From assembly GCF_000472425.1 (NCBI RefSeq), contig NZ_AXAI01000013.1, positions 62,168 through 126,167 of the forward strand: a stretch of DNA of 64,000 nt, in the 5' to 3' direction. Positions 1-64,000 of the stretch are shown one piece after another. The notes under the pieces were generated by a model. That model worked only from the letters and a program-made list of their open reading frames with translations. It was not told the DNA's origin and made no database searches. The DNA comes from Bradyrhizobium sp. Tv2a-2 (lineage in GTDB: Bacteria > Pseudomonadota > Alphaproteobacteria > Rhizobiales > Xanthobacteraceae). Position 1 is the stretch's first letter. Every line of letters starts with the position of its first letter. A program made the position numbers and the translations under genes.

Positions 1-769
1 GCTTGAGCTGCTCCATCAGGAGCCGTCCGCGTCCGTCGATTAGGGTGGCGATCGCATTGGCCAGAATCGTCGCGGGGTTGGCGAGCACGCCGCCCCAATT
101 GCCGGAGTGATGCCCGCCCTCGCGCAGATTCACGTCGAGATGGATGCGGTAGCCGCCGCGGCAGCCGAGGAACAGCGTCGGCCGGTCCGCCGACAGACGC
201 GGCCCGTCGGAGGCAATCAAGAGGTCGGCTTTCAGCTCATCCTTCAGCGACGCGCAGACCGTGTTGAGATCGGGGGACGCGATCTCCTCGCCCATCTCGA
301 TGATGAATTTGGCATTGAAGCCGAGCTTGCCGCCGCGCGCCGCGCGCACCGCGCGGAGCGCTGCGAGATTGATCGAATGCTGGCCCTTGTTGTCGGCAGT
401 GCCGCGGCCATAGACGCGGTTGCCGACCGGCGTGGTCTGGAACGGATTCAAGCCGTTGCGCCATTCACCGACCATGCCGTCGACGACGTCGCCATGGCCG
501 TAGGTCAGGACCGTCGGCGCGTCCGCACTCTCGATATGCTGGGCGACCAGGAACGGCGACTTGCCGCTCGGGGATTCGACCACCCGGCTCTCGAAATCGA
601 GCTCGGCGAGAGCCGGCATCAGTTCCTTCTCGAGATAGGCCCGCAAGACATCGCCCCGTCCGGCATTCTGGCTTTCGGTCGGATAGGCCACGCGGCGATC
701 GAGCTCGCGCAGGAAATCCCCGGAGCGAAACTGTTCTCGGACATGGGCGATGGCGTCGGTTCTGGTCAT
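1..769 (-). CDS. M20 family metallopeptidase (C-terminus off the window)
   Basis: About 256 residues from the N-terminus are present; the gene leaves the window at base 1. Seen: a YGHGDVVDG segment carrying the first zinc-ligand His and its Asp, GRGTADNKGQ carrying the bridging Asp, and MGEEIASP carrying the general-base and metal-ligand Glu pair, in the order and spacing of the M20/M25/M40 family. These are cytosolic zinc aminoacylases, dipeptidases or carboxypeptidases. The ATG at 769 starts the conserved region and is followed by a helical N-terminus. It is divergent from the flavin monooxygenase at 923. The exact substrate cannot be told because the lid and C-terminal parts are incomplete. 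Confidence 0.85.
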   Translation of the reverse strand, partial: MTRTDAIAHVREQFRSGDFLRELDRRVAYPTESQNAGRGDVLRAYLEKELMPALAELDFESRVVESPSGKSPFLVAQHIESADAPTVLTYGHGDVVDGMVGEWRNGLNPFQTTPVGNRVYGRGTADNKGQHSINLAALRAVRAARGGKLGFNAKFIIEMGEEIASPDLNTVCASLKDELKADLLIASDGPRLSADRPTLFLGCRGGYRIHLDVNLREGGHHSGNWGGVLANPATILANAIATLIDGRGRLLMEQLK

Positions 770-922
770 ATCTTTCCTTACTGAGGTCGTTCCGTAGGAC
801 AACCGTATCGGCAGACGGCGGCGATCGGAAGTGGTGAATTTGCTGAGCAGATTTGGCTTGCCAAGCGCGATCAGCTGCAACAGTTTCGGCCGTCTCGGTG
901 TCTCCTGCTTCGATAGGCTTCC

Positions 923-2308
923 ATGCCCAAAGAAATCCGGCTCAACGCCTTTGCCATGAACTGCGTGGCACATCAATCGCCGGGGCTGTGGACCCATCCG
1001 CGCGACCGCACCGCCGAATACAACCGCCTGCCCTATTGGCTCGATCTCGCCAGGACGCTGGAGCGCGGCCGCTTCGACGGGCTGTTCCTCGCCGACGTGC
1101 TGGGCGTCTACGACGTCTATGGCAACGGCCCCGATGCCGCGCTGCGTCACGCCACGCAGACGCCGGCAAACGAGCCGCTGCTGCTGATCTCGGCCATGGC
1201 TGCCGCGACAAACAATCTCGGCTTCGGGGTCACCAGCAATCTCTCCTTCGAGCCGCCCTACCCGTTCGCGCGGCGGATGTCGACGCTGGATCATCTGACC
1301 GATGGACGGATCGGCTGGAACGTCGTGACCGGCTATCTCGACAGCGCCGCGCGCGGCGCGGGCAAGGACAAGCAGACCGCGCATGACGACCGCTACGACA
1401 TCGCCGACGAATACATGGAAGTCGTCTACAAGCTGTGGGAAGGCAGCTGGGAGGACGATGCGGCGGTGCGCGATCGTATCAGGGGTATCTTCGCCGATCC
1501 TTCCAAGGTGCATCGCGTCACGCATGAGGGGAAGAATTATCGGCTCAACGCCATTCATCTGAGCGAGCCGTCGCCACAGCGGACCCCGGTGCTCTACCAG
1601 GCCGGCACCTCACCGCGCGGGCGGCAGTTCGCGGCGCAGCACGCAGAATGCGTGTTCATGTCGGGCCCGTCGGCCAAGGTGATCGGGCCGCGGGTGAAGG
1701 CGATCCGCGAGCTAGCGGCGGAATATGGCCGCGACCCGCGCGAAATCCTGATGTTCAGCATGTTCACGGTGATCCTCGGCCGCACGGAAGCGGAGGCCAA
1801 GGCGAAATATGAGGACTACCGCGCGCATATCAGTCCCGAGGGTGCGCTCACGCTGATGTCGGGCTGGACCGGCGTTGACTTCTCGACCTATGCGCTCGAC
1901 CAGGAGGTGCGTCATGTCACCAATGACGCCGGCCGCAGCGCAATGGACAACATCACCCGCGCCGATCCCGACCGCGTCTGGACCGTGCGCGAGGTCGCCC
2001 AGCATGTCGGCATCGGTGGCATCGGGCCCGTGATCGTCGGTACGCCTGAGAAGGTCGCGGACGAGATCGAGGCCTGGTTCGAGGCGACTGATGTCGATGG
2101 GCTCAACATGCCCTTCGCGGTATCGCCAGGCGATTTCGAGGACATTGCGGAGATGCTGGTGCCGGAGTTGACGCGGCGCGGGCGCTACAAGAAGGACTAT
2201 GCACCGGGGACGCTGCGGGAGAAGCTGTTCGGCAAGGGACGTGCGCGACTGACGGGGCCCCATCCGGCGGCACAGTATCGGCCAAGCAAGGCGCGGGGGG
2301 CGGAATAG
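923..2308 (+). CDS. LLM-class FMN-dependent monooxygenase (NtaA/SnaA/DszA type)
   Basis: A 461-residue protein, the usual length for the NtaA/SnaA/SoxA(DszA) branch of the luciferase-like fold. The N-terminus MPKEIRLNAF and the downstream HQSPGLW, FDGLFLADVLG, TDGRIGWNVVTGYLDSAARG and QAGTSPRGRQFAAQHAECVF stretches match that branch. These enzymes use FMNH2 supplied by a separate reductase to oxygenate sulfur or nitrogen compounds such as nitrilotriacetate, EDTA or dibenzothiophene sulfone. No reductase gene is seen next to it, so reduced flavin must come from elsewhere. It is divergent from the M20 peptidase. Substrate unknown; family assignment is firm. Confidence 0.88.
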   Translation: MPKEIRLNAFAMNCVAHQSPGLWTHPRDRTAEYNRLPYWLDLARTLERGRFDGLFLADVLGVYDVYGNGPDAALRHATQTPANEPLLLISAMAAATNNLGFGVTSNLSFEPPYPFARRMSTLDHLTDGRIGWNVVTGYLDSAARGAGKDKQTAHDDRYDIADEYMEVVYKLWEGSWEDDAAVRDRIRGIFADPSKVHRVTHEGKNYRLNAIHLSEPSPQRTPVLYQAGTSPRGRQFAAQHAECVFMSGPSAKVIGPRVKAIRELAAEYGRDPREILMFSMFTVILGRTEAEAKAKYEDYRAHISPEGALTLMSGWTGVDFSTYALDQEVRHVTNDAGRSAMDNITRADPDRVWTVREVAQHVGIGGIGPVIVGTPEKVADEIEAWFEATDVDGLNMPFAVSPGDFEDIAEMLVPELTRRGRYKKDYAPGTLREKLFGKGRARLTGPHPAAQYRPSKARGAE

Positions 2309-2327
2309 CGACGCTTCGCGTTCTCAC

Positions 2328-2425
2328 GTCATTCCGGGATGGTCCGAAGCACCAGATCCGGCATCTCGAGATTCTCAGATGTGCAATGGCACATCAGAGC
2401 TCGATGCCTCGCATCGCCCCGAAGC
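2328..2425. repeat. Intergenic palindromic repeat (attccgg family)
   Basis: The segment begins with gtcattccggga and ends in a degenerate inverted counterpart. The same family recurs in this window at 31981, 40464, 46458 and 51289. It lies just after the monooxygenase stop and may act as a transcript-end hairpin. Confidence 0.5.
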
Positions 2426-2553
2426 GAAGTGTAATGTGTGACGCTTTTCGGGATGTCTTTTGTTCACCTTACAGACCGCCCCAATGGAGCAGGTCCTCGG
2501 ACCCTAACGGAGGGGCACCGCTTAGGGGCGGATTGCAATGTTGATTAGGTATG

Positions 2554-2584
2554 AAAAAAGCCGGTCCTGTCCCCAGAACCGGCT
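2554..2584 (-). terminator. Rho-independent terminator of the small exported protein gene
   Basis: On the minus strand an AGCCGGT stem pairs with ACCGGCT around a loop of about 12 bases, followed at once by six T residues. It begins 18 bases after the stop of the minus-strand gene 2602-2817. Confidence 0.8.
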
Positions 2585-2601
2585 CTCTTCATAAGATCAG
2601 A

Positions 2602-2817
2602 CTACCAAGTTACCCTGCCTGGATCCATTAGTTTCACGCCCTCATTGGGGATGGGATTATGATTTGGAGTCCGCACCATGTACGTCGAGCCTTGGCCCGA
2701 TTTCATATGCGCCTGCGCTTGCATCACGTCATGATGCCCATGCCGGGATGGTGGTGGTCCAGCAAAAGCTGGAATCGTAATCAATAGAGTAGCGATAGCT
2801 ATCACAATCTTTTTCAT
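2602..2817 (-). CDS. Small exported protein of unknown function
   Basis: A 71-residue product. I chose the ATG at 2817 because AAGGA sits nine to ten bases before it and because translation from there gives a clean signal peptide: MKKIVIAIATLLITIPAFAG with a likely AFA cleavage site. The mature part is about 50 residues, rich in His, Gln and Pro, with a VRTPNHNPIPNEGV segment. An open frame extends 41 codons further upstream but lacks a signal. A strong terminator follows, so it is probably a single-gene transcript. I do not recognise the family; the product should be periplasmic. Confidence 0.6.
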   Translation of the reverse strand: MKKIVIAIATLLITIPAFAGPPPSRHGHHDVMQAQAHMKSGQGSTYMVRTPNHNPIPNEGVKLMDPGRVTW

Positions 2818-3170
2818 GGTGAATATCCTTTTAGGTACATCCACCCGCACCACGATAAGTAACACTAGCAGGCGGACGCTATAGTTTCTTGGACTTCCGC
2901 GCACCGCGTCACGGAAAGCCCGTGCGCGAATTGCAAACAACAGATATCGGCAGTGATGATATCAATCATCCGGCCAATACTGGCGGCGCTGGATGCGGCA
3001 ATTATTGGAGCAGCGAATCCGGAGAAGGAGCGGCGAGGTAGTTGGCGGAATTGTCCTGCTGTGAGGAGATTACATTGCTGGCAAAATCCGCGAGAGGTTT
3101 TCCGCAGATGTGACAGTCCTAAGTTGCTGAAAACGCTTAATTGCGATAGATCGCCCCGGAATGACGAGCC
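2818..3170. other. Intergenic region without a recognisable gene
   Basis: Upstream of the small exported protein gene and downstream of the TPP enzyme gene. It must hold the promoter of the former. The last 25 bases (cgccccggaatgacga) look like one arm of the attccgg repeat family. No convincing reading frame. Confidence 0.5.
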
Positions 3171-4832
3171 TCACACACTCCCATCCACCACGACTTCAAT
3201 CAGCTTCGCGCCCGGCCGCTTGAACGCCGACGTGAGCTGCGCCTTCAACTCGGCCGGATCGGTGATCCTTATCGCCTCCAGCCCCAGCGCCTTGCCGATG
3301 CCGGCAAAATCCACAGGCGGATCCATGAAATCCATGCCGACATAGTTGCTATCGCCATGGAACGACAGCAGCCGCTGCTTGATGATGCGATAGCCGCCAT
3401 TGTTGACGATCACGACCGACAACGGCAGCTTGTGATGCGCCGCCGTCCACAGCGCCTGGATCGAATACATCGCGCTGCCGTCGCCGGAATAGCAGACGAC
3501 CGGACGATCGGGGTTCGCAAGGCTGACACCAACGGAAGCCGGCACGCCCCAGCCGATGCCGCCTGAAGCCAGCGCATGATAGCCGTAGCGATCGCGATGC
3601 GGCCGCAGATTGAGAATTTGCCGCGCCGAGGTGAGGCCTTCGTCGACCAGGATCGCATTGTCGGGCATCGCCTCGACGACCTGCAGCGCCAGGTAATCGG
3701 GATCGATCGGCGACTTCCTCGCCGCCTTGCCGATCTGCTCCACCACCGCCTTGCGCCTGGTGCTCCAGTTCTTCGGCGCGAGCTCGGAAATTCCCTTTTG
3801 CGCCCGCGCTTCAAGCGCGCTGCCGCCGGCCGCCTTCAGCGCCGGCACCAGCGCCTTCAGCGTCTCCTTCACGTCGGCCTTCAGCGCGATCTCTGCGCCA
3901 AAGTTCTTGGCGAGATCCCAATCGACAAGTCCGATCTGCGCGATCGACAGGCCGTCGGGCAACGGCTCGACCTCGCTATGCACGGACATGCGCAAGGGAT
4001 CGGCGCCAAGCACGATCAAGAGGTCGTAAGGCGACAGCACTTCGCGCACCTGCGGCTGCGACCGCGACAATGCTCCCATGAAGCATGGACTCTCCGAGAG
4101 AAAATGCGCGCCATAGGGCGCGGATTGCTGATAGGCGGGACAGCCGAGCGTCTCGGCAAGCTCGGCGGCTTCCTTGAGCGCGTCGCTCTTGACGATCTCG
4201 TCACCCGCAATGATGACCGGCCGCTGCGCTCTCAGAATACGTTGCGCCAGCGCCTGCACGGCCTCGTCCGACGGGCGAACGCGCGCATCGACGCGGGTCG
4301 TGCGGCCAAGCTCGATGCCGGCTTCGGAATTGAGGATGTCGCCGGGCAGCGAGATGAACACCGGTCCGGTTGGCGGGGTGGTCGCGATCTTCGCCGCGCG
4401 CCGCACGATACGCGGCAAGTCTTCCAGCCGCGTAACCTCGACCGCCCATTTCACCAGGGGCTCGGCCATGCGCACCAGCGGACCATACAAGAGAGGCTCC
4501 ATCAGTCCGTGGCCTTGCTCTTGCTGGCCGGCGGTGAGGATCATCGGCGTGCCCGTGAACTGGGCGTTGTAGAGCGAGCCCATCGCGTTCCCGAGCCCCG
4601 GCGCGACATGGACATTGCAGGCGACGAGCTTGCCGGAGGCGCGGCTATATCCGTCGGCGATCGCGACCACCAGGCTCTCCTGCATCGCCATTACATAGGT
4701 GAGGTCGGGATGGTCCTTCAGCGCATGCATGATCGGCAGCTCGGTGGTGCCGGGATTACCGAACAGATGGGTGATGCCCTCGTCCTTGAGCAGAGCGAGA
4801 AAGGCCGAGCGGCCGGTGATCCGATTTTTCAT
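3171..4832 (-). CDS. ThDP-dependent decarboxylase, benzoylformate decarboxylase-like
   Basis: A 553-residue member of the pyruvate oxidase/decarboxylase superfamily. The N-terminal Pyr domain has FGNPGTTELP then MQES, whose Glu (about residue 52) is the ThDP-activating glutamate. The C-terminal domain has GDGSAMYS followed by VIVNN, the GDG-Nx-NN cofactor motif. Set against remembered Pseudomonas benzoylformate decarboxylase, the catalytic His in NVHVAPGLGNAMG (about residue 75) and a later His in RMSVHSEVEP are kept, and the active-site Ser is replaced by Thr. That argues for a 2-oxoacid decarboxylase rather than acetolactate synthase. With the aldehyde dehydrogenase at 5671 it could turn an aryl-glyoxylate into an acid. 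Substrate unproven. Confidence 0.75.
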   Translation of the reverse strand: MKNRITGRSAFLALLKDEGITHLFGNPGTTELPIMHALKDHPDLTYVMAMQESLVVAIADGYSRASGKLVACNVHVAPGLGNAMGSLYNAQFTGTPMILTAGQQEQGHGLMEPLLYGPLVRMAEPLVKWAVEVTRLEDLPRIVRRAAKIATTPPTGPVFISLPGDILNSEAGIELGRTTRVDARVRPSDEAVQALAQRILRAQRPVIIAGDEIVKSDALKEAAELAETLGCPAYQQSAPYGAHFLSESPCFMGALSRSQPQVREVLSPYDLLIVLGADPLRMSVHSEVEPLPDGLSIAQIGLVDWDLAKNFGAEIALKADVKETLKALVPALKAAGGSALEARAQKGISELAPKNWSTRRKAVVEQIGKAARKSPIDPDYLALQVVEAMPDNAILVDEGLTSARQILNLRPHRDRYGYHALASGGIGWGVPASVGVSLANPDRPVVCYSGDGSAMYSIQALWTAAHHKLPLSVVIVNNGGYRIIKQRLLSFHGDSNYVGMDFMDPPVDFAGIGKALGLEAIRITDPAELKAQLTSAFKRPGAKLIEVVVDGSV

Positions 4833-4941
4833 GGTTCCTCCTGGCCCGACTGTTGCCGCGGCTGGAGCACATCACCAAACTTGATCGGCCAGGGCAATGG
4901 AAGGGGGGCATGGCTCGCCTGCATGGCGGCCTGTGTCCAGG

Positions 4942-5457
4942 TCAGACCTCCTCCCGGGCAAGCTCGAACGGATCATCGCCCGCCGAGCGCCGCTTCTTCT
5001 TGGTGCGTTGCCAGACCACGCCCGGGTAACCCTTCAGTGGCACCAGCGGCTCGCCGGTATAGGCCCATTCCTGCAGCTCTTCGATTCCGATGTGATAGAG
5101 CGGCTGCCGCCCGGTGCGGCCGGTGAACAGCGCGCGCGGCAGGTTGACCATGTGCGGTGAGCGGGCGCGTTCGTAGATCAGCGGCGTGCCGCAGCGCGAG
5201 CAGAAACTGCGCGCGGTGCCGTCGGTGTCCTCATAACGCGTGATCGCGCCCTTGCCCTTGGTGATGCGGAAACGCTTGCGCCAGCTGCCGACATAGGTCG
5301 CATAGGCGGCACCGTGGGCGCGGCGGCTGGTGGGAGAATGATCATGCCAGGCCCAGCGCGCCGGCACGTCGATCTCGAAGGCAACCGCGCCGCACAGGCA
5401 TTGGGCTTTTGCGATGCCGGCTGATGCGGTGGGTTTGGTCACTTGCGTCTCCGTCAT
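4942..5457 (-). CDS. GFA/CENP-V fold protein with an incomplete zinc site
   Basis: 171 residues from the ATG at 5457. The N-terminal AKAQCLCGAVAFEI and the later SFCSRCGTPLIYE are the first and last cysteine pairs of the glutathione-dependent formaldehyde-activating (GFA) family. The middle cluster (normally CHCxxC) is absent: the region reads WHDHSPTSRRAHG. The structural zinc site could therefore form but the usual catalytic one could not. An open frame continues 47 codons upstream, but those codons run through the palindromic repeat at 5453-5530, so I reject that longer start. Formaldehyde chemistry should not be assumed. Confidence 0.7.
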   Translation of the reverse strand: MTETQVTKPTASAGIAKAQCLCGAVAFEIDVPARWAWHDHSPTSRRAHGAAYATYVGSWRKRFRITKGKGAITRYEDTDGTARSFCSRCGTPLIYERARSPHMVNLPRALFTGRTGRQPLYHIGIEELQEWAYTGEPLVPLKGYPGVVWQRTKKKRRSAGDDPFELAREEV

Positions 5458-5530
5458 TGCGAGGAGCGAAGCGACGAGCAATCCAGAGCCCCTGCACGGC
5501 CCTGGATTGCTTCGCTTCGCTCGCAATGAC
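5453..5530. repeat. Palindromic repeat (attgcgag family)
   Basis: A long inverted repeat: gtcattgcgagg at the left end and cgcaatgac at the right, with agcaatccag / ctggattgct inside. It sits at the 5' end of the GFA gene. This is a typical Bradyrhizobium intergenic palindrome. Confidence 0.7.
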
Positions 5531-5536
5531 GTAACA

Positions 5537-5629
5537 CTACGCCGGCGCGAGTTCGTCATAAACGGGATAATCCGTATAACCTGCCCCCTCCCCGCCATAG
5601 AACGTCGCGCGGTTGTACGGCGTGACGCT
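5537..5629 (-). pseudogene. C-terminal remnant of an Old Yellow Enzyme (alkene reductase)
   Basis: The minus strand encodes PYNRATFYGGEGAGYTDYP then VYDELAPA and a stop. From memory, the FYGG-x-x-GYTDYP ending is characteristic of NemA/XenA-type NADH:flavin oxidoreductases. Nothing upstream encodes the rest of that roughly 360-residue enzyme, because the aldehyde dehydrogenase stop lies only about 40 bases away. It is flanked by repeat sequences on both sides, which suggests loss by recombination between repeats. A chance match over about 30 residues is possible but unlikely. Confidence 0.55.
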
Positions 5630-5670
5630 TCGCGTCGACCTCTCCCCGCAAGTGCGGGGGCGAGGTAAGC

Positions 5671-7167
5671 CTAGGCCGTCTTGATCCAGACGGCCTTGAC
5701 ATTGAGATATTCCTCGACGTGCTGCTTGCCGGACTCGCGGCCATAGCCGCTCATCTTGTAGCCACCGAACGGCACCGCGGGGTCCATCGCCTGGTAGCAA
5801 TTGACCCAGACCGAGCCGGCGCGCAGCGATTTCGAGACGTGGACCGCCTTGGAGACATCGCGCGTCCAGACGCCGCTGCCGAGACCAAAAGTGGTCGCGT
5901 TCGCACGGCGGATCAGCTCGTCCATATCGGTGAACTTGATCGCCGAGATCACGGGACCAAATATCTCCTCCTGCGCGATCCGCATGTTGTCCTGCACATT
6001 GGCAAACACCGTGGGCTGCACGAAATAGCCCTTGGCGAGCGGGCCTTCGGTCACCCGCCCGCCGCCGGCGAGCGCCTTGGCACCCTCCTTCTGGCCGATG
6101 GCGAGATAGCCGGTGACGCGCTCGAGCTGCTGTTCGGAGACCAAGGGCCCGATCTGCGTGTTCGGATCGAGGCCGTTGCCGACCTGCAGCTTGCGGCCGA
6201 ACTCGGCGACACGGCCGACGAACTCGTCATAGACTTTTGCTTCGACAAACAGCCGCGTGCCGGCGCTGCAGATCTGGCCGGAATTGGCGAACACCGCCAT
6301 CGCCGCACCGGGCACCGCGGCTTCAAGATCCGCATCGGCAAACACGATGTCCGGCGACTTGCCGCCAAGCTCGAGCGAGACGCGCTTCAGATTGCCGGCC
6401 GAGGCGCGGATGATGGACTGCCCGGTGACATGCGAGCCGGTGAAGGCGACCTTGTCGACATCGGGATGCGACGCCAGCGCCGCACCCGCGGTCTCGCCGT
6501 AGCCCGGCACCACGTTGACCACGCCCGGCGGCACGCCGGCTTCCATCGCAAGCTCGGCGAGCCGAAGCGAGGTGAGCGGCGCTTCCTCGGCCGGCTTGAG
6601 CACCACGGTGCAGCCGGTCGCGATCGCGGGGCCGATCTTCCACACTGTTGCGGCCAGCGGACCGTTCCACGGAATGATGGCGCCGACCACGCCGACCGGC
6701 TCCTTCAGCGTGTAGGAGAATATCTCGCCGGGCAGTGAATTCTCGATGGTCTCGCCGTGCAGCGCGGTGGCCTGGCCCGCATAGTAACGCAGCATGCCGA
6801 GCACGCGCAGCTTGTTGCCGCGGGTGCGGCTGATGGGCGCGCCCATGTCGAGCGTGTCGAGCTGCGACAGCTCCTCGAAATTCTTCTCGACGAGATCGGC
6901 GAGCTTCAACAGCAGGGCCTGCCGCTCGAATGGCTTGACCTTGCTCCAGGGGCCCTCGAAGGCGCGGCGGGCGGCGGCGACGGCGCGGTTGATGTCCTCT
7001 GCGTCACCCTCGGCAACGGTTGCAAGCAATTCGCCGGTCGCGGGATTGAAGGTCTCGAATGTCTTGCCGGAAGCGGCGTCGATCCATTTGCCGTCGATCA
7101 GCATCTTCTTGTAGGAACCATCCGCAAAGGGATGGCGCGTGATCGGAACAGCCTGAGATACGGCCAT
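5671..7167 (-). CDS. NAD(P)-dependent aldehyde dehydrogenase
   Basis: 498 residues, full length for the ALDH superfamily. Seen: IIPWNGPL in the cofactor region, FTGSHVTGQSII of the nucleotide-binding loop, LELGGKSP carrying the general-base Glu, NSGQICSAGTR carrying the catalytic Cys, and the late EEIFGPV and PFGGYKMSGYGRE motifs. It should oxidise an aldehyde to its acid in the cytosol. Its closeness to the benzoylformate-decarboxylase-like gene suggests an aromatic aldehyde substrate, which is inference. The start MAVSQAVPITRHPF is supported by a purine-rich GAGAGAGA stretch just upstream. The gene is divergent from the SDR at 7359. Confidence 0.9.
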   Translation of the reverse strand: MAVSQAVPITRHPFADGSYKKMLIDGKWIDAASGKTFETFNPATGELLATVAEGDAEDINRAVAAARRAFEGPWSKVKPFERQALLLKLADLVEKNFEELSQLDTLDMGAPISRTRGNKLRVLGMLRYYAGQATALHGETIENSLPGEIFSYTLKEPVGVVGAIIPWNGPLAATVWKIGPAIATGCTVVLKPAEEAPLTSLRLAELAMEAGVPPGVVNVVPGYGETAGAALASHPDVDKVAFTGSHVTGQSIIRASAGNLKRVSLELGGKSPDIVFADADLEAAVPGAAMAVFANSGQICSAGTRLFVEAKVYDEFVGRVAEFGRKLQVGNGLDPNTQIGPLVSEQQLERVTGYLAIGQKEGAKALAGGGRVTEGPLAKGYFVQPTVFANVQDNMRIAQEEIFGPVISAIKFTDMDELIRRANATTFGLGSGVWTRDVSKAVHVSKSLRAGSVWVNCYQAMDPAVPFGGYKMSGYGRESGKQHVEEYLNVKAVWIKTA

Positions 7168-7358
7168 GGTCTCTCTCCCTCGATGTTGTTGATATTGATC
7201 GCTTGGCTCGACCGCCGGAAGGTGAAAATCTACCGCGGCGGTGCTATGGCGTAAAGCGGGTGGGCTGGCGCATCATGCGAAGACCTCCCATGCGGCGGCA
7301 CAGGTGGTGTGCGTGCCGCGCAAACCAGCTCGATGGTTCAGCTCATTGGAGACTTCGC

Positions 7359-8210
7359 ATGCCACATCCTGTCCTCGCTCCCGATCATGTTGCGGTGATC
7401 ACAGGCGGTGCCTCCGGCATCGGCTTTGCGGCGGCTCACCGTTTTGCGCGGCTTGGCATGAAGGTCTGCATTGCAGATATCGGCGGCGACAAGTTGGTCG
7501 AAGCTGAAACAAAATTGTCATCTGCCGCGCCTCGTGGCAGTGGCAACATCATGGCAGTCGCGACCGACGTCGCCGATCCCGCCAGCGTCAGGGAACTCGA
7601 GGCCACCGTGCGCAATCGCTTCGGCGGCGTCGACGTGCTGATGAACAATGCCGGCATCCAGCCCAGCAGCGAGATGTTCGGCCCGCTCGACAACTGGCAG
7701 CGCATCCTCGCCGTCAATCTGTGGGGCATCATTCACGGCACGCAAATCTTTGCATCCAACATGATTGCGCGCGGTAAGCCGGGGCTCATCATCAACACCG
7801 GCTCCAAGCAGGGTATCACCACGCCTCCCGGCGATCCCGCCTACAACGTCTCCAAGGCCGGCGTGAAGGCGTTCACCGAGGCGCTGGCCCATGAGCTGCG
7901 CAACACGCAAGGCTGCCAGATCACCGCGCATCTTTTGATCCCCGGCTTTGTCTTCACCGGCCTGACCGCGAAGGGCCGGCAGGAGAAACCGGCCGCCGCC
8001 TGGACGCCGGAGCAGACCGTGGATTTCATGATTGAGAGGCTCGATGCCGACGATTTCTACATCCTCTGCCCGGACAACGACGTGCCGCGCCCGCTCGACG
8101 AGCGCCGCATACTCTGGGCCGCCGGCGATATCGTCGAGAACCGCCCCGCGCTGTCGCGCTGGCATCCGGATTATGCGGAGAAGTTCGCGGCGTTTGTGAA
8201 GGGGACGTAA
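7359..8210 (+). CDS. Short-chain dehydrogenase/reductase (SDR)
   Basis: 283 residues from the ATG at 7359. The Rossmann motif TGGASGIG lies near residue 15, followed by the acidic ADIGGD after strand 2, NNAGIQ, and the catalytic Ser-Tyr-Lys set in GSKQGI and AYNVSKAG. This is the classical SDR layout; Asp at the end of strand 2 favours NAD(H). The C-terminus continues with ILCPDNDVPRPLDERRI, seen in SDRs annotated only generally. The open frame reaches back to 7203, but the extra 52 codons are Arg/Cys-rich and unlike SDRs. It lies between the ALDH and Rieske genes of the catabolic block. Confidence 0.85.
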   Translation: MPHPVLAPDHVAVITGGASGIGFAAAHRFARLGMKVCIADIGGDKLVEAETKLSSAAPRGSGNIMAVATDVADPASVRELEATVRNRFGGVDVLMNNAGIQPSSEMFGPLDNWQRILAVNLWGIIHGTQIFASNMIARGKPGLIINTGSKQGITTPPGDPAYNVSKAGVKAFTEALAHELRNTQGCQITAHLLIPGFVFTGLTAKGRQEKPAAAWTPEQTVDFMIERLDADDFYILCPDNDVPRPLDERRILWAAGDIVENRPALSRWHPDYAEKFAAFVKGT

Positions 8211-8264
8211 GGCTGCGGCGTTCAGCCCCGCTGTCGTCCCGGCGCAGGTCGGAACGACAAAGAC

Positions 8265-8678
8265 CTATGCCTCAACGATCACATAAGAATCCTCGACATG
8301 CACCGGGAAGGTCTCGGCGACATAGGGGCCCTTGGCAAGCTCCTCGCCGCTTTCCACCGCGACCGGATAGGACCGCACCTTGACGCGCTTGGGATCGAAC
8401 CAGGACTGGCCGTTGCGCATGTCGAACTCCCAGCCGTGCCACGGGCAGCGCAGCAGTTCGCCGACCCGGGAGCGCTGGTAGACGCCGGGCTCCGGCGAGG
8501 TCAGCCGGGCCACGCAGGCGGCCTTGTCGAGCGGCGCGCCCTCATGCGGGCAGCGGTTGAGCAGCGCAAAGAACGCCCCATTGACATGAAACACCACGAT
8601 GTCGCGGCCGTCGATCTCGACCACCTTGTTGCGGCCATCAGGGATTTCAGTGGTGCGAGCGACGATGTGACGAGCCAT
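8265..8678 (-). CDS. Rieske [2Fe-2S] ferredoxin-like protein
   Basis: 137 residues holding one Rieske domain. The two cluster-binding boxes are NRCPHEGAPLD and LRCPWHGWEFD, with both Cys and both His. There is no catalytic oxygenase domain, so it is either the ferredoxin of a multi-component oxygenase or an independent electron carrier. The start MARHIVARTTEIPDG is preceded by no obvious long extension. It follows two amidohydrolase genes on the same strand but is separated from them by a 130-base palindromic repeat, so co-transcription is uncertain. No matching oxygenase large subunit is in the window. Confidence 0.88.
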   Translation of the reverse strand: MARHIVARTTEIPDGRNKVVEIDGRDIVVFHVNGAFFALLNRCPHEGAPLDKAACVARLTSPEPGVYQRSRVGELLRCPWHGWEFDMRNGQSWFDPKRVKVRSYPVAVESGEELAKGPYVAETFPVHVEDSYVIVEA

Positions 8679-8717
8679 GAACTATCGTGTCCTGAGATCA
8701 GCTTGAGTCGGATTGTT

Positions 8718-8851
8718 CACCTCTCCCAAAGGGAGAGGTCGGATCGCATCGCAAGATGCGATCCGGGTGAGGGGTTTAGATCTCGCGATAGGGCTGCGGC
8801 CCCTTACCCGGATTGCTGCGCAATCCGACCTCTCCCCGCTGGGGAGAGGTG
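8718..8851. repeat. Long composite palindrome between Rieske and amidohydrolase genes
   Basis: The outer arms are cacctctccc and ggggagaggtg; inside are ggatcgcatcgc / gcgatccgg and ggattgctgcgcaatcc. The structure could fold into a branched hairpin in RNA. A related short piece occurs at about 5640 and at 52915. Confidence 0.75.
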
Positions 8852-8893
8852 GAAGTGTGCGCGGATAGAGCTCCCACACAACCTTCGCCTGCA

Positions 8894-10006
8894 TTATAAT
8901 TTATACAGCGCACGCGCATTGGCGTTGAAGATCTGGCGGCGTTCCTCTTCGCTCAGCGGAGTCTTGAAGGCGAAGCGCGGATCGTCGAAATCCCAGTGCG
9001 GGTAGTCCGACGAGAACAGCAGGCGATCGACGCCGATCCATTCGATCAGCTGGCGCAGGTGCCTTGCGTCGTCCGGCTCGTCGATCGGTTGCGTGGTGAA
9101 CCAGAAATGCTCGCGCACATATTCCGACGGCTTGCGCTTGAGATGCGGCACCTCGCTGCGGAAGCGCGCGAAATGCTGGTCCATGCGCCACATCGCGGAT
9201 GCGATCCAGCCGAAGCCGCCTTCGATGAAGACGATCTTCAGTTTCGGGAAGCGCTCGGGGATGCCCTCGATGACGAGGCTGGCGAGCTGTGCCGCCATGG
9301 TGTGCGCGTTGGACTGATGCTCCTCGCAATAATAGGACGGCCAGCCGCCGCCGGTCGGCGCATGCCCGCCGTAACCGCCGACATGAATGCCGAGCGGCAG
9401 GTCGAGCGCCTGCGCGCGTTCATAGATCGGCCAGTAGCGGCGGCGGCCGAGCGGCTCGTTGGCGCGCGGGCAGATGTTGATCTGCACATATTGGCCGGTC
9501 TTGGCGCAGCGATCGATCTCCTCGACCGCGGCAACCGTGTCATCCTGGCCGACAAGAATGGCCGCCTTCAACCGCGGCTCTCGGCTACACCAATGCCCGA
9601 GCTGCCATTCATTGACCGCACGCTGGATCGCGGCGCCGAATTCGAGGTTCTGCTGCGAGAAGATGAAGAGATCGAGCACCTGCAACAGCCCGAACTCCAC
9701 ATCGAGCGGATCGAGATGCTGCTTGCGCATGAAGGCAAGATCGGAGCCCGGCGGGCCACCGGTCGGCGGCCAGGCGTCGCGCCGCGCGATCAGCGGCGAG
9801 GAGCGCGGATAGGGCGTGGTGCCGATATAGGGCGTGCGCAGATGATCGCCGTAGGTTTTCATATGCTCCTGCCAGCGCTTTGCGAGGTACGGATTCAAAT
9901 CGCTGCGCGAATGCAGGCTTGGATGGATGTCGCAATCGATGATGCGCAGGCGCGTCTGGTGAGAGGCATCCTGCTGATCGAGCGGACGGTCGAGGACTTC
10001 ACTCAT
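8894..10006 (-). CDS. ACMSD-type amidohydrolase (first paralogue)
   Basis: 370 residues. The N-terminal IIDCDIHP gives the metal-ligand His of the amidohydrolase-2 (PF04909-type) barrel. IHVGGYGGH, VFIEGGFGWI and the C-terminal LLFSSDYPHWDFDDP supply the remaining metal ligands and the catalytic Asp. Members are zinc decarboxylases or hydrolases, such as ACMSD and gamma-resorcylate decarboxylase. It shares layout with the neighbour at 10029: same DCDIHP start, same SDYPHW end. The two are only 22 bases apart and read together, which suggests a tandem duplication or a two-subunit enzyme. Substrate unknown. Confidence 0.85.
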   Translation of the reverse strand: MSEVLDRPLDQQDASHQTRLRIIDCDIHPSLHSRSDLNPYLAKRWQEHMKTYGDHLRTPYIGTTPYPRSSPLIARRDAWPPTGGPPGSDLAFMRKQHLDPLDVEFGLLQVLDLFIFSQQNLEFGAAIQRAVNEWQLGHWCSREPRLKAAILVGQDDTVAAVEEIDRCAKTGQYVQINICPRANEPLGRRRYWPIYERAQALDLPLGIHVGGYGGHAPTGGGWPSYYCEEHQSNAHTMAAQLASLVIEGIPERFPKLKIVFIEGGFGWIASAMWRMDQHFARFRSEVPHLKRKPSEYVREHFWFTTQPIDEPDDARHLRQLIEWIGVDRLLFSSDYPHWDFDDPRFAFKTPLSEEERRQIFNANARALYKL

Positions 10007-10028
10007 GCGATCCTCCTTGAAGAGAATG

Positions 10029-11090
10029 TCAGGCGGCGAGTTTCAGCCGCGGAAAAGTCTCGAGCGGATTCTCCGCGCACATCTTGTCGACGATATGCGC
10101 CGGCAGATGCGGCGGGATCGGATCATCGCCGTCGAACTGCCAGTGCGGATAGTCGGAGGCGAACAGGAACATCTTGTCCGAGCCGATCTGGTCGATGATG
10201 TCCTCGACGCTGGTGGCATCGTCAGGCGCATCGAAAGGCTGCATGGTGACGCGGACATGGTCGCGGATGATCGCGGCCGGCTCGCGCTCGACCCAGGGCA
10301 CCTCGACCCGTACGCCGCGCCAGGTCTTGTTGGCGCGCCACATGAACGCGGGCAGCCAGCTCACGCCCGATTCCATCAGCACGACCTTGAGGCCGGGGAA
10401 TTTGCCGAACGCGCCTTCATAGATCAGGCTCAACAGTTGCGCCTGGAACGCCTGCGCCTCGACGAAATAATATTCATAGCGATGCGAGGGCCAGCCGATC
10501 GAACTCGGGGCGAAGCGATAGGCGCTGCCGGCATGGATCGCCAGCGGCAGCCTGTGCTTCTCGGCAGCCTTCAGCACCGGCCAGTAATGCCGGCGGCCGA
10601 GCAACATCTCGCCCTGAGCCAGCACCAGGATGGAAACGAAGCGCGGGTCGCCGGCGCGGCGCTCGATTTCCTCGACCGCAAGCTCCGGCGCCTGCAGCGG
10701 CACCACGATCGACGCACGCAGTCGCGAATCGCGTGACAGCCATTCGGCCGCCATCCAGTCATTGATCGCCTTGCAGAAGGCGGACGCCATATAGGGATCG
10801 TACACGGCCTGCGCGCCATAGAGCACGTTGCAGATTGCGTGGCTCGCACCGAGTTGTTCGAACGCGCCGCGCTGCACCATGCCGAGGTCGCTGCCGGGCT
10901 TGCCGCTGTCGGGACGCCAGTCCGGCCGTCCCGACAACGGCATGGTCGGCGGGTAGGAGTTGAGGTCGAGCCCATCGATGGCGCGACTGACCACCTGCTC
11001 TTTCCAGTGATCGTCGAGATAGGGCAGCAGCGTCGTACGCGTTCCACCCACCGCGGGGTGAATGTCGCAGTCGATGCGGGTCACTGGCAT
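10029..11090 (-). CDS. ACMSD-type amidohydrolase (second paralogue)
   Basis: 353 residues from the ATG at 11090, which has GAGGA seven bases upstream; an upstream TTG would add 11 residues without a better ribosome site. Seen: RIDCDIHPAVGG, LAIHAGSAYRF, VVLMESGVSWLPAFMW and LFASDYPHWQFDGDDP. These are the barrel metal ligands and catalytic Asp in the same order as in the downstream paralogue at 8894. It is the promoter-proximal gene of the pair. The pair should act on the same or successive ring-cleavage or carboxylated aromatic intermediates, which is inference from family and context. Confidence 0.85.
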   Translation of the reverse strand: MPVTRIDCDIHPAVGGTRTTLLPYLDDHWKEQVVSRAIDGLDLNSYPPTMPLSGRPDWRPDSGKPGSDLGMVQRGAFEQLGASHAICNVLYGAQAVYDPYMASAFCKAINDWMAAEWLSRDSRLRASIVVPLQAPELAVEEIERRAGDPRFVSILVLAQGEMLLGRRHYWPVLKAAEKHRLPLAIHAGSAYRFAPSSIGWPSHRYEYYFVEAQAFQAQLLSLIYEGAFGKFPGLKVVLMESGVSWLPAFMWRANKTWRGVRVEVPWVEREPAAIIRDHVRVTMQPFDAPDDATSVEDIIDQIGSDKMFLFASDYPHWQFDGDDPIPPHLPAHIVDKMCAENPLETFPRLKLAA

Positions 11091-11365
11091 CAACGTATCC
11101 TCGACCGTTTCCTCGTCGCGCAAACTTGCGAGCGCTTCGACATCCGCTGCTGCGCAGCTTGTTTTGGCGGCCTCTTCCGCGCCGCGTGCGAAAGAGTGCT
11201 CTCCCCTGCCACGAAGCGCAAGGGTCTTGACCGCAGGGCCGGATTGCGTCCGACTGTGTCCTTCGCTGGCCGGCCTTGCGGCCCGGCAGTCGAACGCGAT
11301 CGCCGGCTTGTTTTCGTCCCAGGATCTGGCGGGATATCGAGACGAACGGCAAGGAAAGAACGAGA

Positions 11366-11851
11366 ATGGAAAGCATGAAGCATACGATGTCGACGGCTCT
11401 GGTGCTGGCGATGGCCCTTGGCGTCTCCGAGGCCTCGGCCGAAACCATCGGCGGTTCGGCGGCGCTCGCTCTCGCCGGCGTGGTCGCGGCCGCCTCGCCC
11501 TTGCTGACCTCGGCCGAGCGGAAGGCCGTCGACGAGCTGTTCGCCGGCAGCAGCAATATTTCCTACAAGAAGAAGATCGCAGTCACCGCCGACAAGATCG
11601 TCTGCCGCGCCGGCAATGTCGACATCACTGCCCGCTCGTGCGACCTGACCTTCGGCACCAAGACCAAGACCATCAACGGCCGCGCCGCCAATGAGCTCTA
11701 TTCGACGGAAGCGATGGCCGGCGTGCCCTCCGACGGCGCAGCCGGCAAGATCTTCGAGAGCGTCGCCAAATTGAACTGCACCCTCGATCCGCAAGCGATC
11801 AAGCAGAACGACGGCAGCGGGGCGAACTGCACCTACGAGATGCCGAAGTAG
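11366..11851 (+). CDS. Exported protein of unknown function
   Basis: 161 residues from the ATG at 11366, with AAGGAAAG about eight bases before it. A signal peptide (MSTALVLAMALGVSEASAE) follows a short charged start. The mature part has a hydrophobic GGSAALALAGVVAAASPLL stretch, then a soluble domain with four Cys (VCRAG, RSCDLTFG, LNCTL, ANCTYEM), suggesting two periplasmic disulfides. I do not recognise the family. The frame remains open upstream to 11276 but without a signal sequence. Confidence 0.65.
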   Translation: MESMKHTMSTALVLAMALGVSEASAETIGGSAALALAGVVAAASPLLTSAERKAVDELFAGSSNISYKKKIAVTADKIVCRAGNVDITARSCDLTFGTKTKTINGRAANELYSTEAMAGVPSDGAAGKIFESVAKLNCTLDPQAIKQNDGSGANCTYEMPK

Positions 11852-11971
11852 CGGCAATACAGATCCTTCTCGAGCCAAGACCATCGGGGCCAAGCAGCGG
11901 CTGCGGTCACACCTTGATATCCCGAAAGCAATCCACCGAGGGTCGGGGGCAGCGCCATCAACTTTGCTTGA

Positions 11972-12016
11972 TATGAAGTCTAGCTACACAGTTTATCTTT
12001 GAAGTTTAACTTCATA
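11972..12016. promoter_or_regulatory. Nested inverted repeats upstream of the MarR gene, likely operator
   Basis: GAAGTT-T-AACTTC is a perfect palindrome at 12001-12013. An outer pair TATGAAGT (11972-11979) and ACTTCATA (12009-12016) overlaps it. The site ends 17 bases before the regulator's ATG, where an autoregulating MarR protein would bind. Confidence 0.55.
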
Positions 12017-12033
12017 ACTGGCATGGTCGCGGC

Positions 12034-12489
12034 ATGACCAAACGGAAGGCGGAACCTGACGCCCCGGCGCCAGCGGCTCTTGCGGACGAACTCGCCGACT
12101 TGTTCGGCAAGCTCAAGCGCAAGCTGCGTGCGCAGGCGTCCGCCGGTGACCTCACGCCATCACAAATAGCCGTTTTGTCGCGACTCGACCGCGCCGGCCC
12201 CACGACGGTGAGCGGTCTGGCGCGGCTCGAAGGCGTCCGCCCGCAATCCATGGGCGCCACGGTCGCAAGCCTGGAAGAGATGGGGCTCGTCAAGGGCGCG
12301 CCGGACCCGAATGACGGCCGCCAGACCATCCTGTCGCTGACGCCAAGGTGCGAAACGATGATCCGCACCGGGCGCGCGGCGCGTCATGAATGGCTGCTGC
12401 GCGCCATCACCTCGAAGCTGACCGCGCAGGAACAGGCGCAGCTCAAGGCCGCGCTCGGCCTGCTCAACCGCATTGTCGACACCGAGTAA
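12034..12489 (+). CDS. MarR family transcriptional regulator
   Basis: 151 residues with a MarR winged helix: LTPSQIAVLSRLDRAGPTTV, then the recognition-helix part RPQSMGATVASLEEMGLV, and the wing motif DPNDGRQ before the beta-strand. Members act as dimers and often respond to phenolic or oxidative ligands. The start has no better alternative. Fourteen bases after its stop comes the isochorismatase-like gene, so the two probably form an operon, as MarR regulators and small hydrolases often do. The palindrome at 12001-12013 is a plausible autoregulatory site. Confidence 0.9.
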   Translation: MTKRKAEPDAPAPAALADELADLFGKLKRKLRAQASAGDLTPSQIAVLSRLDRAGPTTVSGLARLEGVRPQSMGATVASLEEMGLVKGAPDPNDGRQTILSLTPRCETMIRTGRAARHEWLLRAITSKLTAQEQAQLKAALGLLNRIVDTE

Positions 12490-12502
12490 AGGAGACCATC
12501 CC

Positions 12503-13068
12503 ATGGCGATCAGCACGCTCGACCCCACCACGGCACTCGTGGTCGTCGATCTCCAGAAGGGCATCGCGGGACTGCCGACCGCGCATCCCATGAAGGATGT
12601 CGTCGGCAACACCGTCGCTCTGCTCGATGCCTTCCGCCGCCGCACGCTTCCCGTCGTGCTCGTCAATGTCGACGCCCGCGCACCGGGCCGCAGCGAGCGC
12701 TCGTTTTCGACCACCGGAATGCCGGCTGATTGGACCGAACTCCTGCCGGAGCTGAACCGCCAGGCAAACGATCACACCGTCACCAAGCGGACCTGGGGGG
12801 CCTTCACCAAGACCGGTCTCGAGCAATACTTGCGTGGGCGCGGCGTTACACAGGTCGTCGCACCGGTGTCGCGACCTCGGCCGGGGTCGAATCCACGGCT
12901 CGCCAGGCGCATGAGCTTGGTTTCAATGTCGCGCTCGCCGTCGATGCGATGACCGACATGGACCCAGCCGCACACGACAACAGCGTGACGCGCATCTTTC
13001 CGAAAATGAGCGAGACCGGCACGACAAGCGAGCTGCTCAATCTGATCAACGCGCAGACTCGCACGTAG
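12503..13068 (+). pseudogene. Isochorismatase-family hydrolase broken by a one-base frameshift
   Basis: Frame one (from the ATG at 12503, with GGAG ten bases before it) encodes TALVVVDLQKGI, the PVVLVNVD strand, and HTVTKRTWGAFTKTGLEQYL, then GVTQVV. There the family sequence stops. The continuation TGVATSAGVESTARQAHELG and VALAVDAMTDM is in the +1-offset frame and ends at 13068. A single missing base at about 12860-12861 (the GTC-G?C-ACC join) explains it. The TSAGVES segment lacks the nucleophilic Cys of cysteine-hydrolase relatives, as some members do. It may be a real mutation or a sequencing error; both halves otherwise look uncorrupted. Confidence 0.75.
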
Positions 13069-13095
13069 GCCGCGGCACAACAAGGACCCCCCTCA

Positions 13096-13425
13096 ATGCC
13101 ATGGTTGCATGATCTCGCTTATTTCGCCGGCGGCCTCGTGCTGACCAACGCCGTGCCGCATTTCGTCAGCGGCACCATGGGTCGGCCGTTTCAGAGCCCG
13201 TTCGCCAAGCCGCGCGGGGAAGGCCTGTCCTCCTCGCGTTTGAACGTAGCGTGGGGCTTCTTCAATCTGGTCATCGCCTATCTGTTGATCTGGCGCGTCG
13301 GCGATTTCGACCTGCGCGCGACGGAGGACGCCGTCGCGCTCGGCCTGGGCATGCTGCTCGGCGGCCTGTTCCTTGCGGGCCAGTTCGGGCGCTTCAACGG
13401 CGGCAACACGCCGCTGAAAGGATAA
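13096..13425 (+). CDS. Small membrane protein of unknown function
   Basis: 109 residues with about three hydrophobic spans: LAYFAGGLVLTNAVPHF, VAWGFFNLVIAYLLIW and VALGLGMLLGGLFLAGQF. A loop MGRPFQSPFAKPRGEGLSSS lies between the first two. It is a small inner-membrane protein. I do not recognise a named family. It starts 27 bases after the broken hydrolase and ends five bases before the MFS exporter start, so it is probably co-transcribed with both and may be linked to efflux. Confidence 0.65.
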   Translation: MPWLHDLAYFAGGLVLTNAVPHFVSGTMGRPFQSPFAKPRGEGLSSSRLNVAWGFFNLVIAYLLIWRVGDFDLRATEDAVALGLGMLLGGLFLAGQFGRFNGGNTPLKG

Positions 13426-13430
13426 GCGCG

Positions 13431-14654
13431 TTGCGCCGCATCTTTCTCTCGCTGTCGAACAGGAATTACCGGATCTGGGCCGCCGGCGCGCTCATTTCCA
13501 ATATCGGCAGCTGGATGCAGCGCACCGCGCAGGACTGGATCGTGCTGACCGAGCTGACGCACCACAATGCGACCGCGGTCGGCATCGTGATGGGACTGCA
13601 GTTCGGCCCGCAAATCCTGCTGCTGCCGCTCACGGGTTATGCTGCCGATCATCTCGACCGGCGCAAGCTGTTGTTCTGCACCCAGGCTGCCATGGGGCTG
13701 TTCGCGCTCGGCCTCGGCGTTCTGGTCGTTACGGGGCTCGTACAGCTATGGCACGTCTATGTCTTCGCGTTTCTATTGGGATGCGCCGCCGCTTTCGACT
13801 CGCCGGCGCGGCAGACCTTCGTCACCCAGCTCGTCGAGCCCGCGCTGCTCACCAATGCGGTCGGGCTGAACTCCACCACCTTCAACGCCGCGCGCATGGT
13901 GGGGCCCGCGATGGCGGGCCTGGTCATCGCCGCCGTTGGCTCGGGCTATGTGTTCCTGATCAATGCGGCGTCCTTTGTCGCGGTGCTCGTGTCTCTAGCG
14001 ATGCTGCGCCTCGACAGTGCGGCATCCCGCCGAAGGGCGGCTTCCCGCGGCGGACTCACGGAAGGCTTTCGCTATGTGCTGGGGCGGCCGGACCTCAGAG
14101 TCATCCTGTCGATGCTTTTCTTGGTAGGCACCTTCGGGCTCAATTTTCCGATCTTCATCTCGACCATGTCGGTCAGCGTGTTCCATGTCGGTGCCGGTCA
14201 GTTCGGCCTGTTGACCTCGATGATGGCGGCGGGCTCCGTCACGGGCGCCCTGCTTGCCGCGGGGCGCGCGAGGCCCGGCATCCCCTTGCTCGCATTCGCT
14301 GCTGCGATGTTTGGCGTCACCTGCGCGGCTGCCGCATTCGCGCCATTCTACATCGTCTTCGGGCTGATCCTGTTTACGGTCGGCGTCTCCGCTCAGACTT
14401 TCACCACGTCGACCAACAGCCTGACACAACTGTCGACCGATCCCGAAATGCGCGGCCGGGTCATCGCCATTCTGCTCGCGATTGCGCTCGGCGGCACCCC
14501 GATCGGTGCGCCGATCGTCGGATGGGTGGCCGACCAGTTCGGCCCGCGCTGGGCCCTTGGGGTCGCGGCTGCAGCCGGAATATTGGCGGCGGTCATCGCG
14601 GCCTTCTATCTCGCCGAGCGACGACGGCTGCGTCCCGACGCGGGGCCGGCGTGA
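13431..14654 (+). CDS. MFS exporter (EntS-like family)
   Basis: About 407 residues from a TTG at 13431, five bases after the previous stop. The frame stays open further upstream, but those codons overlap the preceding gene and are not membrane-like. Twelve hydrophobic helices can be traced. The N-terminal NRNYRIWAAGALISNIGSWMQ and the loop motif GYAADHLDRRKLL are typical of the MFS_3/EntS branch, which exports siderophores or drugs using proton motive force. A long cytoplasmic loop with RRRAASRGG lies in the middle. With a MarR regulator at the front, a drug or aromatic efflux role is plausible. Confidence 0.82.
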   Translation: MRRIFLSLSNRNYRIWAAGALISNIGSWMQRTAQDWIVLTELTHHNATAVGIVMGLQFGPQILLLPLTGYAADHLDRRKLLFCTQAAMGLFALGLGVLVVTGLVQLWHVYVFAFLLGCAAAFDSPARQTFVTQLVEPALLTNAVGLNSTTFNAARMVGPAMAGLVIAAVGSGYVFLINAASFVAVLVSLAMLRLDSAASRRRAASRGGLTEGFRYVLGRPDLRVILSMLFLVGTFGLNFPIFISTMSVSVFHVGAGQFGLLTSMMAAGSVTGALLAAGRARPGIPLLAFAAAMFGVTCAAAAFAPFYIVFGLILFTVGVSAQTFTTSTNSLTQLSTDPEMRGRVIAILLAIALGGTPIGAPIVGWVADQFGPRWALGVAAAAGILAAVIAAFYLAERRRLRPDAGPA

Positions 14655-14761
14655 GGCGCGCACGGGCATCGCAGAAAGGAGGGTCTGATCGAAGCGGCCC
14701 TACCGAAGCGGCATGGCGCGCCTATATAAAGGCCGCATTCACGACAAGCCGCAGATTTGTT

Positions 14762-15337
14762 TTGTCTACCCAGCTCGCACTATTCGACGACACCGAGGCC
14801 GGTCCGAGCGGCCTGCACTACGCGCCGGACTTCATCTCCCCTGAAGCCGAGCGCGAACTGATCGCGCATGTCGCGGAGCTGCCCCTGAAGCCGTTTCAGT
14901 TCGGCGCGTTCGAAGGCCATCGGCAGGTCAAGTCGTTCGGCTTTCGTTATGACTACGCGGTGCAGCGGATGCTTGAGTCGGAACCGATTCCGGACTGGCT
15001 GCAGACGATCGCGCGCGCGGTCGAAGGCTTCGGCCAATTGCCCGACGGCAGCGTGCGGCAGGTGCTGTGCACCGAATATGATGTCGGCGTCGGCATCGGC
15101 TGGCATCGCGACAAGCCGCATTTCGATAAAGTGTTCGGCCTGTCGCTGGGCTCACCGTGCAAGTTCCGCTTTCGCCGCCGCATGGGCGACAAATGGGAGC
15201 GCTTCACGCTACAGGCCGAGCCTCGCTCGCTCTACCTGATGGACGGCGAGGCCCGCCAAGCCTGGGAGCACTCCATTCCGGGCGTGGACCAGCGGCGCTG
15301 GTCCATCACCTTCCGCACGATGCGGCAGCGGCCCTGA
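14762..15337 (+). CDS. AlkB-like 2-oxoglutarate/Fe(II) dioxygenase
   Basis: About 191 residues. The best start is the TTG at 14762, giving STQLALFDD; no in-frame ATG lies close, so the start is uncertain. Seen: the iron-binding HxD in GIGWHRDKPHFD, a distal His in AWEHSIPGV, and the 2-oxoglutarate arginines in RRWSITFRTM. Also seen is the FRRRMG substrate-loop region. The family repairs alkylated DNA or RNA bases, and this short form resembles the ALKBH-type bacterial proteins common in Rhizobiales. Usually alkB branches carry RxNxxxR; here Ser replaces the Asn. Confidence 0.8.
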   Translation: MSTQLALFDDTEAGPSGLHYAPDFISPEAERELIAHVAELPLKPFQFGAFEGHRQVKSFGFRYDYAVQRMLESEPIPDWLQTIARAVEGFGQLPDGSVRQVLCTEYDVGVGIGWHRDKPHFDKVFGLSLGSPCKFRFRRRMGDKWERFTLQAEPRSLYLMDGEARQAWEHSIPGVDQRRWSITFRTMRQRP

Positions 15338-15427
15338 TCCGGCCGCGGGATCGCCGGGTTGCTAAACGGAATCTTAGAAACTCGCGGTTAAGCTGGGTTT
15401 AATTTTCGATTAACCAGCCGACCACCC

Positions 15428-17029
15428 ATGAAAACCTGGTCATGGAAGACCTGGCGATGGAGCCTGCCGTCAGTCGCGATCGTGGCTGCGAGCCTTGCCG
15501 CGTTCTGCGCCGGCGGCCATTTTGCCGCCAAGGCACTGATCCAGAGCCAGCAGATGCGGCAGCTCGGCGAGCTGACCGACGTCGTCCTGCGCCGCTCGGA
15601 GGTCGCAGTTGATTCCGGCTCCGCCAGCATGGATGAGATCGTCAAGGCCGGCAATATCGACTGTGAGCCCGCAGCGCTGCAGGCCTTTCGACTGCGGGTC
15701 TACCAGCGTCCCGGCGTCAAGGACGTGCGCCTGGCCAATTCCGATGGCTCGGTGATCTGCTCGGCCTATTCGGAGACGCTTGAATTCGACAAAGGCTGGG
15801 TCGGCCGCTCCGACATGCTGCCTTCGCGCGACAGCAGCCTGCTCCTGTTTCGGGTCGAGCAGTTCGGCGCTGATGCGCTCGGCGTCATGCGCGATCGCGG
15901 CGACAGCCGCTCGCTGGTCGCCATCCTCGGCATCAACTCCTACCTGTTCGATATCATGCCGGCCGAGCTGCGGGCGCACAGCACCGTCACGCTGAAGCTG
16001 ACAAACGGCCAGGCACTCGGCGAGTTCTCGCTCGACGAGATCGCGGTGGTGCATCCGATCGATTTTGTGAGGAGCTCCGCCCGCTATCCCCTGCTGGCGA
16101 TGATCAGTGTCGATCGTGCCGCACTGGCCCGCTGGAACGGGCAGCTCTATTGGCCCGCAATGCTGCTCGCGGCGCTGCTCGGCCTCGTCTTCGGACTGGT
16201 ACTGATCCGCACGCGCCGCGTCGAAGGGCCGCTCGCCGAGCTTGACCGCGCCCTGGTCCGCGAGCAGTTCAAGCCCTATTACCAGCCGACCTTTCACTTG
16301 AAGAGCGGCGCCATTCTCGGCTGCGAGGTGCTGGCGCGCTGGATCCGCGACGACGGATCGGTGGTGCCGCCGATGAACTTCATTCCGCTTGCCGAATCCA
16401 CCGGACGCATCCGCCCGATGACCTGGCAGATCCTGAACCAGGCGCTGAAAGACCTGAACGCGCTGTTGCGCGAGCGCAAGGAATTCAAGCTCTCGGTGAA
16501 TATCGTGCCGAGCCATCTCCTGGATGCGGATTTCGTACCGACCTTGCGGCGCGTCGTCGCCTCGGCAAAAGTCGCGACGCGGCAGATCGTGCTCGAGATC
16601 ACCGAGCGGGACAAGCTGGACGACATCGCGCGCGCCGCCGAGGTGGTGCGGGAGTTGCGCGATCTCGGCTTCCGCGTCGCGATCGACGATGTCGGCGTCG
16701 GCCATAGCGGGCTGTCTCAGCTCAAGGTGCTCGGCGCGACCACCATGAAGATCGACAAATTCTTCGTCGACACCATCACCCGCGACGGCTCGACGACGTC
16801 AATCGTCGAGATGCTGGTCCGCCTTGCCAAGGACCTCGCCATGACGGTGATCGCCGAAGGCATCGAGACCGCGGACCAGGTGCAGGCGCTGTGCAGCTGC
16901 GGCGTCGAGGAAGGCCAGGGCTACCTGGTCTCGCCGCCGCTGCCGATCGCCAAGTTCGCCGAGCTCGTGGAAGTCCAGCAGGCGAAGTCGGACATCCGCG
17001 CCGCACTCGACGCGGCGATGGTGGCGTAG
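15428..17029 (+). CDS. Membrane EAL phosphodiesterase with CSS-motif sensor
   Basis: 533 residues. A first transmembrane helix (VAIVAASLAAFCAGGHFAA), a periplasmic domain with VICSAYS (the CSS motif), a second helix (YWPAMLLAALLGLVFGLVLI), then a cytosolic EAL domain from about residue 275. EAL motifs: EVLARW (Val for Ala in the signature), NIVPSHL, EITERD, AIDDVGVGHSGL, KIDKFFVDT and IAEGIET. The metal and catalytic residues appear intact, so it should hydrolyse cyclic di-GMP. In the CSS-EAL family, periplasmic disulfide state and cleavage control activity; only one of the conserved cysteines besides CSS (IDCEPAALQ) is obvious here. Confidence 0.88.
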   Translation: MKTWSWKTWRWSLPSVAIVAASLAAFCAGGHFAAKALIQSQQMRQLGELTDVVLRRSEVAVDSGSASMDEIVKAGNIDCEPAALQAFRLRVYQRPGVKDVRLANSDGSVICSAYSETLEFDKGWVGRSDMLPSRDSSLLLFRVEQFGADALGVMRDRGDSRSLVAILGINSYLFDIMPAELRAHSTVTLKLTNGQALGEFSLDEIAVVHPIDFVRSSARYPLLAMISVDRAALARWNGQLYWPAMLLAALLGLVFGLVLIRTRRVEGPLAELDRALVREQFKPYYQPTFHLKSGAILGCEVLARWIRDDGSVVPPMNFIPLAESTGRIRPMTWQILNQALKDLNALLRERKEFKLSVNIVPSHLLDADFVPTLRRVVASAKVATRQIVLEITERDKLDDIARAAEVVRELRDLGFRVAIDDVGVGHSGLSQLKVLGATTMKIDKFFVDTITRDGSTTSIVEMLVRLAKDLAMTVIAEGIETADQVQALCSCGVEEGQGYLVSPPLPIAKFAELVEVQQAKSDIRAALDAAMVA

Positions 17030-17038
17030 CCTTCTCCG

Positions 17039-17473
17039 CTACTTCATCATCTGACCGCGCAGCTCGCCGCCGGGGTTCGCTCCGGTATGGATGTTGGCGT
17101 ACCATTTGCCCGCCAGCAGATCCGCCGCCTGCTCATCAGTCAGCGTGGCGTTGCCTTGAATCGGGCTTTGCACGGTCTTGAACGGAAGCACGATGCCGGC
17201 ATTCTTGCCGGCTTCGATGGGGCCGTGGAAATGCGCGCCGAGCGCCGGCCCCGACAGGTCCTTGTAGGTGATGGTGTAGGTCAGGAGCTTGCTGGTCGTG
17301 TCGAAAGTGGCCTCCGCCGTGCCCGAGGCCGGGCTGTTGTTGGGTGGCACCTCACTGCTTCCCTTCAGATCGGCCTTCAACTTGATCATTTCCGCACTGG
17401 CGGTCGTAGCGGACAAGAGCATTGCTGCAATTGCGAACAGAATCGCTCCGTTCAGAAGCCGGGCTTTGTTCAT
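17039..17473 (-). CDS. Exported CHRD-domain protein
   Basis: 144 residues. A signal peptide (ILFAIAAMLLSATTASAE) precedes a single CHRD domain: LKGSSEVPPNNSPASGTAE, ALGAHFHGP, the internal GIVLPFK, and the ending WYANIHTGANPGGELRGQ. The domain was named from chordin and is widespread in bacteria as a secreted fold of unknown binding role. It stands convergent to the EAL gene with only nine bases between the stops, so it is probably transcribed alone. Confidence 0.85.
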   Translation of the reverse strand: MNKARLLNGAILFAIAAMLLSATTASAEMIKLKADLKGSSEVPPNNSPASGTAEATFDTTSKLLTYTITYKDLSGPALGAHFHGPIEAGKNAGIVLPFKTVQSPIQGNATLTDEQAADLLAGKWYANIHTGANPGGELRGQMMK

Positions 17474-17606
17474 GACGTTTCCCCCAAAAGAAGCGGTGCG
17501 CCGCGACGCGAGCTAAACACCTGCCTGTGACACATTTCCACATGGCGTGACTGGGTGAAAGCGTCGCACCCCTAAGTTTACCGGCGCTTTGGGCGGGATG
17601 CCGTCC

Positions 17607-18167
17607 TCAGGGCGCTCGATCGAACAGGTCGCCCTGTCCCGCGGGATAGACCAGTGAGCCGTCGGCCTGCAGTCGTGCCGCCTCGGTCATCGCGGCGGCC
17701 TCGATATGGCCTGGGCCGAGCACATGGAGCACGCTGTCGCCGGACGCCAGCAGATAGTCGGTGATGATCCGGCGATGACAGCGCCACCACACCGTCTCCG
17801 CACACATGATGGCGCAGGTCTGCGTGTGCCCGCGCTCGCGCAAATGCTTAAGCCCCTCACGAAATACGGCGCTCATGGCGTAGTCGGCATAATTGTGGAA
17901 GCTGTCGTTCTGCCAGAACGCGTTGACGGAGAGCGGCACGTTTCGGTCGCGGCTGCGCAGACCGCCAAGCGCGGCGATGTGCTCATAAACGATCCCGGAC
18001 GGCGCAAGCGATGCCGGCATGACATCGCGGTTATATTGCGGATTGGTGCGCGAGCGCGGCACGGTGCGGACATCGACCAATAGCGTCACCTCGACGCTCT
18101 GCAGGAGCTCGATGAACTCCGCAAGTGGTCGGGTGCCGTGGCCGATGGTGTAGAACGGATGCGTCAT
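17607..18167 (-). CDS. DUF488 family protein
   Basis: 186 residues. The N-terminal YTIGHGTRPLAEFIELLQ and LLVDVRTVPRSRTNPQYN are diagnostic of DUF488, as is the later CAIMCAETVWWRCHRRII. Structures of this family show a nucleotide-like fold but no settled function. It is the second gene of a two-gene unit: the HVA1-type protein gene lies nine bases upstream on the same strand. Confidence 0.85.
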   Translation of the reverse strand: MTHPFYTIGHGTRPLAEFIELLQSVEVTLLVDVRTVPRSRTNPQYNRDVMPASLAPSGIVYEHIAALGGLRSRDRNVPLSVNAFWQNDSFHNYADYAMSAVFREGLKHLRERGHTQTCAIMCAETVWWRCHRRIITDYLLASGDSVLHVLGPGHIEAAAMTEAARLQADGSLVYPAGQGDLFDRAP

Positions 18168-18176
18168 CGACGGAGC

Positions 18177-18392
18177 TCAGCGCGACAGATGCCGCAACGC
18201 TCGCCCTTTGTGCAGGGCGACATGGTCAGTCTTGTCGCTCTTGATCTCGTATTGCGGCTCGTCCGCGCTCGCATGATGGACATAGCCCTTGTAGTTCAGG
18301 TCGCTGGTGTGGACGCGCAGAATCGTACCGCGCACCCGGCCGGCCTCCGAATTCCAGCTCACGTGATCGCCGACCTTGAATGCTTTCGCCAT
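18177..18392 (-). CDS. Small HVA1/DUF2945-type TUDOR-like protein
   Basis: 71 residues: KVGDHVSWNSEAGRVRGTI, then QYEIKSDKTDHVALHKGRAL. This is the whole length of the hypervirulence-associated/DUF2945 family, a small SH3-like or TUDOR-like barrel. Function unknown; often next to DUF488 genes, as here. Confidence 0.85.
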   Translation of the reverse strand: MAKAFKVGDHVSWNSEAGRVRGTILRVHTSDLNYKGYVHHASADEPQYEIKSDKTDHVALHKGRALRHLSR

Positions 18393-18518
18393 CCGAAACC
18401 TCGCAACCCGTCGGAAACAAAAACGGCGTCGGACTATTAAGCGCCCGACGCCCCTCCGGTTGCAAGTGGCTCGCCGCGACCGGGCGTTAGTCGGGAAACC
18501 CGCGCGTTTCCGGCTTTT

Positions 18519-19244
18519 TCATTCGAATCCGACGAACGATGCGAACTCCTCAACCCCGGCTCGCGGCATCAATCGCCCCTCGGGTGCACTCTTCGCGAAT
18601 CCGATCGAAACCCCGCAGACCACCATTTGCTCTTTTGGTATCGACAGCAGCGGGCGCAAAATCCTGTGGTATTTCGCAAATGTCTCCTGCGGACAGGATT
18701 GCAGGCCGCGCCCGGCGGCCGCGAGCATCACGTTCTGCACGAACATGCCGAGATCCAGCCAACTTCCGATCTCGAGCCGCCGGTCGATCGTGACGATCAG
18801 CCCAACCGGTGCGCCAAAAAACAAATAGTTCCTGGCCGTCTGGCTGGCTCGTGCCTCCATGTCCTCTTGTGCGATACCAAGCGAGCCGTAGAAGAGGGCT
18901 CCGAACTCGCGGCGACGACCGAAATAAGGTTTAGGCAGTTCTGCCGCGTAGTATTTGTATTCGGAAACATGCTCACCGCGGGCTTCGCGGTGCGCTTTCA
19001 GGAGAGCCGCCGACACCCTCGTCTTGACCGCTCCGGCCAGTACGTGCACGTGCCACGGCTGAATGTTGGCGCCGCTCGGCGCGAACCGCGCAACGCGCAA
19101 TATCTCTTCGATCGTGCCTCTCGAAACCGCTCGATCGGAGAAGTCACGACAGGCGAAGCGGCCTGCAATGATGTTGTCGATCGTGTCATGATGGAATCGA
19201 TCAACCGGATCGGGTGCCGCATTCACTTCTTGAGTAACGGACAT
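18519..19244 (-). CDS. Nitroreductase family flavoprotein
   Basis: 241 residues. The FMN phosphate-binding N-terminus RFACRDFSDRAVSR, SGANIQPWHVHV, and the later GQQ-like segment FGAPVGLIVTID with CPQETFAKY fit the classical nitroreductase fold (NfsB/NfnB branch). It should bind FMN and use NAD(P)H to reduce nitro-aromatics, quinones or enones. The gene's first 22 bases overlap the end of the ABC substrate-binding gene upstream, so translation is probably coupled. Confidence 0.86.
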   Translation of the reverse strand: MSVTQEVNAAPDPVDRFHHDTIDNIIAGRFACRDFSDRAVSRGTIEEILRVARFAPSGANIQPWHVHVLAGAVKTRVSAALLKAHREARGEHVSEYKYYAAELPKPYFGRRREFGALFYGSLGIAQEDMEARASQTARNYLFFGAPVGLIVTIDRRLEIGSWLDLGMFVQNVMLAAAGRGLQSCPQETFAKYHRILRPLLSIPKEQMVVCGVSIGFAKSAPEGRLMPRAGVEEFASFVGFE

Positions 19245-20449
19245 TCCCCCTCCTCCATCGGTCGAAATGCTTCATTTCCGGGGATGGTCGCCAGCAGCTT
19301 GTAATAGTCGAATTTATATTTTGACTCCTCGGGCGACTTGACCCGGAACAGATACATGTCCCTGACGAGCCGGCCGTCCTCGCGTATCCTGCCGTCACTC
19401 GTCATGAAGTCGTTGACCGGCATCTCGCGCATTTTCGCCGCCACGGTCGGCCCGTCGGGCGTACCCGCGGATCCGACCGCCTTGAGGTAGTGCATAACCG
19501 CACCATAGGTCCCCGCGTGGATCATGGTCGGGACCTTTTGCGTCTTCTCGATAAAGCGCTTGGCCCAGGCACGCGTATCCTCGTTGAGGTCCCAATAGAA
19601 TGCAGAACTGAGCAGCAGACCTTGTGCGCTCTGCAGACCGAGGCTGTGGATATCGGCAATGAACACGATCAGCCCGACAAGCTGCTGCTTCCGGGTAATT
19701 CCAAACTCGCCTGCCTGCTTGACCGCATTGATGAAATCACCCCCTGCGTTCGCCAGCGCGATGACGTCCGCGTTGGAAGACTGCGCCTGCAGCAGGAACG
19801 AGGAAAAATCCGGTGTGTTGGTCGGATGCTTCACCGCGCCGGCCACGCGGCCGCCGGTCGCATCGATGACCTTGCGACTATCCGCCTCCAGTTGGGAGCC
19901 GAGGGAATAGTCAGCCGAAACAAAGAACCACTTCTTCGCACCCAGCCGCGAAATTGCCTTCGTCGTTCCTTGCGACAGCGCATAGGTGTCGTAGGTCCAG
20001 TGGATACCGGTCGCCGAGCATTCGTCGCCTGTCAGACGAGACGTCGCGGCACCGGTCGCCAGGAAGATTTTCTTCTTCTCGCGCGTGATGGCCTGGACAG
20101 CCAAAGCAACCGCCGAGTTGGGCACGTCTAAAATGGCCTGGACATTTTCATGGTCGAGCCACCGCCTGACGATCGCTGATCCTACGTCCGCCTTGTTCTG
20201 GTGGTCGGCCACCAAGATCTCGACCTTCCGTCCCAGCACCTCGCCTCCGAAATCATCGACCGCCATCTGTGCTGCGACAACGGAGCCCTGGCCACCATTG
20301 TCCGCATACAGCGAGGACATATCGGAGAGAACGCCGAGCTTGATAGGCTCCTGCGCGAGCACCCGTGTCGGGCACAGGACAAAGGCCGCAGCAAAGACGA
20401 AGCTGATAGCCCTATGCTGGCCAAGTCCGATCGTCTTCCCGAAGATCAT
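19223..20449 (-). CDS. ABC-transporter substrate-binding protein (branched-chain amino-acid type)
   Basis: About 408 residues from the ATG at 20449, preceded by GGAGGT six bases away; an earlier in-frame start at 20509 has no such site. A signal peptide ends near VLCPTRVLAQEP. The mature part starts IKLGVLSDMSSLYADNGGQG, the typical opening of Leu/Ile/Val-type periplasmic receptors (PF13458). Later segments include ADHQNKADVGSAIVRRWLD and FVSADYSLG. No permease or ATPase genes are nearby, so it is an orphan receptor. Coupling to a nitroreductase suggests an aromatic or nitro-compound ligand, which is inference. Confidence 0.85.
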   Translation of the reverse strand: MIFGKTIGLGQHRAISFVFAAAFVLCPTRVLAQEPIKLGVLSDMSSLYADNGGQGSVVAAQMAVDDFGGEVLGRKVEILVADHQNKADVGSAIVRRWLDHENVQAILDVPNSAVALAVQAITREKKKIFLATGAATSRLTGDECSATGIHWTYDTYALSQGTTKAISRLGAKKWFFVSADYSLGSQLEADSRKVIDATGGRVAGAVKHPTNTPDFSSFLLQAQSSNADVIALANAGGDFINAVKQAGEFGITRKQQLVGLIVFIADIHSLGLQSAQGLLLSSAFYWDLNEDTRAWAKRFIEKTQKVPTMIHAGTYGAVMHYLKAVGSAGTPDGPTVAAKMREMPVNDFMTSDGRIREDGRLVRDMYLFRVKSPEESKYKFDYYKLLATIPGNEAFRPMEEGECPLLKK

Positions 20450-20860
20450 CCGCCACCTCCGCAAACCGGCATTCAATAATGGCCAGACCGTCGTCCGGTG
20501 GAAGTGCAAGTATTGCAGCTTTAGAATGAGGGGTATTCAGCCTGCCGTTGGCCAGCCCTTCAGCCACGAGCCTTGCGGATATCCGCGGCACCGCCCGCAC
20601 CGGCAACGACACGCTTGGCATCGATCGCAGGATCGGCGCCTGTCCGATCCAGGTGCCGTCGATCGAGGTGGGCGCGGCGCCCGCTCGGCGTCGGCAACGC
20701 CGGCGTTGCAAATCCTCGCCGCGCGGGTCGTGGTCAGCAAAAGAGTCGCGGGCGGCAAATGAAAGGATGCGGCCCAGTCGAGTACGCGCATCTCCAGGTT
20801 GGGCCAAGCGCTGGCAACGCGACCCACACTGCGGCGTGGCTTGACTAGCGCGAAACGACC
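20450..20860. other. Region without a recognisable gene
   Basis: This holds the promoter of the ABC receptor gene and several overlapping frames of low quality on both strands, none with a good start site or family motif. It may contain decayed sequence, like the next 250 bases. Confidence 0.4.
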
Positions 20861-21100
20861 TTAAGCTGCCTGCTTGAGCGGTTCGTAGACAGTCGGATTA
20901 TCGGCACAGGCACCGAAGCCGCACTTCAGCAACGAGGAGATGACATTCACCGCCGTCACGGCGATCACCAGCCAAACCGCGGCCTACGCAAAGCCGCCAG
21001 CCAAGCCGGCCGGCTTGTGCCGCGCCGTCGTCGAACGGGCGGTCGAACAGCAGGATGGCCGCGAGCAGGACAATGGCCGCGGCGATTGGCGACTGTGATG
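20861..21100 (-). pseudogene. Decayed small two-helix membrane protein
   Basis: Reading the minus strand, one frame encodes AAAIVLLAAILLFDRPFDD. A second frame then encodes GGFA, a TAG, and AAVWLVIAVTAVNVISS with LLKCGFGACADN and VYEPLKQAA before a TAA at 20861. Together they look like one short membrane protein broken by a frameshift near 21020 and a nonsense codon at 20984-20986 (probably from TAC or TAT). I do not know the parent family. Confidence 0.4.
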
Positions 21101-21112
21101 GCGATGCCCGCT

Positions 21113-21406
21113 TTACCAGTAGCGCCAGCGCCGCCAGTGGTATCCGTAGTAGTAGGGTCTGTAGTATCCGAAGGCGGAGGCTGCGGGTTCCTGGGTCCAC
21201 TCCCACGAGCGAGCGAGCCACCAACCTCGATGACGCCAGCCTCCCCAGTATCCCCACCGGACCCGAATCGAACTGTCCGCGACCGCGACCATCGATTTCA
21301 TGACTGCCACGTTGGTCGGCAATGGTGCCGCATGCAGCGCAGCGACGTTGCTAGCCATCAAGGCTCCGGCGAATGCGCATCCGAAGGCCCATCTCAAGGT
21401 ATGCAT
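21113..21406 (-). CDS. Small exported Tyr/Trp/Arg-rich protein
   Basis: 97 residues from the ATG at 21406, preceded by GGAGGA seven bases away. A signal peptide (AFGCAFAGALMASNVAALHAA) is followed by a short mature domain with VRWGYWGGWRHRGWW and an ending FGYYRPYYYGYHWRRWRYW. Such Gly/Tyr/Trp-rich small exported proteins are frequent in Bradyrhizobium and have no assigned role. The frame is open far upstream, but that part is Arg/Pro-rich shadow sequence. Confidence 0.7.
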   Translation of the reverse strand: MHTLRWAFGCAFAGALMASNVAALHAAPLPTNVAVMKSMVAVADSSIRVRWGYWGGWRHRGWWLARSWEWTQEPAASAFGYYRPYYYGYHWRRWRYW

Positions 21407-21756
21407 GATGTTGTCCTCCGTCCTCCAGGGGGTCGGATTCGGGCGGCGGACTGCATGGACGCCTGCGAAAAACGAAAGTTTGGCATCCCCCGTCCGACGC
21501 CTCGACTTCGGCGCCTGCCAGCCGGCGCCCCGGTCAGGCGGTGTCGGGCGCTGCCTGGCCTTGGCCGAACCAATGGCCCGCCGCGCCCGGCGACCGCGCG
21601 AGAGCGCCCGTATCGCGAGTGGGCGCGCTGCGCTAGGTGGAAACGCGGCGAGGTTCGGGTGGTTCCGTGGGTGCGACATTGCGCTCTGGCGCGAGCACCG
21701 GCGACGTCCGCATTCCAGGCACGCGGCCACGTCTAGCCGGCCACTGACGCGGCCGC

Positions 21757-21879
21757 TTAATGCCGCGGCTCTCTCCTGACATAGGGGCCGTAAAGTACAT
21801 CGCGGCGCCTCTCGACGAGTCTGACCACCAAGCTACCGGCAGCAATCGCGAGGATCGAAAACACAACCAGAATCATCAT
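21757..21879 (-). CDS. Possible 40-residue single-span membrane peptide
   Basis: The minus strand encodes MMILVVFSILAIAAGSLVV, then RLVERRRDVLYGPYVRREPRH and a TAA. The layout, one hydrophobic helix followed by a strongly basic tail, is typical of small inner-membrane proteins. There is no clear ribosome-binding site, and the frame stays open for 31 codons upstream without another start codon. It could also be the surviving C-terminus of a longer decayed gene. Confidence 0.4.
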   Translation of the reverse strand: MMILVVFSILAIAAGSLVVRLVERRRDVLYGPYVRREPRH

Positions 21880-21966
21880 CGTAAATGCAGTCTGCGGCGC
21901 ATGCCGCCAGCCCGAGGGGATGGTTTGCGACGAACGCGGGAGAGGGGAGCTCGCAACAAATCGTTG

Positions 21967-22070
21967 CTGTTAGCGGCTGAAATGTGGGTGTGCTCTGGCG
22001 GCAATGCGGCGCTCGCATTGATCGGTGCCTACCGTTGCGCGACGGCGACATATGCGAGTCTGTTCGCTGA
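21967..22070. repeat. Duplicated segment, copy 1
   Basis: Shares gctgaaatgtgggtg, ctctggcggcaatgcggcgc and ttgatcggtg with the copy at 23232 in the same orientation, with a handful of substitutions. The copies are about 1.26 kb apart and bracket the DUF3551 gene, the recombinase remnant and an exported protein gene. Confidence 0.75.
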
Positions 22071-22287
22071 GTTACCGACGCAAAGAAGCGCTCAAGCTCG
22101 CGGCATTGGTGAGGCCTTGGCGAAGATGGCGAAGAGCTGCGCCGACGGCATCAGCTACGCTGAAAAGGGACGAGGCCCGGGTGGCGGGCTTTTGCTGTTC
22201 ACGATATCGGGACAAGCCCGCGTAACGAGGAACGCCAAGGCAGGGGCGGCGTTCAGTGTTGCGGAAAACTAGCGAAAGGAGGCCCCC

Positions 22288-22644
22288 ATGCGACGCATTC
22301 TCGTCATTACGGCTCTCGCAGTTACTTCCGCTCTCACTCTGACCGCATCAACGTCGCCCGCCTCGGCGGCGCGCTATTGCCTGCAAGGGGCAGGCTGGGG
22401 CTATCCCGGCAACTGCCAGTTCAGAACCTTTGCCCAGTGCAGGGCCACCGCTTCCGGCACAAACGCTGGTTGCGGCATCAATCCGCGATATGCGTACAGG
22501 TCGGGCGCCAGAACCCAAGGTACGGTCGGCATGGGCGGTGGGCCGTACGGCGGCACTGTGGGCACCCCTTCAGGCGGCTGGTACGGCCCTACAGGTGGCC
22601 TGGTCGGTGGCTCGGATAACGGTGTCAACAGGACGACTCGTTAG
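22288..22644 (+). CDS. DUF3551 family exported protein
   Basis: 118 residues. AGGAGG lies eight bases before the ATG. A signal peptide (ILVITALAVTSALTLTASTS, cleaved near ASA) leads into the DUF3551 core: RYCLQGAGWGYPGNCQF, AQCRATASGTNAGCG and NPRYAY, with its four conserved Cys probably forming two disulfides. A glycine-rich tail follows. The family is confined largely to Bradyrhizobium and relatives, is present in many copies per genome, and has no known function. Confidence 0.88.
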   Translation: MRRILVITALAVTSALTLTASTSPASAARYCLQGAGWGYPGNCQFRTFAQCRATASGTNAGCGINPRYAYRSGARTQGTVGMGGGPYGGTVGTPSGGWYGPTGGLVGGSDNGVNRTTR

Positions 22645-22663
22645 ACATCCGCAAGGAGCGTCG

Positions 22664-22792
22664 ATGGAGCGCATCGCCAAGGCGAAGGAGGCCGGTCCCG
22701 CGTCCGCTGACGGGTCGCGGGCCCATGGGGAGACGTTGGCATAGATCGCCCTGTCCTACGGCGTCGACATCTCGATGATCTCGCGCCTTCGA
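22664..22792 (+). pseudogene. Remnant of a serine recombinase/invertase C-terminus
   Basis: MERIAKAKEAG followed by a scrambled stretch, GETLA, an in-frame TAG at 22742, then IALSYGVDISMISRL. The two pieces resemble the end of the catalytic domain (RIAKAKEAG) and the DNA-binding helix-turn-helix (IA-x-SYGV-x-x-x-x-ISRL) of resolvase/invertase-family recombinases. The rest of the enzyme is missing. Recognition rests on short motifs only. Confidence 0.45.
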
Positions 22793-22874
22793 CGATCGTT
22801 GATGCCATACCTGACGGGCCGCCGGTCGGGCGGCCGTTTCACTGCGGCTCTATGTACCGGCCGGCGTGGCGACC

Positions 22875-23138
22875 CTACCGCCCGCTGGCAAGACCGGAGT
22901 CTTGCTGATTTTTGATATACATCTCGTGGTCGGCGGCGCTCACACCGAAGAAGCTTGGAAACGCACCCGCGACCGGAGCCGGAGCCGCCGGCGCGGCGGC
23001 AGCTGGCGCAGCGGCAGCCGGCGCAGCGGCAGCTTGCTTCGCTACATGGCGATGATGAGTAGTCTTATCCGTCGCCGCCAAAGCGGCGGAACTCGCGAGA
23101 GTGAGGACAGCAAGACCAACAAGAATGCTTTTGGCCAT
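22875..23138 (-). CDS. Small exported Ala/Pro-rich protein
   Basis: 87 residues from the ATG at 23138, with AAGGAG six bases upstream. A signal peptide (ILVGLAVLTLASSAALAA) is followed by a His-rich KTTHHRHVAKQ patch, a low-complexity Ala/Pro repeat of about 25 residues, and a conserved-looking tail FFGVSAADHEMYIKNQQDSG. Likely periplasmic. Family unknown; the tail may be the functional part. Confidence 0.65.
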   Translation of the reverse strand: MAKSILVGLAVLTLASSAALAATDKTTHHRHVAKQAAAAPAAAAPAAAAPAAPAPVAGAFPSFFGVSAADHEMYIKNQQDSGLASGR

Positions 23139-23591
23139 AGTCGGCTCCTTGAGGCAGCGGCAAAAGAGACGAGACCCGGGTGCGTGATCGGGGAAAACCG
23201 GGCCGAGCATTTTCCCTTCCGCCAAGCTCGTTGCTGTTGAGGGCTGAAATGTGGGTGCGCTCTGGCGGCAATGCGGCGCTCGCATTGATCGGTGTCTGCT
23301 GTTGCGCGACGGTGACACGATGCGAGTCTATTCGCCGTTCGCCGTCGCAGCTAACAACGAGAGCATCGCAGTAGTCGCGGCCAGCAACGGTCAAAGACTC
23401 GTCCGCACGCGATCTTTCGCGAGCACCTCCTGGCATACGCGCTGCGCACGGCTCACGACAATTAATTCGATATGTTGCCATTTGATCACAGCATTCGTCT
23501 CCGGCGGGAATAGCCTCTCGTGGGTCGATGCGATTCACGTGGAGGTAGTGGGAATCCGGCCTCGGTCCTACGAACCGCGAGGAGAGAGGAG
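23139..23591. other. Intergenic region with duplicated segment
   Basis: Holds copy 2 of the duplication (23232-23340) and otherwise no recognisable gene. The final 15 bases are a strong GAGGAGAG ribosome-binding region for the next gene. Confidence 0.5.
23232..23340. repeat. Duplicated segment, copy 2
   Basis: Matches 21967-22070 in the same orientation, including gctgaaatgtgggtg and a ggcaatgcggcgctcgcatt core. After that the similarity continues more weakly through gttgcgcgacgg and gcgagtct. Confidence 0.75.
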
Positions 23592-24641
23592 ATGTCAGCG
23601 AAATCCTGGTGGAGCGTCGTTTTGACTGGAGCGGCCGCGGTGCTCGGCAGCCTCATCGGAGGTTATTCACCCGCCATCGCGGGCTCCGACAATGACCCAA
23701 GAACATATGCGGGAGATTACCAGGGCGGGTCGCTTCCGATCGGGACTTTCATTGCGTTCCAATATGCGAGCTATTCTCGTGCCGATGCCTTCGTTGACCC
23801 CACCGGACGCGCGCTGCCGGACTCGCACGCCAATACTTGGGTGGAGTTCACGCGCGTGACCTATTTCGCCGAGTTTGCGAACCGTCCCTTGGTGATCGAG
23901 GCGGACTTGCCACTTGCGACATTGACGGACGTGAACATCCCAGGCACTAACAACCAAGTGGCCGGAGGACTGGTGGACCCCGTGGTTCACCTGACCTATT
24001 TCTTGATCTCCGACGCGAAGCTGCAGCGCTGGTTCGGCTTCACCAATTTTTTCTGGCTGCCGTGGGGACGCGACTTTGACAACCGCAGTGCGGTCAATGT
24101 CTCCACGCCGCGGCAGTTCACCGACACCCCCCAGTTCGGCTACACCGAGGGACTTGGAAAGATTTCGTCAAGTCTGAATGGCTTCTTTTTTGATCTGATC
24201 GCCAACGCATCGTTCCATACCGACGGCGACAGTCCTCTCGAGGTGGTCAATCCGCCTGGCGCCCCGCTCTCCGGAGTGCTGACATACGAGACGTTGACGC
24301 AACGGCCGTCATACGATGTCAAGGCCTTCCTGCGCTATAATCCGAGCACGTTTCTTTTTGCCGCCGTTGGCATAGAGAAGTCTTGGGGAGGCGAGCAGAT
24401 AGGCACAAACGGCAGATTTTTCGTCGCCGGACTGCCGGTCGCGATACCTCAACCGAACGTGGCGATCAGCCGGGACGACTTCTTGAGGGGCCATTTCCAA
24501 TTTCAAATCCCGCTGGCTAAGGATTTTACCATAGCCGGTGACGTGTTTCACGATTTCCAGGCGACCGGCGGGTTCAGGGAGAACATCGGCGTCGAAGTCC
24601 GTTTGGCCAAATTCTTCTTCCCCTCGTCGCGCCCGAATTAG
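23592..24641 (+). CDS. Outer-membrane transporter, phenol_MetA_deg-like beta-barrel
   Basis: 349 residues from the ATG at 23592, directly behind GAGGAGAGAGGAG. A signal peptide ends near YSPAIAG. The mature protein is a run of amphipathic strands: FIAFQYASYSRADAF, THANT-like LPDSHANTWVEFTRVTYF, LQRWFGFTNFFWLPWG, FGYTEGLGKISSSLNGFFFD, and the closing IGVEVRLAKFFF with terminal aromatic residues. This fits the PF13557-type outer-membrane channel family associated with uptake of hydrophobic aromatics. Assignment to that family is from pattern rather than a search. A terminator follows at 24789. Confidence 0.75.
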   Translation: MSAKSWWSVVLTGAAAVLGSLIGGYSPAIAGSDNDPRTYAGDYQGGSLPIGTFIAFQYASYSRADAFVDPTGRALPDSHANTWVEFTRVTYFAEFANRPLVIEADLPLATLTDVNIPGTNNQVAGGLVDPVVHLTYFLISDAKLQRWFGFTNFFWLPWGRDFDNRSAVNVSTPRQFTDTPQFGYTEGLGKISSSLNGFFFDLIANASFHTDGDSPLEVVNPPGAPLSGVLTYETLTQRPSYDVKAFLRYNPSTFLFAAVGIEKSWGGEQIGTNGRFFVAGLPVAIPQPNVAISRDDFLRGHFQFQIPLAKDFTIAGDVFHDFQATGGFRENIGVEVRLAKFFFPSSRPN

Positions 24642-24743
24642 AGTGTTTTCGAGCGAAGTGGGGACCGGTTCGCGTGAAGAAAACGCGTCAAAACGAGAAT
24701 CTAGAGCTCCGGCTCTGATTCAATCAGAACGGGAAATGCTCTA
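24639..24743. repeat. Intergenic repeat element with inverted ends
   Basis: Begins tagagtgttttcgagcga and ends gggaaatgctcta, so the ends are near-inverted (TAGAG...CTCTA). An internal gagctccggctc hairpin is present. The gcgaagtggggaccggttc core is a common Bradyrhizobium intergenic sequence. It overlaps the stop codon of the outer-membrane gene. Confidence 0.6.
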
Positions 24744-24788
24744 AGTGAACAAGCGCCCATCAGTCGATCCAGGCAACAGCACTCATTA

Positions 24789-24814
24789 GGGCGAGAAAGA
24801 GATCTCGCCCTTTT
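24789..24814 (+). terminator. Rho-independent terminator after the outer-membrane transporter
   Basis: GGGCGAGA pairs with TCTCGCCC around a six-base loop and is followed by TTTT. The position is 150 bases after the plus-strand gene's stop. Confidence 0.65.
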
Positions 24815-24844
24815 ACAGCGTGCGCAGCGAAAGCAATTTGATTG

Positions 24845-25627
24845 CTACTGCGGGTCGAGCGGATCCGGAGCAGTCGTCGGCTGCGTCATCAATACGACGT
24901 GCAGGTGGTATGCGTCGTCAAATTCCAAGTCGGCGCCAAGCCGCGTCTCGGTGTTAGTTATCACCTTTTGTTGCGTATCCTCGATTGCCTGAAAGGTGAT
25001 TTTTTTGAAATCCGTGTCTGCAAGAGCCGAGAATATTGCTTGCTTTATTGTCGCGTCATTCTCTGCTCGGAGGTCGTTCTTAAGGTACCAGCGCCAGCGT
25101 CTGATCAGCTGTTGATGGCTTCCCACGGCGAAACTCACATAGTCATTGGCAACAGCGGTCGTATTATTGGACAATGTCACATCGAAGGTGCCGCCGGGGC
25201 CCGTCGGGGCGGTTACCGTGTTGACCGTAGTGCCACGTAGCATCTTCTTTCTTCCCGTCTTGATCGTGCAACTGACAGCAGAGCCGGCGGCGATAAAGGT
25301 TGGACGGGCAGCTATGCCCGCGGGAAGTGTAAACCGAAGCACGTTGGTGCCCCCCGGAAGGACGCTGGTGATCTGCATGGTCGCACTGGGATAAAGTACG
25401 TCGTTCCCGCCAACAGGCCACGCTCCTCCGGCATGCTGCTGCTGCGCGATGAAGGCGTCCGATATATCTAACAGGCTGTTTCCAGGTTTCTTGAACGCTT
25501 GCAAGAGAGTGTCAGAACCGTTTGTCACAGTTCGCGCAAACGAAAGCCCCGTCGCGCTGTCGTCGAAAGTCGTGTTGAACCACTCTGCAAGTCGCTGCGT
25601 GCCCTTAGTGTTAATAAGCCCGCCCAT
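24845..25627 (-). CDS. Unknown protein paired with a putative metalloprotease
   Basis: 260 residues from the ATG at 25627, which has GGAGG five bases upstream. No signal peptide or membrane span is visible. The N-terminal part (GGLINTKGTQRLAEWFNTTF) looks helical. The middle is rich in Thr, Val and Gly, with strand-like segments such as VLRFTLPAGIAARPTF and GTFDVTLSNNTTAVANDYV. The C-terminal part is helical and charged, ending in a Pro/Asp tail. I do not recognise it. It is 55 bases downstream of the HETGH protease gene on the same strand, so the two are probably one operon. Lower GC than the flanking chromosome points to acquisition. Confidence 0.6.
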   Translation of the reverse strand: MGGLINTKGTQRLAEWFNTTFDDSATGLSFARTVTNGSDTLLQAFKKPGNSLLDISDAFIAQQQHAGGAWPVGGNDVLYPSATMQITSVLPGGTNVLRFTLPAGIAARPTFIAAGSAVSCTIKTGRKKMLRGTTVNTVTAPTGPGGTFDVTLSNNTTAVANDYVSFAVGSHQQLIRRWRWYLKNDLRAENDATIKQAIFSALADTDFKKITFQAIEDTQQKVITNTETRLGADLEFDDAYHLHVVLMTQPTTAPDPLDPQ

Positions 25628-25682
25628 GGTCGCCTCCATCAATCGTTAGGTTTGAAAATCTTTCTTCCAAGTACAGAAGAAT

Positions 25683-26264
25683 CTATTCCGATGAACGACT
25701 GTCGTGCGAAATTAATGCGAAAGCCTCTAGCGCGCAGCTTGGCATGTCCAGGCCGAGTGCTCCTGAACGGAAAATAGAGTATCGGCAAACTGGAGACAAA
25801 TCCGGTTCGTCATCGTCGAATTGGCTCTCCAGCATCCTATGCAATTTCAAGATCTCCCGAGCCGCTCTTAACGTCGCCCCAGATGCCCGTGGCCCCCAAA
25901 TTCTCGGCATTGCGACGCTGGCGGCCCAATAGTCTGCCTGACCTTGCCAAGTCATCCACGGCATAGCCGGGTCGCGTGGTAGTCCTCCCAAATGGTGCCC
26001 CGTCTCGTGCGCCAGCATCAACGCCAGTCCGTATTTTGTGATCGCCGAGTGTCGGACCAAACCTCCATAAACCCGCACGAACTGCACCGACCCAAGCCGC
26101 CAAGCCTGGGCATTGATCGTTGGCGACTCCCAAAGCAATTCATAGGTCACTTCGGGAAATGCGCGACGGAATTTCTCGAACAGGTCCGATAACACGCGTC
26201 GACGATGTTGCTGAGAACGCCGGCTCGGAAGCACCTCCTCTGTGGGCCAATCCAAGAAGCTCAT
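25683..26264 (-). CDS. Putative zinc metalloprotease (HETGH)
   Basis: 193 residues from the ATG at 26264. The motif LAHETGHHLGG at about residue 87 supplies two zinc-ligand His and the catalytic Glu. About 25 residues later QGQADYWAAS resembles the EGQADY segment that provides the third ligand in some gluzincin-like proteins, here with Gln in place of the first Glu and Asp as a candidate ligand. The N-terminal RVLSDLFEKFRRAFPE is helical. There is no signal peptide, so it is probably cytosolic. I cannot place it in a MEROPS family. It lies in the low-GC island, divergent from the cyclase-ATPase gene at 26523. Confidence 0.6.
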   Translation of the reverse strand: MSFLDWPTEEVLPSRRSQQHRRRVLSDLFEKFRRAFPEVTYELLWESPTINAQAWRLGSVQFVRVYGGLVRHSAITKYGLALMLAHETGHHLGGLPRDPAMPWMTWQGQADYWAASVAMPRIWGPRASGATLRAAREILKLHRMLESQFDDDEPDLSPVCRYSIFRSGALGLDMPSCALEAFALISHDSRSSE

Positions 26265-26522
26265 CAAACAATCATACGGCGAAAAATTCGATACTTCTAC
26301 TACACATCAAGTGTATATTTGACGCGGACATTGTCGGTCCGGACAACGCGCAAAGGGGCTGACCAAATACTTGGCTGGGATGCCCCAGCTACCGGCTCGT
26401 CGAGAGGAAAGCGCCTCTCGAAGGTCGGCAAGCCGTGTTGTTGCAAAGCGGTATGGAATTGATCTGCAAATAAGTTTATAGTTCGACGAGATTTACGGTC
26501 CGCTCCCGGTGCAGGGGCCATC

Positions 26523-29500
26523 ATGCAATGTTTGCGTTGCGGTCATCAAAATAAGACCACTAATGATTTTTGCGAAGGCTGCGGGGTCACTCTGGGAATT
26601 GAGTGCACCGCCTGTGGGCATCTGAACGGACCGGCGGCACGCTTTTGTGGGCGTTGCAGTGCGGCCCTGAATACAATAGCCGCGGATGTACCCAATCAAT
26701 CGTGGCAGCAGGTGCTGAAATCGCTGAACACCAAGGGTGGAGAGCGCAAACGACTTACAATTTTGTTTGCGGACGTTCGCAACTCCACCGAGCTTATCGA
26801 TAGTCTGGGCGATCCCGAAGCTGGAATGAGGCGCCTTCAGCCCGTTCTGGACCTGATGAGAGAGGCCGTCACTCGATACGAGGGCATCGTCAACAAATCC
26901 CAAGGCGACGGGGTGATGGCGATCTTTGGCGCTCCACAACCACATGAGGATCATGCCGTCCGCGGCTGCTTGGCGGCCCTTGCAATGCAAGACGGAATAG
27001 CCCGCTTGAATGATGCAGATTTGCAGATCCGCGTGGGGGTTCACACGGGCGAAGTCGTCGTTCAAACAATAGAACACGGAATATACCAGACTTACGATGC
27101 CGCCGGAGCGAATGTGCATCTTGCCAATCGCCTGGAGCAAATGGCGGACGTCGGATCCATTTTCATTTCGAAAGACACTTACGCCGCTGCCAAGCAATTC
27201 GTTGAAGTCGAGCCTCTGGGATCACAAGTCGTCCGGGGGATTGCGGCGCCAGTTGAGATTTTCAAGGTAAGAGGCCTTCTGCATGCGCCCTCAAGCGGCG
27301 TTTTTCGAAGCAGAGTTCGGTTAAGCCCTCTCACCGGTCGAACAAGCGAATACGGCGCCCTTCATGAAGAACTCGAAAACACGATCAAGGGTGAAGGTCA
27401 TATAGTCGGCCTCGTTGGCGAGGCAGGCATTGGCAAGAGTCGCCTTTGCTTTGAATTCGCCGAGAGTTGTCGGGGAAAAGGTATCCGGGTCTTTGAGGCG
27501 CGTGTACTGGCTCATGGGCGAGCAACACCCTTTCAGCCCGTGCTGGAATTGATGCGCGATTATTTTGGCCTTCGCTTTAAGCAGGCCGCAGATGTCTCCC
27601 GGCGCATCGTCCTTGACCAGTTATCAGCCCTGCCCGTCTCCGAACAGCTCCCGGCCGTGTTGTTAGATTTCTTGGGCCTGTCAGATCCGCACAAGCCAGC
27701 AATCAAACTGGATCCGAAAGCGAGAAAAACGCTGCTCCTCGACTTCGTCAGGACTCTGCCGCATTCACCAAGGGAGCCGCTCTCGGTTGTCATTATCGAG
27801 GACTTGCATTGGATTGATGCGGCAAGTGAAGAGTTCGTTGAGGCTCTAGCTGACGCAGTCGTAGGAACCACCACACTTCTGGTCGTCAATTTCAGGCCAG
27901 GGTTCGGTGCCCCACTGACGCAGCGATCACACTACCGCCAAATCAACATGCGCCCGCTATCGCCTGCGCAATCGGCAACCCTGGTGCAGGATCACGTTGG
28001 TACCGACCCCTCACTAGCGTTGCTGAGCAGGAACATTGTCGAGCGGGCGCAGGGAAACCCGTTTTTTCTCGAGGAGCTCATTAATGCGCTGGTGGAGCGT
28101 GGTGACTTTGAAGGAGACAGGGGCTCATTCAGACTGAAAGGCGGGATTGATGCAATCCCTCTCCCCTCGACTGTACAGGCTGTCATTGCCGCTCGTATTG
28201 ACCGTCTGGAAGATAACGCGAAAAAGGTACTGGAGATCGCTTCGATCATTGGCCGCGAAATTTCGCTATTGGTCTTGGATCGAGTAGCGGGCATGGATGA
28301 GAACGAGCTGTCGGAAGCGGTCCAACAGCTGAGACAAGCCGAGCTGCTTTACGACGTCCCGCCCTTTGAACAGCGGCTTCTTGCATTTCGTCATCCCCTG
28401 ATACAAGAGGTTGCATACCGATCACTCCTGCACGAACGTCGTCGCGAGCTGCATTCGAAAGTCGCTCACGCAATCGAGAGTGTCTTTAAGGACCGCGCTG
28501 ACGAGAGAGCCGCTCTCTTGGCCTATCATTTGGAGCAGGCCGGCGAAAACCTGAAAGCGGCACAACAAAACATGCGCTCTGCCGTTTGGATCGGAACCAA
28601 CGATCCAAATCAGGCAATGAGAACTTGGAAAAAGATCCGGGAGCTATTGGCCAATCTCCCCTCGTCACAGCCGATAGACTACTTAAAAATGATGGCCGCC
28701 GGCCAAATTGTAAATTTTGGTTGGCGGGAAGGAATCTCGGCGGAGGATGCCCGGATCTATTTTGAGGAGGCAAAGCAGCTAGCCGTAGCGTTAGGAGATG
28801 TGAGGGCCAATGCGCTGATTCACGCGGCCTATGGAAGAATTTTGGCAAACGGCGGATCGGCGGATGAGTACGTCGAAAAGATCCGCGAAGCGAAGGCAAT
28901 TGCCGATAGCGGCAGTGATGCAAGCGTACAAATCACACTCAAGGCCGTGCTCTGTCATGCACTTAGAATGTCCGGCTTCATGGCGGAAGCGCTTCAACTG
29001 AATATTGAGGCGACAGAGGAGGCGCACAAAATTGCAAAATTCGACAGGCAGATGCTGGGTTTCGATGTCGAGATCTGGCTAACAGTGATGCGCGGCCAAA
29101 CGCTGGTAATGCTTGGCCGACAAGATGAGGCCCGCCCATTCCTTGATCGCATCATTCAGTTGGAGGACGGCCAAATTGACACTCTCCATCACGTTATCCC
29201 AAGCTGGGCCTATGTCGATCTTGCGTGGGTGGAGGGAAACGTCGGACTGGCTCAGGAGCATGCGGAACGAGCCTATCACCTGGCCATAAAAAGCGGGAAT
29301 CCCTACATGCGAGTTTATGGTCAAGCCTGCCGTGGTCTTTCTCATATCGTAGCAAGAAGAATGACCTCGGCGATCCAGGATTTCTCCGATGCGCTTAACT
29401 TCGCTCGATCGCGCAAAGCAGGCCTGGAGGCCGAGCCCAGGATACTCGCCGATCTGGCAAATGCCTACAGACTGAATGGCGACACTAGAACCGCCCTTGC

Positions 29501-29759
29501 GACGGCTGACGAAGCAATCAAAGTTGCAACCGAGCGTCATGCTCGTATTCCCGAATGCCTTGCACGGATTGTTCGTGCGGATTTGTTGCTCCGATCTCCG
29601 ACTGGAGATCAGATAGCCGAAGGAAGGGACGAGATAGCCCACTCCAGAGCGCTGATGCGAGAGACTGGGGTCATGCTTTTCAAGCACTTCATCAACGAGC
29701 TCGACGTAGACCATGTTAACGCTCGTCAAATTACAAATGATCGAACGGCACTATCCTGA
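26523..29759 (+). CDS. Zinc-ribbon / class III cyclase / AAA ATPase / TPR protein
   Basis: 1078 residues. Residues 1-50 carry four CxxC pairs (CLRCGHQ, CEGCGV, CTACGHL, CGRCSAA), a double zinc ribbon. A class III nucleotide cyclase domain follows: RLTILFADVRNST and NKSQGDGVMAIFG carry the two metal Asp, and VHLANRLEQ the transition-state Asn and Arg. Next is a P-loop NTPase with GLVGEAGIGKSRL and a Walker B VVIIEDLHWID. The last third is helical and TPR-like. This architecture is widespread in Bradyrhizobium and is thought to couple nucleotide sensing to cAMP or cGMP output. Low-GC codon use matches its island neighbours. Confidence 0.85.
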   Translation: MQCLRCGHQNKTTNDFCEGCGVTLGIECTACGHLNGPAARFCGRCSAALNTIAADVPNQSWQQVLKSLNTKGGERKRLTILFADVRNSTELIDSLGDPEAGMRRLQPVLDLMREAVTRYEGIVNKSQGDGVMAIFGAPQPHEDHAVRGCLAALAMQDGIARLNDADLQIRVGVHTGEVVVQTIEHGIYQTYDAAGANVHLANRLEQMADVGSIFISKDTYAAAKQFVEVEPLGSQVVRGIAAPVEIFKVRGLLHAPSSGVFRSRVRLSPLTGRTSEYGALHEELENTIKGEGHIVGLVGEAGIGKSRLCFEFAESCRGKGIRVFEARVLAHGRATPFQPVLELMRDYFGLRFKQAADVSRRIVLDQLSALPVSEQLPAVLLDFLGLSDPHKPAIKLDPKARKTLLLDFVRTLPHSPREPLSVVIIEDLHWIDAASEEFVEALADAVVGTTTLLVVNFRPGFGAPLTQRSHYRQINMRPLSPAQSATLVQDHVGTDPSLALLSRNIVERAQGNPFFLEELINALVERGDFEGDRGSFRLKGGIDAIPLPSTVQAVIAARIDRLEDNAKKVLEIASIIGREISLLVLDRVAGMDENELSEAVQQLRQAELLYDVPPFEQRLLAFRHPLIQEVAYRSLLHERRRELHSKVAHAIESVFKDRADERAALLAYHLEQAGENLKAAQQNMRSAVWIGTNDPNQAMRTWKKIRELLANLPSSQPIDYLKMMAAGQIVNFGWREGISAEDARIYFEEAKQLAVALGDVRANALIHAAYGRILANGGSADEYVEKIREAKAIADSGSDASVQITLKAVLCHALRMSGFMAEALQLNIEATEEAHKIAKFDRQMLGFDVEIWLTVMRGQTLVMLGRQDEARPFLDRIIQLEDGQIDTLHHVIPSWAYVDLAWVEGNVGLAQEHAERAYHLAIKSGNPYMRVYGQACRGLSHIVARRMTSAIQDFSDALNFARSRKAGLEAEPRILADLANAYRLNGDTRTALATADEAIKVATERHARIPECLARIVRADLLLRSPTGDQIAEGRDEIAHSRALMRETGVMLFKHFINELDVDHVNARQITNDRTALS

Positions 29760-30211
29760 ACCAGCTTGCATTTGGAATGACCTGCAGCTTTCTCGTTCAG
29801 CTTCGATCTCAGGTTTTCCAGCGGGTTGGTTTTGATTAGCAACTCCCACTTCTGACCGGCAACCTCGAATGCCTTGTGGGTGGGATTGAGCCGACGCTTC
29901 AGGGTCGTGGCTTTGACAGTCTTCAGCCGCTCGTCTCGGTATTCAGCAAAATCCTCAGTGCGGAGGTCTGGCAGATCGCCCCTCTCCGCTTGTCGCTCTG
30001 CATCTCTCACCCATTCGAGCGCATCCTTACGCAGGAGGTTGACACTCTTAGAGATTGGCCCCTGGGCCCGTCCGACGAATATGGACCTGCCATTTGTCGC
30101 CCCGCTTCCGAATTGACGCCATCGTTCCTTCAGCTGCGACCAGGTTGCGGCAAGCCGGGATTTCGGATTTTTCGGAGGGAGACGAGAGCCCGAGAAGCTA
30201 CGCGCTCTCAA
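29726..30211 (-). pseudogene. Truncated phage-type tyrosine integrase
   Basis: Segments DALEWVRDAERQAERGDLP, EYRDERLKTVKATTLKRRL, HKAFEVAGQKWELLIKTNPL and ENLR match the N-terminal and core-binding domains of phage/island integrases. About 50 residues between the first two segments are missing. The protein then stops, 33 bases inside the end of the cyclase gene, so the catalytic R-H-R-Y domain is absent. It lies immediately beyond the 3' end of tRNA-Val, the classic place for an island integrase. It is inactive as it stands. Confidence 0.75.
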
Positions 30212-30220
30212 TGGCTTGGG

Positions 30221-30295
30221 TGGTGGGCACGACAGGGATCGAACCTGTGACCCCTACCATGTCAAGGTAGTGCTCTCCCGCTGAGCTACGTGCCC
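30221..30295 (-). tRNA. tRNA-Val (GAC)
   Basis: 75 bases on the minus strand including an encoded CCA. Acceptor GGGCACG pairs with CGTGCCC. The D-arm carries AGCTCAGCGGGAGAGC. The anticodon stem CTACC / GGTAG encloses loop TTGACAT with anticodon GAC, and the T-arm has GGTTCGATCC. All arms pair, so the gene is intact despite the integrase remnant next to its 3' end. Confidence 0.97.
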
Positions 30296-30412
30296 TAGAA
30301 GTATTGGATGGGTCGGGGGTCCGTATATCGGCTCAGAGCCGGGCAGGCAAGGACAGTTGCCGGCTAATCCGCGCGATTTTCGACCCCATTTCCCTCGATT
30401 CGGCAGCCGGAA

Positions 30413-30781
30413 TCAGGCCGCCAGCATCTTGTTCACTTCACTGACCAGTTCGCGCAGGTGCACCGGCTTGGACAGCACCTTGGCATTCTTGGGCGCCTCC
30501 GAATCGGAATTGAGCGCGACGGCCGCGAAACCGGTGATGAACATGATCTTGATATCGGGATCGAGCTCGGAGGCGCGCCGGGCAAGCTCGATGCCGTCCA
30601 TCTCCGGCATCACGATATCCGTCAACAGCATCTCGAACGGCTCCTCGCGCAGCCTCTGATAGGCCGACATGCCGTTATCATGAGACGAGACCACGAAGCC
30701 GGCGTTTTCAAGCGCTTTCACCAGGAAACGCCGCATGTCGTTGTCGTCTTCGGCGAGGAGAATCTTGGGCATGGCGGCCAT
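30413..30781 (-). CDS. cpdR: Single-domain response regulator CpdR
   Basis: About 122 residues, only a receiver domain. Seen: ILLAEDDNDMRRFLVKALE with the acidic pocket, MLLTDIVMPEMDG with the phospho-acceptor Asp, FITGFAAVAL with the Thr-like switch position, and VLSKPVHLRELV with the conserved Lys. The sequence closely follows remembered Caulobacter CpdR, which when unphosphorylated delivers the ClpXP protease to its targets at the cell pole and so drives CtrA degradation. The start may be at 30781 or three codons in, at 30772. It is divergent from the N-formylglutamate amidohydrolase gene. Confidence 0.9.
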   Translation of the reverse strand: MAAMPKILLAEDDNDMRRFLVKALENAGFVVSSHDNGMSAYQRLREEPFEMLLTDIVMPEMDGIELARRASELDPDIKIMFITGFAAVALNSDSEAPKNAKVLSKPVHLRELVSEVNKMLAA

Positions 30782-31062
30782 TGGCTGAGGGACTTCCGGT
30801 TCGGCGGATCAATGTACTTACTAAGCCTGACAGACGGTAAATTTCGAGTGAAATTTGCGGCCATCGGCACGACGAGAGCTTACGTCAACCAAACGGAGGA
30901 TTTGGGCCGTTAAGAGACGTTCCAGCTGCTTGCAAAACTTTTTCACTTGGCAGAACGGCTGTGATTATCGACAATGCCTGCCCATAAAAGCCCGCTTTTC
31001 CGGTAGAATCGCTTAACCTTGTGCCGCAAAACGGATCAGAATCGAAGGGACGGCGCCCGCTC

Positions 31063-31950
31063 ATGACCCGGTTTGATGGCGAACTGCCGCCTTCGTTTGA
31101 GATCGTCGAGCCCGAACATTGGCGGGCACCGATCATCTTCAATTCCCCGCATTCCGGATCGATGTACCCTGAGGCCTTCCTCAACGCCTCGCGGATCGAC
31201 CTGCCGACCCTGCGACGTTCCGAAGACTCATTCATGGATGAGCTGATCGACGATCTGAGCGCGCTCGGCTTTCCGGTGGTACGGGTGAATTTCCCCCGCT
31301 CTTATGTCGATGTGAACCGCGAGCCTTACGAGCTCGATCCCCGGATGTTTTCCGGGCGACTGCCAAGCTTCGCCAATACCCGCTCCATGCGGGTGGCCGG
31401 CGGTCTCGGCACCATTCCGCGGGTGGTCGGCGACGGCCAGGAGATCTATCGCGACCGGCTTTCTGTCGACGAGGCGCTCTCACGCATTGAAACGCTGTAC
31501 AAGCCCTATCACCGCGCGCTGCGCCGACTTATTGCCAGGGTGCACCAGAGCTTCGGAACGGCGGTGCTGATCGATTGCCATTCCATGCCATCGATCGGCG
31601 TGTCGCGGGACGAGCCGCGACGGCCCGACATCGTGATCGGCGACCGCTACGGCACGAGTTGCGCCGCCATCCTGCCCGACATGGTCGAGGACACCATGAC
31701 GCGGCTTGGCTATTCGGTCGGCCGCAACAAGCCCTATGCGGGCGGCTTCATCACCGAGCATTACGGCAATCCCGCAAGCGGACTGCATGTGGTGCAGCTC
31801 GAGCTGAACCGCGCGGTCTATATGGACGAGCGGCGCCGCGAAAAGGGCCCGCGCTTTGCGCAGGTCGCTGCGGACTTCGCCGCGCTCGCCGACGTGCTCG
31901 CCAATGTCTCGCTCGGCGACCTCGGCCGGTTCCAGGCCGCGGCGGAATAG
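31063..31950 (+). CDS. N-formylglutamate amidohydrolase-like protein
   Basis: 295 residues from the ATG at 31063; a GTG at 31021 would add 14. Seen: IIFNSPHSG, DSFMDELID, FPRSYVDVNREPYELDPRMF, LIDCHSMPS and a long central arginine-rich region. This is the PF05013 fold, a zinc enzyme that frees glutamate from N-formylglutamate at the end of one histidine-degradation route. No hut genes are nearby, so a broader amidohydrolase role is possible. The gene's neighbour cpdR is divergent; a repeat element follows it. Confidence 0.85.
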   Translation: MTRFDGELPPSFEIVEPEHWRAPIIFNSPHSGSMYPEAFLNASRIDLPTLRRSEDSFMDELIDDLSALGFPVVRVNFPRSYVDVNREPYELDPRMFSGRLPSFANTRSMRVAGGLGTIPRVVGDGQEIYRDRLSVDEALSRIETLYKPYHRALRRLIARVHQSFGTAVLIDCHSMPSIGVSRDEPRRPDIVIGDRYGTSCAAILPDMVEDTMTRLGYSVGRNKPYAGGFITEHYGNPASGLHVVQLELNRAVYMDERRREKGPRFAQVAADFAALADVLANVSLGDLGRFQAAAE

Positions 31951-31980
31951 CCGGACTTTTCTGGCACCTCTCTCCGCTAG

Positions 31981-32062
31981 GTCATTCCGGGCGCGCCACA
32001 GCGCGACCCCGGAATCTCAAGATTCTGGATTCGGCGCCGCCGCGTACCGCCTCGGAATGACC
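31981..32062. repeat. Palindromic repeat (attccgg family)
   Basis: From gtcattccgggc to cctcggaatgac, with a ccccggaatctcaagattctgg core. Same family as the copies at 2328, 40464, 46458 and 51289. Confidence 0.75.
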
Positions 32063-32094
32063 GTTCGATCAGAGAGTCCGAACAGGCTCAAAAG

Positions 32095-32126
32095 AAAAAA
32101 GGGCCGCTTGCGATGGCAAGCGGCCC
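32095..32126 (-). terminator. Rho-independent terminator of the small RNA
   Basis: On the minus strand an 11-bp stem GGGCCGCTTGC / GCAAGCGGCCC with a four-base loop is followed by six T residues at 32100-32095. Confidence 0.85.
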
Positions 32127-32181
32127 AAGTCTAGGGAGGAAACGCCCAAGGAGGGCAGCGATAGCGCAAGCGCTACCGCAC
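32095..32181 (-). ncRNA. Small RNA with CCUCC motifs (alpha-r8/MmgR-like candidate)
   Basis: A complete sRNA unit can be read on the minus strand. A promoter at 32188-32216 predicts a start near 32181. The RNA of about 87 bases opens with a hairpin GGUAGCGC-UU-GCGCUAUC (32177-32160) and continues GCCC-UCCUU-GGGC, a small loop exposing pyrimidines. The unpaired UUUCCUCCCU at 32142-32133 follows, and then the terminator. There is no sensible reading frame. From memory, UUUCCUCCCU is the conserved motif of the alphaproteobacterial alpha-r8 family (MmgR of Sinorhizobium, linked to polyhydroxybutyrate control) and pairs with Shine-Dalgarno sequences. Family membership is inference. Confidence 0.75.
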
Positions 32182-32187
32182 CGCAAC

Positions 32188-32216
32188 AATATGCGACCGC
32201 GCTGCACAAAGCGCAA
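32188..32216 (-). promoter_or_regulatory. Sigma-70 type promoter of the small RNA
   Basis: On the minus strand TTGCGC (-35, 32216-32211) and CATATT (-10, 32193-32188) are separated by exactly 17 bases. The distance to the first hairpin fits a start at about 32181. Confidence 0.65.
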
Positions 32217-32519
32217 GAGTTTTCGGATCATTTTCCATGCAAATTTCGCAAGTCTGGCAGAACTGCAACGGGGCCGTAGCGCTGATTTTATCCTTTTAAT
32301 TCCAGTTACTTAACGTGAATGTACCGCTCCGCCTGTCGGCCGGTCACAGGAATTCGCGATTTCGTGATCACTTGCGAAAATGCGGAAACCGCGCGCGGAG
32401 TGCTCGCGCAGCATTCAAATGCCCCCCGGATAAGTTGCGTCAGGCCGTCGCGTGCGGAGCCGGATTGAGCTACGCAGAAGCGACGATTCCTCGCTCGCCA
32501 TGAAGTCCAGGAAACTGCC
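32217..32519. other. Intergenic region upstream of hisN
   Basis: Between the sRNA promoter and the hisN-like start. It must hold the hisN promoter. No gene, repeat or hairpin was recognised apart from aattcgcgatttcg near 32350. Confidence 0.4.
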
Positions 32520-33302
32520 GTGACCGTCATCGATTTCAAAGCCTTCATCGGGCGCTTAGCGACGGCCTCCGGCGAGACCATCCTGCCATTCTTCCGCACC
32601 TCGCTGTCGATCGAGGACAAGAGCATCAACCGCGACTTCGATCCCGTCACCGAGGCCGACCGGGCCGCGGAGGCGGTGATGCGGCGGCTGATCAAGGCCA
32701 ATTTTCCCCAACACGGCATTGTCGGAGAGGAGTTCGGCAATGAGCGCACCGACGCCGACTATGTCTGGGTGCTGGACCCGATCGACGGCACCAAATCCTT
32801 CATCGCAGGCTTTCCGATCTGGGGCACATTGATTGCCTTGCTGCACAAGGGCGCGCCGGTGTTCGGGATGATGCACCAGCCCTTCATCGGCGAGCGCTTT
32901 TCCGGCGACAATGCTTCCGCCCGTTATCAGGGTCCGTCAGGCGAAAGGCGGCTTGCGGTGCGGCGCTGCGCGTCGGTGAGGGAAGCGACCTGCTACACCA
33001 CGAGTCCGTTATTGATGAACGAGGCCGACCGCGCGGCCTTTTCCCGCGTCCAGGACGCGGCGCGGCTCGCCCGCTATGGCGGCGACTGCTACTCTTATTG
33101 CATGCTGGCGGCCGGCCATCTCGACCTCGTGGTCGAGACGGAGCTGAAGCCCTACGACATCGCCGCCCTGATCCCGATTGTCACCGGCGCTGGCGGCGTG
33201 GTCACGACCTGGGACGGCGCGCCCGCCCAGAACGGCGGCCGCATCGTCGCCGCCGGCGATCCCCGCGTGCATGAGGAAGCATTGAAGCTCCTCAACAGCT
33301 GA
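32520..33302 (+). CDS. hisN: Histidinol-phosphatase of the inositol monophosphatase family
   Basis: 260 residues from a GTG at 32520. Metal and catalytic motifs: DPVTEADRAAE, GIVGEEFGNE with the metal Glu, WVLDPIDGTKSFIAGFPIWG with the two Asp, and LKPYDIAALIPIVTGAGG near the C-terminus with the last Asp. The FIAGFP-WGTLIAL context is that of HisN, the penultimate step of histidine synthesis in Actinobacteria and Rhizobiales. It is a magnesium enzyme in the cytosol. No other his genes are near. Inositol or other phosphates remain alternative substrates. Confidence 0.82.
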   Translation: MTVIDFKAFIGRLATASGETILPFFRTSLSIEDKSINRDFDPVTEADRAAEAVMRRLIKANFPQHGIVGEEFGNERTDADYVWVLDPIDGTKSFIAGFPIWGTLIALLHKGAPVFGMMHQPFIGERFSGDNASARYQGPSGERRLAVRRCASVREATCYTTSPLLMNEADRAAFSRVQDAARLARYGGDCYSYCMLAAGHLDLVVETELKPYDIAALIPIVTGAGGVVTTWDGAPAQNGGRIVAAGDPRVHEEALKLLNS

Positions 33303-33360
33303 GCTCTTGCTTCCTCACCATGAGGATGACGAGCTAAGCTCCGCGCAAGGGGAGGCTCCA

Positions 33361-34329
33361 ATGAGAACAATCACAAAGTTTGCGCTGACATTGCTGCTGC
33401 TAGTGTCGCCCGCCTTGGCGGCGGCCGATGATCTCCCGAAAAAGCCGATCCGGCTGATCGTGCCGTTCCCGCCGGGCGGACCCAACGACATCATCGCCCG
33501 GGTGGTCGGACAGCGCGTGTCCGAGATCACAGGCCAGCCGGTCGTGGTCGACAACCGCCCCGGTCAGGGCGGCGTGCTCGGAACTGATGTCGTCGCGAAA
33601 TCCGCACCCGACGGCACCACGGTCGGCATCGTCAGCGCCGGCGCGCTTGTCATCAGCCCGATCATGGAAAAGGTCGCCTACGACACAGCAAAGGATCTCG
33701 CGCCGGTGACGCTGGTCGCGACCGTGCCGGAGATGCTGGTGGTCGCAACTTCGGTGCCCGCGAAAAGCATGAGCGAACTGGTTCAGCTCGCCAAGACGGA
33801 GCCCGGCAAGCTCAATTTCGCCTCCTCCGGCCCTGGCAGCCTGCCGCATCTGGCCGGCGAGTTGTTCAAGCTCACCGCAGGTATTGACATCGTCCACGTG
33901 CCCTATCGCGGCGCGGCGCCTGCTGTGAACGACCTGCTGGGCCAGCAGGTGCAGATGACATTTCTCGATCTGCCGGTGCTGCTGCCGCAGATCAAGGCTG
34001 GCACCCTGCGCCCGATCGCCATCGGCGCGCGCGAGCGTGCCGTCACCGCGCCTGACGTGCCGACCACGGGCGAAGTCGGCCTGCCCGACCTCCTGATCGA
34101 GAACTGGTACGGTATGGTCGCGCCCGCGCAGACGCCCGCGCCCATCATCGCCGCGCTGAACCGCATCACCACCCAGGCGATGGCCGACCCGACCGTACAG
34201 CAGAAGCTCGCCGAGCAGGGCCTCACCCTCGAGCCCGACACACCCGGGCATTTTCGCGCCTTCATCGAGGCCGAGAGCAAGAAATGGGCGAAGGTGATCA
34301 TGGACGCCGGCGTGGAAACGGCGAAGTGA
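33361..34329 (+). CDS. TctC/Bug-type periplasmic receptor
   Basis: 322 residues from the ATG at 33361, behind GGGGAGG. A signal peptide ends near LVSPALAAAD. The core has IRLIVPFPPGGPNDIIARVV, VVDNRPGQGGVLGTD, FASSGPGSLPHLAGELFK and VPYRGAAPAVNDLLGQQVQ, the signature sequence of the tripartite tricarboxylate transporter receptor (Bug) family. These bind small carboxylates or aromatic acids. TctA and TctB genes are not beside it, so it is an orphan receptor as most Bug proteins are. It follows hisN but has its own ribosome site. Confidence 0.9.
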   Translation: MRTITKFALTLLLLVSPALAAADDLPKKPIRLIVPFPPGGPNDIIARVVGQRVSEITGQPVVVDNRPGQGGVLGTDVVAKSAPDGTTVGIVSAGALVISPIMEKVAYDTAKDLAPVTLVATVPEMLVVATSVPAKSMSELVQLAKTEPGKLNFASSGPGSLPHLAGELFKLTAGIDIVHVPYRGAAPAVNDLLGQQVQMTFLDLPVLLPQIKAGTLRPIAIGARERAVTAPDVPTTGEVGLPDLLIENWYGMVAPAQTPAPIIAALNRITTQAMADPTVQQKLAEQGLTLEPDTPGHFRAFIEAESKKWAKVIMDAGVETAK

Positions 34330-34338
34330 ATAGCGCAC

Positions 34339-35229
34339 TCAAGCCGCGGCCTTCCGCAAGTGATCCACCAAGAGCTTTGCCGGCCGCGCCAGGCTCTTGA
34401 AGTCGCGGGCGCAGATCACGAGCCGGCGGTTGGCCCAGGAATCCCTGATCCGCACCGTCGTGATCGGCATCGTCCGGGCGCAGCGTTTGGCGGCGGCTTC
34501 CGGCACCACGGCAACCCCGACGTCGGCGGCGACCATCTGGCAGATGGCGTCGAAATCGCGCAACCGTGCGCGGAAATGCAGGCGCATGCCGAGGCGCGCC
34601 GCATGCCGTCCGATATGGACTTGCAGCGCGGTGGCACTGGTCAGCCCGACAAAGGCCTGTTCGCCAGCCTCATGGAAATCGATCTGGCGCCGGCCGGCCA
34701 GCGGCGAGCGCTTGGACGTCACCAGCGTCAGCCGGTCCTCGCCGAAGGTGAAGCGCTCGATATTGTCGGGCAGCGCGTGCTCGGCGGCAAAGCCGAGATC
34801 AGCGGCGCCGTTGGCGATCGCGGTGGCGATATCGGTGCTTTCGCGCTCCTCCACGTCGACGTTGATATCGGGATGATCGCGCAGGAAAGCCGCGAGCGAC
34901 CGCGGCAGATGCTCCGAGAGGCCGGACGTATTGGCAAGCAGGTGCACGCTGGCGCGCACGCCTGAGGCAAAGCGGGCGAGATCGCCGCGCATGGCCTCCA
35001 CATTGTGGATGACGAGGCGGGCATGATCGAGCAGGCTCTCGCCGGCCGCGGTGAGCTCGACGCCGCGGCGGACCCGCTTGAACAGGCTCACGCCGAACGC
35101 CTGCTCCAGTCCCTTGATCCGCTCGCTGGCGGAGGCCAGCGCAAGATGCGCGCGGTCGGCGCCGTGGGTGATGCTGCGGGCGTCCGCCACCGCGATGAAA
35201 AGCTGCAGATCGACCAGATCAAAACGCAT
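34339..35229 (-). CDS. LysR-type transcriptional regulator
   Basis: 296 residues. The N-terminal helix-turn-helix is DLQLFIAVADARSITHGADR followed by SASERIKGLEQAFGVSLFKR, then the linker helix and an effector domain with VAEERESTDIA-like VDVEERESTDIATAIANG. It is convergent with the TctC gene, nine bases apart, and divergent from the TauE/SafE permease with an 87-base gap that holds an inverted repeat. The obvious target is that permease. The effector is unknown. Confidence 0.9.
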   Translation of the reverse strand: MRFDLVDLQLFIAVADARSITHGADRAHLALASASERIKGLEQAFGVSLFKRVRRGVELTAAGESLLDHARLVIHNVEAMRGDLARFASGVRASVHLLANTSGLSEHLPRSLAAFLRDHPDINVDVEERESTDIATAIANGAADLGFAAEHALPDNIERFTFGEDRLTLVTSKRSPLAGRRQIDFHEAGEQAFVGLTSATALQVHIGRHAARLGMRLHFRARLRDFDAICQMVAADVGVAVVPEAAAKRCARTMPITTVRIRDSWANRRLVICARDFKSLARPAKLLVDHLRKAAA

Positions 35230-35243
35230 GCGGCTCTCCTTGC

Positions 35244-35260
35244 CTTCGTTTCATCCGAAG
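35244..35260. promoter_or_regulatory. Putative LysR-binding site (T-N11-A palindrome)
   Basis: CTTCG-N7-CGAAG lies between the LysR gene and the divergent permease and contains the T-N11-A core of LysR sites. It is 15 bases upstream of the LysR start and 57 bases upstream of the permease start. Confidence 0.5.
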
Positions 35261-35316
35261 GCTGTCTCCGTAACCTCCAGATTGTGCCGATAGAGCGGAT
35301 CGGTCAATGTCGCGAC

Positions 35317-36072
35317 ATGCTCGAACCCATGCTGTTTCTGATCGCCGCCGTCTTCCTGCTCGCCGGATTCGTCAAGGGCGTGCTCGGCCTTGGGCTGCCC
35401 ACGGTAGCGATGGGCCTGCTTGTCGTGGCCATGCAGCCGAGCCGGGCGCTCGCCATCGTCATTGCGCCCGCCATCATCACCAATATCTGGCAGACGTTTG
35501 GTGGCCCGTATCTGCGCGACATCCTCAGGCGGCTGTGGCCCTTGATGCTGTGCACCGTGATCGGCAGCCTGATGAGCGCAGGCGCGATGAGCGGGCCCTA
35601 TGCGCGCTACGGTACGATCGCGCTGGGCGCCCTGCTGGTGACCAATGCCGTGATCGGCCTCACCCAGTTTCGCCTGCGCGTGGAACGTCGCAACGAGAAA
35701 TGGGTCGGCGGCCTCGTTGGTTTCGTCACCGGCGTCATTTCGGCTGCGACAGGCGTGCAGGTCATCCCGTCGGTGCCGTTCATCCAGGCCATTGGCATGG
35801 ACAAGGACGAATTGGTGCAGGCGCTGGGCGTGTTCTTCACCGTCGCGACACTGGCGCTCTCCGTCAATGTCAGCGCCTCCGGCCTTCTCAACGCTTCCAC
35901 CGCCATTCACGCGGCGGTCGCGCTCGCCTGCTCCTTCGCCGGCATGTTCTTTGGCCAGATCGTGCGCGCGAGGATGCCGACCGAGGCCTTCCGCCGCTGG
36001 TTCCTGATTGGAATGATCCTGCTCGGGATCTATCTGGCCGGCAGCGCAATCTACGAGCTGGCCGCGCCTTAG
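35317..36072 (+). CDS. TauE/SafE (TSUP) family permease
   Basis: 251 residues from the ATG at 35317 (a second ATG lies four codons in). About eight hydrophobic spans. The first repeat has AGFVKGVLGLGLPTVAMGLL and the second GFVTGVISAATGVQVIPSVPF, the two half-motifs of the TSUP family. These transport sulfite, sulfonates, organosulfur anions or related acids, mostly outward. Control by the divergent LysR gene is likely. Substrate cannot be told. Confidence 0.85.
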   Translation: MLEPMLFLIAAVFLLAGFVKGVLGLGLPTVAMGLLVVAMQPSRALAIVIAPAIITNIWQTFGGPYLRDILRRLWPLMLCTVIGSLMSAGAMSGPYARYGTIALGALLVTNAVIGLTQFRLRVERRNEKWVGGLVGFVTGVISAATGVQVIPSVPFIQAIGMDKDELVQALGVFFTVATLALSVNVSASGLLNASTAIHAAVALACSFAGMFFGQIVRARMPTEAFRRWFLIGMILLGIYLAGSAIYELAAP

Positions 36073-36273
36073 AATCGTTTTCGGGCGAAATGGACCAGTT
36101 GCCGGTACCGCCGGCCTTCGCCCGTAGTTTCGTGTTGCGCAATATCCATTGGTACCAAGGTGCCATACGTTACCGCTTCATCCGGAGGACATCGACGACC
36201 AGATGTTTTATGGATGCTGGTGGCAGCCCGCCGAATCATGGGCAGCCGCCGGTCACTGGAGCGCCCAAGGCCC

Positions 36274-38073
36274 ATGGAGAGACGCCTCGCAGCCATCGTT
36301 TGCGCCGACGTTGCCGGCTACTCGCGCATGATGGGGGCGGACGAGGCGGGAACGCACGCCACCTTCAAGGCCCATCGCGGTGCCATTCATCCGATCATCC
36401 TCAATCACGGCGGCCGCGTCGTCAAAAATACCGGCGACGGCTTCCTGCTGGAGTTTCCGAGCGTCGTCGGGGCGACGGAAGCGTCGATCGCGTTGCAGAG
36501 GCTGATGGCGGAGCGCAACAACCATCTGCCCGCAGATCGCGCCATGCGTTTCCGCCTCGGCCTTCATATGGGCGATGTGATCGCCGACGAGGATGAGGTA
36601 TTCGGCGACGATGTGAACATCGCCGTCCGGCTCGAGCAGGCGGCGCCGCCCGGCGGGATCGCGGTCTCGGCCAAGGCCCATGGCGAGGTCAGCCGGCATC
36701 TCGACATCAGCATGGTCAATGCCGGCAACCATCGCTTCAAGAACATCAGCGACGCGATCGAGGTCTGGACATGGGAGCCGACGGGATCGGAGGAGCGGCG
36801 CCGGGAGCTTCAGGAGATATCGGCGCTGTCGGCCCAATATCGGCTGGCGATCATCGGCGTTCTCCCGTTTGCCAATCTCAGCGACAGCGCGGACGAATAT
36901 TTTGCCGATGGGCTGACGGAGGATCTGATCCATGCGCTGTCGCTGCAATCCTTCTATCGCGTGCTGAGCAGGAACTCGACCTTCCCGTTCAAGGGCAAGA
37001 ATCTCGGCGCGCGCCTGATCGCGCGCGAGATCGACGCCACCTATCTGATCCAGGGCTCGGTTCGCCGCGCCGGCAACAAGATTCGCGTCACCGCCGAGTT
37101 GATCGCGCCCGAGACCGGCGCGCAGCTATGGACCGGCCGCTATGACCGGGACATCGGCGAATTGTTCGCGCTGCAGGACGAGATCACGACCAGCCTGTCG
37201 GCCGCGATCGCGCCCGAGATTTTCCGCGCGGAAGCGTCCGCGCCGGCCCGATCCTCCGCCGCCGACATCTCCGCCTGGGACTGCTTCCTCCGCGGCCTCT
37301 CGCATTATTACCGCCAGACCAAGGCCGACTTCGAAGCCTCGATCGCCTTGTTCAGGGAGGCCATTGCGCTCGATCCTGCGCTCTCGATCGCGCGCGCCTA
37401 TCTCGCCACCATCATGACGCAGGGCGTGCATTTCGGATGGATCAAGAGCACCCGCGAGTTGTGGGACTCGGTGATGGAGCTTGCGCAAGACAGCGTCCGC
37501 CTCGATCCGCGCTCCTCATTCGCCTTCTCGGCTCTGGCCTATCTGCACGCCATGCAAGGGCGCAACGAGGCCGCGCAGGATGCGATCAGGAAGGCCGTCG
37601 CGCTGAACCCCTATGACATGGGCGCCCGCGGCGTTCAGGGCATCTGCCATTTGGTCGAAGGCCAGCACCGCGAGGCGATCGAGCTGTTCTCCATGGCGGT
37701 CCAGCGCGGCAACAGCGATCCCCGCTATCAATGGCCGGCGCTGCTGGCATTCAGCCATTATCTGCTGGGGCATTATGATGCTGCGCTGTCCTGGGCGCGC
37801 GAGGCGCTCTATTCGAATCCCAATCACCTTCAGGTGCTCGCGGTCAGGGCTGCAGCGCAGGCGCAATCCGGGCGTGCCGAGGAGGCAGCAAAGGCCACGG
37901 AAGTGTTGCTGAGCAACCATCCCGGCCTGACCGTCGAGCGGCACTTGCGGAATTTCCAGTGGAAGGACCCGGCCGACATCGCCCACTACCGTGAAGGGCT
38001 GTTGAAGGCCGGCGTGCCCTTTGCGCGTCTGACGCTGGTCGAATCCAATCCGAAACGCGCGGCGGATTCGTAA
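36274..38073 (+). CDS. Class III adenylate/guanylate cyclase with TolB-like and TPR regions
   Basis: About 599 residues from the ATG at 36274, where the domain begins at once; earlier in-frame starts add a poorly conserved leader. The cyclase domain has RRLAAIVCADVAGYSRMM (metal Asp), VVKNTGDGFLLEF (Lys and second Asp) and DDVNIAVRLEQ (Asn and Arg), so it is probably active. From about residue 190 IIGVLPFANLSDSADEYFAD and ATYLIQGSVRRAGNKIRV make a TolB-like/FlgO-type domain, followed by TPR-like helices. The architecture is very common in Bradyrhizobium. It is distinct from the zinc-ribbon cyclase at 26523. Confidence 0.87.
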   Translation: MERRLAAIVCADVAGYSRMMGADEAGTHATFKAHRGAIHPIILNHGGRVVKNTGDGFLLEFPSVVGATEASIALQRLMAERNNHLPADRAMRFRLGLHMGDVIADEDEVFGDDVNIAVRLEQAAPPGGIAVSAKAHGEVSRHLDISMVNAGNHRFKNISDAIEVWTWEPTGSEERRRELQEISALSAQYRLAIIGVLPFANLSDSADEYFADGLTEDLIHALSLQSFYRVLSRNSTFPFKGKNLGARLIAREIDATYLIQGSVRRAGNKIRVTAELIAPETGAQLWTGRYDRDIGELFALQDEITTSLSAAIAPEIFRAEASAPARSSAADISAWDCFLRGLSHYYRQTKADFEASIALFREAIALDPALSIARAYLATIMTQGVHFGWIKSTRELWDSVMELAQDSVRLDPRSSFAFSALAYLHAMQGRNEAAQDAIRKAVALNPYDMGARGVQGICHLVEGQHREAIELFSMAVQRGNSDPRYQWPALLAFSHYLLGHYDAALSWAREALYSNPNHLQVLAVRAAAQAQSGRAEEAAKATEVLLSNHPGLTVERHLRNFQWKDPADIAHYREGLLKAGVPFARLTLVESNPKRAADS

Positions 38074-38086
38074 ACCGCGCGCGCTT

Positions 38087-38731
38087 TCAGCGTGCCTCCA
38101 GCAAGGCGAGGCGTGCACCGAGATAGACGAACATCCCGCCGAGTGCGCGGTTGATCCAGGCCATTGCCTGGCCCGATCGGGCTACGCGGCGCGCGGTCCG
38201 CGCGGCAAACGCAGCGATTCCCACGCACCATAGCGTGCCGTTGAAGATGAAGATCGCGCCAAGCAGAAGGAAGGCGAGCGGCTTGTGCGACGAATCCGCC
38301 GCCACGAACTGCGGCAGAAAGGCCAGGAAAAACAGCGCCACCTTCGGATTGAGCACATTCGTCAATGCGCCTTGCCAGAACACCCGGCGCAGCGAGATGG
38401 TCCCCTCCCCGCTTTGCCTCGTCTCACTTGGCCCAGGGGAACGTTCGCGCGACAGCAGCATCCTGAGGCCGATGAAGCAGAGATAGCCCGCGCCAAGCCA
38501 TTTCACCGCGGTGAACGCCGCCGAGGAGGCGGCAAGCAGCGCCGAAAGCCCGGCCGCGCAGGCGAAGACATGAACGAGGCAGCCGATGCTGATCCCGATC
38601 GCCGCGGCCGAGCCGCCCCGCCAGCCGAGCTGGGCGCTACGCCCGACGATATAGGCCGTATCGGGCCCCGGCGTGATGTTGAGCAGCAGGCCGGAGACGA
38701 TGAACAGCGGGAGATCATGGATGCCGAGCAT
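38087..38731 (-). CDS. LysE/RhtB family exporter
   Basis: 214 residues, six hydrophobic spans. The N-terminal LPLFIVSGLLLNITPGPDTA carries the NITPGPD signature of the family. The middle has WQGALTNVLNPKVALFFLAF, the second conserved motif. It should export an amino acid or a related metabolite, such as lysine, homoserine or threonine, across the inner membrane. It ends 14 bases from the cyclase stop (convergent) and lies six bases downstream of the lysophospholipase-like gene, so it is likely the second gene of that unit. Confidence 0.88.
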   Translation of the reverse strand: MLGIHDLPLFIVSGLLLNITPGPDTAYIVGRSAQLGWRGGSAAAIGISIGCLVHVFACAAGLSALLAASSAAFTAVKWLGAGYLCFIGLRMLLSRERSPGPSETRQSGEGTISLRRVFWQGALTNVLNPKVALFFLAFLPQFVAADSSHKPLAFLLLGAIFIFNGTLWCVGIAAFAARTARRVARSGQAMAWINRALGGMFVYLGARLALLEAR

Positions 38732-38737
38732 GGCGTT

Positions 38738-39685
38738 TCACCCGAACAGCGGCGTACCCGGTACGAAGGCGTCGAATGCGGCCCAGAACTGCGAGCGGTA
38801 GCGGTCCTGCTCCTGCAGGATCTCGTGCTTGGAGCCGGCGATCACCAGATGCGAGCCCGCGCGCAGATGATAGGCGAACTCCTCGATTGCCGCGGTCGAC
38901 ACGATGGTGTCGCTGGAGGCCGCCAGCATCAGGATCGGCTGGCGGATCCGCGAGGGGTAATCATGGGAACGAAACGTCATCATCGCGCGGAAGGCCGCAT
39001 CGGTCCAGGCGATGGTCGGCGAGGCGATGCCGAGCGTCGGGTCCTCCTCCAGGATCGCGGCATTGCGGGCGTAGCGCACGGGATCGCTGGTCAGGGGATT
39101 GTTGATGAATGAATTGGTCCCGGTCAGCCGATCGCTGCCGCCGATAACATAGCTCCCGCCCCGGCCCAGATATCTCAGCGTCCGCACCAGCGTACGCACC
39201 GGCAACGAGGTGGTACGGCCCGGCAGGTCGATCATCGGCGCCGAGAGAACGATGCGGTCGAACCAGCGCTTGCCGGCATGCGCAATACGAAGCAGCACCG
39301 CGCCGCCCATGGAATGGGCGAGTGCAAAATGCGGCGGCGGGCAGTCCGGCAACACCACCTGCTGTACAAAGGTTTCGGCGTCGACCTCGTAATCGGTGAA
39401 ATCGCGCACGAAGCCCTTGCGCGGATCGCGCAAGCGCCGCGAGGAATGGCCCTGCCCGCGCCAGTCGATCATCGCAACCGCAAAGCCGCGGTCGCGCAGG
39501 TCACGCACGGTCTCGAAATATTTCTCGATCTGCTCGCTGCGCCCGGTGAAAACGCAGACCGTGCCTTTGCGGCCGGCCGGCGGCGCCCAGCGCGCAAAGC
39601 GCAGCTCCGCGCCGTCGGGCGTCTTGATGGTGCCGCTGACAACGTCTTCCGGAACGGGATTGGAGGGGATCGAGACCAGCGTCAT
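38738..39685 (-). CDS. Alpha/beta hydrolase, lysophospholipase (PldB/monoglyceride lipase) type
   Basis: 315 residues. FTGRSEQIEKYFETV starts the fold; MIDWRGQGHSSRRL is the family's DxRGHGxS-like region; the nucleophile elbow is ALAHSMGGAVL; the later MLAASSDTIVS and SHLVIAGSKHEI supply the Asp and His of the triad. This is the serine-aminopeptidase/Hydrolase_4 (PF12146) group, probably a lysophospholipase or monoacylglycerol lipase at the membrane. Translation starts near the repeat-free promoter region at 39686-39928. Confidence 0.86.
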   Translation of the reverse strand: MTLVSIPSNPVPEDVVSGTIKTPDGAELRFARWAPPAGRKGTVCVFTGRSEQIEKYFETVRDLRDRGFAVAMIDWRGQGHSSRRLRDPRKGFVRDFTDYEVDAETFVQQVVLPDCPPPHFALAHSMGGAVLLRIAHAGKRWFDRIVLSAPMIDLPGRTTSLPVRTLVRTLRYLGRGGSYVIGGSDRLTGTNSFINNPLTSDPVRYARNAAILEEDPTLGIASPTIAWTDAAFRAMMTFRSHDYPSRIRQPILMLAASSDTIVSTAAIEEFAYHLRAGSHLVIAGSKHEILQEQDRYRSQFWAAFDAFVPGTPLFG

Positions 39686-39928
39686 TTGAGATTGGCTATG
39701 GGCGGTTTGCGGGTGGGAGAAGAGTGCAGGAAATCAAGGGTGCGCGGCGCTGCGGGAGGCAAAAAAGGGAGCCGATCGCGCCCCTTGAAGCGAGTTCGAG
39801 TCTTCCCATATCACCTTCGTGCAGGCCGCTACCAGTGCTTCGGAACTCCCGAGGCGCCAGGCTGCACAACTAGAGCCCGGCCCGATGGCGGGCGGGTTGA
39901 ATGCAACAGTCGCTCAATGGAGGACTCC

Positions 39929-40396
39929 ATGCGCACCTACGATCTCACGCCCTTTTACCGTTCCACCGTCGGCTTCGACCGCCTGTTTTCCCTGCTCGAC
40001 CAGGCAACCGCGGACGGCAGCCCCGGCTATCCACCCTACAATATCGAGCGCACCGGCGATAACGCCTACCGCATCAGTGTCGCGGTCTCCGGCTTTGGCA
40101 AGGACGAGCTTTCCATCGTCTCCAAGGAGAACACGCTGACCATCAAGGGCGAGAAAGTCGCGAACGAGAACAACAAGCCCCAGGCCGAAGTGCTGTACCG
40201 CGGCATCGCCGCGCGCGCCTTCGAGCGTGTCTTTCAGCTCGCCGATTTCGTGGTGGTGAAGAACGCCTCACTCGAGAATGGGCTGCTCCATGTCGACCTC
40301 GTACGCGAGATTCCCGAGGCCAAGAAGCCCCGGCAGATTCCGATCGGTGGCAGCGCACAGTCCGCGCAAGTGACCAACGAGAAGGCAGCCGCCTGA
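39929..40396 (+). CDS. Small heat-shock protein (Hsp20)
   Basis: 155 residues from the ATG at 39929, with GGAGGA four bases before it; MEDS at 39917 is a less likely start because it would contain that site. The alpha-crystallin domain shows YNIERTGDNAYRISVAVSGF, ENTLTIKGEK and YRGIAARAFERVFQLADFV, ending in a C-terminal IPI motif (PRQIPIGG) used for oligomer assembly. Class A Hsp20 of Bradyrhizobium look like this and hold unfolding proteins in the cytosol. Many are controlled by ROSE RNA thermometers; I could not confirm one in the upstream 240 bases. Confidence 0.92.
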   Translation: MRTYDLTPFYRSTVGFDRLFSLLDQATADGSPGYPPYNIERTGDNAYRISVAVSGFGKDELSIVSKENTLTIKGEKVANENNKPQAEVLYRGIAARAFERVFQLADFVVVKNASLENGLLHVDLVREIPEAKKPRQIPIGGSAQSAQVTNEKAAA

Positions 40397-40422
40397 TCCG
40401 GTGAAATTCAGTTGAATGCGAA

Positions 40423-40449
40423 ACGCCCCGGGAAACCGGGGCGTTTTTT
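40423..40449 (+). terminator. Rho-independent terminator of hsp20
   Basis: ACGCCCCGG-GAAA-CCGGGGCGT, a nine-bp stem with a GNRA tetraloop, followed by five T residues. It starts 26 bases after the hsp20 stop. Confidence 0.9.
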
Positions 40450-40463
40450 GTGGCCTTGCACTG

Positions 40464-40530
40464 CGTCACTCCGGGGCGTCGCGCCAGCAACCAACCCGCA
40501 ATCTCGCAGCCCACAACTTCTGGAATGACG
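40464..40530. repeat. Palindromic repeat (attccgg family, degenerate)
   Basis: From gtcactccgggg to cttctggaatgac, between hsp20 and the convergent exported-protein gene. Degenerate relative of the copy at 46458. Confidence 0.55.
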
Positions 40531-40545
40531 CTCCTTTGGGGCCAG

Positions 40546-41271
40546 CTACTCTAACCCCTGTACCGCCGGCATGTTCTGGGTTGGCCTGATCGCGGGCGGT
40601 GGCGGTTTGACCTCGCCGACCGTGCCGCTCGTGGGCGGCGGCGGCGCGGCTGCGCTCACCTGGGGCGGGGACGTGGCGGCGGCCGTCTGTGCCGGCTTCG
40701 GCGCCGGCAATGGAACCGCACGGCTGGCGACATGGGGAATGGGGGCCGGCGGGCGTGGTACGCCGCGCACCGCGATCGGCGGCGGCAGTGCGGCCTGCGC
40801 CCCGTAGACGCCGGTCAACTCGGAATCGTGGGTTCTGCCCATCCAATAAGAAGCCGGTGTGAAGCGAATGATTCGCCCATTGCGACCATCGATCAGGAGC
40901 CGGCCATCCTCGCCGTCCGGATCCATGGCGGAAATCTCGTAAGCGTAGCCTTGCCGGCGCGGGATTCCGAGCGGCAGGAAGCCGTTGTCGCGCAACACCG
41001 CATAGACCTCATGCAACGGCATCAGCGCGGGCTCGTAGCCGTAAGGTGCGCCCCGCGGCGCGTAGTAGGCTGGCGGCGGTGCACCGTAGGGGGGCGGCGG
41101 AGCAGCGTAAGGCGGCGGGGCCGGGGGCACGCCGCCATAAGGCTCATCGAAATCAGACACAGCCTGGTAGGGCGACTGTACTGCGCCGTGTGGCGCCAGC
41201 ATTTGCGCATTGGCCGACCACGCCGCGAGGACCAATCCGGCCGAGACGGCACACCCTGCGAGCAGCTTCAT
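40546..41271 (-). CDS. Exported proline-rich protein
   Basis: 241 residues. A signal peptide (AVSAGLVLAAWSANAQ) is followed by a Pro/Tyr-rich low-complexity segment (PPAPPPYAAPPPPYGAPPPA), then a small conserved-looking domain with YAVLRDNGFLPLGIPRR, YEISAMDPDGEDGRLLIDGR and IIRFTPASY, and a second Pro/Ala-rich tail. The domain resembles a pepSY-like or YpeB-like repeat, seen in many rhizobial exported proteins; I cannot name it with certainty. Likely periplasmic. Confidence 0.72.
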   Translation of the reverse strand: MKLLAGCAVSAGLVLAAWSANAQMLAPHGAVQSPYQAVSDFDEPYGGVPPAPPPYAAPPPPYGAPPPAYYAPRGAPYGYEPALMPLHEVYAVLRDNGFLPLGIPRRQGYAYEISAMDPDGEDGRLLIDGRNGRIIRFTPASYWMGRTHDSELTGVYGAQAALPPPIAVRGVPRPPAPIPHVASRAVPLPAPKPAQTAAATSPPQVSAAAPPPPTSGTVGEVKPPPPAIRPTQNMPAVQGLE

Positions 41272-41713
41272 TTACTCTCTTGCTCCACTTGAGCCCCAGT
41301 CAGCCCCTAGGGTTGAGGGTCATCGGGGATTTCGGCAGTCCTTTGGCCGGATCGCGGCGCGTTTGCTTCAAATCCGGGGCGCGCCGGAAATGTTGACCTG
41401 CGCTCACGTCAGGCGAGCGGCGACTTTCACGCGCTTGTGTGATAGGAAAAAGTTTGGCATGGTCGGTGTTAGGACAGTCTCACTGTCTTAAATTTTGGGG
41501 CAATCCCGGCACGGGGATTGCAACGAAGATCCGGCGCTTTTACGCCGGGAAAAGTGCAGGCACGGCCGTTCAAAGGGGACGCTGAACGGGACGCCTGAAA
41601 GCGAAAAAATCCGGCTCGCGGAGGACGAGCGGTGGCCCTTCCTGGGGTGCCGCGGGACGCCAAAGGTGCGCCGGACGGTGAGCCACCGCACGAGCCGGAC
41701 TGAGAGGATCAAG
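41272..41713. other. Intergenic region carrying the gltB promoter
   Basis: No gene recognised. The frame of gltB stays open back to 41495, but those codons are low quality and I treat them as leader. The stretch contains the inverted repeat at 41473-41487 followed by an AT-rich TTAAATTTTGG. Confidence 0.5.
41473..41487. promoter_or_regulatory. Inverted repeat upstream of gltB, possible operator
   Basis: GACAGT-CTC-ACTGTC, a perfect six-base inverted repeat with a three-base spacer, 227 bases upstream of gltB and followed by an AT-rich stretch. No known factor is assigned. Confidence 0.35.
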
Positions 41714-46447
<4,734 letters not shown>

Positions 46448-46457
46448 TTTCAACGGC

Positions 46458-46545
46458 GTCATTCCGGGGCGCGAAGCGAACCCGGAATCTCGCAACATAA
46501 TCTCCAGATTCCGGGTCTGCGCTCGACCGCGCATCCCGGAACGAC
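46458..46545. repeat. Palindromic repeat between gltB and gltD
   Basis: From gtcattccggggcgcgaa to cccggaacgac, with accccggaatct / agattccggg inside. It separates gltB from gltD by 129 bases; the two are still likely to be co-transcribed and the hairpin may set their ratio. Confidence 0.75.
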
Positions 46546-46576
46546 CGAAAAAATAGGCGCAGGGGTTTTTGGGTTA

Positions 46577-48031
46577 ATGGGCAAGGTCACGGGTTTTCTG
46601 GAAGTCGAGCGGCACGATCGCAAGTACACGCCGGTCGTCGAGCGCATCAAGCACTACAACGAATTCGTCATTCCCCTGACGGAGAAGGAAGTGCGCGACC
46701 AGGCCGCGCGCTGCATGAATTGCGGCATCCCCTATTGCCACGGCACCGGCTCGGTCGCACCGGGCACACCGGGCTGCCCGGTCAACAACCAGATCCCAGA
46801 CTGGAACGATCTGGTCTACCAGGGCAACTGGGAAGAGGCCGCGCGCAACCTGCACTCCACCAACAACTTCCCTGAGTTCACCGGCCGGATCTGCCCCGCT
46901 CCCTGCGAGGCCTCCTGCACGCTCAACATCGACGACAACCCCGTCACCATCAAGACCATCGAATGCGCGATCGTCGATCGCGCCTGGGAGAGCGGCTGGA
47001 TCAAGCCGGAGCTGCCGGCGGTCAAGACCGGCAAGAAGGTCGCCGTGATCGGCTCCGGCCCGGCGGGCCTCGCCTGCGCGCAGCAGCTCGCGCGCGCCGG
47101 CCACGAGGTGCATGTGTTCGAGAAGTACGCCAAGGCCGGCGGCTTGCTGCGCTATGGCATTCCCGACTTCAAGATGGAGAAGCACTATATCGACCGCCGC
47201 ATCGTGCAGATGGAAGGCGAAGGCGTGGTGTTCCACTATGGCGCCCATGTCGGCGGCAGCGGCGATGGCGCGGTCGATCCGCGGGCGATGCTCAACGACT
47301 ATGACGCGCTGGCGCTAACCGGCGGCGCGGAAGCCCCGCGCGACCTGCCCATCCCCGGTCGCGACCTCGCCGGCATCCATTACGCAATGGACTTCCTGCC
47401 GCAGCAGAACCGCCGCGTCGGCAAGGAGCCGGTCACCGGCACCGACATTTTCGCCACCGATAAGCATGTGGTGGTCATCGGCGGCGGCGACACCGGAAGC
47501 GACTGTATCGGCACCTCGTTCCGGCAGGGCGCCAAGTCCGTCACCCAGCTCGAGATCATGCCGGCGCCGCCCGAGCGGGAGAACAAGGGCCTGACCTGGC
47601 CGAACTGGCCGCTGAAGATGCGGACCTCGTCGAGCCAGGCGGAAGGCGCCGCGCGCGACTACGCCGTGCTCACGCAGAGCTTCTCCGGCACCGAGGGCAA
47701 GGTAGCCAAGCTGCATTGCGTGCGCGTTGACGACAAGTTCAAGCCGGTGCCGGGCACCGAGTTCGAGCTCGAGGCCGAGCTCATCCTGCTCGCCATGGGT
47801 TTTGTGCATCCCGTGCACGAGGGCCTGCTGAAGCTCCTGGGCGTCGAACTCGACCAGCGCGGCAATGTCCGCGCCAACACCTCGGACTACCAGACCTCGC
47901 GCCCCAACGTGTTCTCGGCGGGCGACATGCGGCGCGGCCAGTCGCTGGTCGTCTGGGCGATCCGCGAGGGCCGTCTCTGCGCTCAGGCCATCGACCGCTT
48001 CCTCACGGGCCGGACGGATCTGCCGCGGTAA
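46577..48031 (+). CDS. gltD: Glutamate synthase small subunit
   Basis: 484 residues. N-terminal 4Fe-4S cysteines lie in [28 protein letters not shown] and [11 protein letters not shown]. The FAD site is [15 protein letters not shown], the NADPH site [16 protein letters not shown], and the C-terminal FAD-binding [14 protein letters not shown] follows. It passes electrons from NADPH to the FMN of GltB. The start [17 protein letters not shown] is conserved in the family. It is separated from gltB by a palindromic repeat. Confidence 0.96.
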
Positions 48032-48056
48032 AGGCCGCGGCCGCCACACGATGATC

Positions 48057-48195
48057 GTCGTCACCCGCGAAGACGGGTGACCCCGGTATTCGAGAGACCT
48101 GATTGATAGACGGCTGAGCCGCGGCGCACTGGATGTCCCGCCGGAGCCTGACATCGGACCGCGCATCACGCCGGCCCGGTGGCGGGCATCACGAC
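48057..48195. repeat. Degenerate intergenic repeat after gltD
   Basis: gtcacccgcgaagacgggtgac forms a hairpin and is followed by a ggtattcgagagacc segment familiar from Bradyrhizobium intergenic repeats. It could help terminate the glt transcript. Confidence 0.4.
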
Positions 48196-48222
48196 TGACC
48201 GGAGCGCCCTCGCCCATGCCTC

Positions 48223-49962
48223 TCAATTCTGCAGTCTGACTCCCAGCATCACCACCGTCGCCTTCGAACTTGCATTGACAACGTTGGAATCCAGCACGTC
48301 GCGCCGTAGCGTCCCCTTGATCCAGACGTTGCGCGTCATCTTGTAGATGACGTCGCCTTCGAGCGAGAAGGTCTGATCGTCCCGGTCCGCGCCCTGGTAG
48401 TCGTACGTGCCGTAGGTGAACCTGCCGATTCCCGTGAGCCAGCGGCGGAAGTCGTGATCGACCTCGAACGTATAGGTGTGCACGAGCACGCCCGGTGATC
48501 CCGCCAGCGTGGTTTCGGCGATCTGGGTGTCGGAATAGAATTTCGCCGTCGTGAGCGGCGTCGCGGTCCAGACCAGCGAGGACGCAACGAGCATGCCTTC
48601 CAGCCGGCTCAGCCGCGGATCGACATAGTTGCGCGCCTCGTAGCCGATCGAGATTTCGCCGGTCACTATTCGCGTGAACTCGATGGACGTTCCAGCCCTG
48701 ACATAGCCGCCGGTGGAATCGCGCTGATAGCCGTTGCGGTCGAACTGCTCGTCATGCACACGGGTGTCGCCCTCGACTTCGGCGAACGGCTTCAGCCCCG
48801 GCATCACCTCATAGGAGACGCGGCCCACGCCACCATATTGGGTGAAGTTGCGATCGCCATTGCTGGTAACCTCGCCGTCGGTGAGCCTCGAGTTCTGGTA
48901 GTCGGTGCGGTCGATGGTGGCGCCGCCTGATACGGTGAGGCGATTGAAGCGCTGGTCGAAGCCGATCGTGCTGCCGACCGTGGTGTAGATCGGGTAATCG
49001 GCCAGCCCTACCTGCACGTTCGGGCTGCCGGGATTGTCAGTCGCGACGGTCAAGCGGAGCTGCGCGGCGATGTCGGTGTCGTCGGTGACGTCGAGTCGGC
49101 CGTCGACATGGCCGATGAAATCCGGGCGGTTGACATTGGTCGGCGCAGGCGACGGCCCACCATCGATGGTCGCCGGCAGCGAGCCGCCATAGCCGGTGAA
49201 CGAGCCGCGCAGATCAGCAACCAGCGCGTGGCGCTCCCAGTTCGACACCGCGAGAAATTCCGGCGCCACCACCCAGACCGGCAGGCCATGCGACTCGTTG
49301 ATACGGGCCGGATTGGTGTCGTAGCCGCCGGAAAGCTCCACCGCCGACTTGACCAGGAACGCCCCCCAATAATCGCCGACCGCGCCGAATGGATCGTCAT
49401 CGACCTTGAGCCGTCGCCGCTGCGGCTGGCCCGGCACGGTGCCGGCCATGGCTGGTGCGACCGGCGGCTTGTTCGCACTGTCCGACGGCGGGATCGACAG
49501 GCGCAGATCGCCCATGGCATTGACCTGCGGCGGCTTTGGCGGCGGCGTTCCGGGGCCGGGCGACGGTTTTGGCCTCGCCTGCCCTGGATAATATTTCGGT
49601 TGCTTGCGATTGCGGTTGAGCGCGTCGAAGCCGGAATCGCCAATGCTGCTAGGGACCCCGAGCCCGTCATTGGGAACACCGACACGCGAGGGCGCGGGCG
49701 CCGCCCGACCGCGCCGCTGGTTGGGATCGAGCGGCGTGCCCGCCGATGCGGCCGCATCGTCGGCGGTGGTGTTGTCGCCGAGCTTACGGAACGGCATGTC
49801 CTGCGCCGGCACGAAGGCGCCGCGCTGCGGATTGAACAGGTCGGAGGTGAGCGCCTGGGCTGCGGCCTTCGACGGATCAAGGACGGCGAGCAGCAGGCAG
49901 CCCAAAGCTGCGCGAGACAGGCGCGCGCAACTGCTTCGGCCTCGGCCTGGCCTTGCCGTCAC
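48223..49962 (-). CDS. Outer-membrane beta-barrel protein
   Basis: 579 residues from a GTG at 49962. A signal peptide ends near PSKAAAQALTSD. A Pro/Gly-rich linker of about 130 residues (KPSPGPGTPPPKPPQ) is followed by some 20 antiparallel strands, e.g. ELSGGYDTNPARIN, GEISIGYEARNYVDPRLSR and KGTLRRDVLDSNVV, and ends on Leu-Gln-Asn. It belongs to the BBP2/OMP_b-brl-like group widespread in Rhizobiales, with a long disordered N-terminus. Function unknown. Transcribed towards gltD. Confidence 0.8.
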   Translation of the reverse strand: MTARPGRGRSSCARLSRAALGCLLLAVLDPSKAAAQALTSDLFNPQRGAFVPAQDMPFRKLGDNTTADDAAASAGTPLDPNQRRGRAAPAPSRVGVPNDGLGVPSSIGDSGFDALNRNRKQPKYYPGQARPKPSPGPGTPPPKPPQVNAMGDLRLSIPPSDSANKPPVAPAMAGTVPGQPQRRRLKVDDDPFGAVGDYWGAFLVKSAVELSGGYDTNPARINESHGLPVWVVAPEFLAVSNWERHALVADLRGSFTGYGGSLPATIDGGPSPAPTNVNRPDFIGHVDGRLDVTDDTDIAAQLRLTVATDNPGSPNVQVGLADYPIYTTVGSTIGFDQRFNRLTVSGGATIDRTDYQNSRLTDGEVTSNGDRNFTQYGGVGRVSYEVMPGLKPFAEVEGDTRVHDEQFDRNGYQRDSTGGYVRAGTSIEFTRIVTGEISIGYEARNYVDPRLSRLEGMLVASSLVWTATPLTTAKFYSDTQIAETTLAGSPGVLVHTYTFEVDHDFRRWLTGIGRFTYGTYDYQGADRDDQTFSLEGDVIYKMTRNVWIKGTLRRDVLDSNVVNASSKATVVMLGVRLQN

Positions 49963-50164
49963 AATTTTAAAACTCCAACATATTCATATACTTAAATGAC
50001 CCGCTCCAGCCCGGCGCGGACGCCTTGCGGAAGGGGTCATTAATGGAGTTAAAACAATTATGGTTAATGACCCGTTGAGGGCTGGCCGACCCGCTTCGCC
50101 TCCCGCCGTGGCGCGTGTTAAGGTTTGCGAAACGGCCTCTCGGCCACCTCCCCCTGGAAACGAA

Positions 50165-51172
50165 ATGGCTCATTCGAAACCGTTGATGGCGACATCATCC
50201 GACCACGCCAATGCCGCCGTGCAATCGGCGCTGCGTACGCTGGAAGTCGGCAGCGGCGGCATTGCCGCGATCGTCGCTGCGCTGCAGGGCTCGCTCGGCT
50301 CGGCGTTCGCGCAAGCCGTCGAGTTGATCCGCGATGCCAAAGGCCGGGTCATCGTCACCGGGCTCGGCAAGTCAGGCCATGTCGCGCGCAAGTTTGCGGC
50401 AACCCTGGCTTCGACCGGCACGCCGGCTTTCTTCGTTCACGCGGCCGAGGCCGGTCATGGCGACCTCGGCATGATCACGCCGGACGACGTGATCGTCGCG
50501 CTGTCCTGGTCCGGCGAGCAGCCCGAATTGAAGACCCTGGTCAATTACTCGGCGCGGTTTGCGATCCCGATGATCGCGGTAACCTCGAATGCGGAGTCCT
50601 CACTGGGCACTGCCGCCCGCATCGTGCTGGAACTGCCCAAAGTGCGCGAGGCCTGCCCGCATAATCTCGCGCCGACCACCTCGACCTTGATGCAGGCCGC
50701 GATCGGCGACGCGCTCGCCATTGCGCTGCTGGAAAGCCGCGGCTTCACCGCGCGCCAGTTCGCCAATTTCCATCCCGGCGGCAAGTTAGGGGCGATGCTC
50801 AAGCACACCAGCGACCTCATGCACACCGGCGACGAGGTGCCGCTCAAGCCGCTCGGCACCAGGATGGCGGACGCGCTGATGGAGATGACCGCCAAAGGGT
50901 TCGGCTGCGTCGCCATCGTCGATGGGCGCGGCGAGATCGCGGGCATCATCACCGACGGCGACCTGCGCCGGAAGATGCGCCCCGACCTGATGACCGCTCT
51001 CGTCGACGACATCATGACCGGCAATCCCAAGGTGATCGAAGCCAGCTCGCTTGCCAGCGAAGCGATCGAGCTGCTCAATTCGATGAAGATCACAACACTG
51101 ATCGTGACGGAAGCGAACAAGCCGGTGGGGATCTTGCATATGCACGATTTGCTGCGAGCGGGCGTGGCGTAG
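50165..51172 (+). CDS. kdsD: KpsF/GutQ family sugar-phosphate isomerase (arabinose-5-phosphate isomerase)
   Basis: 335 residues from the ATG at 50165. The SIS domain has TGLGKSGHVARKFAATLAS, AAEAGHGDLGMITPDD and ALSWSGEQPELKTLV; the catalytic His is in AEAGHGDLG. Two CBS domains follow, with VDGRGEIAGIITDGDLRR and VTEANKPVGILHMHDLL. It converts D-ribulose 5-phosphate to D-arabinose 5-phosphate, the first step of Kdo synthesis for lipopolysaccharide. The frame is open back to 50060 but the extra codons are unlike the family. Confidence 0.9.
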   Translation: MAHSKPLMATSSDHANAAVQSALRTLEVGSGGIAAIVAALQGSLGSAFAQAVELIRDAKGRVIVTGLGKSGHVARKFAATLASTGTPAFFVHAAEAGHGDLGMITPDDVIVALSWSGEQPELKTLVNYSARFAIPMIAVTSNAESSLGTAARIVLELPKVREACPHNLAPTTSTLMQAAIGDALAIALLESRGFTARQFANFHPGGKLGAMLKHTSDLMHTGDEVPLKPLGTRMADALMEMTAKGFGCVAIVDGRGEIAGIITDGDLRRKMRPDLMTALVDDIMTGNPKVIEASSLASEAIELLNSMKITTLIVTEANKPVGILHMHDLLRAGVA

Positions 51173-51180
51173 GTCTCGTT

Positions 51181-51283
51181 AAAGCATGATCCGGAAAAGT
51201 GTGTAGCGGTTTTCCGAAAAGATCATGCTCAATCAAAGACCTAAAGCGCGATGACGATTCAACCAAATCTCATCGCGCTTTAG
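51181..51283. repeat. 103-base dispersed repeat, copy A
   Basis: Differs from the copy at 52812-52914 by one base (position 4) over 103 bases, same orientation. It contains two inverted pairs: gcatgatc / gatcatgc around gcggttttccg, and aaagcgcgatga / tcatcgcgcttt. Confidence 0.9.
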
Positions 51284-51288
51284 GCTCC

Positions 51289-51392
51289 GTTATTCCGGGG
51301 CCGTGCGAAAGCACGGAACCTCAGCTGCGCAATTGCGCATCGGGGAATTTCGAGGTTCCGGCTTCGCTCGCCGCGCGACCGCCCGCAACGAC
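51289..51392. repeat. Palindromic repeat (attccgg family)
   Basis: From gttattccggggccgtg to the gcccgcaacgacg end, with a ggaacctcagctgcgc / gcgcatcggggaatttc-like inverted core. It abuts the 103-base repeat. Confidence 0.6.
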
Positions 51393-51394
51393 GA

Positions 51395-51937
51395 TCAGGA
51401 ACGCGGAAACCGCGCCGCTTTTTCCTCCAGCGGCAGCGCGAGCCCGTTCGCCAGATACGACACCGTGCGATAGAAGCCGCACAGCAGGATGATCTCCAGG
51501 ATCTTGTCCTCGTCAAAGTGCGCTTTCAGCGCTGCGAATTCCGCGTCGGTCCAGGTTACGCGGTGATGCAGCGCATCGACTGCGGCGATCAGCGCCTGCT
51601 CGGCTCCCGACCAGCACGGCGCATCGGCACCCTCCAGCACCGTGGCACGGATTTGCGCCTCGCCGAGTTCCGCCGGCGCGGCAAAGATCGCGACATGCAC
51701 GCCCCATTCGTACTCGCATCCGTTCAGCGCACAGGTACGATCGATCACGATTTCCCGCTCCCGCAATGACAGCGGCCCGCGATCGAGCAAGCTGCCGGCG
51801 CGGAACTTCTCCCAGGCTCGTGCGTGCCCGGCCATGACGCGGAACAGCATCAAGGGCGGCGCGCCACGCATGATGCGGTCGAACTGTTGCTGGATTACTG
51901 GCACGTAAGGCGGTTCAAGCGGCGGGATGCGTGACAT
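51395..51937 (-). CDS. Carboxymuconolactone decarboxylase (AhpD-like) family protein
   Basis: 180 residues from the ATG at 51937, with GGAG six bases upstream; a TTG four codons earlier is weaker. The helical family signature runs from PLMLFRVMAGHARAW through LSLREREIVIDRTCALNGCEYEWGVHV. The latter carries a Cys-x6 spacing with Cys and His in place of the AhpD CxxC, so peroxidase activity is not assured. It is divergent from the HxlR regulator at 52010 across a 72-base region holding two identical-design operators, so it is very probably that regulator's target. Confidence 0.85.
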   Translation of the reverse strand: MSRIPPLEPPYVPVIQQQFDRIMRGAPPLMLFRVMAGHARAWEKFRAGSLLDRGPLSLREREIVIDRTCALNGCEYEWGVHVAIFAAPAELGEAQIRATVLEGADAPCWSGAEQALIAAVDALHHRVTWTDAEFAALKAHFDEDKILEIILLCGFYRTVSYLANGLALPLEEKAARFPRS

Positions 51938-51950
51938 GGCCGACTCCAAT

Positions 51951-51967
51951 GCTACAATATATGTAGC
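51951..51967. promoter_or_regulatory. Operator half of a tandem pair (site 1)
   Basis: GCTACA-N5-TGTAGC, a perfect six-base inverted repeat of 17 bases, 14 bases upstream of the divergent CMD gene start at 51937. Confidence 0.75.
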
Positions 51968-51972
51968 AGCAC

Positions 51973-51989
51973 GCTACATTATCTGTAGC
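51973..51989. promoter_or_regulatory. Operator half of a tandem pair (site 2)
   Basis: A second GCTACA-N5-TGTAGC, centred 22 bases from site 1 (two helical turns) and 20 bases upstream of the hxlR-family ATG. The pair is well placed to let one dimer per site control both genes. Confidence 0.75.
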
Positions 51990-52009
51990 GATCCGGCAAG
52001 GAGGCGAAC

Positions 52010-52336
52010 ATGGCAAAACAGGCTCCGAGACGACCTAGCGTACGCGGCTCACGCACGGGACGGCCGATCATGGTGCTGCTCGACCTGTTGAGCCGGCGCT
52101 GGACCTTGCGCATCCTGTGGGAACTGCGGAGCGAGCGGTTGACCTCGCGTGCTTTGCGCACAGCCTGCGACGACGCCTCACCGACGATTCTGCAGACGCG
52201 CCTCACCGAGCTGCGCGCGGCGGGTTTCGTCGAGTTGTTTCCGGCGGAGGGTTACGGCCTAACCGCGCTCGGCCGTGAACTCTGCGAGACTTTTCTACCG
52301 CTGCACCGCTTCGCTGAGCGCTGGCGAAACCGGTGA
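52010..52336 (+). CDS. HxlR family transcriptional regulator
   Basis: 108 residues from the ATG at 52010 behind AAGGAGG. The HxlR winged helix is seen as MVLLDLLSRRWTLRILWELR, then the SRALRTACDDASPTILQTRL recognition region and a wing GYGLTALGRE. These dimeric regulators often answer to electrophiles such as quinones, diamide or formaldehyde. The two palindromes at 51951 and 51973 are its probable operators. A CMD-family gene is divergent. Confidence 0.9.
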   Translation: MAKQAPRRPSVRGSRTGRPIMVLLDLLSRRWTLRILWELRSERLTSRALRTACDDASPTILQTRLTELRAAGFVELFPAEGYGLTALGRELCETFLPLHRFAERWRNR

Positions 52337-52344
52337 CTTCCTTC

Positions 52345-52791
52345 CTACACCGCTGCAACTGTCAGATTGGCGCCGTCAGCGTGGACCACGCGCACCCTGC
52401 TGCCCGCTGGCGTGTCGGGGCCTGCGACACGCCAAATGGTGTCGTCGACACGCACCGTGCCGGCCCCGTCGACGATTGGCTTCTCCAGCGTGAACACACG
52501 CCCGACCAGGGCTTCCGCACGGCGATTGAGGAAGGCGTTGCTATCGTCGGTCTTGCGGGCGCCGAGCGCCAGGCGCCGCCATACCGGCACCGCACAGGCG
52601 GCGAAGACGGCAAACATCAGAAGCTGCGTCTGCCAGGACGGATGCAAGCCAAACGACACCAGCCCGACCAATAGCGCCGCAAGTCCGAGCCAGTACAGGA
52701 ATACGCCGGGCGCGACCAATTCCAGCGCCATCAGGATGAAGCCGAAGATCAGCCAGTTCCAGGTGCCCAACGTGACAAACATGTCGGCCAC
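52345..52791 (-). CDS. NfeD-type membrane protein, partner of the SPFH protein
   Basis: 148 residues from a GTG at 52791, with GGAGGG seven bases upstream; ATG codons at 52809 and 52806 would add six residues and would contain that ribosome site. Two hydrophobic spans (WLIFGFILMALELVAPGVFL and GLAALLVGLVSFGL plus LLMFAVFAACAVPVW) precede a small OB-fold domain: LVGRVFTLEKPIVDGAGTV and VRVDDTIWRV. NfeD proteins work with SPFH/stomatin proteins in membrane quality control, and its partner gene lies just upstream at 52948. Confidence 0.9.
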   Translation of the reverse strand: MADMFVTLGTWNWLIFGFILMALELVAPGVFLYWLGLAALLVGLVSFGLHPSWQTQLLMFAVFAACAVPVWRRLALGARKTDDSNAFLNRRAEALVGRVFTLEKPIVDGAGTVRVDDTIWRVAGPDTPAGSRVRVVHADGANLTVAAV

Positions 52792-52811
52792 GACACGACC
52801 CTCCATCATCT

Positions 52812-52914
52812 AAAACATGATCCGGAAAAGTGTGTAGCGGTTTTCCGAAAAGATCATGCTCAATCAAAGACCTAAAGCGCGATGACGATTCAACCAAATC
52901 TCATCGCGCTTTAG
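52812..52914. repeat. 103-base dispersed repeat, copy B
   Basis: Second copy of the element at 51181-51283, with one mismatch. It lies in the 156-base gap between the SPFH gene and nfeD, inside what is otherwise an operon. Confidence 0.9.
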
Positions 52915-52947
52915 CCTCTCCCCGACGGGAGAGGTGACAAAACTCTG

Positions 52948-53949
52948 TTATGCCCGCGGCGGTACCGCCGGCGGCGTCGTGCCGGCCGATGGCACCGACC
53001 CTCGGCGGGCCGCCGCCGCAGCGGAAGCCGCGCTTTCGCCGAACGTTGCCTTCGCGATCTCGCCGATCCCGGCAAGCGAGGACAGCAGGCTCATCGCCTC
53101 CACAGGCAGCATGATCACCTTCTGGTTCGGCGCGTCGGCAAGCTGGCCGAACGCCTTGATGTATTTGTCGGCGATGAAATAGTTCAGCGCCGCGACATCG
53201 CCCTTGGCGATGGCCTCGCTGACCATCTGTGTCGCCTTGGCTTCGGCCTCTGCCGCGCGCTCGCGCGCCTCGGCGTCGCGAAAGGCGGCCTCGCGACGGC
53301 CCTCGGCCTGCAGGATCTGGCTTTGCTTGGCCCCCTCGGCGCGCAGGATTTCCGACTGCCGCTGACCTTCGGCCTGCAGAATGTCGGCGCGCTTGACGCG
53401 CTCGGCCTTCATCTGCCGCCCCATCGCTTCCACAAGGTCCGCCGGCGGCACGATGTCCTTGATCTCGATGCGGTTGACCTTGACGCCCCAGGGCGAGACC
53501 GCAGCATCGACTACGCGCAACAAGCGCTCGTTGATCTCGTCGCGATGCGACAGCACCTGGTCGAGATCCATCGAGCCCATCACCGAGCGGATGTTGGTCA
53601 TGGTCAGCACCGTGATCGCGTTCTCCAGATTGGCGACCTCGTAGCTCGCGCGCGCCGCCTCGAACACCTGGAAAAAGGCGACGCCGTCGGCCGTCACGGT
53701 GGCATTGTCCTTGGTGATCACCTCCTGCTCGGGAATGGAGATCACCTGCTCCATCATGTTCATCTTGCGGCCGACGCGGTCGAAATAGGGCACGATCAGA
53801 TTGAGCCCGGGCTTGAGCGTACGGGTGTATTTGCCGAAACGCTCGATGGTCCAGCCATAGCCCTGCGGCACCGTCTTGATGCCGGCAAACAGCGTGACGA
53901 TGACGAGCAGCACAAGGACGATCGCGAAAACATCGAAACCGGACAGCAT
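52948..53949 (-). CDS. SPFH/stomatin-like membrane protein (QmcA/slipin type)
   Basis: 333 residues. One N-terminal helix ([18 protein letters not shown]) is followed by the SPFH (band 7) domain: [36 protein letters not shown] and [20 protein letters not shown]. After it comes a long coiled coil with repeated [20 protein letters not shown], and a flexible Pro/Ala tail. It forms oligomeric membrane rings and pairs with NfeD. The frame extends slightly beyond the start but adds only basic residues. Confidence 0.92.
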
Positions 53950-54469
53950 AAAACCTCCAAGGCGGGCGACGACTTGACCCGCGCAGATTCACTGACCGGA
54001 CGTATATAGCTCACGGCCATGCCGTTTGTCTGACAACCATCAGCGCCGGTTCACAGGCTATTCTTGTCGCGGACCAGGCCGTGTATTGATAAATCCGCTG
54101 CCGTAACGGCCGAAATTCATATCCGCCTATGTCCACCTCGGTTCTGAACGCGACCGAATCGCTGCGCAGCGAAGTGCCGACGGCGTTAGCGCCTTCGTCT
54201 CGAAGCTCACACGGGCCGCGCCGGCCGTCAGTCGCGAAACCATCGGATTGCCGAGGTTCTTCACGCACCGTCTTTCGTTTGCGAAATCCACGATGCCTTT
54301 CACGTCGCGACCGCCGCCGTGGGCCGCCGAAATCGCGAGACGATCGGTCGGCTTCGCAGATGACGTTGAACCGACGCCCCAATTTGCCATCGCTTAGATC
54401 GTCGGGTCGCGCAGCATCCATTGCGAAGTAGCACGCATCTGCTTCTTCCCTTGCATCCCTTCTTATTTT
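53950..54469. other. Intergenic region upstream of the zinc locus
   Basis: 520 bases. Several open frames of 80-160 codons exist on both strands but overlap each other and show no family motif or ribosome site. It should contain the promoter of the SPFH gene at its left end and the -35 region of the Zur-controlled promoter at its right end. Confidence 0.45.
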
Positions 54470-54491
54470 ATGTAATGTTATAACATTACAT
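54470..54491. promoter_or_regulatory. Zur box (zinc uptake regulator operator)
   Basis: A perfect 22-base palindrome: ATGTAATGTTA followed by its complement. It matches the alphaproteobacterial Zur consensus as I remember it (a GTAATGTTATAACATTAC-type core). It lies 29 bases upstream of the GTPase start. Bound Zn-Zur should repress the locus; zinc shortage should release it. Confidence 0.85.
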
Positions 54492-54520
54492 ATGGCGTGC
54501 AAAAAAAGGGGAATAACGCC

Positions 54521-55492
54521 ATGCCCGATGCTGCACTCCAGATTCCGGTCACGGTTCTGACCGGCTATCTCGGCTCCGGGAAGACAACGCTGCTAAACCG
54601 CATTCTCTCCGAGACGCATGGCAAGCGGTTTGCCGTGATCGTGAACGAATTCGGAGAGGTCGGTATCGACAGCGATCTCATCGTCGATGCGGACGAAGAG
54701 ATTTTCGAGATGAACAACGGTTGCATCTGCTGCACGGTTCGGGGCGACCTTCTTCGTATCATCGGAGGCCTGATGCGGCGCAGCGGAGCCTTCGACGGCA
54801 TCGTCGTCGAGACGACAGGGCTCGCGGATCCTGCGCCGGTGGCGCAGACGTTCTTTGTCGATGAGGACGTCCGCCGCAAGACGAAGCTCGACGCCATCAT
54901 CACCGTCGCGGATGCCAAGCATCTCCTCGAACAGATCGAACGGACGCACGAAGCACAGGAACAACTCGCATTCGCCGACGTCGTTCTCGTCAACAAGGTC
55001 GATCTCGTCGATGCGGGCAGCCTCGCAACAATCGAACGTCGTGTCCGAAACATCAACCCATATGCGAAGATTCACAGAACGGAGCGCTGTGACATCGATC
55101 TCGCCCAGGTATTGGGGCGAGACGCCTTCAGTCTCGAGCGCATCCTCGAGGTCGAGCCGGGCTTCCTCACGGAAGAACACGAGCACGAACACGACGACAG
55201 GATCGGCAGCCTGTCCTTGGTCGCGGATCGACCGCTGAAGCCCAACAGGTTCGTGTCATGGATTCAGGATGTCACCCAACGCTACGGGACGGACATCCTG
55301 CGCATGAAGGGTATCGCGTCCATAGAGGATGACGATCGGCAGTTCGTCGTCCAGAGCGTACACATGCTCATTGAAGGTGGAAGTCGACGTCCCTGGAAGG
55401 AGCGGGAGCCGCGCCAGACACGGCTCGTCTTCATAGGGCGTGACCTGCCAAGGGACCTGCTAAGGCGAGGGTTTGAGGCTTGCTGCGCCTGA
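54521..55492 (+). CDS. COG0523 (CobW/ZigA-type) zinc-responsive GTPase metallochaperone
   Basis: 323 residues from the ATG at 54521 (AGGGGA before it). Walker [16 protein letters not shown], the metal-binding [29 protein letters not shown], the guanine-specificity VNKVD, and a His-rich loop EEHEHEHDD. The C-terminal CobW_C domain has [15 protein letters not shown] and [13 protein letters not shown]3E GTPases of this kind insert metal into client proteins, and the zinc-regulated group (ZigA, YciC, ZNG1-like) acts in zinc starvation. The perfect Zur box just upstream puts this one in that group. Confidence 0.9.
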
Positions 55493-55502
55493 GGGAGTTC
55501 AG

Positions 55503-55709
55503 ATGGGCGAGATCGTAGGATTCGTTTCAAAATCGGAGCTCGAACGGACTCGCTTAATTCGCGAGGCTCGCGCGATATATGACAGCATCTTTCCATCGGC
55601 CGATGCGGTCGGCGCACGACCCGATGACCGAACCGACAGGGGCGCCGCAACCGGATTGAAAGGGTCCGCTCCCTCGAAAGGAAACGTCCCGATGGCGGGG
55701 CATTTATAG
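55503..55709 (+). CDS. Small protein of the zinc locus, unknown function
   Basis: 68 residues from the ATG at 55503, with GAGGGAG six bases upstream, ten bases after the GTPase stop, so co-transcription is likely. The N-terminus MGEIVGFVSKSELERTRLI is amphipathic and helical, followed by IYDSIFPSADAVGARP and a hydrophilic tail. No zinc-binding motif is visible. I do not recognise the family; small conserved proteins of similar sequence occur in other rhizobia. Confidence 0.6.
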   Translation: MGEIVGFVSKSELERTRLIREARAIYDSIFPSADAVGARPDDRTDRGAATGLKGSAPSKGNVPMAGHL

Positions 55710-55847
55710 CCCCTCGATCGCCATATTTTCTTCGTCCATTGCGGGTGATCGCCAACGCGAGGCGGCCATTGCGCGCCTTCGCGCAGGTGACGGAAGTTTC
55801 GAGGGTTCCGACGTCAGAAGGGGAATGGCTCCTTGGCAGGGGCGAAA

Positions 55848-56237
55848 ATGATGTTGGCACGGGCGTTCGCCCGGCGATGCGGCGCCTATCTTGCGCTGGC
55901 GGCGCTGACGCTGCAGCTCGCGCTGTCGTTCGCGCATGTCCACAGGCATGACCTCGCCTTCGCAAGCTTCGACCGCACCGACATTGTGAGCGTCGGGCAT
56001 GTCCGGTCGGGACTACAAGTCGCCGAGCGACTGCCGGCACGGCTGGCTGACGACGACGAAAATTGCCCGATCTGCTTCTCGGGCTTCCTGCTGTCGAACT
56101 CGTCGTTGCCGGATGCGTCGGCAAAGCTGCATTCGCTGGAATTTGCCGCGGCTGATCGTCCGCTCAGTCCGGTTTCCGATCGGGTACTTCTGTCGCGTCA
56201 CATGGCATTCTTGTCGCGTGGGCCTCCTGCCGCCTGA
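55848..56237 (+). CDS. DUF2946-like small exported protein
   Basis: 129 residues from the ATG at 55848, behind AGGGGCGAAA. A hydrophobic segment YLALAALTLQLALSFAHVH near the N-terminus is followed by HRHDL, and later by DDENCPICFSGFLLSNSS, whose His and CxxC could bind a metal. DUF2946 members have this layout, with a CPxC cluster and His. Copper- and zinc-related loci often carry them. It sits between the GTPase and the ZevA-like gene. Confidence 0.65.
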   Translation: MMLARAFARRCGAYLALAALTLQLALSFAHVHRHDLAFASFDRTDIVSVGHVRSGLQVAERLPARLADDDENCPICFSGFLLSNSSLPDASAKLHSLEFAAADRPLSPVSDRVLLSRHMAFLSRGPPAA

Positions 56238-56429
56238 CGCCTTGCTGGCGCTTCTTGCTCGCCGGAGACAACTTACCCGCGGCGCGCGATCCCGATGAGA
56301 TCGTCCTCTCATTGCTGATCCAAGGCTAAACGCCGTGGCGGCGAGGAAATTGCCGGGCGCTCCGAGCCATCCGAGATCGCAGCTCCCGCCGTTTGCGGGC
56401 GCTCATCTTCCTCAATTGGCAGATACACC

Positions 56430-57068
56430 ATGATCAAACGCACCCGTTGCTGTTGCGCGATCCTTCTCCTGTTGTTGTGCGTCAACCGCGCACAGGCGCA
56501 TCCCCATGTGTGGGTAACCTTCCACAGCGAAGTGCTCTACGCCGCCGACGGCACCATGACGGGTGTCCGTCACGCCTGGACCTTCGATGACATGTTTTCA
56601 GCCTATGCGCTTCAGGGCATCTCCCATGCAAAAAAGGGCCAGTACACGCGCGAAGAATTGGCCTCGCTCGCCCTGACCAACGTGGATTCGCTCAAGGAAT
56701 ATGACTACTTCACCTACGCGCGTGCCGACGGCAAGAAGCTGAAGTTTGCGGACCCGGTCGATTATTGGCTCGAATACAAGAACGCCGCCCTCACCCTGCA
56801 TTTCACCTTGCCATTGAAAGCGGCCACCCCCGCCAAGGCCATGCAGATCGAGATCTACGACCCATCGATCTTCGTGGATTTCGAATTCGCAAAGGACAAG
56901 CCGGTTTCCCTGAGCGGCGCGCCGCAATGCCTCGCGAGCTACGATCTGCCCCACCAGCCGACGCCGGCCGAGCAAGCGCGGCTCAGCCAGCTTGACGCCG
57001 TGCCGCTGGATCCCTCCAGCACCTACGGGGAAATCTTCGCCAACAAGATTCTGGTGAAGTGCCCATGA
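56430..57068 (+). CDS. DUF1007 periplasmic protein (ZevA-like zinc-binding)
   Basis: 212 residues. A signal peptide (CCCAILLLLLCVNRAQA) leads into AHPHVWVTFHSEVLYAADG, the conserved opening of DUF1007, and VDYWLEYKN, PSIFVDFEFA and CLASYDLP. From literature as I recall it, the Haemophilus pair ZevA (DUF1007, binds zinc in the periplasm) and ZevB (a NicO-type permease) is needed for growth at low zinc. Here the next gene is a NicO-type permease overlapping by four bases, and a Zur box heads the locus, so the same job is likely. Confidence 0.8.
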   Translation: MIKRTRCCCAILLLLLCVNRAQAHPHVWVTFHSEVLYAADGTMTGVRHAWTFDDMFSAYALQGISHAKKGQYTREELASLALTNVDSLKEYDYFTYARADGKKLKFADPVDYWLEYKNAALTLHFTLPLKAATPAKAMQIEIYDPSIFVDFEFAKDKPVSLSGAPQCLASYDLPHQPTPAEQARLSQLDAVPLDPSSTYGEIFANKILVKCP

Positions 57069-58198
57069 GCAGATCGCGTAAAGTCACGTTGACTGCACTA
57101 GCGGCGATCCTGATTGCCTGTGCGACAGGTATCGCGTCGGCGTGGAGCGCGCCGTTCGGCGTACCGCACCCTGCAACTGCCACGTCAGCATCCAGCCTAA
57201 CGGGCTGGATTTTTGCCGAGCAAGCCGCTTTCTACCGTTCGCTGTCGGGCTTCATCCGCGCTAGCAAGCAGGATGGCGCCGCGATGCGGGAATTGTTCGG
57301 CATCTCCTTTGTCTACGGCGTCTTTCATGCCGTAGGCCCGGGGCATGGCAAGGCCGTGATCTCGTCCTATCTCGTCGCCAATGAAGAGACCTGGCGCCGC
57401 GGCATTGTGCTGTCATTCGTGTCCGCAGCGATCCAATCGGTCGTTGCCATTGTCGTCGTGGCCATTGCTGCCGTCCTGCTTGGCGCGACCGCGAAGGCGA
57501 TCGGACTGACCGTCCATCTGGTCGAGGTCGCAAGCTATGCTCTCGTCATCCTGATCGGCCTCAGGCTTCTCCATGTCAAAGGCCGCGGCTTCCTGATCAC
57601 CTGCCGCGAACTGACCGGGCGTCAGGCGGCCGACCTCGTTTTCGCGTCAGCTTCAGTTGCGAAAGGCCTGAATGCCACGACCTTCCGGTTGTCGGAGGGG
57701 AGGCCAGCCGCGATGGCCATGCGTGGTGCGCAATGCCAGATTGACGGATGCGCCGCTCACGCGCACGGCTTCCAGTGCCACCACGATCATGAGCACCATG
57801 AATCGGCCTGGGGCCACGCCCATGGGCCGGAGCCGGCGGTGCTCGCCGGCCCAGGCGGCTGGCGGCGAGGGCTCGCCGCAGTCGTCGCGGTCGGGTTGCG
57901 GCCCTGCTCCGGTGCGATCATCGTCCTCATCTTCGCGCTGGCCCAGGACCTGTTCTGGACCGGTGTCGGGGCGACTTTGATCATGGGACTGGGCACGGCT
58001 GCGACGGTAGCGGCAATTGCAACGGTCGCGGTCAGCGCACGCGGGCTCGCAAGTCGCATCGCCCGGACCCGGGCCGGGCTAGGCATGCTCACGATGCGAG
58101 CGATCGAGGTCGGCGCCGCAGCGCTTATCGTTGCGTTCGGCACTCTGCTGCTGGCGGGCTACATGGCGAGCGAGCAACTCTGGATGTTCACCGGATAG
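57065..58198 (+). CDS. NicO-family permease (ZevB-like)
   Basis: 377 residues from the ATG at 57065, which overlaps the upstream stop (ATGA) and implies coupled translation; a GTG two codons earlier is possible. About six hydrophobic spans. SFVYGVFHAVGPGHGKAVISS is the family's HAxGPGHGK signature. A cytosolic or periplasmic loop is His-rich (AHAHGFQCHHDHEHHESAWG), and GLRPCSGAIIVLIFALAQD is the second signature. NicO proteins move Ni or Co; with a DUF1007 partner and Zur control this copy should handle zinc. Confidence 0.82.
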   Translation: MSRSRKVTLTALAAILIACATGIASAWSAPFGVPHPATATSASSLTGWIFAEQAAFYRSLSGFIRASKQDGAAMRELFGISFVYGVFHAVGPGHGKAVISSYLVANEETWRRGIVLSFVSAAIQSVVAIVVVAIAAVLLGATAKAIGLTVHLVEVASYALVILIGLRLLHVKGRGFLITCRELTGRQAADLVFASASVAKGLNATTFRLSEGRPAAMAMRGAQCQIDGCAAHAHGFQCHHDHEHHESAWGHAHGPEPAVLAGPGGWRRGLAAVVAVGLRPCSGAIIVLIFALAQDLFWTGVGATLIMGLGTAATVAAIATVAVSARGLASRIARTRAGLGMLTMRAIEVGAAALIVAFGTLLLAGYMASEQLWMFTG

Positions 58199-58355
58199 GT
58201 GTGATGCCATCGACCGGCGCGCGCGGCTGCGGCCAAGGATGCACACGATCTGGCTCGGCTCGATGCTCGCCTTGTGCCCGCACCGCTAACGGAGCGGCAG
58301 CGGTGGCGCCGAGATAAAACAGCAACGCCCGCGTCGCATGCTCCCGCTCCGCCCC

Positions 58356-59393
58356 TTAAATCCAGCCCTGCAGCTCGCGCAGCACCAATTGGCGGATGAC
58401 GTCCATGCCGGGCTCGCTGTCGTTGAGACAGGGGATCGCGGAAAACGCCTCGCCGCCATTGTGCTTGAAGATCTCGGCGTTCTCGCCGGCGATCTCCTCC
58501 AGCGTCTCCAGACAATCGGCGGCAAAGCCCGGCATCACCACGGCCAGGCGCTTGACGCCCTCCTTCGCCAGCCGCTCCACCGTCTTGTCGGTGTAAGGCT
58601 GCAGCCACTCTTCATTGCCGAAGCGCGACTGAAAGGTCATCAGGAGTTTGTCCGGCGCCAGCCCAAGTTGCTTGCGCAAGGCCTCCGTCGTCGCCGCGCA
58701 TTGCACGGGATAGGGATCGCCGGCATCGACATAGGACTTCGGCATGCCGTGATAGGAGGCCAGCATCAAGTCCGGCTTGAACGGCAGCGTCGACAGATGC
58801 GCGTTGATCGAGACGGCGAGGGCCTCGATATAATCGGGATCGTCGTAATATGGCGGCGTCACCCGCAGCGTCGGCTGCGCGCGCAAGCTCGTCAGCACGC
58901 GGAACGCCTCGTCGCAGACGGTGGCGGACGTCGCAGCCGAATATTGCGGATAGAGCGGCACCACCAGCAGGCGGTCGCAGCCTTGCTCAGTGAGCGCCTC
59001 GATGCGGCTGCGCATGGACGGATTGCCGTAGCGCATCGCCCAATCGACCACGACATGGCCGTGGTCGGCGATCCCTGCAGCAAGCTTCTCGGCTTGCGCG
59101 CGGGTGATCGTCTTCAGCGGAGATTCGTTCTTTGCGGTGTTCCAGATCTTCTGGTAGTCGAGCGCCTTGGTCTTGGGCCGCCTGCGCAGGATGATGCCGT
59201 TGAGGATGAACTTCCAGACCAGGCCCTGGTTCTCGATCACGCGCGGATCGGACAGAAACTCCTTCAGATAGACCCGCACACCCGGCGCATCCGCCGTATC
59301 CGGCGTGCCGAGATTGACCAGCAGCACGCCGACGCGCGGCACGCCTGGCTCGGCCGCAGGTCTTGCGCTATCGGTTGGGAGCACGGCTGTCAT
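58356..59393 (-). CDS. hemH: Ferrochelatase
   Basis: 345 residues. GVLLVNLGTPDTADAPGVR opens the family; KFILNGIILRRRP, YPQYSAATSATVCD, SYHGMPKSYVDAGDPY and TFQSRFGNEEWLQPYTD carry the conserved His and Glu that load iron into protoporphyrin. The C-terminus ends near the last helix without a hydrophobic anchor, as usual in bacteria. It completes haem synthesis at the inner membrane. Transcribed towards the zinc locus, whose last stop is 158 bases away. Confidence 0.95.
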   Translation of the reverse strand: MTAVLPTDSARPAAEPGVPRVGVLLVNLGTPDTADAPGVRVYLKEFLSDPRVIENQGLVWKFILNGIILRRRPKTKALDYQKIWNTAKNESPLKTITRAQAEKLAAGIADHGHVVVDWAMRYGNPSMRSRIEALTEQGCDRLLVVPLYPQYSAATSATVCDEAFRVLTSLRAQPTLRVTPPYYDDPDYIEALAVSINAHLSTLPFKPDLMLASYHGMPKSYVDAGDPYPVQCAATTEALRKQLGLAPDKLLMTFQSRFGNEEWLQPYTDKTVERLAKEGVKRLAVVMPGFAADCLETLEEIAGENAEIFKHNGGEAFSAIPCLNDSEPGMDVIRQLVLRELQGWI

Positions 59394-59484
59394 GGCAATT
59401 CCACCCCGGATTCGCGCGTTGCACCGTCCTTGTCAAGCCGACGCCCGGTTCGATAGTCTCCGCGCGACCTTAAAGGGATGGCAA

Positions 59485-59883
59485 ATGACGATCGCGGAAT
59501 TCTGCGTTTTCGGGGCCGTGGCGCTTTATCTGCTGACGATCGTTCCGATCAAATGGCTGGCCTTTCGCGAGTATGACAACGCCAAGCCGCGCGATCCGGC
59601 CTTTTACGAGGATGCAATCCGCGCCCGGGCGCTCGGCGCGCACCAGAACGGCATCGAGACGTTCCCGTTCTTTGCGGTTGCCGTGCTGCTTGCTGAATTC
59701 CGCGAAGCGCCGCAGAATTTGATCAACGAGCTCGCCATCCTGTTTTTGATCGTGCGGGTCGCCTACGTCCTGACCTATATCGGCAACCGCCCGCGGCTGC
59801 GCTCGATCCTCTGGAACGTCGGCTTTGCCATCAACATCGCGATCTTCTTCCTGCCGCTGATCAGGAAGCTGTGGATGGCGTGA
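59485..59883 (+). CDS. MAPEG family membrane protein
   Basis: 132 residues from the ATG at 59485, behind GGGATGG. Four hydrophobic spans: FCVFGAVALYLLTIVPIKW, TFPFFAVAVLLAEF, ELAILFLIVRVAYVLTYI and LWNVGFAINIAIFFLPLI. The loop RARALGAHQNGIETFP and RVAYVLTYIGNRPRLRS are MAPEG signatures. The family includes membrane glutathione S-transferases; the bacterial role is usually unknown. It is divergent from hemH. Confidence 0.85.
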   Translation: MTIAEFCVFGAVALYLLTIVPIKWLAFREYDNAKPRDPAFYEDAIRARALGAHQNGIETFPFFAVAVLLAEFREAPQNLINELAILFLIVRVAYVLTYIGNRPRLRSILWNVGFAINIAIFFLPLIRKLWMA

Positions 59884-59948
59884 GGCGGCTGCATGAGCGC
59901 AACCGCGCAGGGTGGGTTGCGCAACAAATCCACCCTGCGGCCGCATCG

Positions 59949-62039
59949 TCACGCCGCCTTCGCATCATCCAACAGCCCGCGGCGGCGGAGCAGGGCATCG
60001 GGCTCGGGCTCGCGGCCACGGAAGGCGATGTAGGCGGCTTCGGGATCGACCGAGCCGCCCGTCGAATAGATGTCGTCGTGCAGGCGCTTGGCGACATCTG
60101 GATCGAAGATGTCGCCGGCCTCCTCGAAGGCGCCGAACGCGTCCGCATCCATCACTTCCGACCACATGTAGCTGTAATAGCCGGCCGCATAATAGCCGCC
60201 GGAGAAAACATGACCGAACTGCTGCGGCCGGTGCCGCATGGCGATCTCCTCGGGCATGCCGATCTTTTCCAGCTCCTGGCGCTCGAATGCCCGCACATCC
60301 CTGATGCCGGCGGCCGGCTGGGTGTGGAATTCGAGATCGACCAGCGCCGAGGAAACGAACTCCACGGTGGCAAAACCCTGGTTGAATTTTCGCGCGGCGA
60401 GGAAGCGCTTGAGGAGGTCCTCGGGCAGCGGCTCGCCGGTCTGATAGTGCCGGGCGAACTTCTGCAGCACCTCCGGGCGCTCCTGCCAGTGCTCGTAGAG
60501 CTGGGACGGCAGCTCGACAAAGTCGGTGAAGACGCTGGTGCCCGACAACGAGGGATAGACCACGTTCGACAGCATGCCGTGCAGGCCGTGGCCGAACTCG
60601 TGGAACAGGGTCCGCGCTTCATCCGGCGAGAGCAGCGAGGGCTGACCTTCGGCGCCCTTGGCGAAATTGCAGACATTGATGATCAAGGGCGCCACCTCGC
60701 CGTCCAGCCGCTGCTGGTCGCGCAGCGAGGTCATCCAGGCGCCGGAGCGCTTGGAGGAGCGGGCAAAGTAGTCGCCGTAGAACAGCGCCTTGTGGGCGCC
60801 CGAGGCGTCGCGGACCTCCCAGACCCGGACATCAGGATGCCAGACCGGGATATCCTTGCGCTCGGTGAAGGTGATGCCGAACAGGCGGGTGGCGCAGTCG
60901 AAGGCCGCTTCGATCATGTTGTCGAGCGGCAGATAGGGCTTGATCGCCGCATCGTCGAAATTGGCTTTGGCCTGCCGCATCTTCTCGGCGTAGTAGCGCC
61001 AGTCCCAGGCGGCGAGCTTGAAATTGGTGCCCTCCTCCGCGATCAGCGCCTGCATCTCGTCGCGGTCGGCAAGCGCCCGCGCCCGGGCCGGCTGCCAGAC
61101 CCGCTCCAGGAGCCCGCGCACCGCCTCTGGCGTCTTGGCCATGGAGTCCTCAAGGCGATAGGCGGCGAAGGTTGGATAGCCGAGCAGCTTGGCGCTGGCC
61201 TCGCGCAGCTCCAGGATCTCGCCGATGACGGCGTTGTTGTCATTGTCATTGCCATTGTCGCCGCGGGCGATGAAGGCCTTGTAGACCTTCTCCCGCAGGT
61301 CCCGTCGCTCTGAGCTCTGCAGGAACGGCTCCACGGAGGAACGCGACAGGGTGACGATCGCCTTGCCGGCCATGCCGCGCTCGTCGGCCGCGGCCTTGGC
61401 AGCGGCGATGAAGGTGTCGGAGAGGCCGGCATGGTCGGTCTCGGCGAGCTCCAGGAACCAGTCCTGCTCGTCGGCAAGCAGATGGTGGCTGAAGGTGGTG
61501 CCGAGCTGCGCCAGCCGCTCATTGATCTCGGCCATCCGCTTCTTGTCGTCCTCGCTCAAGCCCGCACCTGAGCGGTGGAAGCGGGTGTAGGTACGGTCGA
61601 GCAGCCGCAACTGCTCAGGGGACAACGTCAGGCTCGTGCGGTTGTCGTGCAGGAGCGCGATGCGGCCAAACAGCACACCATTCATCATGATCGGATTCCA
61701 GTGCCGGGCCATCCGCAAGGATACGTCCTTGTCGATCTCCAGGATCTCGGGGTTGGAGTTCGCCGACACCAGGTCATAGAACACGGCCGAGACCTTGTTG
61801 AGCAGCTTGCCCGAGCGCTCCAGCGCGGTGATGGTGTTGTCGAAGTCGGGCGTCGCCGGATCATGCGTGATGGCGGTGATCTCCGCGACGTGATCGGTGA
61901 AGGCCTGCTCGAAGGCCGGGAGGAAGTCCTCCGGCTTGATCTCGTCAAAGGGCGGGGTCTGGTGCGGCGTCTCCCAGGGCCTGAGCAGCGGGTTGGTGTG
62001 GGTCTGGGGAAGCACCTTGGTTTGCGCAATCTCTGACAT
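59949..62039 (-). CDS. M3 family oligopeptidase/dipeptidyl carboxypeptidase
   Basis: 696 residues from the ATG at 62039. The metal-binding HEFGHGLHGM lies in TLFHEFGHGLHGMLSNV, and the third ligand in the downstream FVELPSQLYEHW. MSWEV-like YYAAGYYSYMWSEVMD near the C-terminus closes the substrate channel. This is a neutral zinc endopeptidase/peptidyl-dipeptidase (Dcp/OpdA group) in the cytosol that finishes degradation of signal peptides and short peptides. The frame is open upstream to 62180 but adds a Lys-rich stretch unlike the family. Confidence 0.93.
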   Translation of the reverse strand: MSEIAQTKVLPQTHTNPLLRPWETPHQTPPFDEIKPEDFLPAFEQAFTDHVAEITAITHDPATPDFDNTITALERSGKLLNKVSAVFYDLVSANSNPEILEIDKDVSLRMARHWNPIMMNGVLFGRIALLHDNRTSLTLSPEQLRLLDRTYTRFHRSGAGLSEDDKKRMAEINERLAQLGTTFSHHLLADEQDWFLELAETDHAGLSDTFIAAAKAAADERGMAGKAIVTLSRSSVEPFLQSSERRDLREKVYKAFIARGDNGNDNDNNAVIGEILELREASAKLLGYPTFAAYRLEDSMAKTPEAVRGLLERVWQPARARALADRDEMQALIAEEGTNFKLAAWDWRYYAEKMRQAKANFDDAAIKPYLPLDNMIEAAFDCATRLFGITFTERKDIPVWHPDVRVWEVRDASGAHKALFYGDYFARSSKRSGAWMTSLRDQQRLDGEVAPLIINVCNFAKGAEGQPSLLSPDEARTLFHEFGHGLHGMLSNVVYPSLSGTSVFTDFVELPSQLYEHWQERPEVLQKFARHYQTGEPLPEDLLKRFLAARKFNQGFATVEFVSSALVDLEFHTQPAAGIRDVRAFERQELEKIGMPEEIAMRHRPQQFGHVFSGGYYAAGYYSYMWSEVMDADAFGAFEEAGDIFDPDVAKRLHDDIYSTGGSVDPEAAYIAFRGREPEPDALLRRRGLLDDAKAA

Positions 62040-62168
62040 CAGGATCGTCCATTTGCTGCTGAAATGTGAAACCCCAGCTATAGCACGCGATGGACCTTTT
62101 TTGGGCCTTTTAGGCTTGATAGTGCAGCACTTTTCGGAGAGATTGCGGCCCTCAAAACAGGACTGACC

Positions 62169-62429
62169 ATGAGCTCGCAACCCTCCTCACCCGCCTCCCG
62201 CCAGATAGTCTGGCAGAGCGTCGTCACCGTGATCTCCGCCGCGATCCTGATCGGCGCGGAAGTGTTCGGCGCAGCCTTCGCCGGCGGCTGGGCGCTCGCG
62301 ATCCTGTTCGATCTCGGCGACACCGGCGCACACATCCTGCAGGCGCTGTTGTTCGTCGTCGGCGTCTTCGTGATGATCGCCTTCATCCGCAACGCCTCGC
62401 GCGTCGAGCCCTTCACGCGCCGCGCGTGA
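62169..62429 (+). CDS. Small membrane protein of unknown function
   Basis: 86 residues with two hydrophobic spans (SVVTVISAAILIGAEVFGAA and ILQALLFVVGVFVMIAFI). An alpha-helical hairpin in the inner membrane, with a basic C-terminus. Family not recognised. It is divergent from the M3 peptidase with about 130 bases between starts. Confidence 0.7.
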   Translation: MSSQPSSPASRQIVWQSVVTVISAAILIGAEVFGAAFAGGWALAILFDLGDTGAHILQALLFVVGVFVMIAFIRNASRVEPFTRRA

Positions 62430-62989
62430 CTTTGGCGATTGCAAGAAAGCCCTGCAGCACAGGCGCAACTTGCAACGTCGCGGGCGCGCTAGGCACGCCG
62501 CATCGTCCGCAAATGCTTAACGTACGTTCATCTTCGAGCGCTCGGTTGTGCGAGATCGCAAGCTCGCGTTAGGCAAATTTGTCCTCAGCCTAAAAAATTT
62601 CTTGCGCAGCAGATTCAAAAAGCTTATTTCCACTCTTGCCCAATTTCGCACGTGCCTGTGGTCGTGTGTCAGTCGGTAGGTATCCGGACAAGAGGCCGGA
62701 CAGCCGCCAAGGGATGGTAGAACCGAGGGGCACTTGAAGTTGTCGGGACGCTCGCGTCGGCGACAGCGGAAAGAGCCCAGCATCTCTCTCAAGGGATGCC
62801 GTTGAAGGTCTCACCACTCCTTGCAACCGTGACTGGCAGCCGGAGGCGAACCGGCGCACCCCGCTCTCAACGGGGGACGCGACTTAAAGCAACGACGGAG
62901 CGGGCTTTTTTGGTCTCTACCGGCATTCCAACGCCGGCGCGGGCTACTGAAAAGGCTTGTCCTTCATTGCCAGGTGAGCGGGCGGGAAA
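62430..62989. other. Intergenic region upstream of the decarboxylase leader
   Basis: 560 bases. Small hairpins are visible (e.g. gcgagatcgcaagctcgc at about 62550) and a run ggcttttttggtc near 62905 that could end a short transcript. No gene recognised. Confidence 0.4.
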
Positions 62990-63135
62990 ATTCCCAACCA
63001 ATCCAACGGCAGCACAAATTCGGTCTGGGGTTTTAGGCCCTGTCGCGCCTCCATCGCGCCGGCAGCGCCGAAGCACCCTCGTCCGAGAACATTTTGAACT
63101 GGCTCGCCGTCGCTGGCGGCCGTTTGGAGGGTGCT
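62990..63135 (+). promoter_or_regulatory. RNA leader (speF-like) sequestering the decarboxylase ribosome site
   Basis: AGCACCCTC at 63072-63080 is perfectly complementary to GAGGGTGCT at 63127-63135, which contains the Shine-Dalgarno of the next gene and ends next to its ATG. The 46 bases between can fold further (CGCC-GTCGCT-GGCG). Upstream, taggccctgtcgcg and atcgcgccggcagcg add more pairing. From memory this matches the speF RNA motif that precedes ornithine decarboxylase genes in alphaproteobacteria. Polyamine-dependent control is the expected role. Confidence 0.75.
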
Positions 63136-64000
63136 ATGACCGAACGCATCAGGGAATTCCTGCGCGATCGCCGCAACAATGGTCTCGACACCGAGCCCTG
63201 CCTCGTCGTCGACCTCGAGGTCGTGCGCGAGAACTATCAGAGCTTCGCCAAGGCGCTGCCGGACAGCCGCGTGTTCTACGCGGTGAAGGCCAATCCTGCG
63301 CCCGAAGTGCTGTCGCTGCTCGCCTCCATGGGCTCTTGCTTCGACACCGCGACGGTTGCCGAGATCGAGATGGCGCTGGCCGCCGGAGCGACGCCGGAGC
63401 GCGTCTCCTTTGGCAACACCATCAAGAAGGAGCGCGACATCGCGCGCGCCTTTGCGCTGGGCATTCGCCTGTTCGCAGTCGACTGCGCCGCCGAGGTCGA
63501 GAAGGTCGCCCGCGCCGCCCCCGGCGCGAAGGTGTTCTGCCGCATTCTCTATGACTGCGCCGGCGCCGAATGGCCGCTGTCGCGCAAGTTCGGCTGCGAC
63601 CCGGAGATGGCGGTCGAGGTGCTCGACCTCGCCAAGCGTCTGGGCCTGGAGCCATGCGGCATCTCCTTCCATGTCGGCTCGCAGCAGCGCAAGGTGAAGG
63701 CGTGGGATCGGGCGCTGGCCATGGCCTCGACCGTATTCCGCGACTGCGCCGAGCGCGGCATCAACCTGACCATGGTCAACATGGGCGGCGGCTTCCCGAC
63801 CAAGTACCTGAAGGACGTGCCGCCGGTCGTGCAGTACGGCCGCTCGATCTTCCGCGCGCTGCGCAAGCATTTCGGCAACCAGATCCCGGAAACCATCATC
63901 GAGCCGGGACGCGGTATGGTCGGCAATGCCGGGATCATCGAGTCCGAGGTCGTCCTGATCTCGCGCAAGAGCGACGAAGACGAGGTGCGCTGGGTGTACC
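63136..64000 (+). CDS. Ornithine (type III PLP) decarboxylase, 3' end off the window
   Basis: About 288 residues of the N-terminal part. FYAVKANPAPEVLSLL carries the PLP-binding Lys; FDTATVAEIEMAL, GISFHVGSQQR, MVNMGGGFPTKYL and IIEPGRGMVGNAG are the fold-III decarboxylase motifs, the last with the second PLP ligand region. Members decarboxylate ornithine or lysine, or make putrescine/cadaverine or carboxynorspermidine; the FHVGSQ and EPGRGMVG versions fit ornithine decarboxylase of Rhizobiales. The start ATG at 63136 has GGAGG inside a leader that can hide it. The gene continues beyond base 64000. Confidence 0.9.
   Translation, partial: MTERIREFLRDRRNNGLDTEPCLVVDLEVVRENYQSFAKALPDSRVFYAVKANPAPEVLSLLASMGSCFDTATVAEIEMALAAGATPERVSFGNTIKKERDIARAFALGIRLFAVDCAAEVEKVARAAPGAKVFCRILYDCAGAEWPLSRKFGCDPEMAVEVLDLAKRLGLEPCGISFHVGSQQRKVKAWDRALAMASTVFRDCAERGINLTMVNMGGGFPTKYLKDVPPVVQYGRSIFRALRKHFGNQIPETIIEPGRGMVGNAGIIESEVVLISRKSDEDEVRWVY

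Follow-up and report, generated by a model that had tools for sequence, protein, structure and literature searches.

The 64,000-nucleotide stretch of Bradyrhizobium sp. Tv2a-2 DNA that was analysed here (the window) contains a block of five genes on the same strand, which encode a COG0523 GTPase, a 68-aa protein, a DUF2946-like protein, a DUF1007 protein and a NicO-family permease, behind a palindromic promoter element. The features are as follows.

54160..54439, minus strand: remnant of a YkuD_2-like (L,D-transpeptidase-like) gene, in two pieces in different frames (tblastn with the L013 protein)
54470..54491, no strand: Zur-type box, a perfect 22-bp palindrome (palindrome and genome-wide site search)
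54521..55492, plus strand: COG0523 GTPase, 323 aa, with a GCICC motif and a short HEHEHDD stretch (PF02492/PF07683)
55503..55709, plus strand: 68-aa protein whose family is multicopy in Bradyrhizobium (own-genome matches, conserved N-terminus)
55848..56237, plus strand: DUF2946-like ORF, 129 aa, a candidate metal-sensing upstream ORF (motif anatomy)
56253..56268, plus strand: region aligned, weakly, to a short conserved hairpin just 3' of the DUF2946-like ORF (alignment)
56382..56402, plus strand: conserved GC hairpin 5' of the DUF1007 gene (98.8% of cells paired, 12 sequences, hardly any variation)
56430..57068, plus strand: DUF1007 protein (ZevA type) of a zinc-linked clade, with HPHVW after the leader (PF06226, 213 bits; tree; alignment)
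57065..58198, plus strand: NicO-family permease (ZevB type; PF03824, 123.5 bits)

The element ATGTAATGTTATAACATTACAT at 54470-54491 is a perfect palindrome, with the GTPase start codon (ATG, 54521) 29 bases downstream, as an earlier note on this DNA had stated. Palindromicity was dropped as the sole proof of a box and is weak evidence on its own because perfect 22-bp palindromes arose in 5 of 60 Markov-simulated windows; the sequence itself is strong evidence. A search of the whole genome (8,496,279 bases) with the 18-bp core, allowing up to 3 mismatches, identifies two sites, and none with the reversed pattern; the second site stands before znuCBA, so that this block and the znu genes share a promoter box. 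The genome also encodes a Zur-like protein (similarity to E. coli Zur, 4mtd, 9.7e-31). In 20 relatives, the box occurs 1-9 times per genome (reversed-pattern control: 1 site in 5 genomes). We inspected 47 of the 65 boxes of relatives, 31 in L132-L151 and 16 in L007-L022; among the 31, two lack a nearby zinc-type gene (L138 has only a 68-aa gene there, and L147 nothing). A search for a sigma-70-type promoter found none, with 1.0 expected. Comparison strongly supports Zur control of the block, with Zur predicted to bind the box.

The GTPase combines the CobW nucleotide-binding and C-terminal domains of COG0523 (PF02492, 202.6 bits; PF07683, 90.4 bits; both above cut-off) with the CXCC motif, visible in the translation as GCICC; the nearest solved sequence is E. 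coli YjiA (1.1e-54). In the parts of the papers that cover the Zur-linked COG0523 metallochaperones (PMC2770081), e.g., ZigA and YciC (PMC8000910), a CXCC GTPase likewise stands behind a Zur box, but the nearest solved relative of the Tv2a-2 protein is YjiA. The 68-aa ORF gave no match in a Pfam search; its family has 5 copies in this genome, with a conserved N-terminus. A 68-aa gene recurs after COG0523 genes and, once, directly after a box. No known RNA element was detected in the operon at E<=0.1.

The DUF1007 and NicO matches both exceed the Pfam cut-offs, and the two adjacent genes share four bases (57065-57068), in agreement with the earlier description. By domain, ZevA is a DUF1007 protein and ZevB a NicO protein, and this pair of Haemophilus influenzae is reportedly the subject of a 2011 study by Rosadini. 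In the available parts of two papers that cite it (PMC8000910, PMC10563805), ZevAB is a zinc-binding/uptake system. The Tv2a-2 pair has the same two components, but a Zur box precedes it, and its block also encodes the COG0523 GTPase and the DUF2946-like protein. In the phylogenetic tree, the DUF1007 gene falls in a distinct zinc-linked clade (support 100/100). The genome lacks the usual DUF1007-NicO pair, and a search with trimmed queries found no relic at its old place (best E 2.4 for DUF1007 and 0.40 for NicO); a DUF1007 match at 1e-5 was due to an out-of-frame extension of the query and was discarded. A sequence search for a solved DUF1007 structure gave nothing credible (best E 0.39). The structure model (mean pLDDT 79.5) is predicted to consist mostly of strands; its apparent similarity to pentameric ligand-gated channels in their extracellular domains (best Z 9.8 over 149 residues, rmsd 3.6, 10% identity) was taken to reflect a common arrangement and was not used, and the model weakly matches the copper-bound domain of a HupE/UreJ-2 protein (TM 0.31/0.38). 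In the open-licence PMC literature, no treatment of DUF1007 together with Zur was found.

Comparison across relatives bears out the proposal that this is a Zur-headed zinc locus combining COG0523 with a ZevA/ZevB-like pair, given that both box and gene content recur. The box lies upstream in 15 of the 20 Bradyrhizobium loci of the zinc-linked DUF1007 clade, vs none of the 94 loci with other DUF1007 copies (9 of which are shorter than 10 kb, the shortest being 4.8 kb). In the clade loci L018, L020, L049 and L051, there is no box within the fetched stretch, and L022 has one on the far side only; the L018 contig carries boxes farther upstream, at 16 and 20 kb, which were left out of the count. 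Nitrobacter L052 falls inside the clade, outside the 20 Bradyrhizobium loci, and has no box; L048 and L050 were dropped as copies of L007 and L021, and the boxless Pseudolabrys loci L053-L056 were placed in neither group. On the opposite side of the box, several relatives carry a paralogue of znuA as well as a divergent YkuD_2-like gene; of these, Tv2a-2 keeps only the broken YkuD_2-like remnant (combined E 4e-22 with the intact L013 protein, which itself scores 26.9 bits against PF13645, slightly below the cut-off of 27). Judged by these gene contents, the Tv2a-2 block is a reduced form of the two-sided locus of its relatives.

The NicO family includes exporters, e.g., RcnA. The pair might accordingly export metal or handle nickel/cobalt, its place in a Zur block being fortuitous, which would fit the lack of boxes at all other DUF1007 copies. 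However, DUF2946-DUF1007-NicO follows the box without an intervening COG0523 gene in six clade loci (L010, L011, L012, L014, L019 and L021), and an exporter would be unexpected under zinc-starvation derepression, so we consider this highly improbable.

The DUF2946-like protein had been noted to have HRHD and CPIC motifs; these are directly visible in the translation, but the family assignment is below the threshold, the match to PF11162 scoring 15.5 bits (16.0 from a later start) against a curated cut-off of 23.7, hence the name "DUF2946-like". Twelve of 14 aligned relatives match PF11162 at E<=0.1. The protein consists of a hydrophobic leader, AHVH, CPIC (56064-56075), 47 residues, RGPP (56217-56228), two further residues and the stop. 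The spacing of CXXC and R(A/G)PP is exactly 47 residues in all 16 orthologues, and in 14 of them two residues separate R(A/G)PP from the stop (L020 and L049 have an altered ORF end); Tv2a-2 has RGPP rather than RAPP, as do other family members. The ORF immediately precedes DUF1007 in 16 of the 20 clade loci (it is absent there in L015, L022, L047 and L051), and the intervening gap is 192 bp.

This anatomy resembles that of CruR, a DUF2946 upstream ORF of Bordetella pertussis that is described, in the part of the source covering it, as a copper sensor heading a TonB-receptor operon, with CXXC, 45 residues, RAPP and a 162-bp gap to the next gene (PMC9426467). The Tv2a-2 ORF, too, has transporter genes as its next neighbours, across a long gap, but it has HxH after the leader, a Zur box and DUF1007-NicO where CruR, in that part of the source, has copper and a TonB receptor. 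The relevant part of the report on CutF of Rhodobacter capsulatus (PMC9973294) also describes a leader ORF with a Cys motif and a proline-rich end ahead of metal genes; there, however, the motif is CxxxC rather than CXXC, and copper turns expression on via a hairpin over the ribosome-binding site. In the compared parts of the Caulobacter Zur regulon (PMC4176598), boxes precede TonB receptors and a COG0523 gene, and the DUF2946 gene CC2720 has a predicted Zur site, but CC2720 belongs to a Zur-activated efflux operon and DUF1007-NicO is missing from those parts. By its anatomy, then, the DUF2946-like gene is a candidate CruR/CutF-type regulatory upstream ORF. The suggestion that the zinc system has two extra small parts is thus not upheld: one small gene has this regulatory anatomy, and the other, being of a multicopy family, is unsupported as a dedicated zinc part and is perhaps a passenger.

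At the ORF end, the enrichment of C over G is unremarkable for the window itself (half of the flanking windows are equally high), the 192-bp gap has no unusually stable fold (z -0.53), and covariation in its hairpin alignment does not exceed that in shuffles. In an alternative reading, the operon is Zur-repressed and the DUF2946-like protein would be a stable accessory that binds zinc in the periplasm and supplies it to DUF1007, with no regulatory role. HxH and CXXC could bind zinc, Zur control alone explains the box, and pausing at such ORFs is something that we infer. Yet the distance from CXXC to R(A/G)PP is fixed (46-47) although that from HxH to CXXC spans 30-55 across 30 related ORFs, R(A/G)PP stands at the extreme C-terminus, the ORF directly precedes transporter genes, and CruR and CutF provide precedents; we regard an accessory as unlikely.

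Among DUF2946 ORFs, a Zur-type box accompanies 22 of the 28 with [AG]HxH and 1 of the 21 without it (Fisher p 2.1e-7, in a test that ignores relatedness). Among the named models, ZnuD scores highest for the receptors that follow 4 of 5 tested [AG]HxH ORFs vs 0 of 5 others; L199, in the Tv2a-2 genome, combines an ORF of the [AG]HxH type and a TonB receptor with neither a box nor a ZnuD match. These associations bear on the metal. A second switch might sense copper (or nickel/cobalt) and close the zinc importers in the presence of a competing metal, given that CruR and CutF respond to copper and that some CutF relatives adjoining HupE/UreJ were suggested, in the part of PMC9973294 that discusses them, to bind other metals. 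However, the [AG]HxH type is linked to Zur-type boxes, mostly to ZnuD-like receptors, and it is the ORFs without HxH that are unlinked to the boxes; we find such a competing-metal switch quite improbable.

Proteobacterial zinc control is generally described as transcriptional, via Zur. For Tv2a-2, we lean slightly towards an operon for zinc import that Zur represses and whose DUF1007-NicO pair lies behind a second gate, set by a nascent peptide that senses metal. Under zinc shortage, Zur would leave the palindrome, and the COG0523, DUF2946-like, DUF1007 and NicO genes would be transcribed; periplasmic DUF1007 would take the metal, presumably zinc, and hand it over to the permease for import, and the GTPase would distribute scarce zinc inside the cell. 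The DUF2946-like ORF would be a second switch with no part in transport: during synthesis and export of the peptide, its HxH and CXXC residues might probe for metal, the ribosome pausing at the C-terminal R(A/G)PP when none is found, so that the importer genes are read; metal, when present, would lift the pause and end importer expression. More tentatively, the DUF2946-like ORFs of Bradyrhizobium that have [AG]HxH, CXXC and R(A/G)PP could form a zinc-type subfamily of nascent-peptide sensors, doing for zinc what CruR does for copper, and could post-transcriptionally gate, a second time, the importers that Zur represses (ZnuD-like receptors, DUF1007-NicO).

If these ORFs respond to zinc, the importers would gain a second, faster gate that reads the metal during synthesis and export of the leader protein. 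The DUF2946-type genes of zinc regulons would then have a testable function, [AG]HxH would be a sequence mark that may separate zinc from copper types, and the rhizobial response to zinc shortage would have a new control point.

The earlier note had described a perfect 22-base palindrome of Zur type 29 bases upstream of a COG0523 gene, followed by a small ORF, a DUF2946-like ORF, and DUF1007 and NicO genes that overlap by four bases. The palindrome was confirmed on the sequence, and the gene order and overlap by the coordinates. Its domain assignments stood for COG0523, DUF1007 and NicO, and fell short of the cut-off for DUF2946.

Features of the block
54470-54491, Zur-type palindrome, 22 bp, ending 29 bases before the COG0523 start
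54521-55492, + strand, COG0523 gene, Pfam match far above the cut-off
55503-55709, + strand, ORF of 68 aa
55848-56237, + strand, DUF2946-like ORF of 129 aa, Pfam match below the cut-off
56430-57068, + strand, DUF1007 gene, Pfam match far above the cut-off
57065-58198, + strand, NicO gene, Pfam match far above the cut-off

The 68-aa protein belongs to a multicopy family with a conserved N-terminus (further copies in this genome at contig positions C13:233010, C29:818, C11:184843 and C15:176975); members at times lie directly downstream of COG0523 genes or a Zur box (loci L132, L134, L138 and L149).

Perfect 22-bp palindromes occurred in 5 of 60 simulated windows; palindromicity is thus not rare by itself, and the box sequence is what counts. 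In the 8.5-Mb genome, two sites lie within three mismatches of the 18-bp core, and the reversed-pattern control has none. The second site, 19 kb away, is upstream of znuC-znuB-znuA-COG0523 (locus L005; genes identified by eye); its ZnuA shares 57% identity with a protein that the Pfam ZnuA model recognises. A consensus reportedly published for the Agrobacterium group differs from the window core by one base. The genome encodes a Zur-like protein, one of its three FUR-family matches, with 7dh7 (Fur family, 3.4e-35) and E. coli Zur (4mtd, 9.7e-31) as the closest solved structures. Twenty relatives contain 1-9 box sites per genome (the control, a single site in 5 of them), and 29 of 31 further inspected sites are within about 1.5 kb of matches to znu genes, COG0523, TonB receptors, DUF2946 or YkuD_2-like genes. 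Zur control of the block has strong comparative support. For Sinorhizobium, a 15-bp 7-1-7 box is reported (PMC7029138).

DUF1007 matches are present in 189 of 195 genomes of the genus, among which, judged by sequence comparison, the window-type protein is a distinct lineage. Besides the window copy, at least 16 loci in at least 14 genomes encode proteins 83-90% identical to it, and the remaining copies among the matches listed are 54-60% identical; in a 121-sequence tree, the high-identity group and one Nitrobacter sequence form a single clade (100/100; bootstrap not fully settled). The box (up to three mismatches) lies upstream in 15 of the 20 Bradyrhizobium loci of this clade (the window, L007-L022, L047, L049 and L051); L022 has it on the far side only, and none was found in the fetched stretches of L018, L020, L049 and L051. 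No box (up to four mismatches) was found in the fetched stretches of 94 loci with other DUF1007 copies. HPHVW after the DUF1007 leader is invariant in the alignment, which recalls, by analogy only, the N-terminal histidines proposed to catch metal for HupE/UreJ permeases (PMC12537917). A DUF1007 model (m9cc4b72bb846) aligns to extracellular domains of pentameric ligand-gated channels (Z 9.8, 10% identity), a likeness that may be a mere common strand arrangement.

The DUF2946-like ORF resembles known upstream ORFs, two of which have been described for DUF2946 proteins. CruR of B. pertussis is reported to sense copper via CXXC and to control downstream genes by translational arrest at a C-terminal RAPP motif; CXXC and RAPP are 45 residues apart, and a 162-bp gap precedes the next gene (PMC9426467). 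CutF of R. capsulatus is described as depending on its export, on a hairpin and on an end rich in proline (PMC9973294). The window ORF encodes, in order, a leader judged hydrophobic by eye, AHVH, CPIC, RGPP, two residues and a stop, with 47 residues between CPIC and RGPP. This 47-residue spacing is kept in 16 of 16 orthologues, and R(A/G)PP is two residues from the stop in 14 (17 in L020, 12 in L049). The HxH-to-CXXC distance varies from 30 to 55 among 30 related ORFs, so that the sensor-to-arrest distance alone is held.

A six-frame scan for this signature (CXXC, fixed spacing, C-terminal R(A/G)PP) was positive 30 times across 43 zinc-type loci, and 102 other loci (1.64 Mb) had no match. Four of the 30 matches lack HxH, and two come from duplicate loci. 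Since the loci had been picked because they carry zinc genes or DUF1007, and further DUF2946 ORFs lie elsewhere in these genomes, the result indicates association, not restriction. A less biased set pooled the DUF2946 ORFs that PF11162 detected in nine genomes with those from an [AG]HxH profile run on 397 genomes of the order, which matched in 34, including all 15 of the genus. Among 49 distinct signature proteins, a Zur-type site (TGTTATNNNATAACA, up to two mismatches) lies upstream of 22 of the 28 that have [AG]HxH and of 1 of the 21 that lack it (Fisher p 2.1e-7, uncorrected for relatedness and with the window protein in the set). Among named models, ZnuD scores best for the receptors that follow four [AG]HxH ORFs (L184, L190, L195 and L197; 3e-57 to 3e-64, well below its curated cut-off); neither the receptor in the fifth case tested, L199 of this genome, nor five receptors behind ORFs without [AG]HxH matched it. 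L199 (C7:219824-220189) is a second [AG]HxH ORF of this genome, with an RGPP end, upstream of a TonB receptor and without a Zur-type box. In L183, L189 and L192, a DUF2946 ORF without HxH precedes a protein of about 333 aa (AHEIVGNRFFPAT...) without a Pfam match.

The stretch that separates the DUF2946-like ORF from DUF1007 contains two short hairpins shared by 12 relatives (pairing in 95.5% of cells, versus 32-63% when slid); their covariation is not above shuffles (40 of 500 reach it), and the fold of the window gap alone is not unusually good. The excess of C over G at the ORF end is higher than the local mean in all 14 of 14 loci; it is marked in L008 and L009 and barely noticeable in the window.

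The most likely reading is a Zur switch plus a second gate, that is, nascent-peptide control by the DUF2946-like ORF, over a zinc importer. With ample zinc, Zur would hold the operon off; under shortage it would be transcribed, the GTPase allocating zinc and DUF1007-NicO importing it; when metal returns, the peptide would cut importer synthesis at once, perhaps through Rho termination or hairpin opening downstream. Anatomy and association together would speak for the second gate, and association by itself for zinc as its ligand. Taken singly, ZevAB, COG0523 genes of Zur regulons and upstream ORFs of the DUF2946 type are known; neither their union nor an [AG]HxH DUF2946 type linked to Zur boxes was found in the open-licence literature searched. 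In the Caulobacter Zur study, a Zur site is predicted for a DUF2946 gene that belongs to a Zur-activated efflux operon (PMC4176598), in contrast to the Zur-repressed import operon proposed here.

In 68 of 70 named loci, the usual, Zur-unlinked DUF1007 copy adjoins an M3-peptidase gene, and in 54 of the 70 hemH and a stomatin-like gene come next. In the window, the usual DUF1007-NicO pair is missing between the M3-peptidase and hemH genes, where no remnant of it was found; the zinc cluster sits one gene away, flanked by hemH and the stomatin-like gene. The Zur-unlinked pair was apparently replaced by the Zur-linked one (window 58199-59949 and 52951-54160). The window-type copy is the sole DUF1007 of its genome; of the 14 other genomes that carry a zinc-linked copy, 13 have additional DUF1007 hits among the matches listed. 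Five clade loci (L007, L013, L016, L017 and L020) carry a second znuA-like gene along with a YkuD_2-like gene, both divergent from the operon; in all except L020 the box lies between them and the operon. Elsewhere in the clade, these genes occur in mixed arrangements that also include TonB receptors, an ExbB-like gene and a ZigA-like COG0523 gene. The window locus, in which znuA2 is gone and the YkuD_2-like gene is broken (remnant 54160-54439), is a reduced form. YkuD_2-like (L,D-transpeptidase-like) genes, scoring just under the Pfam cut-off, recur next to Zur-type boxes in Bradyrhizobium (L013:11841-12845, L014:4147-5142, L143:4025, L146:8236 and L047:5261); a zinc-controlled cell-wall enzyme would merit attention.
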